The notes beneath the pieces were generated by a model. The model had not been told where the DNA came from. It searched no databases and was given only the letters and a program-made list of their open reading frames with translations. The position numbers were made by a program, and so were the translations under genes. A DNA stretch of 64,000 nucleotides, from NCBI RefSeq assembly GCF_900313065.1, contig NZ_OMPU01000008.1, positions 124,240 to 188,239 of the forward strand, read 5' to 3'. Positions within the stretch are counted from its first letter, which is position 1; every line of letters begins with the position of its first letter. This document shows, in pieces, positions 1-64,000 of the stretch. The DNA is from Kiloniella sp. EL199. Its GTDB lineage: Bacteria > Pseudomonadota > Alphaproteobacteria > Kiloniellales > Kiloniellaceae.

Positions 1-1
1 A

Positions 2-466
2 TTGGCATTAGCCCTGTTACAGCTATACGGAACTATGAGTGGATTTAGGTTGTCATCCTGGTTCATTTTAACGGGCCATGTTCTCTACACTCTGCCTTTT
101 ATGATTAGGTCTGTATTGGCAATTTTCACAGCAATTGATCTTAAAGCGCTTGAAGAGGGGGCCAGTTCACTCGGGGCTTCTTCTTGGCAAAGATTCAAAG
201 ATATTGCAGTCCCAAATGCATTACCCGGAATTTTGGCAGGTTCATTAACTGTAGTGACACTATCAATTGGTGAATTTAACCTAACGTGGATGTTGCATAC
301 ACCTTTAACCAAAACACTACCTGTTGGTTTAGCGGATAGCTATGCATCGATGAGACTTGAAATTGCGTCTGCATATACGTTGGTGTTTTTCATAATGATT
401 GTTCCTCTATTGGTTGCTCTGCAATGGCTATCGACACGTACGCAAAAAATTGGAGAAAGCCGATGA
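2..466 (+). CDS. ABC transporter permease, C-terminal part (5' end outside window)
   Basis: This is the C-terminal about 154 residues of a binding-protein-dependent inner-membrane permease; the gene runs in from beyond the left edge, so the apparent TTG start is not real. It has several hydrophobic membrane segments and the cytoplasmic EAA loop (EEGASSLGASSWQRF followed by PNALPGI), which docks on the ATPase. The EAA pattern and the following ATPase fit the polyamine/iron/2-aminoethylphosphonate/glycerol-phosphate branch of importers. The stop overlaps the ATPase start as ATGA, so the two are translationally coupled. Substrate cannot be told from this fragment. Confidence 0.9.
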   Translation: MALALLQLYGTMSGFRLSSWFILTGHVLYTLPFMIRSVLAIFTAIDLKALEEGASSLGASSWQRFKDIAVPNALPGILAGSLTVVTLSIGEFNLTWMLHTPLTKTLPVGLADSYASMRLEIASAYTLVFFIMIVPLLVALQWLSTRTQKIGESR

Positions 467-1509
467 GCGGCACACAAATTCAGTTAAAATCTTGTTCCAA
501 AACCTTTCCTGACGGGACGCGTGCGTTGTCTCCGACTAGCATAAACGTATCACCTGGAGAGATATTGGCTCTGCTTGGTCCTTCGGGGTGCGGCAAAACA
601 ACGATGTTACGTATTATAGCCGGACTTGAAAGTCCTGATGAAACAGGAAAGGTTTTTTTTGATGATAGTGATGTTACTTCTATTCCTATCGAAAAAAGAT
701 CAGTTGGAATGGTCTTTCAGTCTTATGCTCTGTTTCCCAATATGTCGGTTCGTGAAAATATTGGCTATGGCCTTAAAATTAAAAAGATTTCCACTGAGAA
801 AATTCGCGATAGAGTAGATGAAGTCATGGCATTATGCCAATTGGAAGGTTTAGGCGAGAGAAATATCAAGGCACTCTCAGGTGGACAAAGACAACGCGTT
901 GCGCTTGCACGAGCAGTCGCACCTCAACCGAAAATCTTACTTCTTGACGAACCTTTATCAGCGCTTGATGCAGGCCTGAGAGATCAGTTACGGGATGAGC
1001 TTGCTATTTTGCTTCGGTCTTTATCGATTACGACAGTATTTGTGACTCATGATCAGGCCGAAGCCATGGCAATTGCTGACAGGGTTGCTGTCATGCAAAA
1101 GGGGCACGTATTACAAATTGATGACCCAAGAAAACTGTATACAGCGCCCGATAACGCATTTGTTGCCAGGTTTGTTGGAGCTGCCAATGAACTATCAGGC
1201 AGACTCAATAATAATCTTTTCTCTTTACAGGGTGGAAGCTTGCAACTGCCGGAAGGAATATCGGCGGTAAGTGACGATAAGATATATGTTCGTCAAGAAG
1301 CGATTAAGTTAATCCCCCCTTCGGAATCTGAACTAAAAGGTAAAGTGCTTTCGAGCACATTTTTGGGGAATTCTCAAAAAATTGTGCTGTCTGATGTTTG
1401 TGAGCGGTTGGTCAATGTTATTACAGATCCATTCTCGAAATATGAAATAGGTCAAGAAGTAGGCCTTTTGATTCAGGTTGAGGATATTCTTGTTTTGAGA
1501 GACGATTAA
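463..1509 (+). CDS. ABC transporter ATP-binding protein (PotA/UgpC/PhnT-like, TOBE domain)
   Basis: Cytoplasmic ATPase that powers the import complex whose permease is encoded just upstream. Seen: Walker A GPSGCGKTT at about residues 39-47, Q-loop VFQSYALFPN, signature LSGGQRQRVALARA from about residue 138, Walker B LLLDEP near 160, switch His in TVFVTHDQAE near 195, then a C-terminal TOBE-like regulatory/substrate domain of about 110 residues. I chose the ATG at 463 rather than the longer in-frame start at 424 because it overlaps the permease stop (ATGA) and gives an N-terminus of normal length for the family. A phosphodiesterase gene follows after 3 bases, so a phosphate-ester or phosphonate substrate is a reasonable inference, not a demonstrated one. 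Confidence 0.92.
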   Translation: MSGTQIQLKSCSKTFPDGTRALSPTSINVSPGEILALLGPSGCGKTTMLRIIAGLESPDETGKVFFDDSDVTSIPIEKRSVGMVFQSYALFPNMSVRENIGYGLKIKKISTEKIRDRVDEVMALCQLEGLGERNIKALSGGQRQRVALARAVAPQPKILLLDEPLSALDAGLRDQLRDELAILLRSLSITTVFVTHDQAEAMAIADRVAVMQKGHVLQIDDPRKLYTAPDNAFVARFVGAANELSGRLNNNLFSLQGGSLQLPEGISAVSDDKIYVRQEAIKLIPPSESELKGKVLSSTFLGNSQKIVLSDVCERLVNVITDPFSKYEIGQEVGLLIQVEDILVLRDD

Positions 1510-1512
1510 ATT

Positions 1513-2331
1513 ATGAGGAAAGTAACTAAATTTGTTCAACTTACGGACACACATATTGTTCGAGAGGGAGAACTAGCATACGGCGTCGTCAATACAGCAG
1601 AGTATCTGGAACGTGCTGTAAAAGTAATAAATGGATTACTCGAATATATTGGACCAATTGACGGCGTTGTTGTAACTGGAGATTTAGCAGATTTTGGGGC
1701 TGCCGAGGAATATCAAAGATTTAAGGAGTTAATAAAACCTCTTAAATTTCCTGTCTTTGTATTGCCAGGTAATCATGATAACCGTGAACAAATGCGTACG
1801 GCTTTTGATTTCACTAATGAGACAGGCCCTTTGAATGCTCATGTCAAGTTTGGTGATTGTCATTTGATTACGCTGGATAGTTTAGTCACAGGCAGTCCGC
1901 ACGGTCTTCTTACAGATAAAACTTTAGATTGGTTGAAGTGCGAACTAGGTGAATTGGGAAATGAACCTGTAAGTATCGCGTTGCACCACCCTCCGTTTGT
2001 CACTGGCATTGGGCATATGGATCGCCAACGTCTTCGTAATTCGGAACAATTCCTGAATATAGTGGCTCAACATAAGGGTGCAAAACAGGTTATATGCGGC
2101 CACGTTCATCGGCACATAACATATTTTGACAAACGTTGTCCGATTGTTATTTCTCCATCGCCGGCGCATGCTGTTGCTCTTGACCATAGAGAAAATGGCC
2201 CGTCAGATTTCACTTTGGAACCGGGAGGGATTTTACTCCATACGCTTATACCAGAGACCAGAGATTATTGCTTTAGATCTGAGTTTGTCCCGGTTTCACC
2301 TTTTAAAGGTCCTTATAGTTTCGGATTATAA
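1513..2331 (+). CDS. Calcineurin-like phosphodiesterase (GpdQ/CpdA class III family)
   Basis: A 272-residue metallophosphoesterase. All blocks of the two-metal active site are visible: DTH (Asp12, His14), GDLAD (Asp57), GNHD (Asn87, His88), HHPP (His158) and GHVH (His197, His199). Layout and length match class III cyclic-nucleotide phosphodiesterases (CpdA/Icc) and the glycerophosphodiesterase GpdQ, which hydrolyse phosphodiesters at a binuclear metal centre. It starts 3 bases after the ATPase gene, so it is the last gene of the ABC operon. This makes hydrolysis of an imported phosphodiester (for example a glycerophosphodiester) more likely than cAMP turnover, but both remain possible. It has no signal peptide, so it acts in the cytoplasm. 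Confidence 0.88.
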   Translation: MRKVTKFVQLTDTHIVREGELAYGVVNTAEYLERAVKVINGLLEYIGPIDGVVVTGDLADFGAAEEYQRFKELIKPLKFPVFVLPGNHDNREQMRTAFDFTNETGPLNAHVKFGDCHLITLDSLVTGSPHGLLTDKTLDWLKCELGELGNEPVSIALHHPPFVTGIGHMDRQRLRNSEQFLNIVAQHKGAKQVICGHVHRHITYFDKRCPIVISPSPAHAVALDHRENGPSDFTLEPGGILLHTLIPETRDYCFRSEFVPVSPFKGPYSFGL

Positions 2332-2477
2332 TTTATTTTACTCAGAGATATTTGTGGTGAAGTATTTTTGATTATATATTCATGCTTGAAAACCTCTGAT
2401 GTAGAGGCAATCTATAAATACAAGACGTTACCATTTATTCTGATGATTTGAATAGTTGTTATGTGGAATCTGAGTAT

Positions 2478-3926
2478 ATGAAAGATAAAGGCTTGAAGGC
2501 CGCTCCGAAATTGAAGCAATCATTTGCGCAGCGGCTAAGTAATTATCTTTTGGCCGGGGTCTTGATAACGGCACCTGTAACCATAACGTTGTGGCTTGCC
2601 TGGAGAGCTATTACCTTTGTCGATAGTCAGGTAACCCCGCTTATTCCTCTGAAATGGAACCCGGAAAATTATCTTCCCTTTGGTGTTCCCGGATTAGGTT
2701 TGGTTGTTATTATTGTCGGGTTGACCCTAATTGGTTTTTTAACTGCAGGGTATATTGGGCGGCTGTTGAAGCGAGCGAGTGAAGCTATTGTTAAAAAGCT
2801 TCCTGTGGTTCGGAGTGTTTACAGTTGGACTCATCAGGTTTTTGAAACAGTACTTTCCCAAAACTCATCTGCTTTTAACGAGGTCGTGCTTGTTGAATAT
2901 CCCCATCGAGGTTGCTGGGTTGTCGGTTTCATCACCGGACGTACCAAAGGCGAAGTACAAAGCCTGACAGATGATACTGTTGTGAATGTTTTTGTACCTG
3001 CGACGCCAAACCCGACAACAGGCTTCCTGCTTTTTATTCCCAAACAGGATGTTCATCATCTGGATATGACAGTGGAAGAGGGGATCAAGCTCGTCATTTC
3101 AGGGGGCATACTGTCGCCTTCTGAAATCAAGAAGCTTACTCAGGATGAAAAAGCCAAGAAGGCAGCAGAAGAAGCGCATGCACATCATAAGCCAAGCGTC
3201 TTTATGAAGCTGAGAAACTATTTCTTTGGTGGCATGTTGGTGACGGCACCGATAGGTCTCACATTCTGGTTGGCTTGGGAAATCATTATTCTCATTGATA
3301 GCTGGGTGCGTCCCTATATTCCATTAAAGTGGAACCCAGAAACATATCTTCCTTTTGCGCTACCGGGGCTCGGCCTGTTTTTTATTTTTGTCAGTCTGAC
3401 GTTGATCGGTTTTCTTACAGCGGGAATTGTTGGGAAAACACTCTTACGTATAAGTGAGCGCTTGTTGGATCAAATGCCTGTTATTCGAACAGTCTATGGG
3501 GCGATCAAGCAAATTATCGAAACGATTTTTCAGGATCATTCAAATGCATTTCGCGAGGTGGTATTATTCCAATATCCTCGACCAGGATCTTGGGCATTAG
3601 GATTTTATACCGGGGATTCAAACCGCTTGATTAAAGATATCTCTGAAGACGAATCAATTAATGTTTTCCTGCCAACAACGCCTAATCCAACATCCGGGTT
3701 TTTGCTTTTTGTTCCTCGCAAAGAAGCAAGAATGCTGACAATGTCTGTTGAAGAGGGGATTAAGATGGTTGTCTCGGGTGGGATTGTTACCCCCGAATAT
3801 CACACCCCGGAGCAAGAACAGGAAAAGCTGACCGTACAAACAACCAAATCGGATCAGGAAACAAACTCTGCTGAAAAAGTGAAGGAAGGCGATAAAGGCG
3901 AAGAGTCTCGGAAGGCGGCTTCGTAA
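2478..3926 (+). CDS. Membrane protein with two tandem DUF502 domains
   Basis: DUF502 proteins are inner-membrane proteins of unknown role, usually one domain of roughly 200-230 residues. This 482-residue protein carries two full copies: about residues 20-214 and 242-436. Each copy repeats the same landmarks in order: a start like NYLLAG/NYFFGG with TAP, IPLKWNPE.YLPF, PGLGL, LTLIGFLTAG, a P-V-R-VY segment, VEYP/FQYP, T.PNPT.GFLLF.P and VEEGIK.V.SGGI. Each copy has two hydrophobic hairpin segments. The C-terminal tail is charged, rich in Lys, Glu and Gln. I chose the ATG at 2478 over the TTG at 2448. The gene converges on recG with a 10-base gap; DUF502 beside recG is, as I recall, common in Alphaproteobacteria. 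The fusion is the odd feature. Confidence 0.88.
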   Translation: MKDKGLKAAPKLKQSFAQRLSNYLLAGVLITAPVTITLWLAWRAITFVDSQVTPLIPLKWNPENYLPFGVPGLGLVVIIVGLTLIGFLTAGYIGRLLKRASEAIVKKLPVVRSVYSWTHQVFETVLSQNSSAFNEVVLVEYPHRGCWVVGFITGRTKGEVQSLTDDTVVNVFVPATPNPTTGFLLFIPKQDVHHLDMTVEEGIKLVISGGILSPSEIKKLTQDEKAKKAAEEAHAHHKPSVFMKLRNYFFGGMLVTAPIGLTFWLAWEIIILIDSWVRPYIPLKWNPETYLPFALPGLGLFFIFVSLTLIGFLTAGIVGKTLLRISERLLDQMPVIRTVYGAIKQIIETIFQDHSNAFREVVLFQYPRPGSWALGFYTGDSNRLIKDISEDESINVFLPTTPNPTSGFLLFVPRKEARMLTMSVEEGIKMVVSGGIVTPEYHTPEQEQEKLTVQTTKSDQETNSAEKVKEGDKGEESRKAAS

Positions 3927-3936
3927 GTACAGCGAG

Positions 3937-6018
3937 TTAACCTGACTTTAGGTATTTAACAGCTGTATCTCTCTCAAACAGGTACAACAGTGTTCGCAGA
4001 GCTTGGCCGCGTGGGGTTTGAAGTGTTGGATCTTTATCCATAATGAGTTTGGCATCATTACGCGCCGTTGCCAGTAACTCACCATGACAGGCCAGATCAG
4101 CAACTTTAAATTCTGGTAGCCCGCTTTGTCTTGTTCCCAAGACTTCCCCCGCGCCGCGCAAGCGTAAATCTTCTTCGGCGATGACAAAGCCATCGTCACT
4201 GTCACGCATGATTTTGAGGCGGGCTTTACTGGTTTCCCCCAAAGGTCCCTGGTACATCAGAATACAGGTAGATTTCTCACTACCACGCCCAATTCTCCCC
4301 CGAAGCTGATGGAGTTGTGCCAGGCCGAAGCGTTCGGCATGTTCAATCACCATTATGGTTGCCTGAGGAACGTCAACACCGACTTCAATAACGGTCGTTG
4401 CAATAAGTAGATCAACATTACCTTTGGCAAATTTTTCCATAACGGCGTCTTTTTCAGGCCCCTTCATTCGGCCATGAACCAAACCAACCCGGTCGCCAAA
4501 TCGTTCGTTTAGTTCCCGATGTCTTTCTTCTGCAGCAGCAAGGTCAGATTTGTCCGAATCTTCAACCAAGGGGCAAACCCAATAGACCTTTGTTCCCTGA
4601 TCCAAAGATCTTGCAACGCCATTGATAACATCATCAATCCGTTCGACGGAAACTGTGCGTGTATCAACGGGCTGTCGTCCGGCTGGCTTTTCTGTCAGAC
4701 GGGAAACGGCCATGTCTCCATAGGCCGTCAGCATAAGTGTACGAGGAATAGGTGTCGCCGTCATAACCAACATATCTACACCAGCCCCTTTTCGTGCGAG
4801 GGAAAGTCGTTGGTGAACACCAAATCTATGCTGTTCATCAATCACAGCCAAAGCGAGATCAGAGAAATCAATTTCATCTTGAAAAAGTGCATGGGTGCCA
4901 ATAACCATTTGTGTCGTACCATCGGCGATACCTTCCAGAATGGTTTTGCGTGCTTTTCCTTTATCACGACCAGTAAGGATGACGATAGAAATCCCAAGTT
5001 TTTCAGCAAAGGGCTGTAGAGTTTTATAGTGTTGGCGTGCCAAAATTTCTGTAGGCGCCATCAAAGCTGCCTGAGAACCACTTTCTATCGCAGCCAGCAT
5101 GGGAAAGAGCGCGACGGCTGTTTTACCGCTTCCCACATCGCCTTGCACCAAGCGGAGCATCCGATTAGAGCTTTCCATATCGGCAACGATTTCCCGAATT
5201 GATTGGTCCTGTGAACCGGTCAACTTGAAGGGCAGGATGTCCAGCATTCTTTCACGAAGCGATCCATCGCCCTTAATGATGCGTCCCTTTGCTGCTGTTT
5301 GCTGTTCCCGAACAAGGGATATCGCTAGCTGGTTTGCCAAAAGCTCATCATAGGCCAATCGTTTTCTATAGGGTGAAAATGCTGTTAGCTCATCTTCCGA
5401 TTGGGGATGATGGATCTTTTGAAGACAGCTATGCCAATCGAGCCAGTTTTCCTGTTCTTTTAGTGAGTTATCAAGCCATTCTGGTACGGCAGGAACCAAA
5501 GCAAGAGAAGCCTTGATGGCTTTTGAAAGTGGTTTGAGTGTTACGCCTGCGCTAAGAGGATAAACAGGTTCTACTGTTTTTACGTCTTCTTCTTCATTTA
5601 GTGGCACCATATGGTCCGGATGGGCCATTTGAAGAACATCCCCAAAGCGTTCCAGCTTACCACTTATGATACGCTCTTCCCCCACAGGAAGGAGTTTCAT
5701 GAGATAATCACTGCGTGCATGAAAAAAGATCAATGTCATCTCACCCGTGTGATCATGACAAATAACGCGGTAAGGACTACGGCGATTTGGGGACGGGATG
5801 TGCCGAGATACTGTGATTTTCAGTGTTGCAACGCGATCAGAGATTGCATCGGTAATAGTTGGCGAATAGCGACGATCAACCAATCCCACTGGTAGATGCC
5901 AGCAAAGGTCAAGTACACGGCTGCCTGCCAGCTTTTCATAAAGCGTACTTAACCGAGGTCCAACACCTTGAAGAGTTGAGACTGGAGTAAAGAGTGGAAA
6001 GAGAATCTCTGGACGCAC
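3937..6018 (-). CDS. recG: ATP-dependent DNA helicase RecG
   Basis: RecG remodels stalled replication forks and branched recombination intermediates by reverse branch migration. The 693-residue length is standard. Seen: N-terminal wedge/OB region (about residues 55-150, including CHDHTGEMTLIFF), Walker A GDVGSGKT at about 293-300, DEQH helicase motif II near 394, TATPIPRT motif III near 420, and the C-terminal helicase half ending in ATTVIEVGVDVP and QLRGRIGRG. It is read divergently from sdhE and mfd, a repair-rich neighbourhood typical of this bacterial group. The upstream region contains a GTTC-N7-GTTT that resembles but does not match a LexA box. Confidence 0.97.
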   Translation of the reverse strand: MRPEILFPLFTPVSTLQGVGPRLSTLYEKLAGSRVLDLCWHLPVGLVDRRYSPTITDAISDRVATLKITVSRHIPSPNRRSPYRVICHDHTGEMTLIFFHARSDYLMKLLPVGEERIISGKLERFGDVLQMAHPDHMVPLNEEEDVKTVEPVYPLSAGVTLKPLSKAIKASLALVPAVPEWLDNSLKEQENWLDWHSCLQKIHHPQSEDELTAFSPYRKRLAYDELLANQLAISLVREQQTAAKGRIIKGDGSLRERMLDILPFKLTGSQDQSIREIVADMESSNRMLRLVQGDVGSGKTAVALFPMLAAIESGSQAALMAPTEILARQHYKTLQPFAEKLGISIVILTGRDKGKARKTILEGIADGTTQMVIGTHALFQDEIDFSDLALAVIDEQHRFGVHQRLSLARKGAGVDMLVMTATPIPRTLMLTAYGDMAVSRLTEKPAGRQPVDTRTVSVERIDDVINGVARSLDQGTKVYWVCPLVEDSDKSDLAAAEERHRELNERFGDRVGLVHGRMKGPEKDAVMEKFAKGNVDLLIATTVIEVGVDVPQATIMVIEHAERFGLAQLHQLRGRIGRGSEKSTCILMYQGPLGETSKARLKIMRDSDDGFVIAEEDLRLRGAGEVLGTRQSGLPEFKVADLACHGELLATARNDAKLIMDKDPTLQTPRGQALRTLLYLFERDTAVKYLKSG

Positions 6019-6141
6019 GGGCTTTAACTTGCAGAAATTAAATCGGATGTTTATTAAATGTTCTAGTAATGTTTCCTATATCACAGCTTAATGTGCAAGC
6101 GAAACGAACAAGCGTATAAAATTCAATAGCGGGTGAGATTT

Positions 6142-6426
6142 ATGTGTATGGCAGCTGACGCTGAGTTAGATAAAAGGCGTAAACAGCTTAAATTCAGAAG
6201 CTGGCATCGCGGAACGCAAGAAGCGGATCTTATTATTGGAACCTTTGCAGATCAAAACGTTGGTAATATGGACGCGACAGAACTGGACCTTTTCGAACGT
6301 GTACTCGAAATCCCGGATCCTGTCCTCTATGACTGGATCATTGGGAATTCAGCTCCGACGGAAAATATGCACAACAAAGTCCTTGATGCTTTGCTAAGCT
6401 TTAAATACACCCCGAACAAACGATAA
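6142..6426 (+). CDS. sdhE: Succinate dehydrogenase assembly factor SdhE (DUF339)
   Basis: SdhE helps attach FAD covalently to the SdhA flavoprotein of succinate dehydrogenase. This protein of about 95 residues is of family size and contains the hallmark RGxxE motif (HRGTQEAD), followed by the acidic helix pattern ELDLFERVLEIPDPVLYDWI. The start is uncertain: GTG at 6133, ATG at 6142 and ATG at 6148 are all in frame. I chose 6142 because a purine-rich GGTGAG lies just before it; 6148 is nearly as good. It sits between divergent recG and downstream mfd, an arrangement often seen in Alphaproteobacteria. Confidence 0.92.
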   Translation: MCMAADAELDKRRKQLKFRSWHRGTQEADLIIGTFADQNVGNMDATELDLFERVLEIPDPVLYDWIIGNSAPTENMHNKVLDALLSFKYTPNKR

Positions 6427-6499
6427 TTACCTTATTGAATACGTTCTATTGCCTAGCCTCAGACGTTCAGAACGACGATTATTATAAAGAATTGTAACA

Positions 6500-9400
6500 G
6501 TGAAAACACTCGCAACCCGACTTCAAGCCGCCGATCATTACCAGATATCATCAGCTCCCGAAGGTTATGATGCCCAACTTCTTGCTGAGCTTGTTGTCGA
6601 ATTGGCACCACAGCCTGTTTTACATGTTGCACTTGACGATAATCGTCTGGCTGTTCTTACCGAACTTGTTGGTTTTTTTGCACCTGATATCGAGATTATT
6701 GAAATTCCAGCCTGGGATTGTTTACCCTATGACCGGGTGAGCCCGCACAAAGATATTTTGGCGGCACGTATTAATGCCTTTGCTAAGTTACTGGCAACAC
6801 CTGCATCCAAGTCTGGTCGCCTTGTTCTTACGACGATCTCAGCCTCACTTCAGAAAATTCCACCTCGAGAGTTATTCAAAAACAGAACTCTTGTTGCCAA
6901 ATCGGGCGTTGAAATCAAAAACGAAGATTTGGTGAAATTCTTTTCGACCAATGGTTATCTGCGTTCTGAGACGGTTAGCGAAGCGGGCGAATACGCTATT
7001 CGTGGTGGGATTGTTGATGTCTATCCGCCGGGTGAAGAGCTCCCACTGCGTCTGGATTTCTTCGGGGATGAGTTGGATACTTTGCGGTATTTCGACCCGC
7101 TGACACAAAGAACAACAGGAGATGCGCAAAGCCTGGAGCTTAAACCTGTCGGTGAAGCAATTCTTGATGAAAAGACAATCGAGTCTTTCCGAAAAGGATA
7201 TCGCGAAACCTTTGGTGCTGTTGCAAAGGATGATCCTTTGTACGAAGCCATATCCGAAGGACGACAATATCCTGGAATGGAACACTGGTTACCGCTTTTT
7301 TATGGCGATCTGGAAACGTTGTTTGATTATCTTCCAACCGCTGTCGTGACACTGGATGGTCAAGCAGCAGAAGCAAGAGATGCCCGGATCGAGTCCATCA
7401 CCGATTTCTTCCAAGCCCGACAGACAATGGAAAATACGGCTGAAGGAGGTTGGGTTTACAAACCTGTTCCAATGCAACGCTTGTTCCTGTCTGTTGAAGA
7501 TTGGGATGGCATTCTATCCAAAAGACCTGTCACACAGTTTTCTGGTTTTACATTACCTGATCATCTTGAAAACCTGATTGAAGTCGAAGGCAAGCAAGGT
7601 AAAGATTTTTCCGAAGCCAGAAATCGTGAAGACGTTAATGTTTTTGACGAGGTCGGCGAATATATCCGGCTTCATCAAACGAATGGTAAAAAGATTATCG
7701 TTACCGGTTTTAGTGATGGATCTCGTGATCGACTTATTTCTATGTTTCATGAACACGGTCTGACCAATACTGATGTTCTAAAAGATTGGAAAATTCACAA
7801 AAAGACAATGCGCAAGCAGGTCCAATTCCTGACGTTGGGATTGGAACGCGGTGTGGTTACACCAAATGTCGTGTTTATTACTGAGCAAGATATTCTTGGC
7901 GAGCGCCTTGCCCGTGCGCAAAAAAGGCGTCGTAAATCAGATAACTTCCTAAAAGAGGTTTCCTCTCTTCAGGACAAAGACTTTGTTGTCCACATGGAAC
8001 ACGGTATCGGACAGTATATTGGTCTGGAAACCGTTGATGTTGGCGGAGCGCCGCATGATTGCCTCAAGGTTATTTATAGCGGTGGTGATAAGCTTTTTGT
8101 GCCTGTCGAAAACATCGAAATACTGTCTCGTTATGGCTCTGAAGATTGTGGCGCAGAGTTGGATCGTTTGGGCGGTGCGGCTTGGCAGGCCAAAAAAGCG
8201 CGGGTTAAGGAACGTATCCGGGAAATTGCGCACCAGCTTATAGGTATTGCGGCGAACCGACTTTTACGAAAAGCGGAAACCATTGATGTGCCAGAAGGTT
8301 TGTACGACGAGTTTGCTGCCCGTTTCCCTTATCCCGAGACAGAAGATCAGCTTAATGCGATTGCGGATGTTTTCGAAGATCTGAGATCAGGGCGACCGAT
8401 GGACCGCCTTGTTTGTGGTGATGTTGGCTTTGGAAAAACCGAAGTTGCACTCAGAGCAGCCTTTGTTGCCGTTATGAGTGGCAAGCAAGTAGCCGTTGTC
8501 GTGCCGACAACACTATTGGCCCGTCAGCACTACAATAACTTTGTCGAACGTTTCAAAGGTTTACCTGTACGCATAGGGCAGTTATCTCGCCTGGCGACCA
8601 GTAAAGAGCAGACCGAAACGAAAAAAGGCCTCGCCGAAGGTACGGTTGAGATCGTGGTCGGAACCCATGCTGTCTTTGCGAAAAACATGAAGTTCTCTGA
8701 TCTTGGTTTGTTGATTGTCGATGAAGAACAGCACTTTGGCGTCAAACAGAAAGAACGCCTGAAAGAACTACGTTCTGATGTGCATGTTCTGACCTTAACA
8801 GCAACACCTATACCCCGGACATTGCAGATGGCAATGTCCGGGGTTAAGGAAATGAGTCTGATTGCCACGCCACCGGTTGATCGTTTGGCTGTACGTACAT
8901 TTGTGCTGCCGTTTGATCCGGTCATTGTACGTGAAGCTATTTTGCGGGAACACTATCGTGGTGGACAGACCTTTTATGTCTGTCCACGCCTGTCGGATTT
9001 GAGAGAACTGAAAGAGCGTTTGGAAAAGCTCGTGCCGGAAGTGAAAATCTGTGTTGCACATGGACAACTGGCTGCGAGTGATCTGGAAGATGTGATGACT
9101 GCTTTCTGTGATCATCAATATGATGTCTTGCTCTCGACGAGTATAATTGAATCCGGTCTGGATATTCCAAGCGCTAATACGATGCTTGTTCACCGTGCCG
9201 ATATGTTTGGTCTTGCCCAGCTTTATCAGATCCGTGGTCGTATTGGTCGTTCCAAAATCCGGGGCTATTGCTATCTGACCCTGCCTGTTGGCAAGTTATT
9301 GAGCAAAACGGCTGAACGTCGTCTTGAAGTTATGCAAACGCTGGATAGTCTTGGCGCTGGATTTAATCTTGCCAGTCACGATATGGATATCCGTGGGGCA

Positions 9401-9982
9401 GGGAACCTGGTCGGAGATGAGCAATCCGGCCACATCAAGGAAGTTGGTGTTGAACTCTATCAACAGATGCTGGAAGAAGCTGTTGCAACGTTGCGCAGTG
9501 ATGAAGTGAACAGTGAAGAAGATCAGGTATGGTCGCCGCAGATTAATATTGGCACATCTGTCTTAATTCCAGACCGTTATGTCGCCGATTTGAATGTGCG
9601 TCTGGGACTTTATCGTCGTTTATCATCCTTGACAGAGCGATCTGAAATTGACGGTTTTGCAGCCGAACTTATTGACCGCTTTGGGGATTTACCTGAAGAG
9701 GTGGAAAACCTGTTACAAGTCATGTTGATCAAGGGACTTTGCAAACAAAGTGGTGTTGAGAAGGTTGATGCTGGCCCTAAAGGTGCCGTTGTTTCCTTTA
9801 GGAATGATACTTTTGAAAATCCGTCCGCTCTTATCATGTTTATTCAAGAACAGGTTGGTACAGTTAAAATTCGCCCAGACCACAAGTTGGTCTATCGACG
9901 TGCCTGGGATGATGCCGCGAGCCGCCTGAAAGGCGTTAAGATGATGATGGAAGAATTGGTTAAGTTGGCTAAAGCTACTTAG
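6500..9982 (+). CDS. mfd: Transcription-repair coupling factor Mfd
   Basis: Mfd displaces RNA polymerase stalled at lesions and recruits UvrA. The 1160-residue length is typical. Seen in order: N-terminal UvrB-homology region with the PAWDCLPYDRVSP block, the RNA-polymerase-interacting region near FVVHMEHGIGQYIGL, Walker A GDVGFGKTEVA at about residue 640, DEEQHFGVKQ near 740, TATPIPRTLQMAMSG, STSIIESGLDIP, QIRGRIGRSKIRGY, and the C-terminal TRCF domain. The start is GTG, preceded by only a weak purine stretch. Translocation motifs resemble those of RecG, encoded nearby on the other strand, as expected from shared ancestry. Confidence 0.97.
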   Translation: MKTLATRLQAADHYQISSAPEGYDAQLLAELVVELAPQPVLHVALDDNRLAVLTELVGFFAPDIEIIEIPAWDCLPYDRVSPHKDILAARINAFAKLLATPASKSGRLVLTTISASLQKIPPRELFKNRTLVAKSGVEIKNEDLVKFFSTNGYLRSETVSEAGEYAIRGGIVDVYPPGEELPLRLDFFGDELDTLRYFDPLTQRTTGDAQSLELKPVGEAILDEKTIESFRKGYRETFGAVAKDDPLYEAISEGRQYPGMEHWLPLFYGDLETLFDYLPTAVVTLDGQAAEARDARIESITDFFQARQTMENTAEGGWVYKPVPMQRLFLSVEDWDGILSKRPVTQFSGFTLPDHLENLIEVEGKQGKDFSEARNREDVNVFDEVGEYIRLHQTNGKKIIVTGFSDGSRDRLISMFHEHGLTNTDVLKDWKIHKKTMRKQVQFLTLGLERGVVTPNVVFITEQDILGERLARAQKRRRKSDNFLKEVSSLQDKDFVVHMEHGIGQYIGLETVDVGGAPHDCLKVIYSGGDKLFVPVENIEILSRYGSEDCGAELDRLGGAAWQAKKARVKERIREIAHQLIGIAANRLLRKAETIDVPEGLYDEFAARFPYPETEDQLNAIADVFEDLRSGRPMDRLVCGDVGFGKTEVALRAAFVAVMSGKQVAVVVPTTLLARQHYNNFVERFKGLPVRIGQLSRLATSKEQTETKKGLAEGTVEIVVGTHAVFAKNMKFSDLGLLIVDEEQHFGVKQKERLKELRSDVHVLTLTATPIPRTLQMAMSGVKEMSLIATPPVDRLAVRTFVLPFDPVIVREAILREHYRGGQTFYVCPRLSDLRELKERLEKLVPEVKICVAHGQLAASDLEDVMTAFCDHQYDVLLSTSIIESGLDIPSANTMLVHRADMFGLAQLYQIRGRIGRSKIRGYCYLTLPVGKLLSKTAERRLEVMQTLDSLGAGFNLASHDMDIRGAGNLVGDEQSGHIKEVGVELYQQMLEEAVATLRSDEVNSEEDQVWSPQINIGTSVLIPDRYVADLNVRLGLYRRLSSLTERSEIDGFAAELIDRFGDLPEEVENLLQVMLIKGLCKQSGVEKVDAGPKGAVVSFRNDTFENPSALIMFIQEQVGTVKIRPDHKLVYRRAWDDAASRLKGVKMMMEELVKLAKAT

Positions 9983-10023
9983 AGACAGAGATCAAATTAA
10001 AATAGAATATCTGGGTGTTGAAA

Positions 10024-10653
10024 CTAGGACAATTTCTCAAGTACTTTCTTAAGTCTACGGCGTTTACTGTCAGACATGTTTTCATCCAAGCGTGAGAAAA
10101 CGACTGTTTTAAATGCTGCTAGGAACTCGCCACTTAAGCAATTGTGAATGCGTTCTGCATACATAGGTAGTTGGTTAATTGTTGCGGTTTTTAATTTGGA
10201 AATCAGATGATTGCTTGCAATTTGTTCGAACGTTGGTCTGTTTGTTAGCTGTATCAAAATCTCTATTGCTTTGTCCTTAGCAATTACAGACCCGGCATCT
10301 GCTGCAGACAATATAGCATCAAGATTTGCTCCAATTGTTTTCTCTTCAACTTTACTTATTTCAGCAAGAGCAGCAAGAGCTCCCCATACCATCCGATTAT
10401 TATTACTCTGCATCTTTTTCAAAAAAAATTCCGTGTAAGGGACGAGTAAATCAGGGGCGTCCCCTCCGATTTCGTAGAGAATTTTAATTGCATCTTTCTG
10501 TGCTGGGCCACGGCCTGTTTTTAATATGCCTGCAACAAGGTCAATGCTTTCGATATCTTTTTCTCGCACTAATTTATGAGCTAAGATGATGTTGGGTTCT
10601 TCATCCTTTCGCCCCAGTGAATGAGACATTTGTGATAGAATACTATCGGTCAT
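10024..10653 (-). CDS. HEAT-repeat-like protein of unknown function
   Basis: A cytoplasmic, alpha-helical protein of about 209 residues. Short helical repeats with patterns such as VAGILKTGRGPAQKDAIKIL and WGALAALAEIS suggest a HEAT/armadillo-type scaffold that would bind another protein. I do not recognise a specific family. The longest open frame starts further upstream (10812), but the ATG at 10653 overlaps the stop of the zinc-ribbon gene as ATGA, which is a strong sign of translational coupling and makes this the likely start. The C-terminus is basic (SDSKRRRLKKVLEK). Its function is probably tied to the upstream zinc-ribbon protein. Confidence 0.7.
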   Translation of the reverse strand: MTDSILSQMSHSLGRKDEEPNIILAHKLVREKDIESIDLVAGILKTGRGPAQKDAIKILYEIGGDAPDLLVPYTEFFLKKMQSNNNRMVWGALAALAEISKVEEKTIGANLDAILSAADAGSVIAKDKAIEILIQLTNRPTFEQIASNHLISKLKTATINQLPMYAERIHNCLSGEFLAAFKTVVFSRLDENMSDSKRRRLKKVLEKLS

Positions 10654-10904
10654 GATTTCCAACGATCCAGCTTTGGAATACCGCGTGTGAAAAGCCATCC
10701 AAGAAACCGGGGGACTCCTTTTTTCTTTAATTGAGTAATGCAGTGATTTTGCATCTGGGTTGCTGTGAAATCTGGCTGTAAGAAAGCACCGTTTTCGTAG
10801 CAATAAGAACAATAGCTGTTATTGAGATCGCCATTTTCTTCGGTTCCTCGATTTGATGAGTCCTTGGTAAAGGGTATGTCGCAGCTTTGACATTTTGTAT
10901 TCAT
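10650..10904 (-). CDS. Small putative zinc-ribbon protein
   Basis: An 84-residue protein with two CxxC knuckles: CQSC at the N-terminus and CSYC near residue 32, followed by YENGAF. This matches the 'putative zinc ribbon' pattern of small standalone bacterial proteins. The spacing of four Cys suggests binding of one zinc ion; function is unknown. It is upstream of and overlaps the HEAT-repeat gene by four bases (ATGA), so the two products are probably made together. The C-terminal half (TQMQNHCITQLKKKGVPR) is basic and amphipathic. Confidence 0.75.
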   Translation of the reverse strand: MNTKCQSCDIPFTKDSSNRGTEENGDLNNSYCSYCYENGAFLQPDFTATQMQNHCITQLKKKGVPRFLGWLFTRGIPKLDRWKS

Positions 10905-10941
10905 TTTCTAGCCTTCTCATGTAAGACCGTTAAAAGAGGCG

Positions 10942-11664
10942 TTAACCAAAAATTTTTGCCCAGCGGGGATAGCCGTTGAGTTCAGCTTGTTGGGCAACTT
11001 TTGACCAATCGTAGTCTAAAGCGATAAGTTCTACAGACCAGCGATGCTGTGTTTTTGTTGCAACGGCATAATGAGCGAGCGCTATACCATTCTCGGCTTC
11101 CAAGGGATTTTCTGTATCCGTATATCTCGGGCATCCAACGCTGCCGGGATTTATAATGGTACTTCTGTTTGGTCCCATTGCGATATGTGCCAAATGACTA
11201 TGACCACAAAGATACAAACTTGCTTTATGATTTTGACCGATACGTCTGAGTACATCTTCGCCGCGAGCTAATGCCAGACGTCCGTCGACTTTATCTTCGA
11301 GTAGATATTTTGTGTCGCTGTCTGGTGTGCCGTGAAATGCAAAGATATCTTCATCCAGATGAAGGCGAGAGGGCAGATTACCAAGTTTCTGCTTTTCAAA
11401 CCCTGACAGTATTTCACAAGCAAAGTTATAACCCGGATTGATTTCTGTTACATTACGTTCAGCGAGCCATCGATCATGATTGCCACATACAGTTGGTAAA
11501 TTTAGTTCCTTGAGAAGATCATAAGTTTCTTTAGGCCAAAATGGGCCTGACACACAGTCACCCAGATTAAGCGTAAGATCAGGCTTACGTCGTTTTATAT
11601 CTTCAAGAACGGTTTCTAATGCCAGAAGGTTTCCATGGATATCTGATATAATTGCTATCTGCAT
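10942..11664 (-). CDS. Metallophosphoesterase (YfcE/DNA-directed calcineurin-like family)
   Basis: A cytoplasmic calcineurin-like phosphoesterase of about 240 residues. Metal-binding blocks are visible: SDIHGN at residues 7-12, GDCVSG, GNHDRW, and CGHSHLAH with a following NPGS block. This order fits the MJ0936/YfcE-like clade, which hydrolyses simple phosphodiesters or phosphomonoesters; the natural substrate is not known. The open frame extends 11 codons upstream, but ATG at 11664 gives the family's usual start right at the first strand (MQIAIISDIHGN) and has GAAGGG upstream. It is unrelated to the GpdQ-like enzyme at 1.5 kb apart from the shared fold. Confidence 0.85.
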   Translation of the reverse strand: MQIAIISDIHGNLLALETVLEDIKRRKPDLTLNLGDCVSGPFWPKETYDLLKELNLPTVCGNHDRWLAERNVTEINPGYNFACEILSGFEKQKLGNLPSRLHLDEDIFAFHGTPDSDTKYLLEDKVDGRLALARGEDVLRRIGQNHKASLYLCGHSHLAHIAMGPNRSTIINPGSVGCPRYTDTENPLEAENGIALAHYAVATKTQHRWSVELIALDYDWSKVAQQAELNGYPRWAKIFG

Positions 11665-11914
11665 TTTCGAATACCCTTCGTTATAATCTTCTCTCAATAA
11701 GTTATTCAGAAATTATAAAATATTTTAAAGATACAGAGGTGTGGGAATGAACAAATTTGCCTCTGATTAAAGTATTATTATTGCGTCTTATTCTCAAATC
11801 AATTGATTTAAGTTGAATTCTCTATTATTCAATAATCTTCACACAATGGTTGCGGATGTCCAATTCTAAATCCGTGAAGATCAAAAAAATAATAAATACT
11901 TAGGGGGTAATCTT

Positions 11915-12904
11915 ATGAAAAAAGCTTTATGTGGTTTATTGGCTGGCGCTGTTTTTTCAACAATAGCAAGTACTGCCCATGCAGAAACTACACTTCGGTT
12001 AACACTGCAACTTCCTTTGAAACATCCACTAGGACAGAATATTTCCAGCTTTAAAGAAGAAGTTGAAAAAGAGTCTAACGGCGATTTGAAAATAGAAATA
12101 TTTCCTTCTGCACAGTTATTTAAAGACAAGGAAGTTCCACAAGCTGTTGCCTCTGGAGCTATTGAAATGGGTATTGCTTCATTGACGCGTTTTGTGGGAA
12201 CAGTCCCGGCCGTTGATGCTTTTTACGTACCGTTTTTATTTGATAGCAGTGATAAAGTGGCCGCCGCCGCTGCCCCCGGAAGCTCAATTCGTAAAATACT
12301 AGATCCGGCAATCGAAAAAACAGGTGCAAAACCCTTGTGGTATCAGGCATTTGGTGGTGCGATTATTCTGACAAAAGGGGACAAGCCTATTGTTGTTCCC
12401 GAGGATGCCAGGGGCAAAAAAATACGATCATTTGGCGCTACGATTTCGGATACAATTGAAGCTCTTGATGCGGCCCCGACGATCATGTCTGGTTCCAAAC
12501 AGTTCCTGGCTTACCAAAATGGGACGGTTGATGCTGGCATGACTGGTATAACAGCTGTTCAGTCTAGAAAGCTATATGAGGTCATGGATCACTTAACACT
12601 GACCAATCATGCCGACATTGAATTCATTGTTGTTATTAACAATGATGTCTGGAATGGCTTGTCTGAAGAAGAACAGGCAATTATCACGAAGGCTGGAAAG
12701 CGTGTAGAACAGGAGCTACGAACTTCTATTGCTAACAAAGAAGCTGAAGCTCGCAAATATCTGGCTGACAAAATCAACATTATTGAACTAACAGATGAAC
12801 AACGTGCGAAATGGAAAAAAGCGACGTCTTCTGTTGTCGAGGCTTATGTTGAACGCGCAGGGGCAGATGGTCAGGCAATTGTTGATGCGGCTGGTAAGCT
12901 CTAA
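11915..12904 (+). CDS. dctP: TRAP transporter solute-binding protein (DctP family)
   Basis: A periplasmic binding protein of 329 residues that captures the substrate, usually an organic acid, for a tripartite ATP-independent periplasmic transporter. A signal peptide is clear (MKKALCGLLAGAVFSTIAST, cut after AHA). The mature part has the family features: HPLGQ near the N-terminus, SNGDLKIEIFPSAQLF, and the GKKIRSFG block with the conserved Arg that binds a substrate carboxylate. An SD-like GGGGG lies before the ATG. It heads a P-Q-M operon and is followed by a perfect 11-bp hairpin. Substrate unknown; not a sialic-acid or C4-dicarboxylate assignment. Confidence 0.92.
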   Translation: MKKALCGLLAGAVFSTIASTAHAETTLRLTLQLPLKHPLGQNISSFKEEVEKESNGDLKIEIFPSAQLFKDKEVPQAVASGAIEMGIASLTRFVGTVPAVDAFYVPFLFDSSDKVAAAAAPGSSIRKILDPAIEKTGAKPLWYQAFGGAIILTKGDKPIVVPEDARGKKIRSFGATISDTIEALDAAPTIMSGSKQFLAYQNGTVDAGMTGITAVQSRKLYEVMDHLTLTNHADIEFIVVINNDVWNGLSEEEQAIITKAGKRVEQELRTSIANKEAEARKYLADKINIIELTDEQRAKWKKATSSVVEAYVERAGADGQAIVDAAGKL

Positions 12905-12930
12905 CATCAATTACTGATATCATTAATATG

Positions 12931-12955
12931 TGAGGGCTAAATTTTTTAGCCCTCA
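12931..12955 (+). terminator. Intercistronic hairpin between dctP and dctQ
   Basis: Perfect 11-bp inverted repeat: TGAGGGCTAAA, a TTT loop, then TTTAGCCCTCA. No U-run follows the stem, so it is probably not a full terminator for the operon. It lies 27 bases after the dctP stop and about 40 bases before dctQ. In such operons a hairpin here can protect the 3' end of the binding-protein message and give more DctP than membrane subunits; that role is inference. Confidence 0.7.
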
Positions 12956-12997
12956 TGGATGACATGTGCTCTTTAATGAAACTGATTTTGTAATCCT

Positions 12998-13519
12998 ATG
13001 AACTTTTTGCGCCGGTTCTCAAAAACGATAGATAATATGTCTGGATCAGCAGGTGTTGTAGCTGCCTGGCTCTTTTTCCTGATTGGTTTCTTTATTACCT
13101 ACGAAGTTGTCATGCGCAAATTGGGAATGCCGACAAAATGGTCGGAAGAGTTTTCTCAAATCGCGCAAATCTGGTGTGTGTATCTAGGAATTGCTTTTGC
13201 ACTGCAAAAAAGGAGCCTTATCATCGTTGATATCATTGGTGACAATATAAATAGTACGCTGCGTAAGGTTTTGGATCTTTTTGCTATTATTCTAACGGCA
13301 CTATTTTGCATTGTTGCTACTGTAAACAGCTTCAAAGATATTGGTTATTCCCTTAAAAATTCCGCGACAACAGATAGTGTTTTGGCGGTCCCTATGTGGG
13401 TGATTCAAATATCGCTGCCCATCGGCTTGAGTCTTCTTTTCCTCCAGTGTTTATCAGAGTTTTACAAGACCTGTACCGGGACAGAAGAAACGTTGAGCGA
13501 ATTAGATCAGGTGAATTAG
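12998..13519 (+). CDS. dctQ: TRAP transporter small membrane subunit (DctQ)
   Basis: A 173-residue protein with four predicted membrane segments (about residues 18-38, 54-72, 90-112 and 128-150), the usual size and topology of DctQ. The family's E-E-F/W-x-R-like region is represented by TKWSEEFSQIAQIWCVYLGIAFALQKRS. It bridges the binding protein and the large channel subunit in the inner membrane. It lies between dctP and dctM, 9 bases before dctM, so co-transcription with dctM is clear. Confidence 0.9.
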   Translation: MNFLRRFSKTIDNMSGSAGVVAAWLFFLIGFFITYEVVMRKLGMPTKWSEEFSQIAQIWCVYLGIAFALQKRSLIIVDIIGDNINSTLRKVLDLFAIILTALFCIVATVNSFKDIGYSLKNSATTDSVLAVPMWVIQISLPIGLSLLFLQCLSEFYKTCTGTEETLSELDQVN

Positions 13520-13528
13520 GGCCATATT

Positions 13529-14806
13529 ATGGAAACCATCCTTATACTTCTTTCCCTTATTGGCCTTTTATTACTAAGGGTTCCTGTTGCTATCGCAATG
13601 GTATCCCTTGGGGTTATTCTTTTATGGCTCAAAGGCTTGCCAATGATCATGGTCAGCCAGTTTATGATTTCTGGTGTAGATAGCTTTGAGCTATTGGCTG
13701 TGCCTCTTTTCCTTTTGATGTCTCATATCCTGCTTGTTGGTGGCGTTGGTTCTGACTTGTTTCGAGCGGTTCAATCCTGGGTTGGGCACTGGCCCGGAGG
13801 ATTAGCCATTGCTACTGTTCTTACCTGCGCTCTTTTTGCTGCAATTTCGGGATCTTCCGTCGCAACGGCGGCCACTGTCGGGACTGTCGTTATCGTTGAA
13901 ATGACGAAAAGAGGATATCCCAAGTTTTTTGTTCTTGGGTTGGTTGCTGCCGGGGGAACACTTGGCATTCTTATTCCACCGTCAATTCCCATGATCATTT
14001 ATGGGGTTATAACTGAGGCCTCTATACCAAAGCTGTTTTTAGCAGGCATTGGTCCAGGTATCTTCCTTGCCGGGATGTTTATTCTTTACAGTTTTTGTTT
14101 TGCCCGCTTTAACAAAAATTATGTCAGATCTGAAAAGGCGACAAAAGAAGAACGCTTTTCTGCGACCATAGCTGCTCTTCCCGTAGGTTTGATTGCTTTT
14201 GTTGTGGTTGGTGGCATTTATGGAGGGCTTTTTACGCCAAGTGAAGCCGCAGGCGTTGGGTTCTTTTTATCTTTGGCGATTGTGCTCGGCAAACGAAAGA
14301 ATACTTTCGCAGACATTCACGCGGCAACAATGGCTGCCATGAAAACAACCGTAACGGTTCTCCTGATTGTTGCTGCAGCTGCCTTGTTTGGAAAGTCCAT
14401 TACGATTTATCAAATTCCACAAGACATTACGACCTTTGTGGCAACCGCTTTTTCCGAACCATGGCTTTTCACCTTGGTGATTTGTGTTGTCTTGCTGGTC
14501 ATGGGGTTGTTTCTGGAATCATTGAGCATGCTGCTGATCATGATGCCCGTTTTATTTGAGTCATTAGCCCCAATGGGAATACACCCGATCTGGTTTGGTA
14601 TTCTCTTTGTGATCATGATCGAATGTGCCTTAATTACCCCTCCAGTGGGCATGAACCTTTTTGTTGTTCAGGCCGTTGGAAAAGCCAAACTGTCTGAAGT
14701 TATTCAAGGTGTCTGGCCCTTTGTCCTGATTATGTTAGGGACCGCGGCTCTACTTTGGTTCATTCCCGGATTGGCGATGTACATACCTTATGGCACTAAG
14801 TTCTAA
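13529..14806 (+). CDS. dctM: TRAP transporter large membrane subunit (DctM)
   Basis: The 425-residue channel subunit, with about 12 membrane segments, which couples Na+ or H+ flow to substrate uptake. Family blocks are visible: GLPMIMVSQFMISGVDSF.LLAVPLFLLM, AAISGSSVATAATVGTVVI, GTLGILIPPSIPMIIYG, YGGLFTPSEAAGVG and ITPPVGMNLFVVQ. Length and start (ATG after GGGCCATATT) are normal. It is the last gene of the TRAP operon and converges on the FrnE-like gene with a 9-base gap, leaving no room for a long terminator. Confidence 0.94.
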   Translation: METILILLSLIGLLLLRVPVAIAMVSLGVILLWLKGLPMIMVSQFMISGVDSFELLAVPLFLLMSHILLVGGVGSDLFRAVQSWVGHWPGGLAIATVLTCALFAAISGSSVATAATVGTVVIVEMTKRGYPKFFVLGLVAAGGTLGILIPPSIPMIIYGVITEASIPKLFLAGIGPGIFLAGMFILYSFCFARFNKNYVRSEKATKEERFSATIAALPVGLIAFVVVGGIYGGLFTPSEAAGVGFFLSLAIVLGKRKNTFADIHAATMAAMKTTVTVLLIVAAAALFGKSITIYQIPQDITTFVATAFSEPWLFTLVICVVLLVMGLFLESLSMLLIMMPVLFESLAPMGIHPIWFGILFVIMIECALITPPVGMNLFVVQAVGKAKLSEVIQGVWPFVLIMLGTAALLWFIPGLAMYIPYGTKF

Positions 14807-14815
14807 GTTTACTCT

Positions 14816-15466
14816 TTAACTCTTTTCGACTAACTGCTGGTGGCCGATGTCCAGCATTTGTGCCAAGGTATCCGGGCTTTGGGCGCCGGGAAGGATGTGT
14901 TGCCGATTGACGATAAAACAGGGAACACCTGTCAAACCGAGATTACGTGCATTTTGATCTGTGTATAAAACATCTTCGTGCCCTTGGGCACTGTCCAGAT
15001 ATTCTTCAGCCCCTTCAAGACCGGCTTCAGCTGCGATCTTTGTAAGCACGTCACGTTCACCAATGTTTTTGCCTTCCAGAAAGTAGCTTTCGAACAGGCG
15101 TTCCATAAGTTCATCCTGTTTGCCTTGTGACGCTGCGAGAAGAGAAAGACGGTGGGCTTCGACAGTGTTTGGTGTTTTTTGGATGTCATCAAACTTGAAA
15201 TCAATCCCTTCAAACTTTCCGGCTGCTGCGATCTGGCTGTAAAACTGTGTTGCGTTGGCGCGACCTCCGAATTTTGTATCCAGATAAGTTTGGCGATCCA
15301 TTCCTTCTGTCGGCATATCGGGGTTTAACTGAAAAGATAGCCAGCGAATTTTGACGTCAAAATCCGGGCGTAACTCTTTGGCTTTTTGAAAGCGTTTATA
15401 ACCAATGTAACACCAAGGACAAATTGGGTCGGAGTATACATCGATTTCAATAGGTGTTTTGGTCAT
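14816..15466 (-). CDS. DsbA-family oxidoreductase, FrnE-like
   Basis: A 216-residue thioredoxin-fold protein with the active-site CPWC at about residues 19-22 (SDPICPWCYIGYKRF) and the helical insert characteristic of the DsbA/FrnE/2-hydroxychromene-2-carboxylate isomerase superfamily. The cis-Pro loop TGVPCFIVN is present. No signal peptide is seen, so it acts in the cytoplasm, probably in thiol-disulfide exchange or oxidative-stress defence as described for FrnE in other bacteria. It is convergent with dctM and divergent from the kinase-like gene that follows. Confidence 0.88.
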   Translation of the reverse strand: MTKTPIEIDVYSDPICPWCYIGYKRFQKAKELRPDFDVKIRWLSFQLNPDMPTEGMDRQTYLDTKFGGRANATQFYSQIAAAGKFEGIDFKFDDIQKTPNTVEAHRLSLLAASQGKQDELMERLFESYFLEGKNIGERDVLTKIAAEAGLEGAEEYLDSAQGHEDVLYTDQNARNLGLTGVPCFIVNRQHILPGAQSPDTLAQMLDIGHQQLVEKS

Positions 15467-15592
15467 TGCGGTATTGGCCTTATAGCGTGTTTTGAAAAAT
15501 TTCGGTCTGTTTCTGACTTTGTTGGGCTGGATCTATTTGTTATGAGTTACTTCGGATATAGGAACACTTACATCGTAATAAAAGGACAAGCC

Positions 15593-16654
15593 GTGCTTCT
15601 GGCCCCCGGCAATACAAAAACAAACGCGACACTCGCTCAATTTGTGAGCAAGGTACTTGGACGTCAAGGACTTCACATTGAAAAGCTGTTCACAATGTCC
15701 GGAGGGGCCATTCAGGAAAACTGGAAAATGGATCTTCGATCTGATGACGGTGAAGAATTTTCCATTGTTTTGCGAACTGATGCCAAGACAAAAATCCCGG
15801 GAAGTTTATCAAAAAAACAAGAATTCAATTTCCTGTCAATGGCTTGGCAGGCAGGCGTGAAAGTGCCTGAGCCTTTATATCTTTGTGAGGATGTGAGTAT
15901 CATCGGGAAACCTTTTATTCTTTTGGAATATTTACCTGGCACGACTGATTTTGACCAAATACGTCAATTAAATATTGGTGAAACGCTGGGTTATGAACTG
16001 GGCGTCGAACTGGCAAAAATCCATACGATTAAACCTGATGAGACTCATAGTGTTAAAAGCTTATCTTCCAAAGATTTTGTTCAACAAAAGATAAAATCCT
16101 ATCAAGAGTTTTTTGATGACCGGGGTGAAGCCAATCTACCATCTGAATGGGCTATGCGGTGGTGTTTATCCCGATTGGAAGGTATGACGCCGTCTGCTGT
16201 AACCCTGATACATGGTGATTTTAGAACTGCAAACTATCTTGTGACATCAGATGGTTTGTCTGGCTTGTTGGATTGGGAATTTTCCGGCTGGGGGGACCCT
16301 TATAGTGATTTGGGGTGGTTTTGTGCAAAGTGCTGGCGATACGGCATGGAAGCTACACCAGCAGGCGGGGTCTCCACCAGAACGAGTTTCTACAAGGGCT
16401 ATAGTTCTGTATCAAGCAAAAGAGTTGACAATGACCGGGTGCTTTTTTGGGAGGTAATGTCGCTTCTAAGTTGGCTTGTTATTGCCATTCAGCAAGGGGA
16501 TAGAAACTTCATCGGTGGTGAAAAGGATTTGGAGTTAGGACTTACTGGCCTTGTTCGTCCACCGGAAATCGAACAGGTGTTGTTAGAACTCACATCACCA
16601 GCCAGTTGGACGAGTTTCGAGGGGCGGGAGAATGCCTGTGCACAAATACGCTGA
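15593..16654 (+). CDS. APH-type phosphotransferase family protein
   Basis: A protein of about 353 residues with the aminoglycoside-phosphotransferase/choline-kinase fold. Seen: nucleotide-loop region GGAIQENWKM, hinge ILLEYLPGTTD, catalytic-loop HGDFRTANYLV (Brenner motif with Asp and Asn) and the metal-binding DWEFSGWGDPYSDL. Similar proteins in Alphaproteobacteria often act near acyl-CoA dehydrogenases; none is here, and the substrate is unknown. The open frame reaches back to 15386, into the divergent FrnE-like gene. I prefer GTG at 15593 because AAAGGAC sits seven bases before it. ATG at 15542 is the main alternative. It is not evidence of antibiotic resistance. Confidence 0.8.
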   Translation: MLLAPGNTKTNATLAQFVSKVLGRQGLHIEKLFTMSGGAIQENWKMDLRSDDGEEFSIVLRTDAKTKIPGSLSKKQEFNFLSMAWQAGVKVPEPLYLCEDVSIIGKPFILLEYLPGTTDFDQIRQLNIGETLGYELGVELAKIHTIKPDETHSVKSLSSKDFVQQKIKSYQEFFDDRGEANLPSEWAMRWCLSRLEGMTPSAVTLIHGDFRTANYLVTSDGLSGLLDWEFSGWGDPYSDLGWFCAKCWRYGMEATPAGGVSTRTSFYKGYSSVSSKRVDNDRVLFWEVMSLLSWLVIAIQQGDRNFIGGEKDLELGLTGLVRPPEIEQVLLELTSPASWTSFEGRENACAQIR

Positions 16655-16985
16655 GATATTACATAAACAGGCACAAGAATTGAAATATGCCTGCGCACAA
16701 AATAGCACGACCGTGTCAGATGATGAATTAAAGGCTATTCAACGTATTGATTGGATTGTGTCATCACTTGCAGACAAAGAGATCGAAAGTACAGTTGTGC
16801 TCGGAACTCATGTTACTCAGATGAAAAAAGACATCAGAAATCGGAAGTATGATGCGGATGAAAAACTATTTCATCAACTTCTTCACGATAACAAAAAGCG
16901 TTTGGAAAGTATAAGCCCGGATAGTCTTGTGCGTTATGTGCCGTTGTTGGAAGTTCCCGAATGTTTGCCCAAAAGAACGAAATGA
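16632..16985 (+). CDS. Small hypothetical protein overlapping the phosphotransferase gene
   Basis: A 117-residue, mostly helical, soluble protein with charged surfaces and no signal peptide. It starts with ATG 23 bases inside the end of the phosphotransferase gene, with GGGCGGGAG just upstream, so the two are co-translated. APH-type kinases of this group are often followed by a small helical partner of unknown role; whether this is a diverged member of that family I cannot tell from sequence alone. No catalytic motif is visible. Confidence 0.65.
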   Translation: MPVHKYAEILHKQAQELKYACAQNSTTVSDDELKAIQRIDWIVSSLADKEIESTVVLGTHVTQMKKDIRNRKYDADEKLFHQLLHDNKKRLESISPDSLVRYVPLLEVPECLPKRTK

Positions 16986-17048
16986 GCAACTCTGTAATAC
17001 ATTGATTGTAAATGGTTTTGTAGAATTTTGTTCTTATTTTATATTTTT

Positions 17049-17063
17049 GTTCTCTTTTTGTTC
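17049..17063 (+). promoter_or_regulatory. LexA box 1 (SOS operator)
   Basis: An exact GTTC-N7-GTTC (spacer TCTTTTT), the alphaproteobacterial LexA operator. It abuts the -35 element TTGACA at 17064. The same motif occurs in front of this genome's own lexA at 60090. Confidence 0.88.
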
Positions 17064-17092
17064 TTGACAGGGTGATGATCTTAAAGCATAAA
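17064..17092 (+). promoter_or_regulatory. Sigma-70 promoter of the SOS small-protein gene
   Basis: A perfect -35 TTGACA at 17064-17069, a 17-base spacer and a -10-like CATAAA at 17087-17092. LexA boxes lie immediately upstream and immediately downstream, so LexA would block polymerase on both sides. The gene's start codon is 45 bases after the -10. Confidence 0.75.
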
Positions 17093-17093
17093 T

Positions 17094-17108
17094 GTTCACA
17101 TATTGTTC
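17094..17108 (+). promoter_or_regulatory. LexA box 2 (SOS operator)
   Basis: A second exact GTTC-N7-GTTC (spacer ACATATT), placed over the expected transcription start and 45 bases downstream of the first box (start to start). Two perfect boxes on one promoter suggest tight repression and strong damage induction. Confidence 0.88.
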
Positions 17109-17136
17109 TTATGATGTCTAAGCTAAGGAGCCTGAT

Positions 17137-17262
17137 ATGCAAGACGAAACAAAAATGTTGGATTTTTTACTAAGCAGTTTAGTGGCGTTTGGTAGTTTCG
17201 GTTTTTTCTTGTTCGTGCTTTCATATGGGTGGTTGACGGCTTTTCAGGTTATGGCTCAGTAA
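17137..17262 (+). CDS. 41-residue SOS-controlled membrane protein (SidA-like candidate)
   Basis: A tiny gene of 41 codons, ATG to TAA, with a strong AAGGAG six bases before the start. The product begins with charged MQDETKM, has one hydrophobic segment at about residues 9-31 rich in Phe, Leu, Ser and Gly, and ends in a short polar tail (TAFQVMAQ). This predicts a single-pass inner-membrane protein. The promoter carries two perfect LexA boxes. In Caulobacter the SOS-induced division inhibitor SidA is a 29-residue single-pass protein that acts on late divisome proteins; size, topology and control agree, but sequence homology is not shown, so the function is inference. No sulA-like gene is in the window. 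Confidence 0.75.
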   Translation: MQDETKMLDFLLSSLVAFGSFGFFLFVLSYGWLTAFQVMAQ

Positions 17263-17354
17263 GTTTATATTTTTATTTTGACGAATATCTTAAAAGTAAG
17301 GCTAGAAACATTTAAGTTTTTCACGATAAAAATTGTATAGCTAATTTCACCACA

Positions 17355-17384
17355 CAAAGGCGCAGACAAATGTTTGCGCCTTTG
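17355..17384. terminator. Hairpin between convergent genes
   Basis: A 13-bp stem (CAAAGGCGCAGAC with GTTTGCGCCTTTG, one G-U pair, AAAT loop) between the SOS small gene and the convergent XRE regulator gene. The U-runs are short on both sides, so termination strength is uncertain. It most likely ends transcription from both directions. Confidence 0.55.
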
Positions 17385-17426
17385 CTGTAGTTGATAAATC
17401 AAAAATCAAGTTGATGTATCTTGAAA

Positions 17427-17897
17427 TTATTCCGAAGAATCAGGTTGGTCGCTGGTGACTTTGCCAAGTGTCTTTGCCATTTCTAAAAGCCGTTTGCGAA
17501 CTGTTGTTTCTTCAATTTTATAGTAAGCTCTGACAAGTTCCAGTGTTTCCCGCCTGGCCATTGGATCTTTTTGAAAAGGAAGCTCCTGGCCTTCTTCTGC
17601 CATGCCTCTGATTTGTCCAGGGGAACGATGGGAAACCTCATCAGTCATTTCATCAAAGAAATAGCCGACATCAATATCCAGTACGCGGGCCAGATCATAG
17701 AGGCGGCTAGCGCCAATACGATTGGTGCCACGTTCATATTTTTGTACTTGTTGAAATGTCAAGCCAAGTGCCTCGCCGAGTTTCTCCTGGCTTAAACCAA
17801 GCAGGGTACGTCGTAGCCTTAATCTTTGTCCGACGTGTACATCAACTGCATTGGGTACACCCGTAATTCTTTTTGGAAGTGATTTTTTATTTCTCAT
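17427..17897 (-). CDS. XRE-family regulator, PraR-like
   Basis: A 156-residue DNA-binding repressor. Residues about 16-75 form a helix-turn-helix of the Cro/CI type: VGQRLRLRRTLLGLSQEKL, then ALGLTFQQVQKYERGTNRI. This core is very like the PraR family of Alphaproteobacteria, which represses surface, biofilm and quorum-related genes; targets here are unknown. The C-terminal part is acidic then helical (ETLELVRAYYKIE). The open frame extends 40 codons upstream, but those codons lack coding character, so ATG at 17897 (MRNKKSLPKRITG) is preferred. It converges on the SOS small gene without obvious functional link. Confidence 0.85.
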   Translation of the reverse strand: MRNKKSLPKRITGVPNAVDVHVGQRLRLRRTLLGLSQEKLGEALGLTFQQVQKYERGTNRIGASRLYDLARVLDIDVGYFFDEMTDEVSHRSPGQIRGMAEEGQELPFQKDPMARRETLELVRAYYKIEETTVRKRLLEMAKTLGKVTSDQPDSSE

Positions 17898-18198
17898 GCT
17901 TAACCTTGATGGTTGCGATGGTATTTCTACTATACCGCTTTTTACACCCCCAAGTATTCGCCTGTGAATACCAATCAATAAACTATTAGTATAAAATAAA
18001 ATTCGATATTTTTTCAATGGATATTTAACTTGATGGAAATTTGTAACTAAATAGTGATCATAAATCAGTTATCTATTAATGAACTTATCTCATTCAGTTT
18101 AAGTGAAGTGCTAATCAAATTTCTTTGTGGGGAAGAATTATTTCCTAAGAATAATTTATATTTTATTCAAAATAATGGTTACTGTATGTGTTGCATAT
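17898..18198. other. AT-rich intergenic region
   Basis: About 300 bases of AT-rich sequence upstream of the XRE regulator gene and downstream of the small gene at 18199. I see no further gene, no LexA box and no clear operator. It probably holds the regulator's promoter. Confidence 0.5.
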
Positions 18199-18438
18199 TT
18201 ATTGTTCTGATGAAGAGGACTCAAGATGTTGTGCAGCTTCGCCCAACAAGCGTCCTTCGAGAGATAATTCTAAAAATCTGATGTAATCATCTTTATCAGA
18301 GACCTTCTGACGTGCGACAGGGATAACATCCAAAGGGTCCTGAGCATCTAGCTGGTACTCTTGAATAAGCACGATGAGTTCTTGGCTCAAAGCTTCAAGA
18401 CGTTGTTGAATCTCAGGTATGTTTGTTGGTTTAGTCAT
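18199..18438 (-). CDS. Small hypothetical protein
   Basis: A 79-residue soluble, helical protein (MTKPTNIPEIQQRLEALSQE...). The N-terminal third could form a short coiled coil and the C-terminus is Ser/Glu-rich. No motif or family is recognised. Coding is supported by even amino-acid composition and an unshared frame, but the ribosome-binding site is weak. It stands alone between AT-rich regions. Confidence 0.55.
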   Translation of the reverse strand: MTKPTNIPEIQQRLEALSQELIVLIQEYQLDAQDPLDVIPVARQKVSDKDDYIRFLELSLEGRLLGEAAQHLESSSSEQ

Positions 18439-18753
18439 CGCGGTGCTTTCAAATATTAGTTATTAGATCACAGGATTAATCATAAGAGGCAGGTTTGTCG
18501 CAACAATTTTTTTGAGAGGTAAGCAAACTCAATGCTTTACATGTCCAGCAAAAATCGGGCTGAATTTAATCTAAATCCACTTCATTGTACTATATTCTTT
18601 TGTGATTTTGATGCTTTCACTTCTGTCTATTTAATAATTGAAAACATGATCCAAAGCTTGTTTTTAAGGTGCAATGTCTTTAAAAAATGGTCACTATAAA
18701 AATACAATGCGCTGAGTTTCTAAAGTACAAAATAAATACAGGTAGGGGATAAA
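18439..18753. other. Intergenic region upstream of nhaD
   Basis: About 315 AT-rich bases between divergent genes. The GTAGGGGAT just before 18754 is a plausible ribosome-binding site for the antiporter gene. No riboswitch fold or recognised operator was seen by eye. Confidence 0.45.
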
Positions 18754-20211
18754 ATGGAATTTAAACCTTGGTTCAGTAAAATTACTGCATCTGGCCTTTT
18801 CATGGTTCTTATGGGTTTGTTTCCAACTGTTGCACTTGCTGCTGGTGCAGGTGCCCCCCATTTGGAGGGGAAAGATCTTGGTTTGATTTGGGTTATCCCC
18901 TTTGCCTGTATGTTGCTTTCTATAGCGATATTTCCTCTTGTTGCACCTCATTTCTGGCATAAGAATTTTGGAAAAGTTTCAGGTTTCTGGGCGGTTAGTT
19001 TTTTAATTCCTTTCACTATTTTCTTCGGGTATGAGCTTGCGCTTTATGAAACTCTGCACGTTGGATTATTAGAATACTTTCCATTCATTATCCTACTCTT
19101 CAGTTTGTTTACCGTCGCGGGCGGTGTTCGAGTGCGCGGGAAGTTAACAGGCACTCCGATTTTGAATACGATTATCTTGCTAATCGGTACGGCGTTGGCA
19201 AGTTTCATGGGAACGACAGGGGCGGCTATGCTGCTCATCCGTCCTTTAATTCGTGCCATGGAACATCGAAAGCACAAAACACATACTGTTGTGTTCTTTA
19301 TTTTCCTGGTTGCAAATATTGGTGGTTCATTAACGCCGCTTGGCGATCCTCCACTTTTCCTGGGCTTTCTAAAGGGCGTCGATTTTTTCTGGCCAACAGT
19401 TCACATGTTTTTGCCAATGCTGTTCTTGTCTATTGTTCTGTTATTGCTGTATTTTGCACTGGATAGCTTTTTGTATAACAGGGAAGGGCCGATTACTACT
19501 GCGCCCGAGGCAGAAGAGTCTACTGATGATGTTTCTTTTGCGTTGGACGGGAAAATTAACCTCTTGTTATTGGTTGGTGTTGTCGCGGCAGTTCTAATGT
19601 CTGGCGTTTGGAAACCGGGTATTTCTTTTGATATTTATTACGTACATGTTGAACTTCAAAATATTGTCCGTGATGTAATTCTCCTGATGCTCGCCTACTT
19701 GTCTTTAAAACTTACAAATGATCAAAGCCGGAAAGACAATGGCTTTAACTGGTTTCCTATTCTCGAAGTTGGGAAGCTTTTTATCGGTATCTTCATTACC
19801 ATTATTCCAGCGATTGCCATTTTAAAAGCAGGCACATCTGGCGCTCTGGGTGTCATTGTTGAATCAGTTAGTACACCAGAGGGTGAGCCAGTTAACTACA
19901 TGTATTTCTGGGCCACAGGTATTCTTTCAAGCTTCCTGGATAATGCGCCGACGTACCTCGTGTTTTTTAATACAACGGGAAGCGATGTAGCGACCCTTAC
20001 CGGGGAGCTTTCAAATACCTTGCTGGCGATTTCAGCTGGTGCCGTCTTTATGGGCGCAAATACCTATGTGGGCAATGCACCAAACTTTATGGTCCGCTCT
20101 ATTGCTGAAGAAAGCGGTGTACCAATGCCAAGCTTCTTTGGGTATATGCTCTGGTCTGGCGCTGTACTTATCCCGTGCTTTGTTTTGCTGACCTTTATGT
20201 TCTTTATCTAG
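18754..20211 (+). CDS. nhaD: NhaD-type sodium:proton antiporter
   Basis: A 485-residue inner-membrane ion transporter of the IT superfamily, exchanging Na+ (or Li+) for H+. It begins with a cleavable-looking hydrophobic segment ending ALAAGAGAPH, followed by about 12 membrane segments. Family blocks visible: FMGTTGAAMLLIRPLIRA, ANIGGSLTPLGDPPLFLGFL, and SFLDNAPTYLVFFN with NAPNFMVRSIAEE, which hold the polar residues of the transport path. Length is right for NhaD. A sodium antiporter fits a marine lifestyle. Related arsenite and dicarboxylate carriers share the fold but differ in these blocks. Confidence 0.85.
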   Translation: MEFKPWFSKITASGLFMVLMGLFPTVALAAGAGAPHLEGKDLGLIWVIPFACMLLSIAIFPLVAPHFWHKNFGKVSGFWAVSFLIPFTIFFGYELALYETLHVGLLEYFPFIILLFSLFTVAGGVRVRGKLTGTPILNTIILLIGTALASFMGTTGAAMLLIRPLIRAMEHRKHKTHTVVFFIFLVANIGGSLTPLGDPPLFLGFLKGVDFFWPTVHMFLPMLFLSIVLLLLYFALDSFLYNREGPITTAPEAEESTDDVSFALDGKINLLLLVGVVAAVLMSGVWKPGISFDIYYVHVELQNIVRDVILLMLAYLSLKLTNDQSRKDNGFNWFPILEVGKLFIGIFITIIPAIAILKAGTSGALGVIVESVSTPEGEPVNYMYFWATGILSSFLDNAPTYLVFFNTTGSDVATLTGELSNTLLAISAGAVFMGANTYVGNAPNFMVRSIAEESGVPMPSFFGYMLWSGAVLIPCFVLLTFMFFI

Positions 20212-20231
20212 AGCATATATCTCGATCAATA

Positions 20232-20275
20232 AAAAAACACTCTCGATTTCAGGTTCGATTTCAAGAGCGTTTTTT
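20232..20275. terminator. Bidirectional terminator between nhaD and the Usp gene
   Basis: An A-run plus CACTCT pairs with AGAGCG plus a T-run (one A-C mismatch), giving a hairpin bounded by six A on one side and six T on the other. It lies between convergent genes, so it can serve both. Confidence 0.7.
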
Positions 20276-20303
20276 ATTATTGGGTGATTTTCAAACAGTA
20301 GAT

Positions 20304-21134
20304 TTAGTGGGACATGATAACCGGGATTGTTGCCTCTTTTACCAGATGTTTGGTAACGCCACCCAGAAGCATTTCTCTCAGACGACTATGTCCATAAGCA
20401 CCACAGACGATAACATCACAGGATTGTGTCGCCGCTGCGTCGTGAATGGTTTGGCCGATTGACGTTTCTGTTTGTGCGATCTTTACGGTTTCAGCTTCAA
20501 TTCCATGTCGTTTTAAATAATTGTTCACTTCACTTAGAGAAAGCGCATCTTCTGTTTCTGGCTGAATTGTTAAAAGGAAGACTTTGTCAGCCTTTTGCAA
20601 TGAACTCATATTATCCCGGACGGCTCGTAACGCTTCGCGGGTTCCTTTCCAGGCAACCATAATGCGTTTGCCAACTTCTTTTGATGCATCATATCCTTGT
20701 GGAATCATGAGGCAGGGGAGGCCACTGAGAAGAGTAATCTCTTCGACAAGGCGTGTTCTGAAACGATCTTCAAAATGCTCAAAGGTTGGCTGACTAACGA
20801 TAATGATATCAGCAGCATGTGCATGATCGGCCAACAGGCTGATGTGATCACCTTCTTCGACTAGCCAGTTATGAGAGATATTTTCTCGGTGGCAGATATC
20901 TTTGAACTCTTTTTCAAGTTCATCTGCCCGGTTTTCAGCAGATTTTGTTGCATCCAAAAGATATTGAACCGAAGCGCCGCGCCCATAAACCTCAACGGGC
21001 ATACCGATGGGCGTTGTGATGAAAAGAGCCGATATATGAGCGTCGTTTTTCTTGGCAAGTCGCAAAGCGACATCCAGACGTGTTTTGTGTTCATCGTCAT
21101 TGGCTAAGTGAACAAGGATGCTCTTGTGACTCAT
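20304..21134 (-). CDS. Universal stress protein with two Usp domains
   Basis: A 276-residue cytoplasmic protein made of two UspA-type domains, about residues 1-140 and 150-276. The second half ends with the nucleotide-binding pattern CGAYGHSRLREMLLGGVTKHLV, i.e. G-2x-G-9x-G(S/T)-like, while the first half is degenerate. Tandem-Usp proteins act in stress survival and may bind ATP. I chose the ATG at 21134 (MSHKSILVHLAN) over the upstream in-frame start because AAGGGA precedes it at good distance. It is convergent with nhaD. Confidence 0.88.
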   Translation of the reverse strand: MSHKSILVHLANDDEHKTRLDVALRLAKKNDAHISALFITTPIGMPVEVYGRGASVQYLLDATKSAENRADELEKEFKDICHRENISHNWLVEEGDHISLLADHAHAADIIIVSQPTFEHFEDRFRTRLVEEITLLSGLPCLMIPQGYDASKEVGKRIMVAWKGTREALRAVRDNMSSLQKADKVFLLTIQPETEDALSLSEVNNYLKRHGIEAETVKIAQTETSIGQTIHDAAATQSCDVIVCGAYGHSRLREMLLGGVTKHLVKEATIPVIMSH

Positions 21135-21391
21135 CGGTTTTTCCCTTATCGATTTCTCTGGCGACAACAGATTGATATTTCAAATAAATATTAACATAGG
21201 ATGTTGTGGTAAAGACAAGATCTTTCTGCTTTAAAGTCAAAGTAATGTCACCGAGATATTTTGCGGTTGTTTAAAGGCGGTGCACAGATTAGCGTTCGAG
21301 AGAACAGTGATGTTGATTGGTTTTAGGTGATACTCCTGATCTGATATTAATCAAAACACCAATATAGAAAAACAGGAACGACTAAATCTCA

Positions 21392-21865
21392 ATGCCCCTT
21401 CTAAGAAAACATCTAAAAAATATTGGTTTTGTATTTGCTCTGTTTTTTACGTTTATGAACATAGGCAATGCACAGATTGTGTTTGAAAAAGACACGCTGA
21501 CTATTTTTTCTGCGACAGGAAAAGCGCATAAATTCGATATTGAAATCGCCTCAAGCAATGAAGAACGTTCTCAAGGGCTTATGTATCGGAAAAACATGGC
21601 AACAAACGCAGGCATGTTGTTTGTTTACGAAAAGCCGAACAATATCATGATGTGGATGAAAAATACCTATATCCCGTTGGATATGTTGTTTTTAAATTCT
21701 GAAGGTAAGATCGTTTATATAAAAGAGAATACAACCCCGCATTCAACAAAAACCATCTCTTCAGATCAGGATGTGATTGGGGTATTGGAACTTAATGCCG
21801 GAACAGCATTCAAGCTTGGCATTAAAGTAGGGGATATTGCACAGCATCGTTTTTTGCAGAAATAG
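21392..21865 (+). CDS. DUF192 exported protein
   Basis: A 157-residue protein with an N-terminal signal or anchor segment (IGFVFALFFTFMNIGNA, cut after GNA). The DUF192 hallmarks follow: EERSQGLMYRKNM, GMLFVYEKPNNIMMWMKNTYIPLDMLFL, and VLELNAGTAFKLGIKVGD. DUF192 proteins are small periplasmic beta-rich proteins of unknown biochemical role. It is a single gene with its own upstream region and no partner nearby. Confidence 0.88.
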   Translation: MPLLRKHLKNIGFVFALFFTFMNIGNAQIVFEKDTLTIFSATGKAHKFDIEIASSNEERSQGLMYRKNMATNAGMLFVYEKPNNIMMWMKNTYIPLDMLFLNSEGKIVYIKENTTPHSTKTISSDQDVIGVLELNAGTAFKLGIKVGDIAQHRFLQK

Positions 21866-21897
21866 TGCAATATTCAAAACTTAAACGCAGTCGTTTA

Positions 21898-22200
21898 CTA
21901 AACCTTTGGTTCTAAAGCTGCTTTTTCCAGTTGTTTCCAGCCTTCACCAGCCGCAACCAGACAACTGATACCATGGGGTGTGGTTACAATAATGGTCCAG
22001 GTCGCACCATCTTTATTGGTGAGAACTTCGATTAAACCGCCTTTGTTGGTAACGCCAACAGCTTGAGTTTTTTCACTATACCGATCAGAAAGCATTTCAA
22101 GAATGCTATCGCGCTTATCACACTGATTTTGCGCATAAGCCGGTAATGTCGTAGCGAAACCCGTAAAAGCGATCACAGCGAGAGTGATGTACTTTAACAT
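21898..22200 (-). CDS. Small exported hypothetical protein
   Basis: A 100-residue protein with a clear signal peptide (MLKYITLAVIAFTGFATTLP, cut after AYA). The mature part has two Cys (CDKR and SCLVAAGEGW) that could form a disulfide, and a beta-rich middle. A strong AAAGGAGG lies five bases before the ATG, so expression is well supported. I know similar small periplasmic proteins in Alphaproteobacteria but no function. It converges on the DUF192 gene. Confidence 0.75.
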   Translation of the reverse strand: MLKYITLAVIAFTGFATTLPAYAQNQCDKRDSILEMLSDRYSEKTQAVGVTNKGGLIEVLTNKDGATWTIIVTTPHGISCLVAAGEGWKQLEKAALEPKV

Positions 22201-22554
22201 AGGGGCCTCCTTTCAGGGTGCCATTTAGAGCGAGCACCTGCTCTGCTTAATATATTGCGCCATGTATCTTAAATTTCAATTAAACACCCAAATTTCGACT
22301 AGAAGTTGAATATTGGGGGAGGAGCCCAAATTTAACGATATATATTAATATCAGATGGTTAGCTTGATTGTTTGGTAATGTTATACACAAAATTGTGATA
22401 TTTCTTAGACATTCATCTCCAAGAAATATCAAATATAATTTGAATGTAAGGCTTTGCTTTGAGCTTGAAATTAGGATAGAAAAACGTTCGAGTATCTATG
22501 CTTGTCTCTTAATATTATCTTATATTTACGTCTAATATTAAGAAATGGAAAAGC
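22201..22554. other. AT-rich intergenic region
   Basis: About 350 bases, clearly richer in A and T than the flanking genes. It lies between the ribosome-binding site of the small exported-protein gene (22201-22212) and the end of the methyltransferase gene. No gene, repeat or RNA structure was recognised. Confidence 0.45.
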
Positions 22555-23241
22555 TTACTCATTACTTTTTTTCAGTATATAAGCAACGTTACTTGGGTAA
22601 GATTGACAAATCACATCTGTTTTCTTTTTTGTTGCAAGATAATCGTGAACGGCTAAAGAGCAGCCCTGCCAATCATGATAATCATCAATTAGGATAAGTC
22701 CTCCCTCAACAACCTGATCGTATAAATTATCTAGTATAGAATACGTAGATTCATACCAATCACCATCAAGTCTCAAAACGCCAATTTGTTTTTTTTTGTC
22801 AAACTTAGGTAAAGTATCTTCAAACCATCCTTTATGAACTGTAACCCCCCTTTTACTTAAACCAAATTTGTCTAAATCAGACATAAACAAATCATAGGAG
22901 GCTGTATTATTATTGTGCCACAATTCGTTTTCTTTTTGTAAACGAATTGCGGTTCCCCCATCCAATTCGGTAGCTTCTGGTAGGCCTTCAAATGAGTCAA
23001 AAAAAACAAAATCACTATTATTCGGGCAAACATCAATTAGACCAAATGATAAACCACCCTGCCACGTCCCGCATTCGATGATGCTGTATCTTTCTAAGTG
23101 GTTTTTATTTACGTAATATTTTACCAGAGCTAAATTATCTAAGTACTGTTTTTTAGAAATCATTGTCAGATTGCGGTATTTTTTCCAAATTTTGTTAAGG
23201 TGATATTGATCAATACCCCAAGTAATACCACGTTTACCCAA
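22555..23241 (-). CDS. TylF/MycF-family O-methyltransferase-like protein
   Basis: A 228-residue protein of the TylF family of metal-dependent, SAM-using methyltransferases, which often modify sugars. Seen: SAM loop IIECGTWQGGLSFGL, the FFDSFEGLPEA block, VLRLDGDWYESTYSILDNLY and LIDDYHDWQG with the metal-binding acidic residues. It stands alone, without sugar or polyketide genes, in an AT-rich block, and its own codons are AT-rich, which suggests acquisition by transfer (inference). The target may be a surface glycan. Confidence 0.82.
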   Translation of the reverse strand: MGKRGITWGIDQYHLNKIWKKYRNLTMISKKQYLDNLALVKYYVNKNHLERYSIIECGTWQGGLSFGLIDVCPNNSDFVFFDSFEGLPEATELDGGTAIRLQKENELWHNNNTASYDLFMSDLDKFGLSKRGVTVHKGWFEDTLPKFDKKKQIGVLRLDGDWYESTYSILDNLYDQVVEGGLILIDDYHDWQGCSLAVHDYLATKKKTDVICQSYPSNVAYILKKSNE

Positions 23242-23549
23242 CAGATTTTCCCTTCAGTAGAATTCATTTTTTAAAGGATGTAGGTTTTTAGATGTTTGGA
23301 TTTTCTAAGTAATCAGAGTATTAAATATCAATTTTTAAATTTTCTTCAATTAAAAAATAGCCTAAGTGCGATCATGTAAAAAATTACTTTTAGAGAAATA
23401 CATCTTTCATGGAGCTTTTAAATTATTGGCTTCTAACTTGACGTTATAGTTATAAAAAGAGATTGTCTCCCCAGATTTGAGTATGTGCACTATGGGACTT
23501 CCTACAAATGTGTACATAGCTGTGTACATATTAGCAGAAACAAGAAATC
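23242..23549. other. AT-rich intergenic region before prfC
   Basis: About 310 bases upstream of both the methyltransferase gene and prfC. It is AT-rich over its first 150 bases and carries a short tandem direct repeat near prfC, listed separately. No gene is seen. Confidence 0.45.
23509..23530. repeat. Tandem repeat TGTGTACATA before prfC
   Basis: Two exact copies of TGTGTACATA, at 23509-23518 and 23521-23530, separated by GC (12-base period, about one helical turn). Each holds the palindrome TGTACA. It ends 19 bases before the prfC start, a place where a dimeric regulator could sit. Confidence 0.6.
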
Positions 23550-25127
23550 ATGACTTCTGAAATTGCCAAACAGGCCGAAGCCCGCCGCACATTTGCTATT
23601 ATTTCGCACCCCGATGCGGGTAAAACGACACTGACAGAGAAATTACTGTTGTTGGGTGGTGCTATTCGCATGGCGGGGCAGGTGAAGGCCAAGGGCGAAA
23701 ACAGACGTGCACATTCTGACTGGATGAAGATTGAACAGGCGCGCGGTATTTCGGTTACAACTTCGGTTATGACCTTTGAATACGAAGGGGCAACCTTTAA
23801 CCTGTTGGATACGCCGGGCCACGAAGATTTCAGTGAAGATACCTACCGCACACTGACTGCGGTTGATTCTGCGATCATGGTGATTGATGCCGCCAAGGGT
23901 ATTGAGGCGCAAACGCGCAAGCTTTTCGAAGTTTGTCGCCTTCGCGATATTCCAATTATTACCTTCGTCAACAAGATGGACCGCGAAGGCCGCGAGGTTT
24001 TCGAAATTCTGGATGAAGTTGCCGAAGCACTGGCTCTGGATACAGTGCCGATGGTTTGGCCTGTTGGCGGCGGTGGTACTTTCAAAGGCTGTTATGATCT
24101 TGTCCGCGAAGAAATGATTCCCTTCACCGGGGAAGATAGCTATGGCACACCAATAAAAGCTGAACTTCTTGGTGACGAGCTACCAAATCTTATTCCTGGC
24201 GATCAGTACGATACGCTCTTGGAAGAAGCTGATCTGGCGATGGATGGTTATCCTGCTTTTGATTTGGAAAGCTACCGCGAGGGGCATTTGACGCCTGTAT
24301 ATTTTGGATCGGCCTTGAAAAGCTTTGGTGTGAAACAGCTCTTGGATGCTGTCTTACAGTTTGCCCCGGCGCCAACGACGCAGCCCGCAGAACCAAAAGC
24401 GATTGAACCTTCTGATAGCAAGGTTACCGGCTTTGTCTTTAAGGTACAGGCGAACATGGACCCGAAACACCGGGACCGTATTGCCTTTATGCGTATCTGT
24501 TCCGGTAAGTTCAAGCGTGGCATGAAACTACACCAGATCGGTACGGGTAAATCCATGAGCATCCATAACCCGATCATGTTCTTTGCCCAGAACAGAGAAC
24601 TGGCCGAAGAGGCATGGCCGGGGGATATTATCGGTATTCCCAATCACGGAACCCTTCGGGTGGGGGATAGCATGACAGAGGGCGAAAACATACGCTTCTC
24701 GGGTATTCCAAGCTTTGCACCGGAAATCCTGCAACGGGTGCGTCTTGATGATCCACTCAAAGCAAAACATCTTTCCAAGGCTTTGGAGAGTTTGGCGGAA
24801 GAGGGCGTGACACAGGTATTTCGCCCGATCATCGGCGCCAGCTATATTGTTGGGGTTGTCGGACAGCTTCAGTTGGAAGTCCTGTTGTCTCGTATCGAGC
24901 AGGAATACGGTATTAATGTTGGTTTTGAACCTGCACCCTTTGTGACAGCCCGTTGGGTGACATCAGACGATGCCGCCGCGATGAAACACTTCCTGGATCG
25001 CAACAAAGGCTCTCTGGCAGACGACAGAGACGGATGCCCGGTATATATGGCACGTAACCACTGGGATATGGGCCGTATTCAGGAAGATAACCCCAAGCTC
25101 AACTTTACGGCCACCAGAGAGCGGTAG
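23550..25127 (+). CDS. prfC: Peptide chain release factor 3
   Basis: RF3 is the GTPase that removes RF1 and RF2 from the ribosome after termination. The 525-residue length is typical. Seen: G1 SHPDAGKTTL at about 19-28, the G2 region around ARGISVTTSVM, G3 DTPGHEDFS, G4 NKMDRE, and the RF3-specific region PVYFGSALKSFGVKQLLDA. C-terminal domain III follows, with GVTQVFRP and VGVVGQLQLEVL. The start is ATG; its ribosome-binding site is weak. Codon use is richer in G and C than the preceding methyltransferase gene, as expected of a core gene. Confidence 0.96.
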   Translation: MTSEIAKQAEARRTFAIISHPDAGKTTLTEKLLLLGGAIRMAGQVKAKGENRRAHSDWMKIEQARGISVTTSVMTFEYEGATFNLLDTPGHEDFSEDTYRTLTAVDSAIMVIDAAKGIEAQTRKLFEVCRLRDIPIITFVNKMDREGREVFEILDEVAEALALDTVPMVWPVGGGGTFKGCYDLVREEMIPFTGEDSYGTPIKAELLGDELPNLIPGDQYDTLLEEADLAMDGYPAFDLESYREGHLTPVYFGSALKSFGVKQLLDAVLQFAPAPTTQPAEPKAIEPSDSKVTGFVFKVQANMDPKHRDRIAFMRICSGKFKRGMKLHQIGTGKSMSIHNPIMFFAQNRELAEEAWPGDIIGIPNHGTLRVGDSMTEGENIRFSGIPSFAPEILQRVRLDDPLKAKHLSKALESLAEEGVTQVFRPIIGASYIVGVVGQLQLEVLLSRIEQEYGINVGFEPAPFVTARWVTSDDAAAMKHFLDRNKGSLADDRDGCPVYMARNHWDMGRIQEDNPKLNFTATRER

Positions 25128-25215
25128 GGGATTTCCGTTATCTGCGCCCCCTGATTACAAATCAGGTGCTCTGTCCTGTGAGCTCGAATTAAAAAGATGG
25201 CGTAAACTTCCGGTG

Positions 25216-25554
25216 TTAGAGAATTTCTCCGCCAAAGGGATTTACGCCGTTTCTGTCTTCGAACTCTACCACCCAAAGGTCAGGGTCGCGTTTGACGGCG
25301 CGTTCTACATATTCGTGGGCAGCATAGTCATCCATAAGCCCGCCCTTGTTCGCGGCAAGCCAGGCCAAATTTCCGTCAATATCGCGCGTTTGGCTCAACA
25401 CCTGACAGCCGGGTCCCAGAAGATTGATCTTTAACAGCAAACTCCCGCGATCCGGATCGCCTTTGTGGATGACCATAGCCGGGATTCCATTCTGGTTGGA
25501 CTGTCTGACCTGCGCCATGATCCAGAGATCTGATCCGAGGGAATTGTCTGTCAT
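25216..25554 (-). CDS. DUF1491 family protein
   Basis: A 112-residue soluble protein matching the alphaproteobacterial DUF1491 family: N-terminal SDLWIMAQVRQSNQNGIPAM, GDPDRGSLLLKIN, and a C-terminal VERAVKRDPDLWVVEFEDR followed by an acidic/Gly tail. Function is unknown. It is convergent with prfC and stands upstream of tRNA-Pro on the other strand; DUF1491 genes are often single. Confidence 0.78.
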   Translation of the reverse strand: MTDNSLGSDLWIMAQVRQSNQNGIPAMVIHKGDPDRGSLLLKINLLGPGCQVLSQTRDIDGNLAWLAANKGGLMDDYAAHEYVERAVKRDPDLWVVEFEDRNGVNPFGGEIL

Positions 25555-25781
25555 AGGTTACCTGTTATAGCCTGCTATCTCTATGGTGGTCGATAAAGGA
25601 GAGGTCTTAGGGGAATTTTGGGGGCCGCGCAATATCGTTTAGCCGCCTTGTTTATCAGAACGGGGTTAAAGACTTTCTTAAGTTATTCAGCGCATTGTCT
25701 CTTTTAAGGCGAAAATTACAATGATTTAAAAAAAGACTGTTGCCTTGCGTGTTACTCTGTCTTATACGATGACCGTGGATA

Positions 25782-25858
<77 letters not shown>

Positions 25859-25906
25859 CTAAAATTATATCGCTGGTTTCTTGAAGACCTGATACTAGAG
25901 GTAAAC

Positions 25907-26212
25907 ATGCAAGTTCGTATTTATCAGCCGCCGAAAAATGCAATGCAGTCTGGTCGTGCAAACACCAAACGCTGGCTGGTTGAATATGAACCTGACGCAG
26001 CGCGCGAGATTGAACCGCTTATGGGCTGGACATCTTCTCGTGATACGCGCGGACAGCTTCGTATGTGGTTCGATAGTAAAGAAGAAGCGATCGCATATGC
26101 ACAACGTCAAGGTGTTATGTACAGCGTTGAAGAGCCAAAGGAACGGAAATTGAAGCCCAAAGGATACGGCGATAATTTCAGTAACAACCGCCTCGGTCGC
26201 TGGACACACTAA
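25907..26212 (+). CDS. NADH dehydrogenase accessory subunit, NDUFS4-like (ETC complex I conserved region)
   Basis: A 101-residue protein homologous to the mitochondrial 18-kDa complex I subunit NDUFS4, present as an accessory subunit in Alphaproteobacteria. Hallmarks seen: RIYQPPKNAMQSG, RWLVEYEP, MGWTSSRDT, the FDSKEEAIAYA block and C-terminal YGDNFSNNRLGRWTH. It lies between two tRNA genes, away from the nuo operon, as is common. It supports an alphaproteobacterial origin for the window. Confidence 0.93.
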   Translation: MQVRIYQPPKNAMQSGRANTKRWLVEYEPDAAREIEPLMGWTSSRDTRGQLRMWFDSKEEAIAYAQRQGVMYSVEEPKERKLKPKGYGDNFSNNRLGRWTH

Positions 26213-26232
26213 TCACCTGACAAAAGAATAAA

Positions 26233-26309
26233 GCGTCCGTAGCTCAGCTGGATAGAGCAACTGACTTCTAATCAGTAGGTCGCAGGTTCGAATCCTGCCG
26301 GACGCGCCA
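26233..26309 (+). tRNA. tRNA-Arg (anticodon TCT)
   Basis: Acceptor stem GCGTCCG pairs CGGACGC; D arm GCTCAGCTGGATAGAGC; anticodon stem CTGAC with loop TTCTAAT region giving anticodon TCT; T arm GCAGGTTCGAATCCTGC; encoded CCA. It reads AGA/AGG. A decayed integrase gene lies just downstream, so this tRNA was probably an integration site. Confidence 0.95.
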
Positions 26310-26312
26310 TAT

Positions 26313-26355
26313 AAACCCCTGATACTCTTTATGAAAATGAGTGTTAGGGGTTTTT
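26313..26355 (+). terminator. Terminator after tRNA-Arg
   Basis: AAACCCCTGATACTC pairs AGTGTTAGGGGTTT-like sequence (two mismatches), followed by TTTTT. It starts four bases after the tRNA CCA end. Confidence 0.75.
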
Positions 26356-26365
26356 CGTTTTGCAG

Positions 26366-26398
26366 GGGTTCCCACTGATTTTTGTAAGGGTTCCCACT
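26366..26398. repeat. Direct repeat GGGTTCCCACT (2 copies, 22-base period)
   Basis: Exact 11-base copies at 26366-26376 and 26388-26398. They lie between tRNA-Arg and the integrase remnant. They may be arm-type recombinase sites or simply part of the decayed integrase 3' end, whose reverse-strand codons read WEP and GT-P here. Confidence 0.55.
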
Positions 26399-26489
26399 CT
26401 TCATTGATCTTTAAAGTTACGACGGATGGTATTCAAGTGCTCAATTGCGGTTTTAGCGCGCTGTAATCAAGCTTACTAACTCCCAACCT

Positions 26490-26732
26490 TTAAGTCAGTT
26501 CATAAGCCCGTGTGGCAGTTGTATAGCGCAAGCCGTGAAGGGTGCCTTTCAGACCCGCCTCTTTTAAAGCTGCTCGCATGCTTTTCTGGAAAGTGTCAGT
26601 AGATACTGTCTTGCCCTTTAGCTTCTCTTTATTTGTGAGTAGAGTCATGTGTTCATGCGTAGCAAGCCATTCGGTTAAAGCCTCTATCCGAATGTTTACA
26701 GTTTTGAATGGCAAGTTGGGTGAGCTTTGCAA
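26490..26732 (-). pseudogene. Decayed tyrosine-recombinase (phage-type integrase) fragment
   Basis: An 80-codon frame that looks like the catalytic-domain middle of a tyrosine recombinase: VNIRIEALTEWL, the KTVSTDTFQKSMRAALKEAGLKG stretch and the active-site box HGLRYTTATRAYE containing one conserved His and Arg. The N-terminal half, the second catalytic box and the final Tyr are missing, and stop codons interrupt the remaining sequence down to tRNA-Arg. It therefore cannot be an active enzyme. Its place next to the tRNA 3' end marks the scar of an integrated element. The bases from here to 26898 hold nothing else that I recognise. Confidence 0.75.
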
Positions 26733-26898
26733 GAAAGCCTGTGATTACGCTGGAGAGAATAAAAGAAGCTTCGCCTCAAGAGGCGGGTAGGTTTTAAGAT
26801 CTTTTCAAGAACCAATTCCAAGATAAGTACGACATAATAGTGAGTGATTATATGATGGGTTCAAAACAGAAGAAAATTAAGGGCATCAGGATTTACCA

Positions 26899-27459
26899 AT
26901 GAACTTAAAGTGTGCGCTGAAATGGGCTTTATTGCTGCATCTGACATACGTTCCAGCTGCTTTCGCAGATGAAGGTGTGCGGGTTAAAGAGGTAGCGGTT
27001 CATTATGCCATCGCATTGGATCACCCTGATGTGGCGCGGCTTGGTGCTTATCCAAAACTAACAAAATATAATCTGCATAATGATGCGGCACCCGCAAAGG
27101 TAGATGTGGTGGTTGATTTTCAGGGAAATCTAGCCGCTGCTGTTATTCTGAATATTATTCCTGTCGTGGGGAAAACAGATTGGTCAGCGAGAGAGGGGAT
27201 CTCGGATTTAGAGCTTCTGGAAAGTTCGAAAGTTGAGTTCCCCGGTATCCTGTACCGCGAAATAGAAACCAATGCTCCTGATGATCACAGAGTGGTTTTT
27301 CAGGGCATCAATCTTGATGAGTTAATCGGGCGATTTACAAAGTCAGATCTATGGCCGCGACAGTTGATTTTCAAAGTTGGTTTGATTCCACGCGGATTAG
27401 AACCCAATATATCTGATAACCTGGGGAGCTATATCTTAACTCTTGATCCACCTGATTAA
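26899..27459 (+). CDS. Exported hypothetical protein
   Basis: A 186-residue protein with a signal peptide (LKWALLLHLTYVPAAFA, cut after AFA). The mature protein is beta-rich, with no Cys and no recognised catalytic motif. It ends PLGSYILTLDPPD-like (GSYILTL). It stands between the integrase scar and an AT-rich accessory-looking gene, so it may be cargo of the old element; that is inference from position only. Confidence 0.65.
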   Translation: MNLKCALKWALLLHLTYVPAAFADEGVRVKEVAVHYAIALDHPDVARLGAYPKLTKYNLHNDAAPAKVDVVVDFQGNLAAAVILNIIPVVGKTDWSAREGISDLELLESSKVEFPGILYREIETNAPDDHRVVFQGINLDELIGRFTKSDLWPRQLIFKVGLIPRGLEPNISDNLGSYILTLDPPD

Positions 27460-27593
27460 ATTATAATGTGGTGCTTTATATGCCAAATTTTTATACTAAA
27501 ATTCCCGTAAAAGTTGCTTTAATAAGAGTGTTACGATATTAAATTAGTTATGACCATAGGGTATTTGATGATCAAGGTTGGCATTTTTTCTAG

Positions 27594-28346
27594 ATGAATA
27601 TTTTTGAATTTATAACTCAAGATGAGATAGATGCGTTACCTGACGATCCAGAATTAGCGTTTATAGAATTTATACATCATGCTCAAAAAAGGTTAAACCA
27701 ATATACAAAAACAATTGATGAAGAACATGAATGGCATTTAATTGAATCTGCTCAACATGGATTTATGAATGTAACCATAGCCTTTGCAAAAAATTATAAG
27801 ATTAAACCTTTCGAAAACATAGATGTTCCAAGGGTTGATGATAGGGGCGCTAGTTCACTTAGTTACCGTCAATATCAAGCAGATCTAGATCATTATATGG
27901 CCCAGCTTTTAATCGGAAACAGTAGGAAAAAGAAAAGAGATTCTGTTTATATCGAGCCAATAGTGAAAGACAAAATAAAGAGCTACATTAATGGGTTAAA
28001 GATAGCTATTGATAATTCAGAATTTTCAGAAGAAAAACGCGCTAGTTTGCATGAGAAATTAAAGAAATTTGAAAGGGAATTAGAAGCGCAAAAATTATCG
28101 ATTGTAGCTGTTACAAAACTTGCTTTTGTCATTCTATCTGCTCCAGGTGCCTTGTGGGCATCTTATGATGTAGCGAGCAAATTGACGACAAATATCCTTC
28201 AAGCTGTTGGAGAGGCAAAAGAGGTTGAAGATGATAAGCAACAATTACCTATAACAGAGACCCATACGGCTCTAATTCCACCAAGAAGAATAGTGTTAGA
28301 TGATGAACAGGATTTACCATCTGATTCTGATGAGATTCCTTTTTAA
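27594..28346 (+). CDS. Single-pass membrane protein with SSB-like acidic C-terminal tip
   Basis: A 250-residue protein of unknown function. Residues 1-110 are acidic and helical. About 125-165 look like a coiled coil (IKSYINGLKIAIDNSE...LHEKLKKFERELEAQ). One hydrophobic segment follows at about 170-190 (IVAVTKLAFVILSAPGALW). The soluble C-terminal tail is Pro-rich, then acidic, and ends SDSDEIPF. That ending closely resembles the tip of bacterial single-stranded-DNA-binding protein (DD-D/E-IPF), which recruits repair enzymes. The coding sequence is AT-rich. It overlaps the convergent DUF550 gene by four bases. I recall similar uncharacterised alphaproteobacterial proteins, but no function. 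Confidence 0.72.
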   Translation: MNIFEFITQDEIDALPDDPELAFIEFIHHAQKRLNQYTKTIDEEHEWHLIESAQHGFMNVTIAFAKNYKIKPFENIDVPRVDDRGASSLSYRQYQADLDHYMAQLLIGNSRKKKRDSVYIEPIVKDKIKSYINGLKIAIDNSEFSEEKRASLHEKLKKFERELEAQKLSIVAVTKLAFVILSAPGALWASYDVASKLTTNILQAVGEAKEVEDDKQQLPITETHTALIPPRRIVLDDEQDLPSDSDEIPF

Positions 28347-28663
28347 TTCTCATGATAAGACGGTTCGCCTTCGGGTGTTCTTTTGTAACTCCTGCCTTTA
28401 AGTACTTCCAGCTTATCAAATCCTGCTGAAATCAGGTCATCAAGACTAAACCCGGCACGCCTTGCGGCGTCTGTAACCAAGAACAGGCAGTCCACATATT
28501 CGGTGATATCATCCGGGCAGTCGATGGCTTCCTGTGCTTCGTCGATCAAGTGGCGGAGAGGGCCGATGGGGCCTTTTTCTGTGCCAAAGGTTTCTTCGCT
28601 CCAGCTTTGATGTGCTTGATAAAGTTTCAGGAAATTGTGGGCTGTTTCGTCTGTGTTCTTCAT
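28343..28663 (-). CDS. MazG-like / DUF550 nucleotide pyrophosphohydrolase-like protein
   Basis: A 106-residue helical protein of the MazG-like superfamily close to DUF550 (dATP/dGTP pyrophosphohydrolase, often phage-borne). Seen: WSEETFGTEKGPIGPLRHLIDE, then EAQEAI and DDITEYVDCLFLVTDAA, giving the E-x2-E...E-x2-D type metal site, and a C-terminal KLEVLKGRSYKR. Such enzymes hydrolyse nucleoside triphosphates to monophosphate and pyrophosphate. It is convergent with the SSB-tail gene, overlapping it by four bases. Confidence 0.8.
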   Translation of the reverse strand: MKNTDETAHNFLKLYQAHQSWSEETFGTEKGPIGPLRHLIDEAQEAIDCPDDITEYVDCLFLVTDAARRAGFSLDDLISAGFDKLEVLKGRSYKRTPEGEPSYHEN

Positions 28664-28806
28664 GTCTTCTCTGGATAATTTGAGGGAGAGATTCTGGCGT
28701 GATGCTTAAGTGAGGCGTTTTCTGAAAGAAATTAATATGTAAATCGAGGAAGGTTCCTTATAGCATAGAGCCTGTCATAGGTAATGATTTTAAAAGGGGG
28801 AATGGA

Positions 28807-29295
28807 GTGAGCATTAAAGTCAGATTTGCGCGAGAAGATGATGCGGAAGAGCTCTGTGGTCTTTTGAATGAAATCATTGAAATCGGTGGCACGACAGCGA
28901 TGGAAGAAAGCTTGAACGTTGATCAGTTCAAACATTACTTCCTAACCGGAGATCATTGTATTTGCTGTCATGTCAGCGAAGACGATGAGGGGGCGATCAC
29001 AGGATTTCAGGTTCTGGGAAGACATTCTGAACTTCCCGGTGATTGGGCTGATATTGGCACCTTTGCCAGAGTGCACCCCCGTGTCTATGGTGTAGGAAAA
29101 GCGTTATTTTCTGTAAGTTGTCAGTATTTGGTGGGTGAAGGTTTTTCCACGATTAACGCAACAATTCGTGCTGATAATAGCAGCGGGCTTCGGTATTATG
29201 AAAAGATGGGCTTTACCACCTATAAAACGACAAAAGCCGTGCCGCTAAAGGATGGTACTTTGGTTGATCGCTTCTCGAAATCTTATCATTTATAG
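28807..29295 (+). CDS. GNAT-family N-acetyltransferase
   Basis: A 162-residue acetyltransferase. Acetyl-CoA-binding motif A is recognisable though atypical (VHPRVYGVGKALFSVSC, with G-V-G-K in place of Q/RxxGxG/A), followed by motif B INATIRADNSSGLRYYEKMGF. The N-terminus MSIKVRFAREDDAEEL is normal for the family. It starts with GTG, preceded by GGGGGAATGG. Substrate unknown; could be an amino acid or small amine. Confidence 0.88.
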   Translation: MSIKVRFAREDDAEELCGLLNEIIEIGGTTAMEESLNVDQFKHYFLTGDHCICCHVSEDDEGAITGFQVLGRHSELPGDWADIGTFARVHPRVYGVGKALFSVSCQYLVGEGFSTINATIRADNSSGLRYYEKMGFTTYKTTKAVPLKDGTLVDRFSKSYHL

Positions 29296-29446
29296 CTGTT
29301 TATCTACCTGTCTGTCTCTGAGTCTTGAGCAAAAATGAAGCTAAAACAGCTATGAGGTAACAATCGTCTTTGATCTATAGGTTTAAGCAATAAGGATTCA
29401 TTTGCCAGTTTTTACTTGATTTTACGCCTCAAGAAGTAAATAAGAT

Positions 29447-29461
29447 TGATAATCATTATCA
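29447..29461 (+). promoter_or_regulatory. Fur box upstream of exbB
   Basis: TGATAATCATTATCA is a near-perfect palindrome matching the core of the classical Fur operator (GATAAT-ATTATC). It lies 26 bases before the exbB start, so iron-dependent repression of the exb operon is expected. Confidence 0.75.
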
Positions 29462-29487
29462 TATAATTTCTTCTAGAGGATCTGACT

Positions 29488-30162
29488 GTGCTGCAAACCT
29501 ATGAAATGCTCGAAAAAGCAGGTGTTGTCGGCTATTGCCTTGTGGGATTGTCTTTTCTTACTTTAACAATTTCTCTTTCCAAGATTTTACAATATTTATG
29601 GCTTAGGTTCTCTTGCCAAAAAGGGTTATTCAAAGCGCTGGATTTGGTGCGTAGCGGCAAAGTACTGGAAGCAAAATCACTTGCCGATGGTGGTACTGTC
29701 TGGAGCCAAAAGCTCTTTTATGCCGCGCTTAACAAAGGTTTGGCCATCAACAGAGATGAAGAACAACACTGGGACGATGAGGCGCAAAAGCTCGGTGATA
29801 AACTTCTGACCAATCTGGAAAGTGGTTTGAGTATTATTGCCTTGATTGCAGCTTTAAGTCCGCTTCTGGGGTTGCTCGGCACCGTCATTGGCATGATCTC
29901 GGCTTTTCAGGCATTGGAAAGTGCAGGAAATAATGTTGATCCCAGCCTTTTGTCGGGGGGCATTTGGGAAGCATTGCTGACAACTGCTTTGGGCTTGGTT
30001 GTTGCTATGCCAGCTATGGTGCTTCACGCGCTTTTAAAATCTGCGGCTCACAAGCAACTGACTGCGGTTGTGGAAAAAGTAAACGACCTTACCGAGCATC
30101 TGTATCTCAATAGGACAGAAGAGATTAACCAAAGCCTGATCACCCCTAAAGCTGCGGAATAA
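29488..30162 (+). CDS. exbB: ExbB/TolQ-family proton channel protein
   Basis: A 224-residue inner-membrane protein with three membrane segments (about 13-33, 115-140 and 155-180) and the MotA/TolQ/ExbB signature ALSPLLGLLGTVIGMISAFQAL followed by GIWEALLTTALGLVVAMPAM. ExbB forms the pentameric channel that, with ExbD, uses the proton gradient to energise TonB. Start is GTG. It heads a three-gene operon under a Fur box, so iron-uptake energisation is the likely job. No tonB or receptor gene lies next to it. Confidence 0.9.
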   Translation: MLQTYEMLEKAGVVGYCLVGLSFLTLTISLSKILQYLWLRFSCQKGLFKALDLVRSGKVLEAKSLADGGTVWSQKLFYAALNKGLAINRDEEQHWDDEAQKLGDKLLTNLESGLSIIALIAALSPLLGLLGTVIGMISAFQALESAGNNVDPSLLSGGIWEALLTTALGLVVAMPAMVLHALLKSAAHKQLTAVVEKVNDLTEHLYLNRTEEINQSLITPKAAE

Positions 30163-30165
30163 ACA

Positions 30166-30606
30166 ATGCAGGTGAAGAGACAGGGAAGCAGTACAGCGCA
30201 TATTGGCCTAACGCCGTTAATTGATGTTGTTTTTATTTTATTGATCTTTTTTATGGTGGCGACATCTTTTGATATGCCGAGGTTGTTATCTCTAAAGCCA
30301 GCAACAGGTGGCAAAGGGAGTATATCTGAGCGACCTGTTGTTAGAATTACCGTTGGTTCCAATGGAGGGTGTTATCTGGATGAAGCTTTTCATGATTGTA
30401 ACGAGATAGGCAGTATAATTCATGGGCAAGGGCAGGGCGATGTTTTGCCTGTTGTGGCGCTTACGCCCAGGGCAGGAACAAAGCTGCAGGACATTATCGG
30501 AACGGTGGACGCCTTGGCGTTGAGTGGACTGAACGACACTGTCCTGATGCCCAGTTCTGATCAAATTCAAGATAATCGTCAGGATCTAACTGGGGCAAAG
30601 GAATAA
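30166..30606 (+). CDS. exbD: ExbD-family protein 1 (with conserved Asp)
   Basis: A 146-residue ExbD/TolR protein: short cytoplasmic N-terminus, one membrane segment LTPLIDVVFILLIFFMVAT at about 16-34 containing the proton-carrying Asp, and a periplasmic domain. It begins three bases after exbB. The periplasmic domain has two Cys (GGCYLDEAFHDCNE) that may form a disulfide. Together with ExbB it should be a competent proton-driven motor. Confidence 0.9.
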   Translation: MQVKRQGSSTAHIGLTPLIDVVFILLIFFMVATSFDMPRLLSLKPATGGKGSISERPVVRITVGSNGGCYLDEAFHDCNEIGSIIHGQGQGDVLPVVALTPRAGTKLQDIIGTVDALALSGLNDTVLMPSSDQIQDNRQDLTGAKE

Positions 30607-30609
30607 AAA

Positions 30610-31023
30610 ATGCGTGTTCCTTTGAAAAGATCAGAGAACGAGCCTGTTGTTGAAACAATGCTACCCTTGATCAATATTGTTTTTTTGATGCTGATTTTCT
30701 TTATGGTCGCGGGACGGATACAGCCAAAAGAACATGCTGCAATTATTTTACCTCAATCTTCTATTGAAGCAGAGATGCATGGCGATTTGGCTAACGTTTC
30801 TATCTCTCGAAATTTTCAGATCCATTATCTGGGGCAAATATTTGGCCAGACTGAGTTTCTAAAGGTCATTGAGATCGAGAAACAGAATATCCTTCTTACA
30901 GGCAATAGCTTTACGATACGGGCAGATGAAAAAACAGATGCGGGAAAACTGTTCGCATTGTTGGTAAAGCTCAAGGCATTAGGTATAGAGAAGCAGGACT
31001 TGGTGACGATACAGGGTCGCTGA
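30610..31023 (+). CDS. ExbD-like protein 2 with Asn in place of the membrane Asp
   Basis: A 137-residue ExbD-like protein, three bases after the first exbD. The membrane segment reads LPLINIVFLMLIFFMVAG, so the position of the essential Asp (LIDVVF in the first copy) is Asn. As the Asp carries protons in ExbD and TolR, this copy may be a structural or regulatory partner rather than a second motor subunit. The periplasmic part ends in a normal ExbD fold pattern (IRADEKTDAGKLFALLVKLKALGI). Paired ExbDs of this kind are known in some Proteobacteria. Confidence 0.85.
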   Translation: MRVPLKRSENEPVVETMLPLINIVFLMLIFFMVAGRIQPKEHAAIILPQSSIEAEMHGDLANVSISRNFQIHYLGQIFGQTEFLKVIEIEKQNILLTGNSFTIRADEKTDAGKLFALLVKLKALGIEKQDLVTIQGR

Positions 31024-31032
31024 CATCAACCA

Positions 31033-33598
31033 CTATTGAACAAATCGTTCTTTTGGCAGTGAAACCGTTACTTTTGTGCCTTGGCCCAAGGTGCTTTCAA
31101 TATTCAACGTGCCTTGATGAAATTCAATAAGCTTTTTGGTTAAGGACAGGCCTATTCCTGTGCCCGATGCTTCTGTTGTCAATGATGTTCCTATGCGGAC
31201 AAAAGGCTCCAGAATACGGGGTAAATCAGCCTGATCCATACCAATGCCAGTGTCTTCCACTATTATATCAAATCCAAAATTTGTCGTAGAGGTTGACAAG
31301 GTTACGGAACCGCCATCCGGGGTGAATTTAAAGGCGTTAGACAGAATATTGATCAGGATCTGTTTTACCGCCCTTACGTCGATCCGAAGCGATAAATTAT
31401 CAATGTGCCCTTTTAAATATTCAATGTTTTTTGCATGTCCCGATCCACCTATAATACGGTCTGTTTCTTCCAGCAGAACAGGGAAATTTATGATTTCTTC
31501 TTCCAAACTATAGCTGCCAGCCTCAATTTTTGACAGGTCCAGAATATCATTGATGATATCCAGCAAATGTCGGCCACTGGCGTGGATATCAGTTATATAT
31601 TCCTGATATTTCGAGTTTTCTATCGGGCCAAAAAGGCTTTGTTGCATAATGTCAGAATAGCCAAGAATGGCATTGAGGGGTGTCCTTAATTCATGGCTCA
31701 TATTGGCGAGGAACTCTGATTTGGATCTGTTTGCAATGTCGGCATTTTCCATTGCGGATAACATTTTCTGCTTGTCTCGATAGTGTTGGGTGATGTCTCG
31801 AACTAGGATCACTACGCGGTCAGGAGCATTTTCTAGATCTTTAATCAACGCACTGCGGGCTTCAAACACCTTTGGTTCAGATTTGATGTTCAGTCGATAT
31901 TCTTTGGTTTGAACGTGTCCGGATTGAACTGTATTATGGATAAAGGAAAGCCATTCATTGGCCTGATGTTCAGGCATAATCTGGTGCAATGATTTCTCTA
32001 ACATCTTAGCTTTATCAAAACTCAAGAGGTCCTGATCGCCATAGATATTGATGATTTCACCATCCAATGAAAAAATCATCCCAAGATCAGGCATTGCGGT
32101 GATGTGCGCTTTTAGGTTTGCTTCGCTTTTTTTATGCGCATCTTTTAATTGCATCAGGTGAGTTACATCCTGTGCTGTTCCTTCATAGAATAGGATATTT
32201 CCGTTGTCATCTTTTATGGCTCTGGCGGTTTCACTTATCCACCTTTTCTCAAAATGATTATGAGTTTTAATCTGTGAGATAAAGCCTTCAACAAAACCGT
32301 TTTCATCAATCAGGCGTATAAATTCTCTACGCCGATCTTTTTCAATATACAAATTTTCTTCGTTACTCTGCACGGTTTGAATGAGTTCTTCTTCGCTTTT
32401 ACAATTATTCATTCGCACAAGATAAGGGTTGGCCATTAAAAATTTACCGTCCGGTGTTACCCGATAAAATCCAATGCCAGCATTTTCAACTGTATCACGA
32501 AAGCTTCGCTCTATCTGGTTTAAAGATGCAGTTCTAGCCTCGACTTCCTCTTCCAATTTGCGAGTTGTCTGAACAAGTGTTTTGTTTGTATTGCGATAAA
32601 AGAGGATAGTTACGGCGACCAAACCCAGAGAGAGAAAAATAGCAAGGAATATACCCTGTTGGCGCAACCCCTGAATTGGACCAACGATTTCGCTGTCTGG
32701 TGCTGAAAGAGCAATAATAAATTTTTTATTATCGATAAAAGCAGTGTCCCATGCGATTAACTTCCGAAAGAGCTTATTTTCATCTGCACGTGTAACTGAA
32801 AAACGATATTCATCCTGTCCACTGTTTTCAGACAAAAGACGTTGGTCAACCCGTTGGAGTCCCGGTTTCCCTTTATGCATGCCATCATAAATATTTCGAC
32901 CAATAATTTCTGTTTCATGATCGTAGAGAATGACACCGTTTTCATTTATCATATACCCCGCGCCATGTTGACCGGATCGTAATGGTGCAATGTATTTTTT
33001 AGATAAAAAATTCAAATCAACAGCTGTGACCAGACTTCCCTGAAAGCCTTTCTCGTTTCGAAGGGGTACAAGAATGGCAAAAAATTGTGTTTCTTCCTTT
33101 CACATGAAATGAGGGGACAATCAAGTCAATTTCTGATGAATTAAGGGCAATCCAGTTTTGGGAAATCCATTCGTCTAAGCTGGTTTCCAAAACAGGTTGG
33201 CTGGTTGATTTTTCAACACTTGAAAACTGTTGGACCTGATCTTTATCGTAAAAATAAACGCCGATAATTGCAGGGTTAAAAGCCATCGATTTGGCCAGAT
33301 CTTTTTTTATATTGTCTTTGTCAAGAGCCCCGGTAAATGAGGACTTTTTATCATTACTTGCTAAATTGACAGCAAAACGTTGAATGTTATCTATGGCGTT
33401 TTGCAGGGCTCTTTGAGTGATTTGAGTTTGGAGAAGTTGTTGATCATTAAAAGATTTTTCTTGTTGCGTTATGGCATAGTTCTCAAGCTTGTAAACGGCT
33501 GTAATAAAGCCACCGAATAAAAGAACGATTATAGAAATATACAGAAAGGACGTTGCACGCCCAAAATTATGAAGAGAGCTTTGTATGCCTGTACTCAT
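31033..33598 (-). pseudogene. Membrane sensor histidine kinase, interrupted by a frameshift
   Basis: Two frames together encode one sensor kinase. The first (33598 to about 33085) gives a membrane segment (about 19-38) and the start of a dCache-like periplasmic domain. The second (to 31033) gives the rest of that domain, a second membrane segment, a coiled coil, two PAS-like domains, HisKA with SHELRTPLNAILGYSD (phospho-His) and an ATPase domain with NILSNAFKFTP, DTGIGMD and GTGIGLSLTKK. The reading frame breaks at a run of six T on the coding strand (33079-33084); five T would join FHVKGRNTIF directly to AILVPLRNEKGFQG. It may be a true mutation, a sequencing error or transcript slippage. 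No response-regulator gene is adjacent. Ligand unknown. Confidence 0.8.
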
Positions 33599-33725
33599 AC
33601 CTGCTTATCCTGACCTTGTACCAAACGCGAACTAGTCTCTTCTTATGAAATGAGAGCTTATCTTATCGGGTGAGCGGTGTCAGGATATGAGATAGATGTT
33701 AATTATACCTGAACAGAACAAGTAA

Positions 33726-34313
33726 TTATGAAGACCTTCTCAACACCTCTAATTTAAAATGCTTGCGACAAACAGGAACATAGCGGTCATTTCCGCCAAT
33801 TTCCACTTGTGATCCTTCCTGGATCGGAGTGCCGTTTTCATCCACGCGCATGACCATCGTTGCCTTGCTTCCGCAATGACAAATGGTTTTGAGTTCATGA
33901 AGGACATCCGCCCAGGCCAGAAGCTGTTGACTGCCTTCAAACAGATTACCTTGGAAATCTGTCCTCAGGCCATAGGCCAGCACGGGAATATTTAACTCAT
34001 CGACAATTTCACTGATTTGGTACACTTGCGCTTTTGACAGAAATTGGGCTTCATCAACAAAAACGCAATTAACTTTCCTATGCTTGATTTCGTCTTGGGC
34101 CATTTGTAACAGATTGTCTTCTTTTCTATAAATTAATGCTTCAGCCTGTAAACCAATTCGCGACGAGATCTTTCCCTTGCCATAACGGTCATCCAAAGCA
34201 GCTGTGAACAATAGTGTATCCATACCGCGTTCTTGATAGTTATAGCTGGATTGCAAGAGAACGGTGGATTTCCCAGCATTCATTGATGAATAGTAAAAGT
34301 AAAGTTTGGCCAT
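33726..34313 (-). CDS. tdk: Thymidine kinase
   Basis: A 195-residue type II thymidine kinase, making dTMP from thymidine. Seen: P-loop SSMNAGKST at residues 9-17, the [10 protein letters not shown] lid area, Walker-B-like [10 protein letters not shown], the base-binding GLRTDFQG and zinc-type Cys pair CHCGSKAT with later CRKHF. It is the last gene of the nucleoside operon, 39 bases after add, and completes salvage for thymidine that is not degraded by DeoA. Confidence 0.96.
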
Positions 34314-34352
34314 AAATACATCAGATACAGAAATTAAGAGTGTGTGACATAA

Positions 34353-35321
34353 CTATAGCCGTGCCAGCAATTTGTCTATGATCGCTTGGTCAGCAAAAGC
34401 ATTTTCTATAGAACACTTTGTGATCTCGACTAAATCCTGATCGCTTAGGTTAAATTCTTGCGATGCAATAGTGTATTCATTTCCTATAGAAGTGTGGAAG
34501 AATGGCGGATCATCAGAACTCAGGGTTACTTTACAACCGGCATCGCGTAATTTCAGGAAGGGGTGGGCGTCAAAATCAGGATAAACTTCAAGAGCAATAT
34601 TGCTTCCAGGACATACTTCGAGGGTTATGTCTTCGTCAATTAGGCGAGATATAAGATCGGGGTTTTCAATTGATCTCACGCAGTGTCCAATACGTTTAAC
34701 CGGCAGGTGATCAAGTGCTGCAATAATGCTCTCTGGTCCGGCCATTTCTCCGGCGTGCACGTTACATGATAACCCGGCGCCGTGGGCTATATGAAATGCT
34801 TTTGAAAAATCAGAAGGATGATGGGCATTTTCATCGCCGCCCATGCCGAAACCAACAACAAAGGGGTGTGGAATCGCAGCTGTCTGTTTGGCAACATGAA
34901 CCGCCTGTTCTGGTCCAAGATGCCGCACACAGGTAACAATAATACGTCCAGTGATACCAAAATCTCTTTCAGCATCCTCTATGCCGGCAATGATACCATC
35001 CAAATGATCCTGATACCCCATACCAGCCATAGCCGCGTGATCGGGAGAGGACATTACCTCTACGTAAATGGCATCTTCATAAGCACATTGTTTGAGATAT
35101 TCGTAAGTGACATCCCTGTAATCCAAAGGCGTTTTGATCACAGCACTTGCAAGATCATAAGCTTTCAGGAATTCAAGAAATGTCGTCCAGCAGTAATTTC
35201 CCTCGGCATTAAAAAGGCCATCAGGCAGGTCCATTAAATTACGCTGTGCCAGACGTTTGACAAGATCCGGAGAAGTTGTTCCTTCCAGATGTGCGTGTAA
35301 CTCAGCTTTTAGAACCATCAT
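34353..35321 (-). CDS. add: Adenosine deaminase
   Basis: Converts adenosine and deoxyadenosine to (deoxy)inosine with a zinc-bound water. About 322 residues. Zinc ligands and catalytic groups visible: HAHLEGT at the N-terminus, VHAGEMAGPESI (His and catalytic Glu), GHCVRS and SSDDPPFF (Asp ligands). Two ATG codons stand side by side (35321 and 35318) after GTGAG; the longer frame from 35330 is less likely. In this operon it feeds purine nucleosides to the phosphorylase PunA. Confidence 0.95.
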   Translation of the reverse strand: MMVLKAELHAHLEGTTSPDLVKRLAQRNLMDLPDGLFNAEGNYCWTTFLEFLKAYDLASAVIKTPLDYRDVTYEYLKQCAYEDAIYVEVMSSPDHAAMAGMGYQDHLDGIIAGIEDAERDFGITGRIIVTCVRHLGPEQAVHVAKQTAAIPHPFVVGFGMGGDENAHHPSDFSKAFHIAHGAGLSCNVHAGEMAGPESIIAALDHLPVKRIGHCVRSIENPDLISRLIDEDITLEVCPGSNIALEVYPDFDAHPFLKLRDAGCKVTLSSDDPPFFHTSIGNEYTIASQEFNLSDQDLVEITKCSIENAFADQAIIDKLLARL

Positions 35322-35374
35322 ATATCTCACTTTTTCTTGTATTTCAGTGCTTCCTGACTTTTAAAAGCAAGGAG

Positions 35375-36595
35375 TTATAAAAATGATTTTCCTGCTTCCA
35401 AGGTACCTACTCCCAAGAAGGAAGCGATGCTCTGTCCAATATCTGCAAAGCATTCCCGGGTGCCAATATTTTGTGCTTTAATTTGGGGACCAAAAGCAAG
35501 AACAGGTATATTTTCCCGGGTATGATCCGTGCCGGTCCAGGTTGGATCGCAGCCATGATCTGCAGCGATAATTACCAGATCATCGTCTTTCAGTATTGAA
35601 ATGAGCTCTGGAAGTTTTCTGTCGAATTCTTCAAGTGCTGCTGCATATCCGACTACATCACGTCGGTGTCCATACAAGCTGTCAAAATCAACAAAGTTGG
35701 TGAAGGTTAATGAGCCGTCAGGCGCCTTTATAGCTTGTTCCAGTGTACGTTGGAAAAGGTTATCATGACCCGACGCTTTAATAACCTGTGTAGGTCCCTG
35801 ATGCGCATAGATATCAGCAATTTTACCAATGGCTATCATTTCCCGACCGGCTTCTTTTACTTTGTCCAGTAGGGTTGGAGCAGGTGGCAAAACGCTAAAA
35901 TCACGCCTGTTTCCTGTACGCTCAAAATTATCCGGAGCATTGCCAACAAAGGGACGAGCAATAACACGGCCAATGTTATAGGGATCGACAAGAATTCGTA
36001 TTTTTTCGCAAAGATCAATAAGCCTTTCTAGACCAAAGCTTTGTTCATGAGCAGCAATCTGAATAACACTATCTGCCGAGGTATAAATAATCGGTTTGCT
36101 GCTTTTGATATGCTCCAAGCCAAAGCGCGCTATAATCTCTGTGCCGGATGCGTGACATAACCCCAAGGCGCCGGGTAGATTGCCAACTTTAACTATGCCA
36201 TCCAGAAGTGAGTCGTCAAAACAAGGCATTTTGTCCGGGAAGTATCCCCAGTCAAACTTGACGGGGACACCCGCAATTTCCCAATGCCCGCTTGGTGTAT
36301 CTTTGCCCTTACTTATTTCGCTGGCAGCACCGTGTAATCCTGTGGCTTTGATTTGAGAGCTAAATCCTTTGGGATAGTTGCCAGTACTTTGATAGGCAGC
36401 ATGTCCTAACCCAATGATTTCCATGTTAGGGAGATAAAGAGGGCCATGCCTGACGCCTTTTTTATCCGCATTGCCTATTGTACACTGTTCGGCAATATGC
36501 CCGAGGGTGTTTGAGCCTTTATCTCCAAAACTTTCAGCATCCGGCGCACCGCCAATACCAAATGAATCCATCAATAATATAAAAGCTCTAGACAT
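35375..36595 (-). CDS. deoB: Phosphopentomutase
   Basis: Interconverts (deoxy)ribose 1-phosphate and 5-phosphate. 406 residues, family-typical. Metal-binding blocks of the alkaline-phosphatase superfamily are visible: [13 protein letters not shown] at residues 8-20, [10 protein letters not shown] with the phospho-acceptor Thr, [13 protein letters not shown], and [18 protein letters not shown]. It follows deoA by one base and passes sugar phosphates from the phosphorylases to DeoC. Confidence 0.97.
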
Positions 36596-36596
36596 A

Positions 36597-37919
36597 TTAA
36601 TTTACTAATGATTTTAAAATTGGGTGTTGTTGTTTGGGAGCTTTATCAACCACAGTCAGCCCATTTAGATATCGAGCTTTTGCTCGTGCTAACTGATCTT
36701 GTGAATTGGCGTGAATACGTGCAACGGGATACTTTGAATCAACTCGTGTTCCAAGGGGAGCAATGTGATCAAAACCTACGGCATGATCAATTTCCTGACC
36801 TGCTTTGGAACGACCGCCACCGAGGGTAACAACGGCCATACCGATTTCCCGTGTATCCATAGAAGCTAGATACCCTGATGTATCCAGATAGATGTCTTCG
36901 CAGTATTTTGCAGATTGCAGATAACTATCGGGCCTTTCACAAAAATCTGTAGGACCACCCAAGCCAGAAATCATTTTCTGGAAATGTTCCAAAGCTTTGC
37001 CGTTGGATAAAACGGTTATGACCTTATTATGTGCGTCATCATGTGTTTTTGCCAGATTACCCAGAATTAAAAGCTCTGAGCATAAGGACATGTTTATAAT
37101 ATCAGTACGCTCTTCTTTCTGACCGCCAGACAAGTATGACCAGGCTTCTTTTATTTCCAAAGCATTTCCTGCTGTTGAGCCAAGTACCTGATCCATATCC
37201 GTGATGAGGGCTCTGGTTGGTAAGCCAGCGCCATTGGCAACGTTTACGATGGTTTCGGCTAGCTTTTCGGCCATGGACAGAGTGCTGGAAAAGGCACCAC
37301 TGCCAACCTTGATATCCATTATCAAACAATCCAACCCAGCTGATAGTTTTTTGGACAGGATGGATGCAGTGATCAAGGGGATGGCTTCAACGGTCGCTGT
37401 AATATCCCTTATAGCATAAAAACGTTTATCCGCGGGGGCCAAATCACCTGTTTGGCCGACAATGGCGCAGCCCGCAGTTTTTGTGATGGATTTCAGGCGT
37501 TTAATATTAATCGATGTTTGGTATCCGGGAATTGCATCCAGTTTGTCCAATGTACCACCAGTATGTCCTAAACCGCGACCTGATATCATAGGGACATATC
37601 CGCCACAGGCGGCAATGATTGGTGCCACCAGCAAGCTTAGCTTATCTCCGACACCGCCTGTTGAGTGCTTATCCAGCACAGGGCCTAAATCGTGTAATTC
37701 TGACCAGCCAATTTTCTCGCCTGACCTTGTCATGGATTGAGTTAAATTGACGGTTTCAGTAATACTCATCCCCTGAAAGAACACAGCCATTGCCAAGGCA
37801 GCAATTTGGCTGTTACTCATATCGCCAGATGTAATTCCTTTGACAAAATAGGCGATTTCATCGCTGCTAAGTTCTTGCCCTTCACGTTTTTTTCGGATTA
37901 CTTCTTGGGGAAGAAACAT
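36597..37919 (-). CDS. deoA: Thymidine phosphorylase
   Basis: Cleaves thymidine (and deoxyuridine) with phosphate to base and deoxyribose 1-phosphate. 440 residues, the usual size. Visible: the phosphate site [28 protein letters not shown], and the substrate region [20 protein letters not shown] with [12 protein letters not shown]. Its ATG overlaps the deoC stop as TAATG, showing translational coupling. Confidence 0.97.
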
Positions 37920-38674
37920 TAGTAGGTGCTTTTTTGTTCAGAATCAGTCGTTTGACCCAAAACGCATAAAAGGTCATTCAAAAGGCCACTCGCGCCAAAT
38001 CTGAAGTTATCAGCACAGACCCAGTTTTCACCCATAATGTTTTGAGCAAGCTCTATGTACTCAACAGCTTGTGCATGAGTTCTAATACCTCCAGAGGCTT
38101 TGAAACCGCATTTTTGATCACTATCCTTGATCGCTTTTAACATAGTTTCTGCGGCTTCGATTGTGGCTGATACGTCTGTTTTTCCTGTTGAGGTTTTGAT
38201 AAAATCTGCCCCGGCATTAATAGCCGCAATACTTAAGTCGTAAAGACTTTTCATATTTTCAAACGCACCACTTTCCAGAATGACCTTGAGTGTTACTTGA
38301 TCACCGCAAATATCTTTGCATGCACGTATCATGTCGGGTGTAGAGCTTTTATTGCCGGCGATCCATTCTTTGTAGGGGATAACCAGATCAACTTCGTTAC
38401 CACCAAGTGTTATGATGTTTTTGGTCTGTGAAATGGCTGCTTCCAGTCCTTCACCACCCGAAGGAAAATTGGCGACTGCAGCAAATTTGACATCCTTTCC
38501 CTTTAATTCATCTTGGCAGATGGAGAGAAAAGAAGGAAACACACAGACAGCTGCAACAGACGTAAATGGTGTGAGAGCTTTCAAACAGAGGGTTTGGATG
38601 CTTTCGTTTGTATCATCAGCAGAAAGGCTTGTGAGGTCCAACAAACTTAAAGACAATTTTGCGTTTTTTGTCAT
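37919..38674 (-). CDS. deoC: Deoxyribose-phosphate aldolase
   Basis: Splits 2-deoxyribose 5-phosphate to glyceraldehyde 3-phosphate and acetaldehyde. 251 residues. The Schiff-base Lys lies in DFIKTSTGK, and a second active-site Lys in KASGGIRTHAQA. N-terminal DLTSLS replaces the more common DHT. It overlaps deoA and follows punA by four bases; it is the exit from the pathway into central metabolism. Confidence 0.96.
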   Translation of the reverse strand: MTKNAKLSLSLLDLTSLSADDTNESIQTLCLKALTPFTSVAAVCVFPSFLSICQDELKGKDVKFAAVANFPSGGEGLEAAISQTKNIITLGGNEVDLVIPYKEWIAGNKSSTPDMIRACKDICGDQVTLKVILESGAFENMKSLYDLSIAAINAGADFIKTSTGKTDVSATIEAAETMLKAIKDSDQKCGFKASGGIRTHAQAVEYIELAQNIMGENWVCADNFRFGASGLLNDLLCVLGQTTDSEQKSTY

Positions 38675-38678
38675 GAGC

Positions 38679-39497
38679 TTACCTCAAATTCTTTAAGTAA
38701 TTACTTATCAGTTTAATTAAATTATCAGTGGCAATTTTAGCATTTTTCATCGTCTGTTCATGGGTCAGGGCTGTATCACTCATACCGGCACCATAGTTTG
38801 TAATAATGGACATCGCTGCAGTTGGAATGCCTGCGCGTTTTGCCAGAATAACTTCGGGTACAGTAGACATGCCAACCGCATCTGCACCAAGGATTTTTGC
38901 TGCTCTTATTTCTGCAGGCGTTTCAAAGTTTGGCCCGGAGAACCACATGTAAATACCTTCATACAGCTTGATTTCATTTTCATCGGCAACAACTTTCAGG
39001 ATGTTTCGTATGTTTGGATCATATGCATCGGTCATATCAACAAAACGATCATTTCCGCTGGAATCGATTAGCGGCGACATACCGGAATAGTTAATGTGAT
39101 CTGTAATCAGCATCAGGCTTCCAGGGCCGGCTTCATCACGTAGGCTTCCGGCTGCATTGGTCAAAATCAACTGCTTACAGCCAATTCCCTTGATTGTCTC
39201 AATCACTATCAGCATACCAGTAGCATCACCATGTTCATAATAATGACTTCTGCCCTGTAGAATGAGAACTTCTATTCCGTTGATTTGTCCAAGGATCAAA
39301 GATCCGGCGTGTCCTTCGACGGAAGGGCATGGAAAGCCGGGGAGATCGGTAAATGAAATTGTCGTTGGGTCTTGTACAGCTTCAACAAGGGGGCCAAGTC
39401 CTGACCCGAGGATGATAGCTAACTTTGGGATAACGCCATTAAGGCGGCTCCGAATAATGTCTAAAGCCTCATTCGAGGATTGATTTGGGTTCGTCAT
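38679..39497 (-). CDS. punA: Purine nucleoside phosphorylase
   Basis: A 272-residue PNP of the trimeric low-molecular-mass class, acting on inosine and guanosine (and deoxy forms). Seen: phosphate site ILGSGLGPL, GRSHYYEHGD, LTNAAGSLRDE, FSGPNFETPAEI and the base-binding NYGAGM near the end. It overlaps cdd by 29 bases, so its ribosome-binding site lies inside cdd. It receives inosine made by Add. Confidence 0.95.
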   Translation of the reverse strand: MTNPNQSSNEALDIIRSRLNGVIPKLAIILGSGLGPLVEAVQDPTTISFTDLPGFPCPSVEGHAGSLILGQINGIEVLILQGRSHYYEHGDATGMLIVIETIKGIGCKQLILTNAAGSLRDEAGPGSLMLITDHINYSGMSPLIDSSGNDRFVDMTDAYDPNIRNILKVVADENEIKLYEGIYMWFSGPNFETPAEIRAAKILGADAVGMSTVPEVILAKRAGIPTAAMSIITNYGAGMSDTALTHEQTMKNAKIATDNLIKLISNYLKNLR

Positions 39498-39891
39498 TAT
39501 TCAAATTATCAGGTCCAAATGAAAAGGGTAGGAGGTCTTCGGTTGTAAAGGTTTTCCGTAATCCCTCGGGGCCACAGATGTGAATTTGTGTTTTTGCATT
39601 TGCAAACTCACGAATTTTTTGTCGGCATCCGCCACAGGGTGTAACGAGTGCATCACCATCACCCATGATATAAATTTCAGCTATTTCGCGGCTGCCGTTT
39701 TGTACCATGGCCGCAATCGCGCCGCTTTCGGCGCATATACCTAACGGATAGGCAGCATTCTCGACATTACATCCATTATAATACTGCCCGTCTGTTGATT
39801 TTATCACAGATCCAACATGAAACTTGGAATAGGGGGCATATGCCCGTGACATGTTCTCTCGTAGTTGAGTCATGATTGCTGATCGTTCCAT
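39469..39891 (-). CDS. cdd: Cytidine deaminase
   Basis: A 140-residue zinc deaminase that turns (deoxy)cytidine into (deoxy)uridine. Catalytic block NVENAAYPLGICAESGA (Cys ligand, Glu acid) and PCGGCRQKIREF (two Cys ligands) show the small tetrameric type. It sits one base after the second permease gene and overlaps punA, linking import to breakdown. The product deoxyuridine is a substrate of DeoA. Confidence 0.96.
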   Translation of the reverse strand: MERSAIMTQLRENMSRAYAPYSKFHVGSVIKSTDGQYYNGCNVENAAYPLGICAESGAIAAMVQNGSREIAEIYIMGDGDALVTPCGGCRQKIREFANAKTQIHICGPEGLRKTFTTEDLLPFSFGPDNLNNDEPKSILE

Positions 39892-39892
39892 C

Positions 39893-40867
39893 TCAACGTT
39901 CCTTTACATAAGGACGGCCAATGGCTTTTGGTGCAACAGCCTTGCCTATAAAGCCAGCCAGCAGGATAACAGTCAGAACATAAGGCAGCGCCTGCATAAA
40001 CTGGACAGGTATCTCGCCAATACCCGGCAGCGCGACCCCCTGTAATCTTACAGCCATTGCATCAAGAAAGCCAAAAAGCATGCAGGCGAGAAGGCCCGGT
40101 ACAGGTTTCCATTTACCAAAAATCATCGCCGCAAGGGCAATATAACCTTGCCCGGCAGACATTTCTTTACCGAATGCTGCATTTTGTCCTGTGGACAGAT
40201 AAGCCCCTGCAATACCACAGAGTATACCAGCAATAATAACAGAGCGATACCTCAGGAGCGTTACAGAAATACCCGCTGTATCAACAGCCTGCGGGTTTTC
40301 CCCGACAGCACGCAAGCGCAGTCCAAACCGTGTTTTGTAAAGTGCCCACCAAGTAATGGGAACGGCTAGGAATGCAATATAAACCAAAAGGTTATGACCA
40401 CTAATTAACTCAACATACATGGTACCCAAAAACGGGATCTCTGACAGAAAATCTACCCCGGGTAATGTTAAGGGCGAAAAGCGAGCATCACCACTAAGTG
40501 TTGGTGTCTGGCCACCTTTATGGAACCATGCACCGCCAAGTGTTACCGTTAAGCCTGAAGCGAGAATGTTGATGGCAAGTCCACTCACAACCTGGTTTCC
40601 GCGATGGGTAATACAGGCAAAACCATGTAAAAGCGCCATGAGGACAGAGGTAACTATGGCCGCACCCAAGCCAATAAATGCAGATCCACTAACCGCTGCG
40701 ACGGCGGCGGCGGCAAAAGCAGCAGCAAGAAGTTTACCTTCCAAACTGATGTCGATGATACCGGATCGTTCCGAAAAAATTCCGGCCATCGCGCAAAGCA
40801 CCAGCGGTGCAGACACTCGCAGGGTTGAATCTAGCGTAGATAAAAGTAATAGGAACAAATCATCCAT
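39893..40867 (-). CDS. Nucleoside ABC transporter permease 2 (NupQ/YufQ-like)
   Basis: A permease of about 324 residues of the BMP-type (RbsC-like) family, with about 9-10 membrane segments. The block AGIFSERSGIIDISLEGKLLAAAFAAA near the N-terminus is characteristic, as is GLALRAVGENPQAVDTAG-like RLRAVGENPQAVDTAGI. The longest frame starts at 40924, but ATG at 40867 has AAAGGAG at good spacing and overlaps the first permease by eight bases, so I prefer it. Confidence 0.92.
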   Translation of the reverse strand: MDDLFLLLLSTLDSTLRVSAPLVLCAMAGIFSERSGIIDISLEGKLLAAAFAAAAVAAVSGSAFIGLGAAIVTSVLMALLHGFACITHRGNQVVSGLAINILASGLTVTLGGAWFHKGGQTPTLSGDARFSPLTLPGVDFLSEIPFLGTMYVELISGHNLLVYIAFLAVPITWWALYKTRFGLRLRAVGENPQAVDTAGISVTLLRYRSVIIAGILCGIAGAYLSTGQNAAFGKEMSAGQGYIALAAMIFGKWKPVPGLLACMLFGFLDAMAVRLQGVALPGIGEIPVQFMQALPYVLTVILLAGFIGKAVAPKAIGRPYVKER

Positions 40868-41993
40868 TTGTCTGCTCCTTTGCTGTACCGTTGCTTTCAA
40901 CAATGGCCGTAAAAATACGTTCAATTGTTGGTCTGGTCATATAAGCCAATGCACCACAGAATAGGATGACGAGACCCTGAATAGCCTTAACCATCTCCAC
41001 CTGTATGGTTGGAATTTCAAAAGATAACTCGGCACCGCCCTGATAAAGTGCCCCAAACAAAAGGCTGGCGATAACAATGCCGAAGGGATGGTTACGCCCC
41101 ATCAGTGCAACCGCAATACCTGTGAATCCCGCACCAGTGATAAAATCAAGCATTAACCTGTTATGATTTCCCATAATCTCGTTGATACCTACAAATCCAG
41201 CTAAAACACCGGAAAGGCACATCGTGCCAACGACTAAACGTTGTGTATTAATTCCGCTATAGTTTGCGGCATTTTCATTAAATCCAAACATCCGAATGGC
41301 ATAGCCCCAACGTGTATGCCAGATAAATAACCAGACAAAAACACAGCTAAATAGAGCAAGAAGTATTGAAAGATTAAGCGGTGATTTTTCAATATCTATT
41401 CCAAACCACCCAACAGCTTCCTGCATTGTTGGCATTTGAGCTGAGGCAAGAAAATCACGGCTTTCAGGGGACATTTGGCCAGGTTCAATCAAGACATTGA
41501 CCAACAGATAATTCATTACACTGTAAGCTATAAAATTGAACATGATCGTTGTGATAACAATATGGCTGCCTCTATAAGCTTGGAGATAAGCAGGAACATA
41601 GGCCCAGGCTGCACCAAAAAGGCCAGAAGCAGCAATAGCGAGAGGTAAAATTATCCAAAAGGGAACATATTGGTCCAGGGCTAGGCAAAGCAAACCTACA
41701 CCCAAGCCACCGATGTAGGCTTGACCTTCGCCACCGATATTAAAAAGGCTTGCGTGGAAAGCAACAGCGACAGCTAATCCAGTGAAGATATAGTTCGTTG
41801 TATAATGAAGGGTATAGCCTAAATTATAATCGTTCCCAAAAGCTCCATAGATTATAATTTTTACTGCTTCTATAGGATTTTCACCAATAATTAAAATAAC
41901 GATCCCGGAAACAAAAAATGCCAGTAAAATATTGATCAAGGGAATGACACCAGCATCAATCCATGCGGGAAGGGCTTTGCTAGGACTGCTCAT
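40860..41993 (-). CDS. Nucleoside ABC transporter permease 1 (NupP/YufP-like)
   Basis: A 377-residue inner-membrane permease, partner of the second permease. Family blocks: FSVFNIGGEGQ-like SLFNIGGEGQAYIGGLG, TTIMFNFIAYSVMNYLL and RMFGFNENAANYSGI. Its start overlaps the end of the ATPase gene as ATGA. A heterodimer of the two permeases would form the channel for nucleosides. Confidence 0.93.
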   Translation of the reverse strand: MSSPSKALPAWIDAGVIPLINILLAFFVSGIVILIIGENPIEAVKIIIYGAFGNDYNLGYTLHYTTNYIFTGLAVAVAFHASLFNIGGEGQAYIGGLGVGLLCLALDQYVPFWIILPLAIAASGLFGAAWAYVPAYLQAYRGSHIVITTIMFNFIAYSVMNYLLVNVLIEPGQMSPESRDFLASAQMPTMQEAVGWFGIDIEKSPLNLSILLALFSCVFVWLFIWHTRWGYAIRMFGFNENAANYSGINTQRLVVGTMCLSGVLAGFVGINEIMGNHNRLMLDFITGAGFTGIAVALMGRNHPFGIVIASLLFGALYQGGAELSFEIPTIQVEMVKAIQGLVILFCGALAYMTRPTIERIFTAIVESNGTAKEQTNG

Positions 41994-43642
41994 GCCGGGA
42001 TCTCCTCTGAGTGTGTCGTGTTATTAGTGTTGTCTTGCTCAGAGCTTGTCTTGGACTGTGTGCCTGCATTCCCCATGAGAAGGCCGAGTTGGCGTGCATC
42101 TGCATCTTTACCTGCGACTTCGCCAACAATACGACCTTCGAACATGACCAGTATGCGATCACTTAAGGACATGATTTCTTCAAGTTCCACTGAGACCACA
42201 AGAATTGCAGACCCAGCATCGCGCATGGCAATCAGGTTTTTGTGGATAAATTCAATAGCGCCGATATCAACACCTCGTGTTGGTTGGCCAACAAGAAGAA
42301 CTTCGGGACGTCGGTCCATTTCACGGGCAAGAACCAGTTTTTGTTGATTCCCGCCAGAGAAATTAGCCGATTTCAGTTTGGGATCTTCCGGACGGACGTC
42401 ATAGTCCTGCATCAATCGGGTACAGTGTTCCTGAACAGCTTTGTTATCCATCAGGATCTTGCCATTATAGGCAGGATCTTCGTGGAACCCCATAATCGCA
42501 GTTTCTTGTGCGCTAAAGGCGGTTACCATTCCCATACGATGTCTGTCTTCGGGAACATGACCAACACTTAATTCTCTAAACTCTTTCGGATTTTTATGAT
42601 TTTTGGGTGTGATTTGAACAGAGCCAATGTCAATAGATCCGGTTTGAAGCGGGCAAATGCCACTTAATGCTGCGAGCAATTCTGTCTGACCGTTTCCGGA
42701 TACACCTGCAATGCCGACAATTTCACCAGCACGAAGGGTGATAGAGACATCATCCAGTTTGGTGACGCCATCTTCTTTATAGGAAAGGTTTTTGGCTTCC
42801 AGCAAAATTTCACCCGGATCAGGGTCAGTTTTATCGACTTCCAGAAGAACCTTTCGCCCGACCATTAACTCAGCAAGTTCGTTTTTGGATGTCTCTGATG
42901 TTTCCCGTTCCGAGACCATCGTTCCCGCACGCATTACAGAAACGCGATCTGTAATTGCCATGATCTCTTGGAGCTTGTGCGTGATTAGGATGATACTCAC
43001 ACCGCGACTGCGCAGGATATCAAGGATTTTGAAAAGCTGATCTGTCTCTTGTGGTGTCAGGACACCAGTCGGTTCGTCAAGAATGAGAATTTCAGCACCG
43101 CGATAGAGGGCTTTGAGAATCTCCACCCGTTGCTGAAGACCAACGGGGAGGTTTCCTGTCATCGCATCGGGATCAACGGCCAAGCTGTATTCCTTTGAAA
43201 GCTTGAAAAGTTCTTCCCTGGCAAATTGACTGCTTTTGTTTAAAAGAGGGGCGCCTTCTGCACCCAGCATAACGTTTTCAAGTACGGTAAAGGTTTCTAC
43301 GAGCATAAAATGCTGGTGAACCATACCAATGCCATAGGAAATTGCATCTCTTGATGAGTGAATTTTCTTTTTTTGCCCATTGATAAGAATTTCGCCGCTA
43401 TCTGCTTCGTAAAATCCGTAAAGGATACTCATCAACGTCGATTTTCCTGCACCATTTTCACCTATGATACCGTGAATAGTTCCGGGGAGAACTTTTAGAT
43501 CGACGTTTTGGTTCGCTTTTACAGGGCCGAAGCTTTTACTGATTGCTCTCAGTTCAATAGCGGGCAGTTCAATAGAGGGTGGGGGAGCTGATTGCCCCCC
43601 CACCGCCTCAGACCCTTGGGTCTTGATGCGTTCTACGCTCAT
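41990..43642 (-). CDS. Nucleoside ABC transporter ATPase, double ABC domain (NupO/YufO-like)
   Basis: A 550-residue ATPase with two ABC domains in tandem. First: Walker A GENGAGKSTL, signature-like LPVGLQQRVEIL, Walker B LILDEPTGVL. Second: GVSGNGQTEL in place of Walker A, signature FSGGNQQKLVLARE, and degenerate Walker B VLLVGQPTRGVD lacking the catalytic Glu. This asymmetry is normal for RbsA/BMP-type ATPases. It lies after the binding-protein gene and overlaps the first permease gene. Confidence 0.95.
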   Translation of the reverse strand: MSVERIKTQGSEAVGGQSAPPPSIELPAIELRAISKSFGPVKANQNVDLKVLPGTIHGIIGENGAGKSTLMSILYGFYEADSGEILINGQKKKIHSSRDAISYGIGMVHQHFMLVETFTVLENVMLGAEGAPLLNKSSQFAREELFKLSKEYSLAVDPDAMTGNLPVGLQQRVEILKALYRGAEILILDEPTGVLTPQETDQLFKILDILRSRGVSIILITHKLQEIMAITDRVSVMRAGTMVSERETSETSKNELAELMVGRKVLLEVDKTDPDPGEILLEAKNLSYKEDGVTKLDDVSITLRAGEIVGIAGVSGNGQTELLAALSGICPLQTGSIDIGSVQITPKNHKNPKEFRELSVGHVPEDRHRMGMVTAFSAQETAIMGFHEDPAYNGKILMDNKAVQEHCTRLMQDYDVRPEDPKLKSANFSGGNQQKLVLAREMDRRPEVLLVGQPTRGVDIGAIEFIHKNLIAMRDAGSAILVVSVELEEIMSLSDRILVMFEGRIVGEVAGKDADARQLGLLMGNAGTQSKTSSEQDNTNNTTHSEEIPA

Positions 43643-43654
43643 AGAAAAACCTAG

Positions 43655-43702
43655 TATCTGATTTTAGTTTTCTGATTTCAGATCGGTTACCGGGTTACCC
43701 GG
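43655..43702 (-). terminator. Hairpins between the BMP binding-protein gene and the ATPase gene
   Basis: Directly after the binding-protein stop is a GC stem CCGGG-TTA-CCCGG (43690-43702), then a second inverted repeat around ATCTGA...TCAGAT. No U-run follows, so read-through to the ATPase gene is expected; the structures may favour a stable binding-protein message. Confidence 0.5.
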
Positions 43703-44704
43703 TTACAGAGCAGGGCAGCTGTTATCTGATGTGAAATCATGAACAGAGATGGAACCGGAAATGATACCATCACGTGCTTCTTTTACTTTGTCTTTCATCG
43801 CGTCAGTAATAAGGGACTTGTTGTTGTCATCCAGTGCCCAATCTACACCATTTTCAGCAAGCCCAAGAGCATGTTTTCCTGGTTTCCAAGTACCATCCAT
43901 TGCAGTTTTAAACGCATTATATGCAGCAACATCAACGCCTTTGATCATAGATGTCAGCATTGTACCCGGTTGTAGATGGTTTTGGTTTGAATCCACACCA
44001 ATGGCGTATTTACCAGCATCTTTAGCTGCTTGATAAACACCGATACCGGTCCCGCCTGCTGCAGCAAAGATAACATCGGCACCTTTATCAAACTGGCTTT
44101 TCGCAAGCTCACTGCCTTTACTTGGATCGTTCCAGGCTGATGGCGTTGTACCGGTCATATTGCTATACACCTCGGCGGACCCAACGGCGTATTTCGCCCC
44201 TTGAGCATAACCACACGCAAATTTACGAATAAGCGGAATATCCATGCCGCCAATAAAACCGACTTTCTGGTTTTCGGAGGCCATTGCAGCCAGAACACCA
44301 ACAAGGAAAGATCCTTCGTGTTCTTTAAAAACAACGGATTGGACGTTTGGCAAGTCAACGACAGAATCGATGATTGTGAAACGAACATCAGGGTATTCTT
44401 TTGCAATTTTTTCAATGGCTGGTCCCTGGGCAAAGCCGACACCTACGATCGGGTCTGCGCCACGTTGTGCCATTTTACGAATTGCCTGTTCGCGCTGCGA
44501 AGGATTTGTTACTTCGAACTCACGATATTTAATACCTGTTTCTTTTGAAAACTTCTCTACGCCGTTGAAAACACCTTCGTTGAAGGATTTATCGAATTTA
44601 CCACCCATATCAAAAACTACAGCTGGCTTGATATCTTCGGCGTGTGAGGCTGTAGCTGTTAGTGCAATAATTGATGCTGCAACCGTCTGGAATAGTTTTT
44701 TCAT
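43703..44704 (-). CDS. BMP-family nucleoside-binding protein
   Basis: A periplasmic binding protein of about 333 residues from the basic membrane protein/PnrA family, which binds purine and pyrimidine nucleosides. Signal peptide MKKLFQTVAASIIALTATAS is cut after SHA. Family blocks: VFDMGGKFDKSFNEGVFNG, VGVGFAQGPAIEKIA, FKEHEGSFLVGVLAAM, FIGGMDIPLIRKFACGYAQGAKY and GVDSNQNHLQPGTMLTSM. There is no lipobox Cys, unlike the lipoprotein members. The start at 44704 is preferred to an upstream in-frame ATG because the signal peptide begins here. It heads the nucleoside uptake and catabolic operon. Confidence 0.94.
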   Translation of the reverse strand: MKKLFQTVAASIIALTATASHAEDIKPAVVFDMGGKFDKSFNEGVFNGVEKFSKETGIKYREFEVTNPSQREQAIRKMAQRGADPIVGVGFAQGPAIEKIAKEYPDVRFTIIDSVVDLPNVQSVVFKEHEGSFLVGVLAAMASENQKVGFIGGMDIPLIRKFACGYAQGAKYAVGSAEVYSNMTGTTPSAWNDPSKGSELAKSQFDKGADVIFAAAGGTGIGVYQAAKDAGKYAIGVDSNQNHLQPGTMLTSMIKGVDVAAYNAFKTAMDGTWKPGKHALGLAENGVDWALDDNNKSLITDAMKDKVKEARDGIISGSISVHDFTSDNSCPAL

Positions 44705-44951
44705 TTGTGAGTCCCATCCCTGTCTATCAGTTATAAATTTTTTTGTCATGATCCGATTTTTACCGGACTCGAGTACATATGGTGAGGCAAAAAGCCAATA
44801 TGTTCAACCAATCGTTAATGCCAAAGGACAGAAAATTGTTCAATTGGTCAAATTAATATGAAATTTAATCGCAAAAATAACAACATATTCAATTTTCATT
44901 AATTTTGTTGGGTTATTGTTTTTATCAAATCCGGGGGATTTTTGGGAGTAA

Positions 44952-45683
44952 ATGATGAGTAGAAACGAACCAAGAAAAGAATATGCTGCGGAACGAGGGG
45001 TTCGTCTTCGTAGAGGGTTATCGCCTGATGCCAAGGTTTCAAACATGCAATTGTTTGAATCTATAAATGAACTGAGGTCTGAAATTGTTGCCTTGAAACA
45101 ATCCAATGCGGCGGTTCGTCAACCATCTGCTCAACAAACTGATGCAGAAAAAAGTTATAATGATGCGGAAGATGTCCGGGTTGAAATTGCCCAGATGGTT
45201 CGGATGATCGGCAAGACAAAAAAAGAGATTGCTCAGATCAAGCATCCTGACGATGTTGATGATCCTTTTGCTCAGTCGACGAATGAGCTTGATGCAATTG
45301 TAATGGCAACTGAAACGGCTACAAACAATATTCTGGATGCGAACGAACAGATAGAAGCGACTGTCAACGAACTTTCAGCTTTAATGAGTGATGATACGGA
45401 TGTGCAAACGGCTTGTGACAAGATTGCAAACAATGTCATTACAATTCTGGAAGCTTCAAACTTTCAGGATATAACTGGTCAGCGAATGACAAAGATTATC
45501 AATACTCTTCGATTTATTGAAGATCGTATTGTATCCATGATTAATATTTGGGGGGCTGAAGCCTTCATAGATTTGCCTGTTGGCTCTGAAGACGGACGCG
45601 AAGGCGATGATCAGCTTATGAATGGACCTGCTGCTGAAAACGAGGGCATCACCCAAGATGATATTGATGCGTTGTTTGATTAA
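44952..45683 (+). CDS. cheZ: Protein phosphatase CheZ
   Basis: A 243-residue helical protein that dephosphorylates CheY-P. The catalytic helix shows the D-xxx-Q pair in ASNFQDITGQRMTKIINTL, and the C-terminal peptide QDDIDALFD matches the CheY-docking tail. The long N-terminal region is charged and predicted helical hairpin. GGGAG lies before two adjacent ATG codons. It stands outside a chemotaxis operon but a receiver-like protein is encoded 0.8 kb away. It implies flagellar chemotaxis elsewhere in the genome. Confidence 0.88.
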   Translation: MMSRNEPRKEYAAERGVRLRRGLSPDAKVSNMQLFESINELRSEIVALKQSNAAVRQPSAQQTDAEKSYNDAEDVRVEIAQMVRMIGKTKKEIAQIKHPDDVDDPFAQSTNELDAIVMATETATNNILDANEQIEATVNELSALMSDDTDVQTACDKIANNVITILEASNFQDITGQRMTKIINTLRFIEDRIVSMINIWGAEAFIDLPVGSEDGREGDDQLMNGPAAENEGITQDDIDALFD

Positions 45684-45708
45684 ATATTACATATAACGAT
45701 AATATAAA

Positions 45709-45738
45709 GAAAAAGCGGGGAGATTTTCCCGCTTTTTC
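45709..45738 (+). terminator. Terminator after cheZ
   Basis: Stem GAAAAAGCGGG with CCCGCTTTTTC and an eight-base loop, ending in a T-run. It lies 26 bases after the cheZ stop. Confidence 0.88.
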
Positions 45739-46101
45739 TATTTTCATCAAGATCAGCGGCAAGCTGTTCTAATATGTGAGCAGAAGAGCTGAATTGAATA
45801 ACGGAACCATTCGTCAAATGTCGTATGGTTTTACCCTCAAAGCGCCAATATTCTTCAATATGAAGCTCAATGCTTTCATGAAGCTCAGGGGGGGATCAAT
45901 GACAAGAAACAAATACCGCCGCCAGATATATCGAAGCAATCAGTTTTTTCCAGTTGTTATTGATTTTAATCATGTCTGGATAGATTTTCGATGTCTTGTG
46001 TGGCGACGGTGACCTGTCTTTTCGCTTCTAAAACCTGCTCCCTATATCTGTTCTGCTGAGTTTGCTAGCATCAGTTAGAGCAGAGTTTTGTTAATTCTGC
46101 C
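45739..46101. other. Intergenic region between cheZ and the parvulin gene
   Basis: About 360 bases. A 78-codon frame exists on the plus strand but has no ribosome-binding site and unlikely composition. I see no gene or RNA here. Confidence 0.45.
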
Positions 46102-46422
46102 TTATTCAGTGCGTTGAATAAGGTGGTATCCAAAGGAAGTTTCAACGATATCACTTGTTTGACCGATTTCCATCGAAAAGGCGGATGCTTCAAATTCTGG
46201 AACCATCATGCCTTTACCAAAGTGGCCGAGATCACCACCTTCATTACCTGATGGACAGTCAGAATGTTCTTTGGCCAGATCGGCAAACGCGGCACCGCCC
46301 TCGATCTGTGTTTTAAGATCCTGAATGAGAGTTTGAGCTTCTTCTTGTGAGCGGGTAGCAGTAGAGCGCATGGAACCTTCGTACATTAGAAGGATGTGTG
46401 AGGCGCGTACTTGATCAGACAT
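46102..46422 (-). CDS. Parvulin-type peptidyl-prolyl isomerase
   Basis: A protein of about 106 residues that is essentially one rotamase domain: VRASHILLMYEG, then FADLAKEHSDCPSGNEGGDLGHFGKGMMVPEFEASAF and a C-terminal SFGYHLIQRTE, all hallmark PpiC/Pin1-like blocks. It lacks a signal peptide, so it acts on cytoplasmic proteins. ATG at 46422 has GGAG upstream and gives the family's usual start; the frame extends nine codons further. A terminator separates it from the gene upstream. Confidence 0.92.
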   Translation of the reverse strand: MSDQVRASHILLMYEGSMRSTATRSQEEAQTLIQDLKTQIEGGAAFADLAKEHSDCPSGNEGGDLGHFGKGMMVPEFEASAFSMEIGQTSDIVETSFGYHLIQRTE

Positions 46423-46435
46423 AGTATTTCTCCAT

Positions 46436-46490
46436 AAAAAGAACCGCACATTATGCGGGGTAAATTCCCCTTATACATAACGTGCGGCTC
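46436..46490 (-). terminator. Terminator after the pseudo-receiver gene
   Basis: On the minus strand GAGCCGCACGTTATG pairs CATAATGTGCGGTTC (few mismatches), followed by TTTTT. It sits between the pseudo-receiver gene and the parvulin gene, whose ribosome-binding site begins right after it. Confidence 0.8.
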
Positions 46491-46515
46491 AAAATGAGCA
46501 ATGCCTGTTTTACTT

Positions 46516-47295
46516 TTAGGTAATATTAAATTTTTGCAAGACATCTGCCAGATCATCACCAAAGGTTGTTCCTCGGCGAATAACGCCAACATTCATTGGT
46601 AATTCCTGCATGTCAGGGTGATCTGATGGCAAGCTGGTCAGAACGGCGACATGAGATTTTTTGGTTGATGGCATGGCTTTCAGGGCACAGGCTAGGTCAG
46701 CCCCACCAAGACGTGGCATAACCATTGATGTAATGACAAGATCTGGTTTGGTTTCCAGAATCATTGTGATTGCTTCCAAAGGCTCTGTGAGTGATGTTAC
46801 GCGGTATCCACAAGCGGCTAGTTCGCGAGCAACAACCTTACCGGCCGTTTTTTGTGGAATAACCAGCAGTACCTCTGTGTTTGTAATCTCGATATCTTCA
46901 ACATTGAAAGTAATTTGGTGCGGCATAGAGCGCACAACTTCGGCAATGTTTTCTGTAGGTAAAGCTTCGCCATCAAGTAGGGCAGAAATTTTATCGCTAT
47001 AGGTCTGAAGATCTTGAATATGTTTGTCTTCAAGATCTGTTAGGCCAGCAAGATATTCATCCAGCCGGTGGGTAATAGCTGCTAAACCCGGGATGTTAAC
47101 CGATTTTGCTTTAAATCTGAGATTTGACGAATCTTGCGCTAAACGTTCCGCAGCGGTTTTTCCGTCCAGTCCACCTGTTCTTACTTGCTGGAGGTTGACT
47201 TCCAGGCTGGATGCTACATCTCTTGCTTCATCCAACATTTCGCTTTCAGCGAGTTTGTCTGCTTCTTCTTCGCTGATAACAGAACCTGAATTCAT
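46516..47295 (-). CDS. Helical domain plus pseudo-receiver protein
   Basis: A protein of about 259 residues with two parts. Residues about 1-130 are helical and acidic, with a His in AAITHRLDEYLAGL that recalls HPt-type four-helix bundles. Residues about 140-259 look like a response-regulator receiver: TEVLLVIPQ, PDLVITSMVMPRLGGADL, AVLTSLPSD. The phospho-acceptor Asp is replaced (LVITS where LVLLD is usual), and the N-terminal acidic pair is missing, so it should not be phosphorylated normally. ATG at 47295 is preferred over 47334. Position near cheZ suggests a signalling or chemotaxis role, unproven. Confidence 0.72.
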   Translation of the reverse strand: MNSGSVISEEEADKLAESEMLDEARDVASSLEVNLQQVRTGGLDGKTAAERLAQDSSNLRFKAKSVNIPGLAAITHRLDEYLAGLTDLEDKHIQDLQTYSDKISALLDGEALPTENIAEVVRSMPHQITFNVEDIEITNTEVLLVIPQKTAGKVVARELAACGYRVTSLTEPLEAITMILETKPDLVITSMVMPRLGGADLACALKAMPSTKKSHVAVLTSLPSDHPDMQELPMNVGVIRRGTTFGDDLADVLQKFNIT

Positions 47296-47441
47296 ATTCA
47301 CACACCTAACATCTTTGATTTGTATATTTGGCACAAGATAGAGTGAATGGGTTAATGCTCTGCTAATATTCCAGATAGTTATCTGGTTTTTTTTGATTTT
47401 TTTAACGTGCTTTAAGCCATTAGATGAAAGGGGGAATAGAA

Positions 47442-47471
47442 AAAGCTGTTCTGATTATTCAGAACAGCTTT
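47442..47471 (-). terminator. Terminator after hisI
   Basis: A perfect 13-bp stem (AAAGCTGTTCTGA with TCAGAACAGCTTT, loop of four) followed on the minus strand by a T-run. It lies 28 bases beyond the hisI stop. Confidence 0.88.
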
Positions 47472-47498
47472 GGGTTTTATTTCTTCATAGATACTAAA

Positions 47499-47894
47499 TC
47501 AGTAGAGATCTTTAGGATCTATTTCAACGTCCATGGTTTCCGTTGTGTCGCCATTTTCGGATACTGAAAGGTAAAAACAACTGCGTCGACCAGTGTGACA
47601 GGCGACTCCATGCTGTTTTACCTTTACCAGAACGGTATCCCGATCACAGTCGATGAGAAAATCGACGAGCTCTTGATGCTGTCCTGATGTTTCACCTTTT
47701 TTCCATAGTTTTTGTCGGGATCTTGACCAGTAACAGACACGGCCAGTGTCGAAAGTTTCTTTGATAGATTCCTTGTTCATCCAGGCCATCATGAGGACGT
47801 CATTTCTAACATTATCCTGTGCAATGGCAGGGATAAGACCTTGATCATTAAATTTGAGGCTGGAGAGAAGATTATCCAGTTTGGAATTATTCAT
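47499..47894 (-). CDS. hisI: Phosphoribosyl-AMP cyclohydrolase
   Basis: Third step of histidine synthesis: opens the ring of phosphoribosyl-AMP. 131 residues, the usual size for the single-domain enzyme (no HisE fusion). Visible: [36 protein letters not shown], the metal-binding DCDRDT and Cys-rich [11 protein letters not shown]. It lies 11 bases after metC on the same strand; their grouping has no pathway logic. Confidence 0.96.
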
Positions 47895-47905
47895 CAGGAT
47901 ATTTC

Positions 47906-49087
47906 CTATTGAGACATTCTTTTGAAGCCAGCCTCTAGATCCATAATGAGATCATCTGGATTTTCCAGGCCGATGTGGAGTCTAATCAACGGTCCTTCGG
48001 CAGACCATTTGGTTGCTGTGCGAATTGAGCTTGGGTCACTTGGAAGTATCAAACTTTCAAATCCACCCCAACTATAGCCCATACCGTAGAGTTCGAGATC
48101 GTCAACCATCGCGCGGATAGCTTCTTTTGATGTTGGATTAAGGATAAAGCTAAACAGGCCACTTGCTCCGGACATATCGCGTTTCCAGATTTCATAACCA
48201 GGATCACTTTCAAGCGCAGGATGAAGGACACGGGATACCTCTGGGCGGCTTTTAAGCCAGTTCGCGACTTCAAGCCCGCTTTCTTGATGCTGCTTCAGTC
48301 GAACAGCCATGGTTCTCAACCCTCGCTGTGCAAGGTAAACGTCATCCGGACCAGAGCATTGTCCTAGATGGAATGTTGTTTCTTTTACCTTTTGATAGAG
48401 CTCTTCCGTTGTAATGATAAGACCAAGCATGGCGTCGGAGTGTCCGACAATATATTTCGTGCCGGCATGAACCGAAATATCAACGCCGAGCTCAAAAGAC
48501 TTACAGAGCAGAGGAGTTGCCCAGGTGTTATCCATAATAACCAAAGCGCCTTTGTTGTGAGCAGCTTTGGCAATTGCAGGAATATCCTGCATTTCAAAAG
48601 TGTGGGAGCCAGGAGATTCCGTGAATACGAGCCGTGTATTCGGGCGAATGAGTTTTTCTATATCTTTGCCAATAAGCGGATCATAATAGGTTGTTTCTAC
48701 CCCCATACGCTGGAGCACATCTTTGCAGAAGAAGCGGGTAGGGGCATATACAGAATCAGTAACAAGTATATGGTCTCCGGATTCTACAACACTTAAAATT
48801 GCTGTTGTAATAGCGCCAAGACCAGAAGAGACAGAGAAGGCACCATAGCCGCCTTCTAATTCTGCAACTGCATTTTCCAAAGCAAATATTGTCGGGGTTC
48901 CCTGACGCCCATAATTCATCGTTCCCTTGTCGAATTTTGTCGCAGCCCTTTGTTCCATCTCGGCCATATTTTTAAAGAGAATGGTGGATGCGTGATAAAC
49001 AGGAGGATTAACAACTCCAAAGTTTGCTAAGGGATCACGACCAAGGTGTGTAACCTTTGTTTCTTGAGTGAAATTAGTCTTCGACAT
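47906..49087 (-). CDS. metC: Cystathionine beta-lyase
   Basis: PLP-dependent enzyme that converts cystathionine to homocysteine, pyruvate and ammonia. 393 residues. Visible: [34 protein letters not shown], the [11 protein letters not shown] phosphate loop, [11 protein letters not shown] and the PLP-Lys block [14 protein letters not shown]. The tryptophan near YSWGGFESL fits MetC rather than cystathionine gamma-synthase. Transcribed ahead of hisI. No SAM riboswitch was recognised upstream. Confidence 0.93.
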
Positions 49088-49570
49088 GGGAATTCTCTAT
49101 TACGATGGTTTTATCTGTTTGGCAGCAGCATCACGATTGATTAGCGCGATTGCAAGGAAATCTATGATAATCAAGAAGAGGAAAACAGGTTTGTTGAATG
49201 ATGCGTGACAAAAAAGGATTCTTTCGTAGCAAAATAAATGACGTTTTAAGGATAAAAAAACAAAAAAATAAAAAAATTAACCATATTTATAAGCTGTATG
49301 TACAATTTTTTTACAGAAAATGAAGAAAGTTTGAATTAAAAGATTTTATCTAATTCTTTGATTTTTAATGTTTTTTTTGATGGCAAGGAAAATTGTCCCC
49401 TAACAAAGTAAAAAATGCTGTTTTCTGAGAGGCTTAGATGGGTTACTGGTAATAGCATGTTTATTGCGTTGGTGAACATTTGTATGCCGATGAAAAATAA
49501 ATCGGGATGTCCTGTTTGCGACGTCTTAAACAAACAATAAACGTGTTAAACAGCAGGGAAGACACAAACA
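49088..49570. other. AT-rich intergenic region between metC and aapJ
   Basis: About 480 bases between divergent genes, very AT-rich around 49250-49400 with long A and T runs. It should hold both promoters. AGGGAAG before the aapJ start is its ribosome-binding site. No gene, repeat family or riboswitch was recognised. Confidence 0.5.
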
Positions 49571-50578
49571 ATGAAATTCGGAAAAGTCCTGTTTGCGGCT
49601 GCAGCAGCCACAACAATGACAACAGCAGCTCAGGCTGGTACTCTTGATGACGTCAAGGCACGCGGTGAGCTCAATTGTGGTGTTGCTACGCCTCTACCAG
49701 GTTTTGCTGCTCCTAACGCAGAAAACGTTTGGGAAGGTCTTGACGTAGATGTATGTCGCGCAGTTGCAGCGGCTATCTTCGGCGATCCAATGAAAGTAAA
49801 AATCACACCAACGACTTCTAAAGAGCGTTTTACCGTTCTTCAGTCTGGTGAGATTGATATGCTTGCTCGTAACACCACGTGGACACTTTCCCGTGATGTT
49901 AACCTCGGCTTCGAATTCGTAGGTATCAACTACTACGATGGACAAGGTTTCCTTGTAAATAAATCTCTTGGTGTTTCCAGTGCGACTGAGCTAGACGGTG
50001 CTTCTGTTTGTGTTCAGACTGGTACAACAACTGAGTTGAACCTCGCTGACTATTTCCGTGCTCAAGGCATGAAATACGAAACAGTTCCAGTTGCAACTGC
50101 AGAAGAAGGCGCGAAAGTATATGACGAAGGTCGTTGTGACGTATACACAACTGACGCTTCCGGTTTGTATTCTCTTCGTTCCACACTTTCAGCTCCTGAT
50201 GAGCAGATTGTTCTTCCAGAAATCATTTCCAAAGAGCCACTCGGTCCTCTCGTACGTCACGGTGATCAGCAGTGGGGCGATATCGCTCGCTGGACTCTTA
50301 ACGCAATGATCATTGCTGAAGAACTCGGTGTTACTTCTGCAAACATCGACGAGATGTCTTCTTCTACAAACCCATCAGTTCTTCGTCTGATCGGTGCTGA
50401 AGGCAACATGGGTGAGCAGCTTGGCCTGGACGCTAAGTGGGCATACAACGTAGTTAAAAACGTTGGTAACTATGGTGAGTCTTTCAAAACAAACCTTACT
50501 GACACTCTGAACATTGAGCGTGGTATCAATGCTCAGTGGAAAGATGGTGGTCTGCTTTACGCTCCTCCAATGCGCTAA
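49571..50578 (+). CDS. aapJ: General L-amino-acid ABC transporter, binding protein
   Basis: A periplasmic binding protein of 335 residues for the broad-range L-amino-acid importer. Signal peptide MKFGKVLFAAAAATTMTTAA is cut after AQA. Mature blocks match AapJ/BztA: LDDVKARGELNCGV, GFAAPNAENVWEGLDVDVCRA, ARNTTWTLSRD, VCVQTGTTTELNLADYF and GPLVRHGDQQW. Codon use is more biased than in the neighbours (CGT, GGT, GCT, AAC), the sign of a very highly expressed gene. A large hairpin follows the stop. Confidence 0.95.
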   Translation: MKFGKVLFAAAAATTMTTAAQAGTLDDVKARGELNCGVATPLPGFAAPNAENVWEGLDVDVCRAVAAAIFGDPMKVKITPTTSKERFTVLQSGEIDMLARNTTWTLSRDVNLGFEFVGINYYDGQGFLVNKSLGVSSATELDGASVCVQTGTTTELNLADYFRAQGMKYETVPVATAEEGAKVYDEGRCDVYTTDASGLYSLRSTLSAPDEQIVLPEIISKEPLGPLVRHGDQQWGDIARWTLNAMIIAEELGVTSANIDEMSSSTNPSVLRLIGAEGNMGEQLGLDAKWAYNVVKNVGNYGESFKTNLTDTLNIERGINAQWKDGGLLYAPPMR

Positions 50579-50586
50579 GTCGAGAC

Positions 50587-50658
50587 ATTAAAGCCTGATT
50601 TTACTTTGCGTAGGGCTGCCAGCATTGGTGGCCCTACCTTAGCTAGTCAGGCTTTAAT
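50587..50658 (+). terminator. Large hairpin between aapJ and aapQ
   Basis: An outer perfect 12-bp stem (ATTAAAGCCTGA with TCAGGCTTTAAT) encloses an inner GTAGGGC/GCCCTAC stem. It starts nine bases after the aapJ stop. The AT-rich tail TTTTAATAAAA could give partial termination, so more AapJ than permease would be made. Confidence 0.75.
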
Positions 50659-50688
50659 TTTAATAAAAATAAGCATTTAGGAGGCAGT

Positions 50689-51885
50689 ATGTCGGCTGAA
50701 ACTGCACAAAATGCCCGTGGGTCGGGTGGAGCATCGCTCTTTTCGGATCAGCGGTTTAGATCGCTTTTCTTTCAGGCTCTTGTAATTGGCCTGCTAGGCG
50801 CATTCCTCGTATTCATCGTTTTTAACACAGCGCATAATATCGAAAAACGCGGTATTCAAACCGGTTTCGCTTTTCTTGATACTGCCGCTGGATACGACAT
50901 CGCCATTTCCCCTTTTATGGAATATACAGCAACACACACACATGGACGCGTGTTCCTTGTTGGTTTGTTGAATACGCTTATGGTTTCCTTCTTGGGAATC
51001 GTCGCGGCAACAATATTGGGGGTTTTCCTCGGTGTTCTACGTCTGTCACCAAACTGGTTGGTGAGTAGAATTGTTTATTGGTATATTGAATTTACACGTA
51101 ACGTTCCTTTGTTGCTTCAAATTCTTCTTTGGTATGCAGTTTTCCTCGGATTACCTGCGGTGAAAAAAAGCATAACCTTGTTCAATGAAACAATTATCTT
51201 AAACAAGCGTGGCCTTATCGTTCCTGAACCACTACCGGGTGATGGCTTTATGTTGGTGCCAATCGCCTTGGTTATTGCTGTTGTCGCAAGTATTTTCTTC
51301 GCGCGTTGGGCAAAGAAAAACCAGGAAGCAACTGGTAAGATATATCCGGTATTTATGACAAATATCGCAATGATCATCGGATTACCGCTTCTTGCTTTTA
51401 TCGTAACAGGCTTTCCGCTTGATTTTGCTTATGCAGAACTCAAAGGTTTTAACTTCAAAGGCGGTGTGGTTATCAAACCAGAATTTACTGCACTTTGGTT
51501 TGCTTTAAGTCTCTATACAGCTGCGTTTGTGGCCGAGACTGTTCGTGCTGGCATTCAATCTGTTTCTCACGGGCAGACAGAGGCATCGGAAGCATTGGGA
51601 CTGCGCCCAAGCTGGACTATGCGATTGATTATACTTCCGCAAGCTCTTCGTGTGATTATTCCTCCGATGACAAGTCAATACCTCAACTTGACTAAAAACT
51701 CTTCACTTGCGGTTGCTATTGGCTATCCGGATATCGTGCAGTCTTTTGGCGGTGTGACATTGAACCAGACCGGGCAGGCGATTGAGGTGATTTTCATCAC
51801 GATGCTTGTGTATCTGACAATTAGTCTGCTGATTTCAGCATTTATGAACTGGTATAATAACCGTGTTCGTTTGGTAGAAAGGTAG
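50689..51885 (+). CDS. aapQ: General L-amino-acid ABC transporter, permease AapQ
   Basis: A 398-residue HAAT-family permease with a long N-terminal part and about eight membrane segments. Visible: FNTAHNIEKRGIQTGFAFLDTAAGYDI, NTLMVSFLGI, and the EAA-type loop QTEASEALGLRPSWTMRLIILPQALRVIIPPMTSQYLNL. GGAGG lies before the ATG. Its stop is nine bases before aapM. Confidence 0.95.
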   Translation: MSAETAQNARGSGGASLFSDQRFRSLFFQALVIGLLGAFLVFIVFNTAHNIEKRGIQTGFAFLDTAAGYDIAISPFMEYTATHTHGRVFLVGLLNTLMVSFLGIVAATILGVFLGVLRLSPNWLVSRIVYWYIEFTRNVPLLLQILLWYAVFLGLPAVKKSITLFNETIILNKRGLIVPEPLPGDGFMLVPIALVIAVVASIFFARWAKKNQEATGKIYPVFMTNIAMIIGLPLLAFIVTGFPLDFAYAELKGFNFKGGVVIKPEFTALWFALSLYTAAFVAETVRAGIQSVSHGQTEASEALGLRPSWTMRLIILPQALRVIIPPMTSQYLNLTKNSSLAVAIGYPDIVQSFGGVTLNQTGQAIEVIFITMLVYLTISLLISAFMNWYNNRVRLVER

Positions 51886-51894
51886 GAGGAGCAG

Positions 51895-53004
51895 ATGAGT
51901 GTAACTGAACAACAATATGCTCCTGGTGAGCATCCTGATCTTCCTCCTCCTCTGGGAGAGGCCGGTATAATTGCCTGGTTCAGGAAGAGACTGTTTTCGA
52001 GTGTCAGTAATACCATTCTGACTTTGGTTGCTGTCTTTTTTCTATACCATGTATTGTCTGCCATCATTTTCTGGTCGGTAACGGGCGCTACCTTTACAGG
52101 CGAGAGTAAAGCCGACTGTAACTTGGGTGGTGCTTGCTGGCTTGTGATTGGTGATCGTTTCCATCAGTTTATGTATGGTCTCTATCCTACAGATCAATAT
52201 TGGCGGCCAAATCTAACCTTCGTATTGATGGTTGTTGCTATCATCCCTGTACTGTTTGATAACATTCCACACCGTGGAAAGTTCCTTGTGTTCTCTGCAG
52301 TATTCCCGTTTATCGCTTTTTATCTCTTAAGCGGTGGTTGGGGACTGGAGACAGTAGATACAGATGAATGGGGTGGATTGTTATTGACCCTGGTTCTGGG
52401 GGTGACAGGTATTGTGGCTTCCTTGCCAATCGGTATTGTGTTGGCACTTGGGCGTCGATCAAATATGCCGATTGTCCGGACATTGTGTGTTTGCTTTATC
52501 GAGTTTATTCGCGGTGTACCATTGATCACTATTCTCTTCATGGCGTCGAATATGTTGCCCTTGTTCCTGCCGGATGGTGTGAACTTTGACAAGTTGCTTC
52601 GTGCTTTGATTGGTGTTGCCTTGTTCTCTTCTGCCTATATGGCAGAGGTGATCCGCGGTGGTCTTCAAGCTATTCCAAAAGGTCAGTATGAAGGTGCAGA
52701 TGCAATGGGGCTAAGTTATTGGCAGTCCATGCGTTTGATCATTCTTCCGCAGGCACTTCGCATTGTTATTCCTGGAATTGTGAACACTTTTATTGGTCTG
52801 TACAAAGATACAACACTTGTATCTATTATCGGTTTGTTTGACCTTATTGGTATTGGCCTAGTGGCAGTTGCAGATGTTAAATGGCGTGGTTTGGCACCGG
52901 AAACGTATGCCTTTATCGCGTTGTTATTTTTCATTTCCTGTTTTGCAATGTCGCGCTACAGCCTGTGGCTTGAAAACAAACTTCACACTGGTCATAAAAG
53001 ATAA
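51895..53004 (+). CDS. aapM: General L-amino-acid ABC transporter, permease AapM
   Basis: The second permease, 369 residues. Cytoplasmic loop QYEGADAMGLSYWQSMRLIILPQALRIVIPG contacts AapP. The C-terminal half has the usual core (FIRGVPLITILFMASNM, STFIGLYKDTTL-like NTFIGLYKDTTLVSIIG). GGAGGAG stands before the ATG. AapQ and AapM form the heterodimeric channel. Confidence 0.95.
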   Translation: MSVTEQQYAPGEHPDLPPPLGEAGIIAWFRKRLFSSVSNTILTLVAVFFLYHVLSAIIFWSVTGATFTGESKADCNLGGACWLVIGDRFHQFMYGLYPTDQYWRPNLTFVLMVVAIIPVLFDNIPHRGKFLVFSAVFPFIAFYLLSGGWGLETVDTDEWGGLLLTLVLGVTGIVASLPIGIVLALGRRSNMPIVRTLCVCFIEFIRGVPLITILFMASNMLPLFLPDGVNFDKLLRALIGVALFSSAYMAEVIRGGLQAIPKGQYEGADAMGLSYWQSMRLIILPQALRIVIPGIVNTFIGLYKDTTLVSIIGLFDLIGIGLVAVADVKWRGLAPETYAFIALLFFISCFAMSRYSLWLENKLHTGHKR

Positions 53005-53019
53005 GGAGCCCGTGGTATT

Positions 53020-53793
53020 ATGAGTAACACAAGTACCAATACCTCGAAAAAAACAGATGAAGTGGCTATCCAGCTGAACGGTGTTCACAAATGGTATGGC
53101 CAGTTTCATGTTCTGAAAAATATTAACTTGAACGTTCAAAGAGGGGAGCGAATTGTTATCTGTGGTCCTTCCGGTTCAGGTAAATCGACACTAATCCGAT
53201 GCATCAACCGTCTGGAAGAGCATCAACAGGGAGATATTATTGTTGATAATATTGAACTGACAGGGAACCTGAAAAACATTGACGCAATTCGCCGCGAAGT
53301 AGGGATGTGCTTCCAGCACTTTAACCTCTTCCCGCATCTAAGTGTTCTTGAGAATTGTACTCTTGCACCAATCTGGGTTCGCAAGATGCCAAAGAAAGAA
53401 GCCGAAGAAATTGCAATGCACTATCTGGAACGTGTAAAAATTCCAGATCAGGCATCCAAGTTCCCAGGACAGCTTTCTGGTGGTCAGCAACAACGTGTTG
53501 CGATTGCTCGTTCTCTTTGTATGAACCCACGCATCATGCTGTTTGATGAGCCAACATCTGCTCTTGATCCAGAAATGATCGCTGAAGTTCTGGACACAAT
53601 GATTGAGCTTGCTGAAACAGGCATGACAATGCTTTGTGTGACTCACGAAATGGGCTTTGCGCGTAAAGTTGCGGACAGAGTTATCTTTATGGATGGCGGT
53701 GAGATTATTGAACAAAACGAACCAGAAGAGTTCTTCAATAATCCTCAATCAGAACGAACACAGAAATTCCTGAGCCAGATTCTGGCACACTAA
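53020..53793 (+). CDS. aapP: General L-amino-acid ABC transporter, ATPase AapP
   Basis: A 257-residue ATPase of the polar-amino-acid family. Walker [11 protein letters not shown] near residue 48, Q-loop [12 protein letters not shown], signature [15 protein letters not shown], Walker [13 protein letters not shown], switch [10 protein letters not shown]. It begins with a short Ser/Thr-rich leader. AAGGAG lies before the ATG. A strong terminator closes the operon after it. Confidence 0.96.
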
Positions 53794-53815
53794 TTTCCTC
53801 TGTGTATTTATCTTT

Positions 53816-53848
53816 AAAAAGCGGCTCCCTTTGGGGCCGCTTTTTTAT
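53816..53848 (+). terminator. Terminator of the aap operon
   Basis: AAAAAGCGGC(T)CC pairs GG(G)GCCGCTTTTTT with a short TTT-type loop and a run of six T. It lies 22 bases after the aapP stop. Confidence 0.92.
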
Positions 53849-53977
53849 TATCTGATGTCGGTGTAATGTTTTGTTTCGGCATAGGGGATATGTCTCACGA
53901 GAGGAATGCAAGCTCTGTAGTAAATGTTTCATCGACCTTGTAAGGCTCGGAAAAATTGAGATGAATAGATCTCATAA

Positions 53978-54010
53978 AAAAAGCCAGTTACTGAGAGCAA
54001 CTGGCTTTTT
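53978..54010 (-). terminator. Terminator after gltA
   Basis: Perfect 12-bp stem AAAAAGCCAGTT with AACTGGCTTTTT, nine-base loop, T-runs on both strands. It lies just past the gltA stop and can also back up the aap terminator. Confidence 0.9.
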
Positions 54011-54035
54011 GAATTATAAGTAAACTTATTTAAGT

Positions 54036-55340
54036 CTAGCGATCTTCGACAGCTATAAAATCACGTTCTCCAGATCCCAAATAAAGCTGGCGAGGGCGGC
54101 TGATTTTATGGTTGGGATCTTCAATCATTTCTTTCCACTGAGCAACCCAACCAACCGTTCTTGCCAAGGCAAAGAGAACAGTGAACATAGAAGTTGGGAA
54201 ATTCATCGCGCGAAGAATGATACCTGAATAGAAATCCACATTCGGGAACAATTTCTTCTCGGCAAAGTATGGATCTGAGACAGCAACTTTTTCAAGTTCC
54301 ATAGCAAGTTCCAGAAGAGGATCGTTAATGCCAAGCTCTTCAAGGACTTCATGACAGGATTCACGCATGACAGAAGCACGAGGATCGTAGTTCTTGTATA
54401 CACGATGGCCAAAGCCCATCAGGCGGAACGGGTCGTTTTTGTCTTTGGCGCGTTCGATGAATTTTGGAATGTTGTCTTTATGCCCAATTTGCTGAAGCAT
54501 GTTAAGAACAGCTTCGTTTGCACCACCATGCGCAGGGCCCCAGAGCGATGCAATACCTGCGGCAATACACGCAAAAGGATTTGCACCACTTGAACCTGCG
54601 ATACGTACTGTAGAAGTTGAAGCGTTCTGTTCATGATCAGCATGGAGGATAAAGATACGATCCATCGCACGGACAAGTGCAGGGCTTGCTTTGTATTCTT
54701 CACAAGGAACTGAGAAGGTCATGTGAAGGAAGTTTTCAGCATAGCTTAGATCATTTTTTGGATACACGAAGGGTTGACCAATAGAATATTTGTAAGCATA
54801 AGCAGCAATCGTGGGCATCTTCGCAATAAGACGATGCGATGCAATCAGACGCTGCTGTGGGTCACGTATATCGGTTGAATCGTGATAAAAAGCTGAAAGA
54901 GCACCAACAACACCAACCATGATTGACATGGGGTGTGAATCACGACGGAAACCACGATAGAAATTCAACATCTGCTCGTGCAGCATTGTGTGATAGGTGA
55001 TTTGCTTTTTGAATTCGTCTGATTCTGCTTTTGTCGGTAGCTCACCATTCAGAAGAAGATAACATGTTTCCATGTAATCGCTTTTAGAAGCTAGATCTTC
55101 AATAGAATATCCTCTGTGGCGCAATATGCCTTTGTCTCCATCAATGTAGGTGATGGAAGAATCACAACTACCCGTTGAGGTGAAGCCAGGGTCATAAGTA
55201 AAACAACCAGATTCACTATATAGTTTTCTAACATCGATAACATTTGGCCCACAAGTTCCTTCAAGGATTGGCATATCCCAACTGTGTCCGGTGCGGTTGT
55301 CCGTAACGGTAACGCTGTTTTTGTTGTCGGTATCTGACAT
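54036..55340 (-). CDS. gltA: Citrate synthase
   Basis: Condenses acetyl-CoA and oxaloacetate at the head of the TCA cycle. 434 residues: the large, hexameric, NADH-type length. Catalytic blocks seen: [33 protein letters not shown] (His), [12 protein letters not shown] (His) and [12 protein letters not shown] (Asp). N-terminal [12 protein letters not shown] and [17 protein letters not shown] are typical. It lies 110 bases downstream of gltX's end on the same strand and has its own terminator. Confidence 0.97.
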
Positions 55341-55450
55341 ATTTGGAACCTCTGCTCTTTGTTATTATTCTGGTTTGTTGCGCAGCAGCATAATACTTTT
55401 GCTACTTAAGATCAAATTGTGCGCTGCAATATTTTTGATTAATTATTTCC

Positions 55451-56866
55451 TCAAACTTGATCCGTAATTCTGTTGATTGATTCGTCTTTACCCAATATTG
55501 CCATGACTTCAAAGATTCCAGGAGAAACATTAGAGCCGCTAAGCGCAGCGCGTAATGGCTGGGCAACTTTGCCAAGCTTTAATTCATGTTCTTCAGCAAA
55601 GCTTTTTACTGTATTTTCCAGCAAGTCTTCTTCCCAGGTGGGAAGATTTTGGAGAACTGGTAACAGATTTTTCAGGTTTTCTTTACCTTCGTCTGACAGA
55701 AGCTTCTTGGCTTTATCGTTTAACCGTAAGGGACGATCTTTAACATAAAAAGCGGCGCTATCTGCAAGATCGATGATCGTTTTTGCCCGTTCTTTCAGGC
55801 CAGCCATTCCCTTGACGAGAACAGATTTTTGATCAGCAGATATTGTTATCTCTTCCTTTTCGGAAATAAGAGGAGAGATAATGTCTGCCAGATAACTATC
55901 ATCGGCATTACGAATATAGATGCCGTTCAGATTTTCAAGCTTGGCAAAATCAAAGCGAGATGGTGATTTACCAACACCATCAATATCATACCATTTAATA
56001 GCTTGCTCTGTTGAAATTACTTCTTCGTCGCCATGCCCCCATCCTAGTCGCAGCAAATAGTTACGCAGAGCTTCGGGCAAGTACCCCATTTCATCACGGT
56101 AAGCCTCAACACCCAAAGCACCATGGCGTTTTGAAAGTTTAGCACCATCTGCCCCATGGATGAGAGGGATATGGGCAAAGTCGGGGAGTTCCCACCCCAT
56201 TGCCTTGAAAAGCTGTGTCTGTCTGAAAGCGTTTGTGAGATGATCATCGCCACGGATAATATGTGTAATACCCATGTCGTGATCGTCAACAACAACAGAC
56301 AGCATATAGGTTGGGGTGCCATCTGCCCTTAGCAAAACCATATCATCAAGTTGACTGTTGGCGACTGTAACATCACCTTGCACAAGATCTTTGATAAGAG
56401 TTTCGCCTTCCTGCGGCATTTTGAGGCGCACGACAGGCTTTACTCCTTCGGGCGCTTCTGAGGCCGGACGGTCACGCCAACGGCCATCATATTTCATCGG
56501 TCGGCCTTCGGCACGCGCGGTTTCGCGCATTTCAGTCAACTCTTCCGGGCTGCAATAGCAGTGATAAGCTTTACCTTCAGACAGAAGTTGTTGAGCGACC
56601 TGTTGATGTCGTTCTGCACGGGCAAACTGATAGGTGATTTCATCATCATGTTTTAGTCCCAACCAATCCAAGCCATCAATAATAGCTTCGATGGCCTCGG
56701 GCGTTGAACGTTTGCGATCAGTATCTTCAATCCGCAATAAATATTTGCCACCATGGTGCTTGGCAAAAAGCCAGTTGAATAGGGCTGTACGGGCGCCACC
56801 AATATGAAGAAATCCAGTTGGTGAAGGTGCAAAACGGGTCACGACCTGTTTCGTGGGATGGCTCAT
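55451..56866 (-). CDS. gltX: Glutamyl-tRNA synthetase
   Basis: Charges tRNA-Glu (and in organisms lacking GlnRS also tRNA-Gln). 471 residues. HIGH-type motif in [20 protein letters not shown] and KMSKS-type in [11 protein letters not shown]. The [20 protein letters not shown] stretch holds the Cys of the zinc region of this enzyme type. Class I architecture with a C-terminal anticodon-binding domain is complete. Single gene ahead of gltA. Confidence 0.97.
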
Positions 56867-57173
56867 GACAATCTTCCGATAATCCAGAGGTTTTGGGTGT
56901 TAGTCTTAGTGAGGATTATCCGGTATCTGCGAAGTTTAGTTAAACTTTCTATCTGGATAACAAAGACTTTGTTTCGCCGGAGGTGTAACACATTGTTACC
57001 TATCTCGCAAATAGGCAGGCCCAAATTGTGTTGCTTTACCATATCATTGATATGTATTTCGACACAATGCGACGGAAGATAAAATCATAGACAAACAATA
57101 ATTGTAATAGGTTGAAAAAAGATGATGTTTTTCCCTTCGGTTGTAATAAACTGGCAAAAGGGGGATTATTTTT
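56867..57173. other. Intergenic region between gltX and comEC
   Basis: About 307 bases between divergent genes; it should hold both promoters. AAAAGGGGG at 57156-57164 is the likely ribosome-binding site of comEC. No LexA box or other operator was seen. Confidence 0.5.
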
Positions 57174-59288
57174 GTGCTGTCACAGGTCTTTACCAACGAG
57201 CAAGGTGCTTTTGCCAACTGGTTTCCTGTCTTTATCGGGGCGGGAATTGGCCTTTATTTTTCACTGCCCTTTGAACCAAGTCTAACGTTGTCGCTTGTGA
57301 CTTCTCTAGGATTATGGGGGATGGTTCTAGGGAGAATTTTCTTTCACTCAGCTGCTACGTTACATGGTTCGTCTGAAGCTACATATGTACTGGTAAAGTA
57401 CTTTTTGATTGCTGTTGCTTTGGCTTCTACGGGGTTTGCATCTGCGGCCTACAGAACCGATAGCGTGGCCGCGCCTATCCTTGAACGAGAATTTGGTCCC
57501 AGCTACTTTGAAGGACGGATTATTCAAATAGAACCAAGTTCACCGGGGCAGAGGTATTTACTGGATAATTTGACCGGAAAAGCTTTTAAGTGGCTCAGTA
57601 CGCCTCAGATCATCCGCTTGAAATCGAACCTGGAACAGGAAAACATCCGCGTTGGCATGCGGGTGCGGGTTCTTGCTGTTATTCAACCGCCATCGCGCCC
57701 CAATATTCCCGGCGGGTTTAACTATGCGAGGCATGCCTATTATCAGAAGATCGGTGCCGTTGGATATATTCTTGGCAAGGTAAAGATTGTTGAAGAGCAA
57801 CCATCGAACGATAAGCAATATATCGCTAATGACATAGGAATGACGGCGGCAGAAGTTCGAAATTCAATTGTCAGAAAAGTAGGTAAACATTTGGACGGAG
57901 ATCAAAAGGATCTTGTCGTGACATTTTTAACAGGACAAAAGGGGGGGCTTTCGAAAGGAACCAAAGAAGAAATTCGCGATGCAGGTTTGGCTCATCTTCT
58001 CGCCATTTCCGGGTTGCATATGGGCTTAATGGCTGGAATTCTTTTCTTTGTTATTCGCTTTATTTTAGCTTTGTTTCCGCGTGTCGCGTTGAATTTTCCA
58101 ATCAAAAAGATTGCGGCGATGGCCGCGATTGTTTTTTGTTTTTTCTATTTGTTGTTGATTAATCACCCGCTGTCAGCTCAACGGGCATTTATTATGGTCG
58201 CGGTTAGTTTGACAGCTGTCGTACTGGATCGTAAGGCACTTTCTATTAGAACGGTTTCTGTGGCGGCGGTATTCTTGTTATTGATCTATCCAGAAGTTTT
58301 GATTTCAGCCAGCTTTCAGATGTCATTTTCAGCTGTGTTGGCACTTGTTGCTTTTTTTGAGTGGTATTCTCAGAAAAAACCTGAGCAGAAATTTATCGGA
58401 AAAATCGTACACAACATAAAGTTAACCTGTTATTGCTCTCTTGTTGCTTCGTTAGCAACTGCGCCCTTTGTTCTTTATCATTTTCACAGCCTGCCTTTGT
58501 TCGGGATTCTTGCAAACCTGGTAGCCGTTCCTTTTACGGCTTTCGTCCTAATGCCATTGGTTTTAATTTGTTATGTTTTTCTTCCTTTAGGAGCAGAAGG
58601 ATTAATTATTCAGGTGCTGGGACAGGCGTTTGAATTCTTGTTGTGGGTTGCACGGGTGGTTGCCCATATTCCTTATGGAGAATGGAGGTTAGGTGCTTTT
58701 CCTGTTTCAGCGCTGACGATTGTAACATTAGGTGGCATTTGGCTGTGCCTTATTAAAACAAAACTCAGGTGGTATGGGGCTGTTCCTGTTTTATTATTTG
58801 TTATTTATATCAATGTATTTATAGAAAAACCTGATGTTTTAGTTGATCCGAAAAGCCAATTAGTCGGCATTACCATAAATGATACACTGTATCTTAATAG
58901 CACAAAGCGCTCGAGATTTGTTTCACGGATCTGGAAGCAGGATCTTGCTTTGAACAATGTGAAATCTTGGGATGAGTTATCCCGTGATTACCTGAAATGT
59001 GACGCAGAATCCTGTCACCTAACATTGCAGGGAATGGAAGTTTCTTTAATAAATGACGGTACGGCTTTTCCAGAGGACTGTAATCAGGGACTGTTGCTTA
59101 TTGCGCCAAAACATAAAGTTCCTCGATGGTGCAATAACAGGAGTAGGGTGGGCGACGATTATCCCATGCTAGATTATTGGAAATTGAGAAAAGGTGGAGT
59201 GCATAGCATATCTCTTACAGGGGAGATGCCGACGATACACACGGTCAGTGAATTTGTTGGCGATCGTCCATGGAATAGAGATAATTAA
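57174..59288 (+). CDS. comEC: ComEC/Rec2-family DNA-uptake channel protein
   Basis: A 704-residue polytopic membrane protein of the competence channel family. The N-terminal part has membrane segments and a DUF4131 region (FEGRIIQIEPSSPG, VRVLAVIQPPSRPNIPGGFNYARHAYY). The central Competence domain shows TFLTGQKGGLSKGTKEEIRDAGLAHLLAISGLHMGLMAG and PLSAQRAFIMVAV, both very typical. The C-terminal stretch is short and carries no metallo-beta-lactamase HxHxDH motif, as often in Alphaproteobacteria. Starts with GTG after AAAAGGGGG. It is convergent with lexA. No other competence gene is in the window. Confidence 0.9.
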   Translation: MLSQVFTNEQGAFANWFPVFIGAGIGLYFSLPFEPSLTLSLVTSLGLWGMVLGRIFFHSAATLHGSSEATYVLVKYFLIAVALASTGFASAAYRTDSVAAPILEREFGPSYFEGRIIQIEPSSPGQRYLLDNLTGKAFKWLSTPQIIRLKSNLEQENIRVGMRVRVLAVIQPPSRPNIPGGFNYARHAYYQKIGAVGYILGKVKIVEEQPSNDKQYIANDIGMTAAEVRNSIVRKVGKHLDGDQKDLVVTFLTGQKGGLSKGTKEEIRDAGLAHLLAISGLHMGLMAGILFFVIRFILALFPRVALNFPIKKIAAMAAIVFCFFYLLLINHPLSAQRAFIMVAVSLTAVVLDRKALSIRTVSVAAVFLLLIYPEVLISASFQMSFSAVLALVAFFEWYSQKKPEQKFIGKIVHNIKLTCYCSLVASLATAPFVLYHFHSLPLFGILANLVAVPFTAFVLMPLVLICYVFLPLGAEGLIIQVLGQAFEFLLWVARVVAHIPYGEWRLGAFPVSALTIVTLGGIWLCLIKTKLRWYGAVPVLLFVIYINVFIEKPDVLVDPKSQLVGITINDTLYLNSTKRSRFVSRIWKQDLALNNVKSWDELSRDYLKCDAESCHLTLQGMEVSLINDGTAFPEDCNQGLLLIAPKHKVPRWCNNRSRVGDDYPMLDYWKLRKGGVHSISLTGEMPTIHTVSEFVGDRPWNRDN

Positions 59289-59327
59289 AGTTTAAGTGAT
59301 TTGTTATAAATTACCTGTAGTAGGTTG

Positions 59328-60029
59328 TTAATTATAAGTTCTTAGTAGGCCGACGAGCTTGCCTTGAACTTGAACTCTACCAGCTTCGTAGGTTTTCGTT
59401 TCATAGGTAGCATTCGCTGGTTCTAGCTCAATTTTGCCGCTTTGACGTCTGACATGTTTAAGGGTTGCCTCTGCATTATCAACAAAAGCTACACCAATTT
59501 GACCATTTTCTATGGTATCACACTTTTTGATCAGCACTGTATCGCCATCAAGAATACCGGCCTCAATCATGGAATCCCCTTCAACGGTCAGGGCATAGTG
59601 ATCACCATTACCCAGAAGGTTTAGAGGAACATCGACATAGTTAGCTGGATCGCTCAATGCTTCGATAGGCGTACCAGCAGCAATTTTCCCATAGAGAGGT
59701 AGCTGAACAGTTTCATCAGATGATTGATTGGCTGCTTCAATGTTTTCGTTAAGCAAAGGATTATTTTTTGGATTTAAAGCATCATGCTCTTGAAGTTGTG
59801 GTACTGGCCCCAGATCTTCAGGTAATCTCAGTATTTCTACAGCACGTGCTCTGTGCGCAAGTCTGCGAATAAAACCGCGCTCTTCCAACGCTGTGATCAG
59901 GCGATGGATGCCTGATTTTGACTTTAATTCCAATGCGTCCTTCATTTCATCAAAAGAAGGCGAAACCCCGGTTCGGGTCAAGTGATCCCGAATGTAAAGC
60001 AGTAGCTCTCGTTGTTTCTTGGTCAGCAT
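59328..60029 (-). CDS. lexA: SOS repressor LexA
   Basis: Repressor of DNA-damage genes that cleaves itself when RecA filaments form. 233 residues from ATG 60029 (preceded by GGGGGAA); the frame extends 14 codons further but those are not LexA-like. N-terminal winged helix: LTKKQRELLLYI, SFDEMKDALELKSKSGIHRL. Self-cleavage Ala-Gly pair near residues 118-119 (KIAAGTP), catalytic Ser near 153 (EGDSMIEAG) and Lys near 191 (ATLKHVRR). A 35-residue Gln/Asn-rich linker is longer than in E. coli. A perfect LexA box overlaps its promoter, so it represses itself. Confidence 0.97.
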   Translation of the reverse strand: MLTKKQRELLLYIRDHLTRTGVSPSFDEMKDALELKSKSGIHRLITALEERGFIRRLAHRARAVEILRLPEDLGPVPQLQEHDALNPKNNPLLNENIEAANQSSDETVQLPLYGKIAAGTPIEALSDPANYVDVPLNLLGNGDHYALTVEGDSMIEAGILDGDTVLIKKCDTIENGQIGVAFVDNAEATLKHVRRQSGKIELEPANATYETKTYEAGRVQVQGKLVGLLRTYN

Positions 60030-60089
60030 TAAAATTCCCCCGAAATACAGAGTTGGGCTTCTGTAGAACAAAACAAAAACATATCTTTT

Positions 60090-60118
60090 GTTCTACTTTA
60101 GTTCTCGTTTCAGGTCAA
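60090..60118 (-). promoter_or_regulatory. lexA promoter with LexA box
   Basis: The exact operator GTTC-N7-GTTC (spacer TACTTTA) lies at 60090-60104. On the minus strand a -35 TTGACC (60113-60118), a 17-base spacer and a -10 TAGAAC (60090-60095) overlap it, so bound LexA blocks its own promoter. Confidence 0.88.
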
Positions 60119-60142
60119 GCGATTTTAAGTTGTTTCTTGTAC

Positions 60143-61336
60143 TTAAAGCCGAATTACCTCTACTTCTGTGCCTTTAGCTGCAGGTGCAGCAAAGGGAGCG
60201 CGGATCACAAGGCAATCTGCTTTGCGGAGCAGGTTTAACATCGCACTGTCTTGCCGATCAAAAGGTGTGGCCTCTAGTTGCCCGAATGAGTTGGTTGACA
60301 ATTGGGCTCTTAAATAGTCCTGTCGTTTATCATTCTCACCAAGATTTTGAGTGAGAACAGCTTTTTCAATTTGTAGGTTATCAGGGTTTCTGCCTGTCAT
60401 CTTCCATAAGGCCGGACGGGCAAAAATGTAGGCACATACCAATGTTGAAACCGGATTTCCGGGAAGGCCGATCATTGGTGTTTGCCCAAGTTTACCAAAT
60501 ATCAGCGGTTTCCCTGGGCGCATGGCAATCCGCCAGAAATCAATTTCGAGACCTTGTTCCCCAAGTACGGAGCGCACAAGGTCGTGGTCACCAACAGATG
60601 CACCGCCTGTTGTTAGCAGAAGATCTGCACCTTCAGCACCTTTGGCCATTGTGGAAAGAGCTTCTTTGTCATCTGGGGCAATGCCAAGCGATATTGGTTC
60701 ACCACCACATTCTCTAACAAAAGACATCAGGGCCGTTGTGTTGGAGCTAATGATCTGGTTCGGACCCGGTGTTACGCCAGGGAGTACAATTTCATTACCT
60801 GTAGCTAATATAGCAACTTTAGGCTTTCGATATACCTCTAACCAGGGATGGTTCATTGCCGCCGCAAGTGCGAGATCTCGTGCAGTGAGTGTTGTCCCTT
60901 TTTCAAGGCCGATTTGACCCTCGCTAAAATCCAATCCGGCGGGACGAATGTAACGACCGGGAGATTCACTTTGTTTAACGGTGACGTTTATATCATCATG
61001 GTCTGTATTTTCCTGAATGACAATGCAATCAGCACCAAGAGGAACAGGGCCACCAGTAAAGATACGAACCGCTTCACCGTCTTGTAGCTGAGCCTCATAG
61101 CTTCCACCAGCCGGAGCTTCACCCCTGATTTTGAGAGTAACAGGTACAGACTGGATATCTGAGGATTTAACAGCAAAGCCATCCATCGCAGACACATCAC
61201 TTGGTGGTTGTGTCAATCTGGCTTTGATATCTTTCGCCAGAACTCGCCCCAAGCCATCGTGCAGGGAGACGGTTTCGGGTGAAAGTTCTGTAAAACCTGC
61301 GAGAACCCGTTCTAAAGCTTCTTCAACTCGTATCAT
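60143..61336 (-). CDS. moeA: Molybdopterin molybdenumtransferase MoeA
   Basis: Inserts molybdate into adenylated molybdopterin. 397 residues. Seen: SDVSAMDGFAVKS near the N-terminus, IFTGGPVPLGADCIVIQE, ATGNEIVLPG, ISSNTTAL, LLTTGGASVGDHDLV, MRPGKPLIFGKLGQTPMIGLPGNPVS and the C-terminal beta domain. Its ATG overlaps the moaC stop as TAATG. The stop lies well before lexA on the same strand, so it may read into lexA. Confidence 0.96.
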   Translation of the reverse strand: MIRVEEALERVLAGFTELSPETVSLHDGLGRVLAKDIKARLTQPPSDVSAMDGFAVKSSDIQSVPVTLKIRGEAPAGGSYEAQLQDGEAVRIFTGGPVPLGADCIVIQENTDHDDINVTVKQSESPGRYIRPAGLDFSEGQIGLEKGTTLTARDLALAAAMNHPWLEVYRKPKVAILATGNEIVLPGVTPGPNQIISSNTTALMSFVRECGGEPISLGIAPDDKEALSTMAKGAEGADLLLTTGGASVGDHDLVRSVLGEQGLEIDFWRIAMRPGKPLIFGKLGQTPMIGLPGNPVSTLVCAYIFARPALWKMTGRNPDNLQIEKAVLTQNLGENDKRQDYLRAQLSTNSFGQLEATPFDRQDSAMLNLLRKADCLVIRAPFAAPAAKGTEVEVIRL

Positions 61337-61821
61337 TATACTGCCTCGTAGGTACCTGATTTACCACCAGTTTTTTTGACCAATCTGATGTCTGTTATCT
61401 GAATGCCTTTATCCACTGCTTTGCACATATCATAAATCGTCAAAGAAGCGATTGATACCGCGGTAAGGGCTTCCATTTCGACGCCGGTTTGGCCTGTTAG
61501 TTTGCAGGTTCCCATAACTTCAATGGCGTTATTATCTGGATCCAGAGTGAAATCGACCTTCACGGATGTCAGCATCAGGGGGTGGCATAAAGGAATCAGG
61601 TCGGGTGTTTTTTTTGCCCCCATGATGCCAGCCAAGCGTGCGATTGCGAGAACGTCACCCTTTTTGAAACCACCTTGTTGAATAAGTTGCATTGTTTCAG
61701 GCTGAACCAACACACGACCTTTGGCGGTTGCTGTTCTGACGGTTTCGGCCTTATCCGAAACATCAACCATGACAGCTTTGCCCTCTTGATCGAAGTGAGT
61801 AAGTTCATTTTCTGATGACAT
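61336..61821 (-). CDS. moaC: Cyclic pyranopterin monophosphate synthase MoaC
   Basis: Forms cyclic pyranopterin monophosphate in molybdenum-cofactor synthesis. 161 residues from ATG 61821, exactly the family size; a TTG four codons upstream is less likely. Catalytic blocks seen: [67 protein letters not shown] and KTGGKSG. It is coupled to moeA. Confidence 0.96.
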
Positions 61822-61913
61822 TTTCGTATCCAACTTTGTGTACGAGGATATCTATTTATAGATTAGATATCTAATATAGAGAGCACACCTTTAGTGCAGG
61901 AGTTCCGCTCAAG

Positions 61914-62708
61914 TTATTGTTTTAATAGGTTGATTGTGGCGGCGGTCACATCTTCCTGACGCATTAAGGACTCCCCGATCAAAAAGGTTGTTGCTCCAAT
62001 TGCTTGCATGCGCTTTAGATCTTCCGGGCTATACAAACCGCTTTCTGCGACAAGAAGCTTGTCCTGAGGAACCATTTCTGACAGCTCTTCTGTTGTCGCG
62101 ATATCAACCTCTAGTGTTTTCAGGTTTCTGTTATTAACACCAAGAAGAGGGGACTTGAGTGTATCAAGGGCTCTTGCCAGTTCCTCTGCATTATGAACCT
62201 CGACCAATACATCCATGCCCAGATCGAAAGCGAGACTTTCAAGTTCGCTTGCCTGTTGATCTTCCAATGCAGCCATAATCAGAAGAATGCAGTCAGCGCC
62301 AAGTGCCCGGGATTCAACAATTTGATATGGTTCTAGCATAAAGTCTTTACGCAAAGCAGGAAGGTTCACAGCTGCACGTGCGTCCAGCAAATATTGATCC
62401 GCCCCTTGAAAATAAGGCTCGTCAGTCAAAACAGAAAGGCAAGTTGCGCCGCCAGCTTTATAGGCTTTGGCAAGTGATGCAGGATCAAAGTCTGCTCGAA
62501 TGAGGCCTTTGCTTGGAGATGCTTTTTTGATCTCACTGATCAAGCCATACTTGCCTTGCTCGTATTTGGATTTTAGTGCTTTGTAAAAGCCACGGGGAGC
62601 ATCTTGGTCGGCTGCCTTTGCTTCCAATTCAGAAAGGGAAACTTTACCTTTTCTGACTCGTACAAAGTCGAGCTTGTCATCACAAATGCGTTTTAAAACA
62701 TCACTCAC
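61914..62708 (-). CDS. trpC: Indole-3-glycerol phosphate synthase
   Basis: Fourth step of tryptophan synthesis. 264 residues, single TIM-barrel without TrpF fusion. Active-site blocks: [13 protein letters not shown] (Lys), [65 protein letters not shown] and [12 protein letters not shown]. Its ATG overlaps the trpD stop by four bases (ATGA), so the two are coupled. Confidence 0.97.
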
Positions 62709-63742
62709 TGAGTTGTTTCCTTGTTCGTATATGAAGCCAAACCATCAAGCTTTGCCAGAGCGGCACCACTATCAATTGACTTTGCTGCTATCACAGCGCC
62801 TTCTTTGAGATCATTGGTTAATCCAGCGACGATTAATGCCCCGGCTGAATTCAGGACAACTGCATCGCGATAAGCATTCTTTTTACCACCAAGCATTTCT
62901 CGCATTGCAACAGCATTGTAAGCAGCATCGCTGCCAATAATCTCTTCTATTGGGGATCTTTCCAATCCGGCCATTTCTGGAATTATCTCAAAGTTTTTGA
63001 TCTGTCCTTGATCCAGCTCAGAAATATAACTGAGGCCGGAAATTGATAATTCATCCAGACCTTCTGCTCCGTGCACGACCCAGGCTTTTTCATGTCCTAT
63101 GGCTTTTAATACCTGTGCCAATGGTTCTACCCATTCTCGACCAAAAACGCCTGTAATCTGGCGGGTTACTTTTCCTGGGTTTGAGAGAGGACCTAGAAGG
63201 TTGAAGATTGTCCGGGTACCAAGTTCAGCCCGCGTTGGGCCGACATGACGCATAGCAGAATGATATAAAGGAGCTGCGAGAAAAGCGGTTCCATTTTTAG
63301 TCAGAGCTGTTTCAACTGCATCAACACTTGCTTCAAGGCCAATACCAAGCGCACCTAAAACATCAGATGCACCACTTTTAGAGGAAGCGGCTCTATTGCC
63401 ATGCTTTGCAACAATAGCACCGGCGCCGGCTACGACAAAAGCTGTGGCTGTTGAAACGTTAAGTGTGCCTTTTGCATCGCCACCAGTACCACAGACATCA
63501 ATGGCATCTTTTGGTGCTTTGATGGTCAGCATTTTACTGCGCATAGAGCGTGCTGCGCCTGTTATCTCATCGACAGTCTCGCCTTTGACACGCAAGCTCA
63601 TCAAAAAACCGGCAACCTGCGCTGAAGTGGCTTCACCTGTCATTAACAAATCAAAGGCTCTTTCTGATTGCTCGGCTGTTAGATTGTTGCCGTCAGCTAC
63701 ATAGGCGATAAATGATTTTATGTCGCTCAGTTCCCCTGACAT
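62705..63742 (-). CDS. trpD: Anthranilate phosphoribosyltransferase
   Basis: Second step of tryptophan synthesis. 345 residues. Seen: PRPP-binding [60 protein letters not shown] and GLDELSISG. It runs in a trpG-trpD-trpC order typical for this group. Its ATG is preceded by AGGAGG. Confidence 0.97.
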
Positions 63743-63788
63743 GGAACAGGCCTCCTTATTATCTGTTCAGATGTATTGAACGGTTGTT

Positions 63789-64000
63789 TTATACCGTCAG
63801 AAAGTTCTTCAAGAGATCATGGCCTTTTTCAGAGGCGATGCTTTCGGGATGAAATTGAACGCCATGCAAGGGAAGTTCTTTGTGTTGAAGTCCCATGATG
63901 ACACCATCTTCAGTCCAGGCCGTAACTTCCAGACAATCGGGCATGCTGTCTGGTTCGATTGTCAATGAATGGTAGCGGGTAACAGTTAGTGGATCAGGCA
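63789..64000 (-). CDS. trpG: Anthranilate synthase glutamine amidotransferase (TrpG/PabA), C-terminal part
   Basis: About 70 codons of the 3' end, the start lying beyond the right edge. The translation contains RYHSLTIE near its N-terminus and [22 protein letters not shown] near the end, the classical His-Pro-Glu block of class I glutamine amidotransferases that supply ammonia to TrpE. It reads into trpD 46 bases further on. TrpG and PabA cannot be separated by sequence here; the trpDC context favours TrpG. Confidence 0.9.

Follow-up and report, generated by a model that had tools for sequence, protein, structure and literature searches.

The closest described systems are small membrane proteins that are made upon DNA damage and act on late steps of cell division: SidA and DidA of Caulobacter, YneA of Bacillus, SosA of Staphylococcus, and ChiZ of Mycobacterium (PMC4211646, PMC13396833). 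SidA of Caulobacter crescentus is a 29-residue, LexA-regulated inner-membrane protein that interacts with FtsW (PMC4211646), and the LexA motif of Caulobacter is GTTC-N7-GTTC (PMC4211646, PMC12700426). DidA is a small membrane division inhibitor as well, but its induction is SOS-independent, via DriD, and it binds FtsN (PMC4211646). A LysM domain is present in YneA and ChiZ, and SosA has an extended region. From AlphaFold 3 models, which it describes as not of high confidence for SidA, SosA, and ChiZ, the YneA paper suggests that FtsW is a common target of such proteins (PMC13396833). Tiny membrane peptides under LexA also occur in E. coli, e.g., TisB and DinQ; both belong to the type I toxins, have antisense RNA partners and are made from processed transcripts. 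DinQ, a LexA-controlled 27-aa inner-membrane peptide, depolarises the membrane when overexpressed and had no effect on filamentation in E. coli (PMC3567139).

We analysed a stretch of 64,000 nucleotides (the window) from Kiloniella sp. EL199, in which a 41-codon gene had been predicted from the letters alone to encode a SidA-like division checkpoint protein. The predicted product resembles SidA in being a small protein, probably of the inner membrane and apparently under LexA control, in an alphaproteobacterial host with GTTC-N7-GTTC boxes; it differs in length (29 aa in SidA; here about 40-52 aa, according to which start is taken) and in that the division effect is known for SidA, whereas for the Kiloniella protein a role in division is hypothesised by analogy. 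With YneA, SosA, ChiZ, and DidA it would share damage induction and small size, but it has little beyond one helix and lacks the additional regions described for the first three. It is as tiny as TisB and DinQ, but no sign of their antisense RNAs and processed transcripts was seen at the Kiloniella gene. Our literature search found no paper on a damage checkpoint in Kiloniella or Kiloniellaceae, no paper on the small gene among the matches listed, and no expression data for it.

The gene, its promoter and its operators

The gene occupies positions 17137-17262 of the forward strand (ATG start, TAA stop included) and encodes 41 aa; an identical protein is encoded by Kiloniella majae. Its ribosome-binding site AAGGAG (17125-17130, forward strand; AGGAG invariant in 8 Kiloniella genomes) lies where the original prediction had placed it, as does the frame itself. 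The gene is a lone unit between a 117-codon frame upstream, which ends at 16985, and a helix-turn-helix regulator that converges on it from downstream (17427-18017, reverse strand; HTH_3, E 6.5e-14). This regulator shows 88-95% identity among three Kiloniella genomes, and its NCBIfam repressor/antitoxin matches were all under the cut-off. A strong hairpin between the convergent genes (17356-17383; folding z -5.05 for 17300-17400) is possibly a terminator common to both; by the rule of the terminator scan none was called in 16900-17450, this hairpin included.

Two exact GTTC-N7-GTTC boxes flank the promoter on the forward strand, as had been predicted. Operator 1 (GTTCTCTTTTTGTTC, 17049-17063), identical in the 8 Kiloniella genomes, abuts the -35 hexamer TTGACA (17064-17069), of which TTGAC is invariant in the same genomes; operator 2 (GTTCACATATTGTTC, 17094-17108), with both GTTC half-sites kept in 8/8, lies just past the probable -10 hexamer CATAAA (17087-17092). 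The predicted promoter was recovered in its -35 element and its 17-base spacing, but its -10 hexamer is a weak match, and a consensus promoter scan of 16900-17450 called no promoter (shuffles average 1.7). The 8 Kiloniella genomes share an unchanged 21-base block (TGTTCTCTTTTTGTTCTTGAC) amid diverged intergenic DNA, and outside the operators, the ribosome site and the frame there is little conservation.

The second operator was seen in two groups, and its arrangement differs between them. In Kiloniella it lies on the same strand, 45-46 bases downstream of operator 1, in 8/8 genomes. In family f162 (genus g239, L240-L248) it is inverted and starts 21 bases downstream, between -35 and -10, in 7/9 genomes, the remaining two having one mismatch; this offset equals two helical turns and falls within the promoter spacer. 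Double locking by two operators suggests that leaky expression is costly, as it would be for an inhibitor of growth or division.

The bare box by itself is not significant. It occurs 5 times in the window against 2.09 expected (4/100 shuffles reach 5) and at 131 places genome-wide against 186 for the reversed control pattern, i.e., without enrichment; it is conservation that raises the locus above chance. The composite GTTC-N4-TTT-GTTC-TTG is present as a single copy in the 4.18 Mb genome, at the site of the small gene. The same box form that the original prediction had noted before lexA was found at 60090-60104 (forward strand), upstream of the lexA frame (59328-60071, reverse strand; recognised by eye). 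We examined 23 box loci (20 picked from 100 listed of the 131 places and 3 already in hand; genes recognised by eye): the bare box also lies upstream of recA, where it starts 97 bases ahead of the ATG, and of umuDC and comM, and the remaining loci showed no clear SOS gene behind the box. A near-form of the composite, with GTTCTTA for GTTCTTG, precedes an umuDC-like operon in the window's own genome (L135), and in two Kiloniella genomes (L110 and L127) such an operon, again by eye, stands behind the composite promoter itself.

A conserved family of predicted single-helix proteins

The frame is under purifying selection. In its first 40 codons, variable sites among the 8 Kiloniella genomes fall on 6 first, 4 second, and 30 third positions (30/40 at third positions vs 10/80 at the others, Fisher p 1.3e-11), far from the random pattern that the original prediction had named as evidence against a gene. 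Across the 28 Kiloniella pairs dN is <= 0.108, and dN/dS is 0-0.09 where dS is unsaturated (6 pairs are saturated); 6 pairs within the sister genus g4 gave dN/dS of 0.04-0.13. Between the window genome and G007 the first 40 codons show 14 synonymous substitutions and no non-synonymous one.

AlphaFold2, run on 13 sequences, predicted one helix spanning residues 2-40 (mean pLDDT 89, pTM 0.46), in line with the one hydrophobic segment seen originally, and the protein is probably a single inner-membrane helix. The helix of the window protein is evenly hydrophobic, with a low hydrophobic moment (0.02-0.14); charges are few on both sides of it, and the window protein has no charged residue past position 9. 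S13 and G31 are invariant in 20 aligned sequences and G19 is kept in >= 90%; within Kiloniellaceae alone (13 sequences) A17, F21, F23, F24, W32, and A40 are invariant as well. Residues G19, F21, F23, F24, G31, and W32 form a likely contact face.

Homologues were found in 21/23 genomes of Kiloniellaceae but not in G005 (77% complete, 1.5 Mb) or in G010, which is 91% complete and in 750 contigs. Other families of the order, covered by 38 genomes, yielded no convincing homologue (best E 0.016); the matches obtained there (E 0.03-1.4 and E 0.016-0.09) fall within frames of 189-468 residues and were taken for portions of larger proteins. An evenly drawn sample of the class contained convincing homologues in 7/385 genomes, i.e., three of family f1, three of f142 and one of f162, with E-values of about 1e-13 (f142) and 3e-5 (f162) against a model built without those groups. 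Following these up, we found the gene in 4/4 genomes from the order of f142 and, among the matches listed for 120 genomes from the order of f162, in nine of genus g239 and in one of family f206 (G468; E 7e-7, model without it); the 88 genomes outside that listing may include members of g239 that gave no hit. A phylum sample of 299 genomes added no further convincing homologue. Altogether these are 35 homologues (21 + 4 + 9 + 1) from four groups of family rank within the Alphaproteobacteria. As a check on the most distant of them, the G321 protein was scored with a model that excluded its group and reached 28.3 bits, a score attained by 0/500 shuffles. Weak matches were set aside. Of those in the class sample (E above 1e-4), eight were inspected, and no box was present within 1 kb of any; inspection of G488 (E 0.0026), from the search in the order of f162, showed no box either. 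G544 (E 0.003, internal stop), from the latter search, G235/L257 (E 2e-4) and, from the phylum sample, G613/L260 (E 2e-4, internal stop) were not counted as homologues.

Operator 1, in the form GTTC-N4-TTT-GTTC-TT abutting the -35 hexamer, is kept in 35/35 homologues found, so that frame and upstream box, the joint conservation of which had been proposed as a check, have persisted together in related genomes; no case was seen of a kept frame with the box lost. On both strands of the 35 loci (106,849 bases) this form occurs 35 times and the looser GTTC-N7-GTTC 53 times; for a single gene, the probability that some box falls by chance within 200 bases on its strand is about 0.003.

No family in Pfam or NCBIfam matched four members at E<=1, no PDB chain matched the family profile at E<=1, and the best match in PHROGs had E 0.11. 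The window protein had no match in 50,697 phage records, and 72,556 plasmid records gave one weak match to a Sulfitobacter plasmid (E 3, with an f142 homologue as query); phage and plasmid origins were rejected. We conclude that these proteins form a new, unnamed family, with a single membrane helix and LexA-type control; as the original prediction allowed, they may be unrelated to SidA by sequence.

Neighbourhoods were compared for 11 loci, with genes named by eye. In Kiloniella the gene lies near a DsbA-type oxidoreductase, a phosphotransferase and the HTH regulator. The DsbA-like gene is common to Kiloniella and 2/3 f142 neighbourhoods (45% identity), and the third f142 neighbourhood has an mfd-like gene in common with one Kiloniella, so that the Kiloniella and f142 loci look vertically related. 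The g2/g5 loci lie near an outer-membrane efflux gene and a valyl-tRNA synthetase gene, and those of g4 and f162 in other genomic settings. Since the operator is kept in 35/35 loci while the neighbourhoods vary, the gene appears to be a self-contained unit with LexA-type control.

The composite promoter in other Alphaproteobacteria

By count of the listing, the composite occurs in 64/385 genomes of the class sample, at 87 places vs 11 for the reversed control. We examined 78/87 places for open reading frames (the other 9 comprise seven sites of the small-gene family or of the window genome's own kin and two read earlier). Behind the composite at L211 (G172), L212 (G363), and L226 (G108) is a short hydrophobic frame of 33-35 residues with a ribosome site, not recognisably related to the Kiloniella protein: 344 (L211), 17 (L212), and 48 (L226) of 500 shuffles reach their scores, and they were therefore not counted as homologues. 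L211 and L212 belong to family f123, and in both of them another box, in inverted orientation, lies at the start region; L226 is lost under a stricter hydrophobicity filter. A fourth small frame (L162), which overlaps a longer frame, was taken to be spurious. In f123, 3 of the 4 genomes searched carry the composite promoter, and at L261 (G827) there is no small hydrophobic frame behind it. These three cases, obtained with loose filters, suggest as a lead that one promoter is paired with different tiny membrane proteins.

Other genes also stand behind the composite. At L107 (G011) and L114 (G006), both in Kiloniellaceae, it is a radical-SAM gene (by eye, like relatives of DNA-photoproduct lyase), and at L114 the unit GTTCTCTTTTT is repeated. 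Genomes of family f44 (G220, G317, G093, G393) have two to eight composite LexA promoters each (L179-L182, L194-L206, L238, L239), several with near-identical sequence past the box.

Proposed division arrest and competing readings

LexA-type control, a conserved hydrophobic helix and the absence of a SulA match together make division arrest our best guess for the function of the gene. SulA was found in 0/23 Kiloniellaceae genomes by a search that was positive in the E. coli control, and four members of the new family had no match to the SulA family PF03846 (Pfam, E<=1). We propose, with a probability of roughly 0.55, that the gene encodes a LexA-controlled helix protein that arrests division at FtsW/FtsI/FtsN in the manner of SidA. 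LexA, presumably bound at the -35 region (operator 1) and the start region (operator 2), as the motifs suggest, would keep the gene off; upon DNA damage, activated RecA would promote self-cleavage of LexA and the protein would be made from its own short transcript. It would then insert into the inner membrane as one helix and might dock, by S13, A17, G19, F21, F23/F24, and G31-W32, onto one helix in the complex for septal wall synthesis (FtsW/FtsI/FtsN), holding that complex inactive until repair is complete. We count against the proposal the weak -10 hexamer, the bare box without genome-wide enrichment, the example of DinQ as a LexA-controlled membrane peptide that does not act on division, and the patchiness of the family (no convincing match in 38 genomes of other families, 7/385 in the class sample). 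Such patchiness would be unexpected for a general checkpoint, except where unrelated proteins take its place in other lineages.

The missing enrichment of the bare box, in the window as in the genome, would also fit a locus that is not a gene at all, i.e., a frame and boxes that arose by chance, or a small RNA controlled by LexA. Such a reading is extremely improbable in view of the third-position excess, of the homologues in other genera (g4 and g5, single-sequence search E 2e-13 to 2e-9) and of the operator present in every homologue found, and a chance frame is ruled out by the codon pattern together with the homologues. That the product is instead a peptide of the TisB/DinQ kind, which upon SOS induction lowers membrane potential and ATP and drives cells to dormancy, would agree with its size class, its single hydrophobic helix and its LexA-type control; we regard this as improbable, as the hydrophobic moment is low, no charge follows position 9 and the side chains are strongly conserved. 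Moreover, the 63-base leader and start stretch folds no better than shuffles (z -0.17), and no antisense partner is evident at the Kiloniella loci, where little is conserved outside the operators, the ribosome site and the frame. An unconserved antisense RNA may exist at the small gene; the Rfam scan of the window returned two tRNAs only.

Many known small proteins with one helix act by binding a larger membrane protein and tuning its activity, and by this precedent the family might be an SOS-induced regulator of some other membrane complex (a transporter, a respiratory enzyme, or a membrane protease) rather than of division. The conserved glycines and aromatic residues suggest one specific partner, and the patchy distribution fits an accessory role; however, the 11 neighbourhoods showed no gene shared by every group from which such a partner could be named, and we consider this reading unlikely, though a serious one.

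A broader interpretation, which we put forward tentatively and at slightly less than even odds as a whole, is that the new family serves Kiloniellaceae, and some other Alphaproteobacteria, as their division checkpoint upon DNA damage, a bare transmembrane helix acting on the septal wall synthase, and that in Alphaproteobacteria its promoter module (a LexA box fused to the -35 hexamer, sometimes with a second operator) has repeatedly been filled by unrelated tiny membrane helices, of which SidA is perhaps one. Genes of this length are short enough for routine gene calling to miss, and the common promoter signature would be a route to more proteins of the kind. If several unrelated helices took the same role behind the same promoter, this would indicate a shared vulnerability in the FtsW complex, and a septation blocker of one helix would be about the smallest possible division inhibitor.
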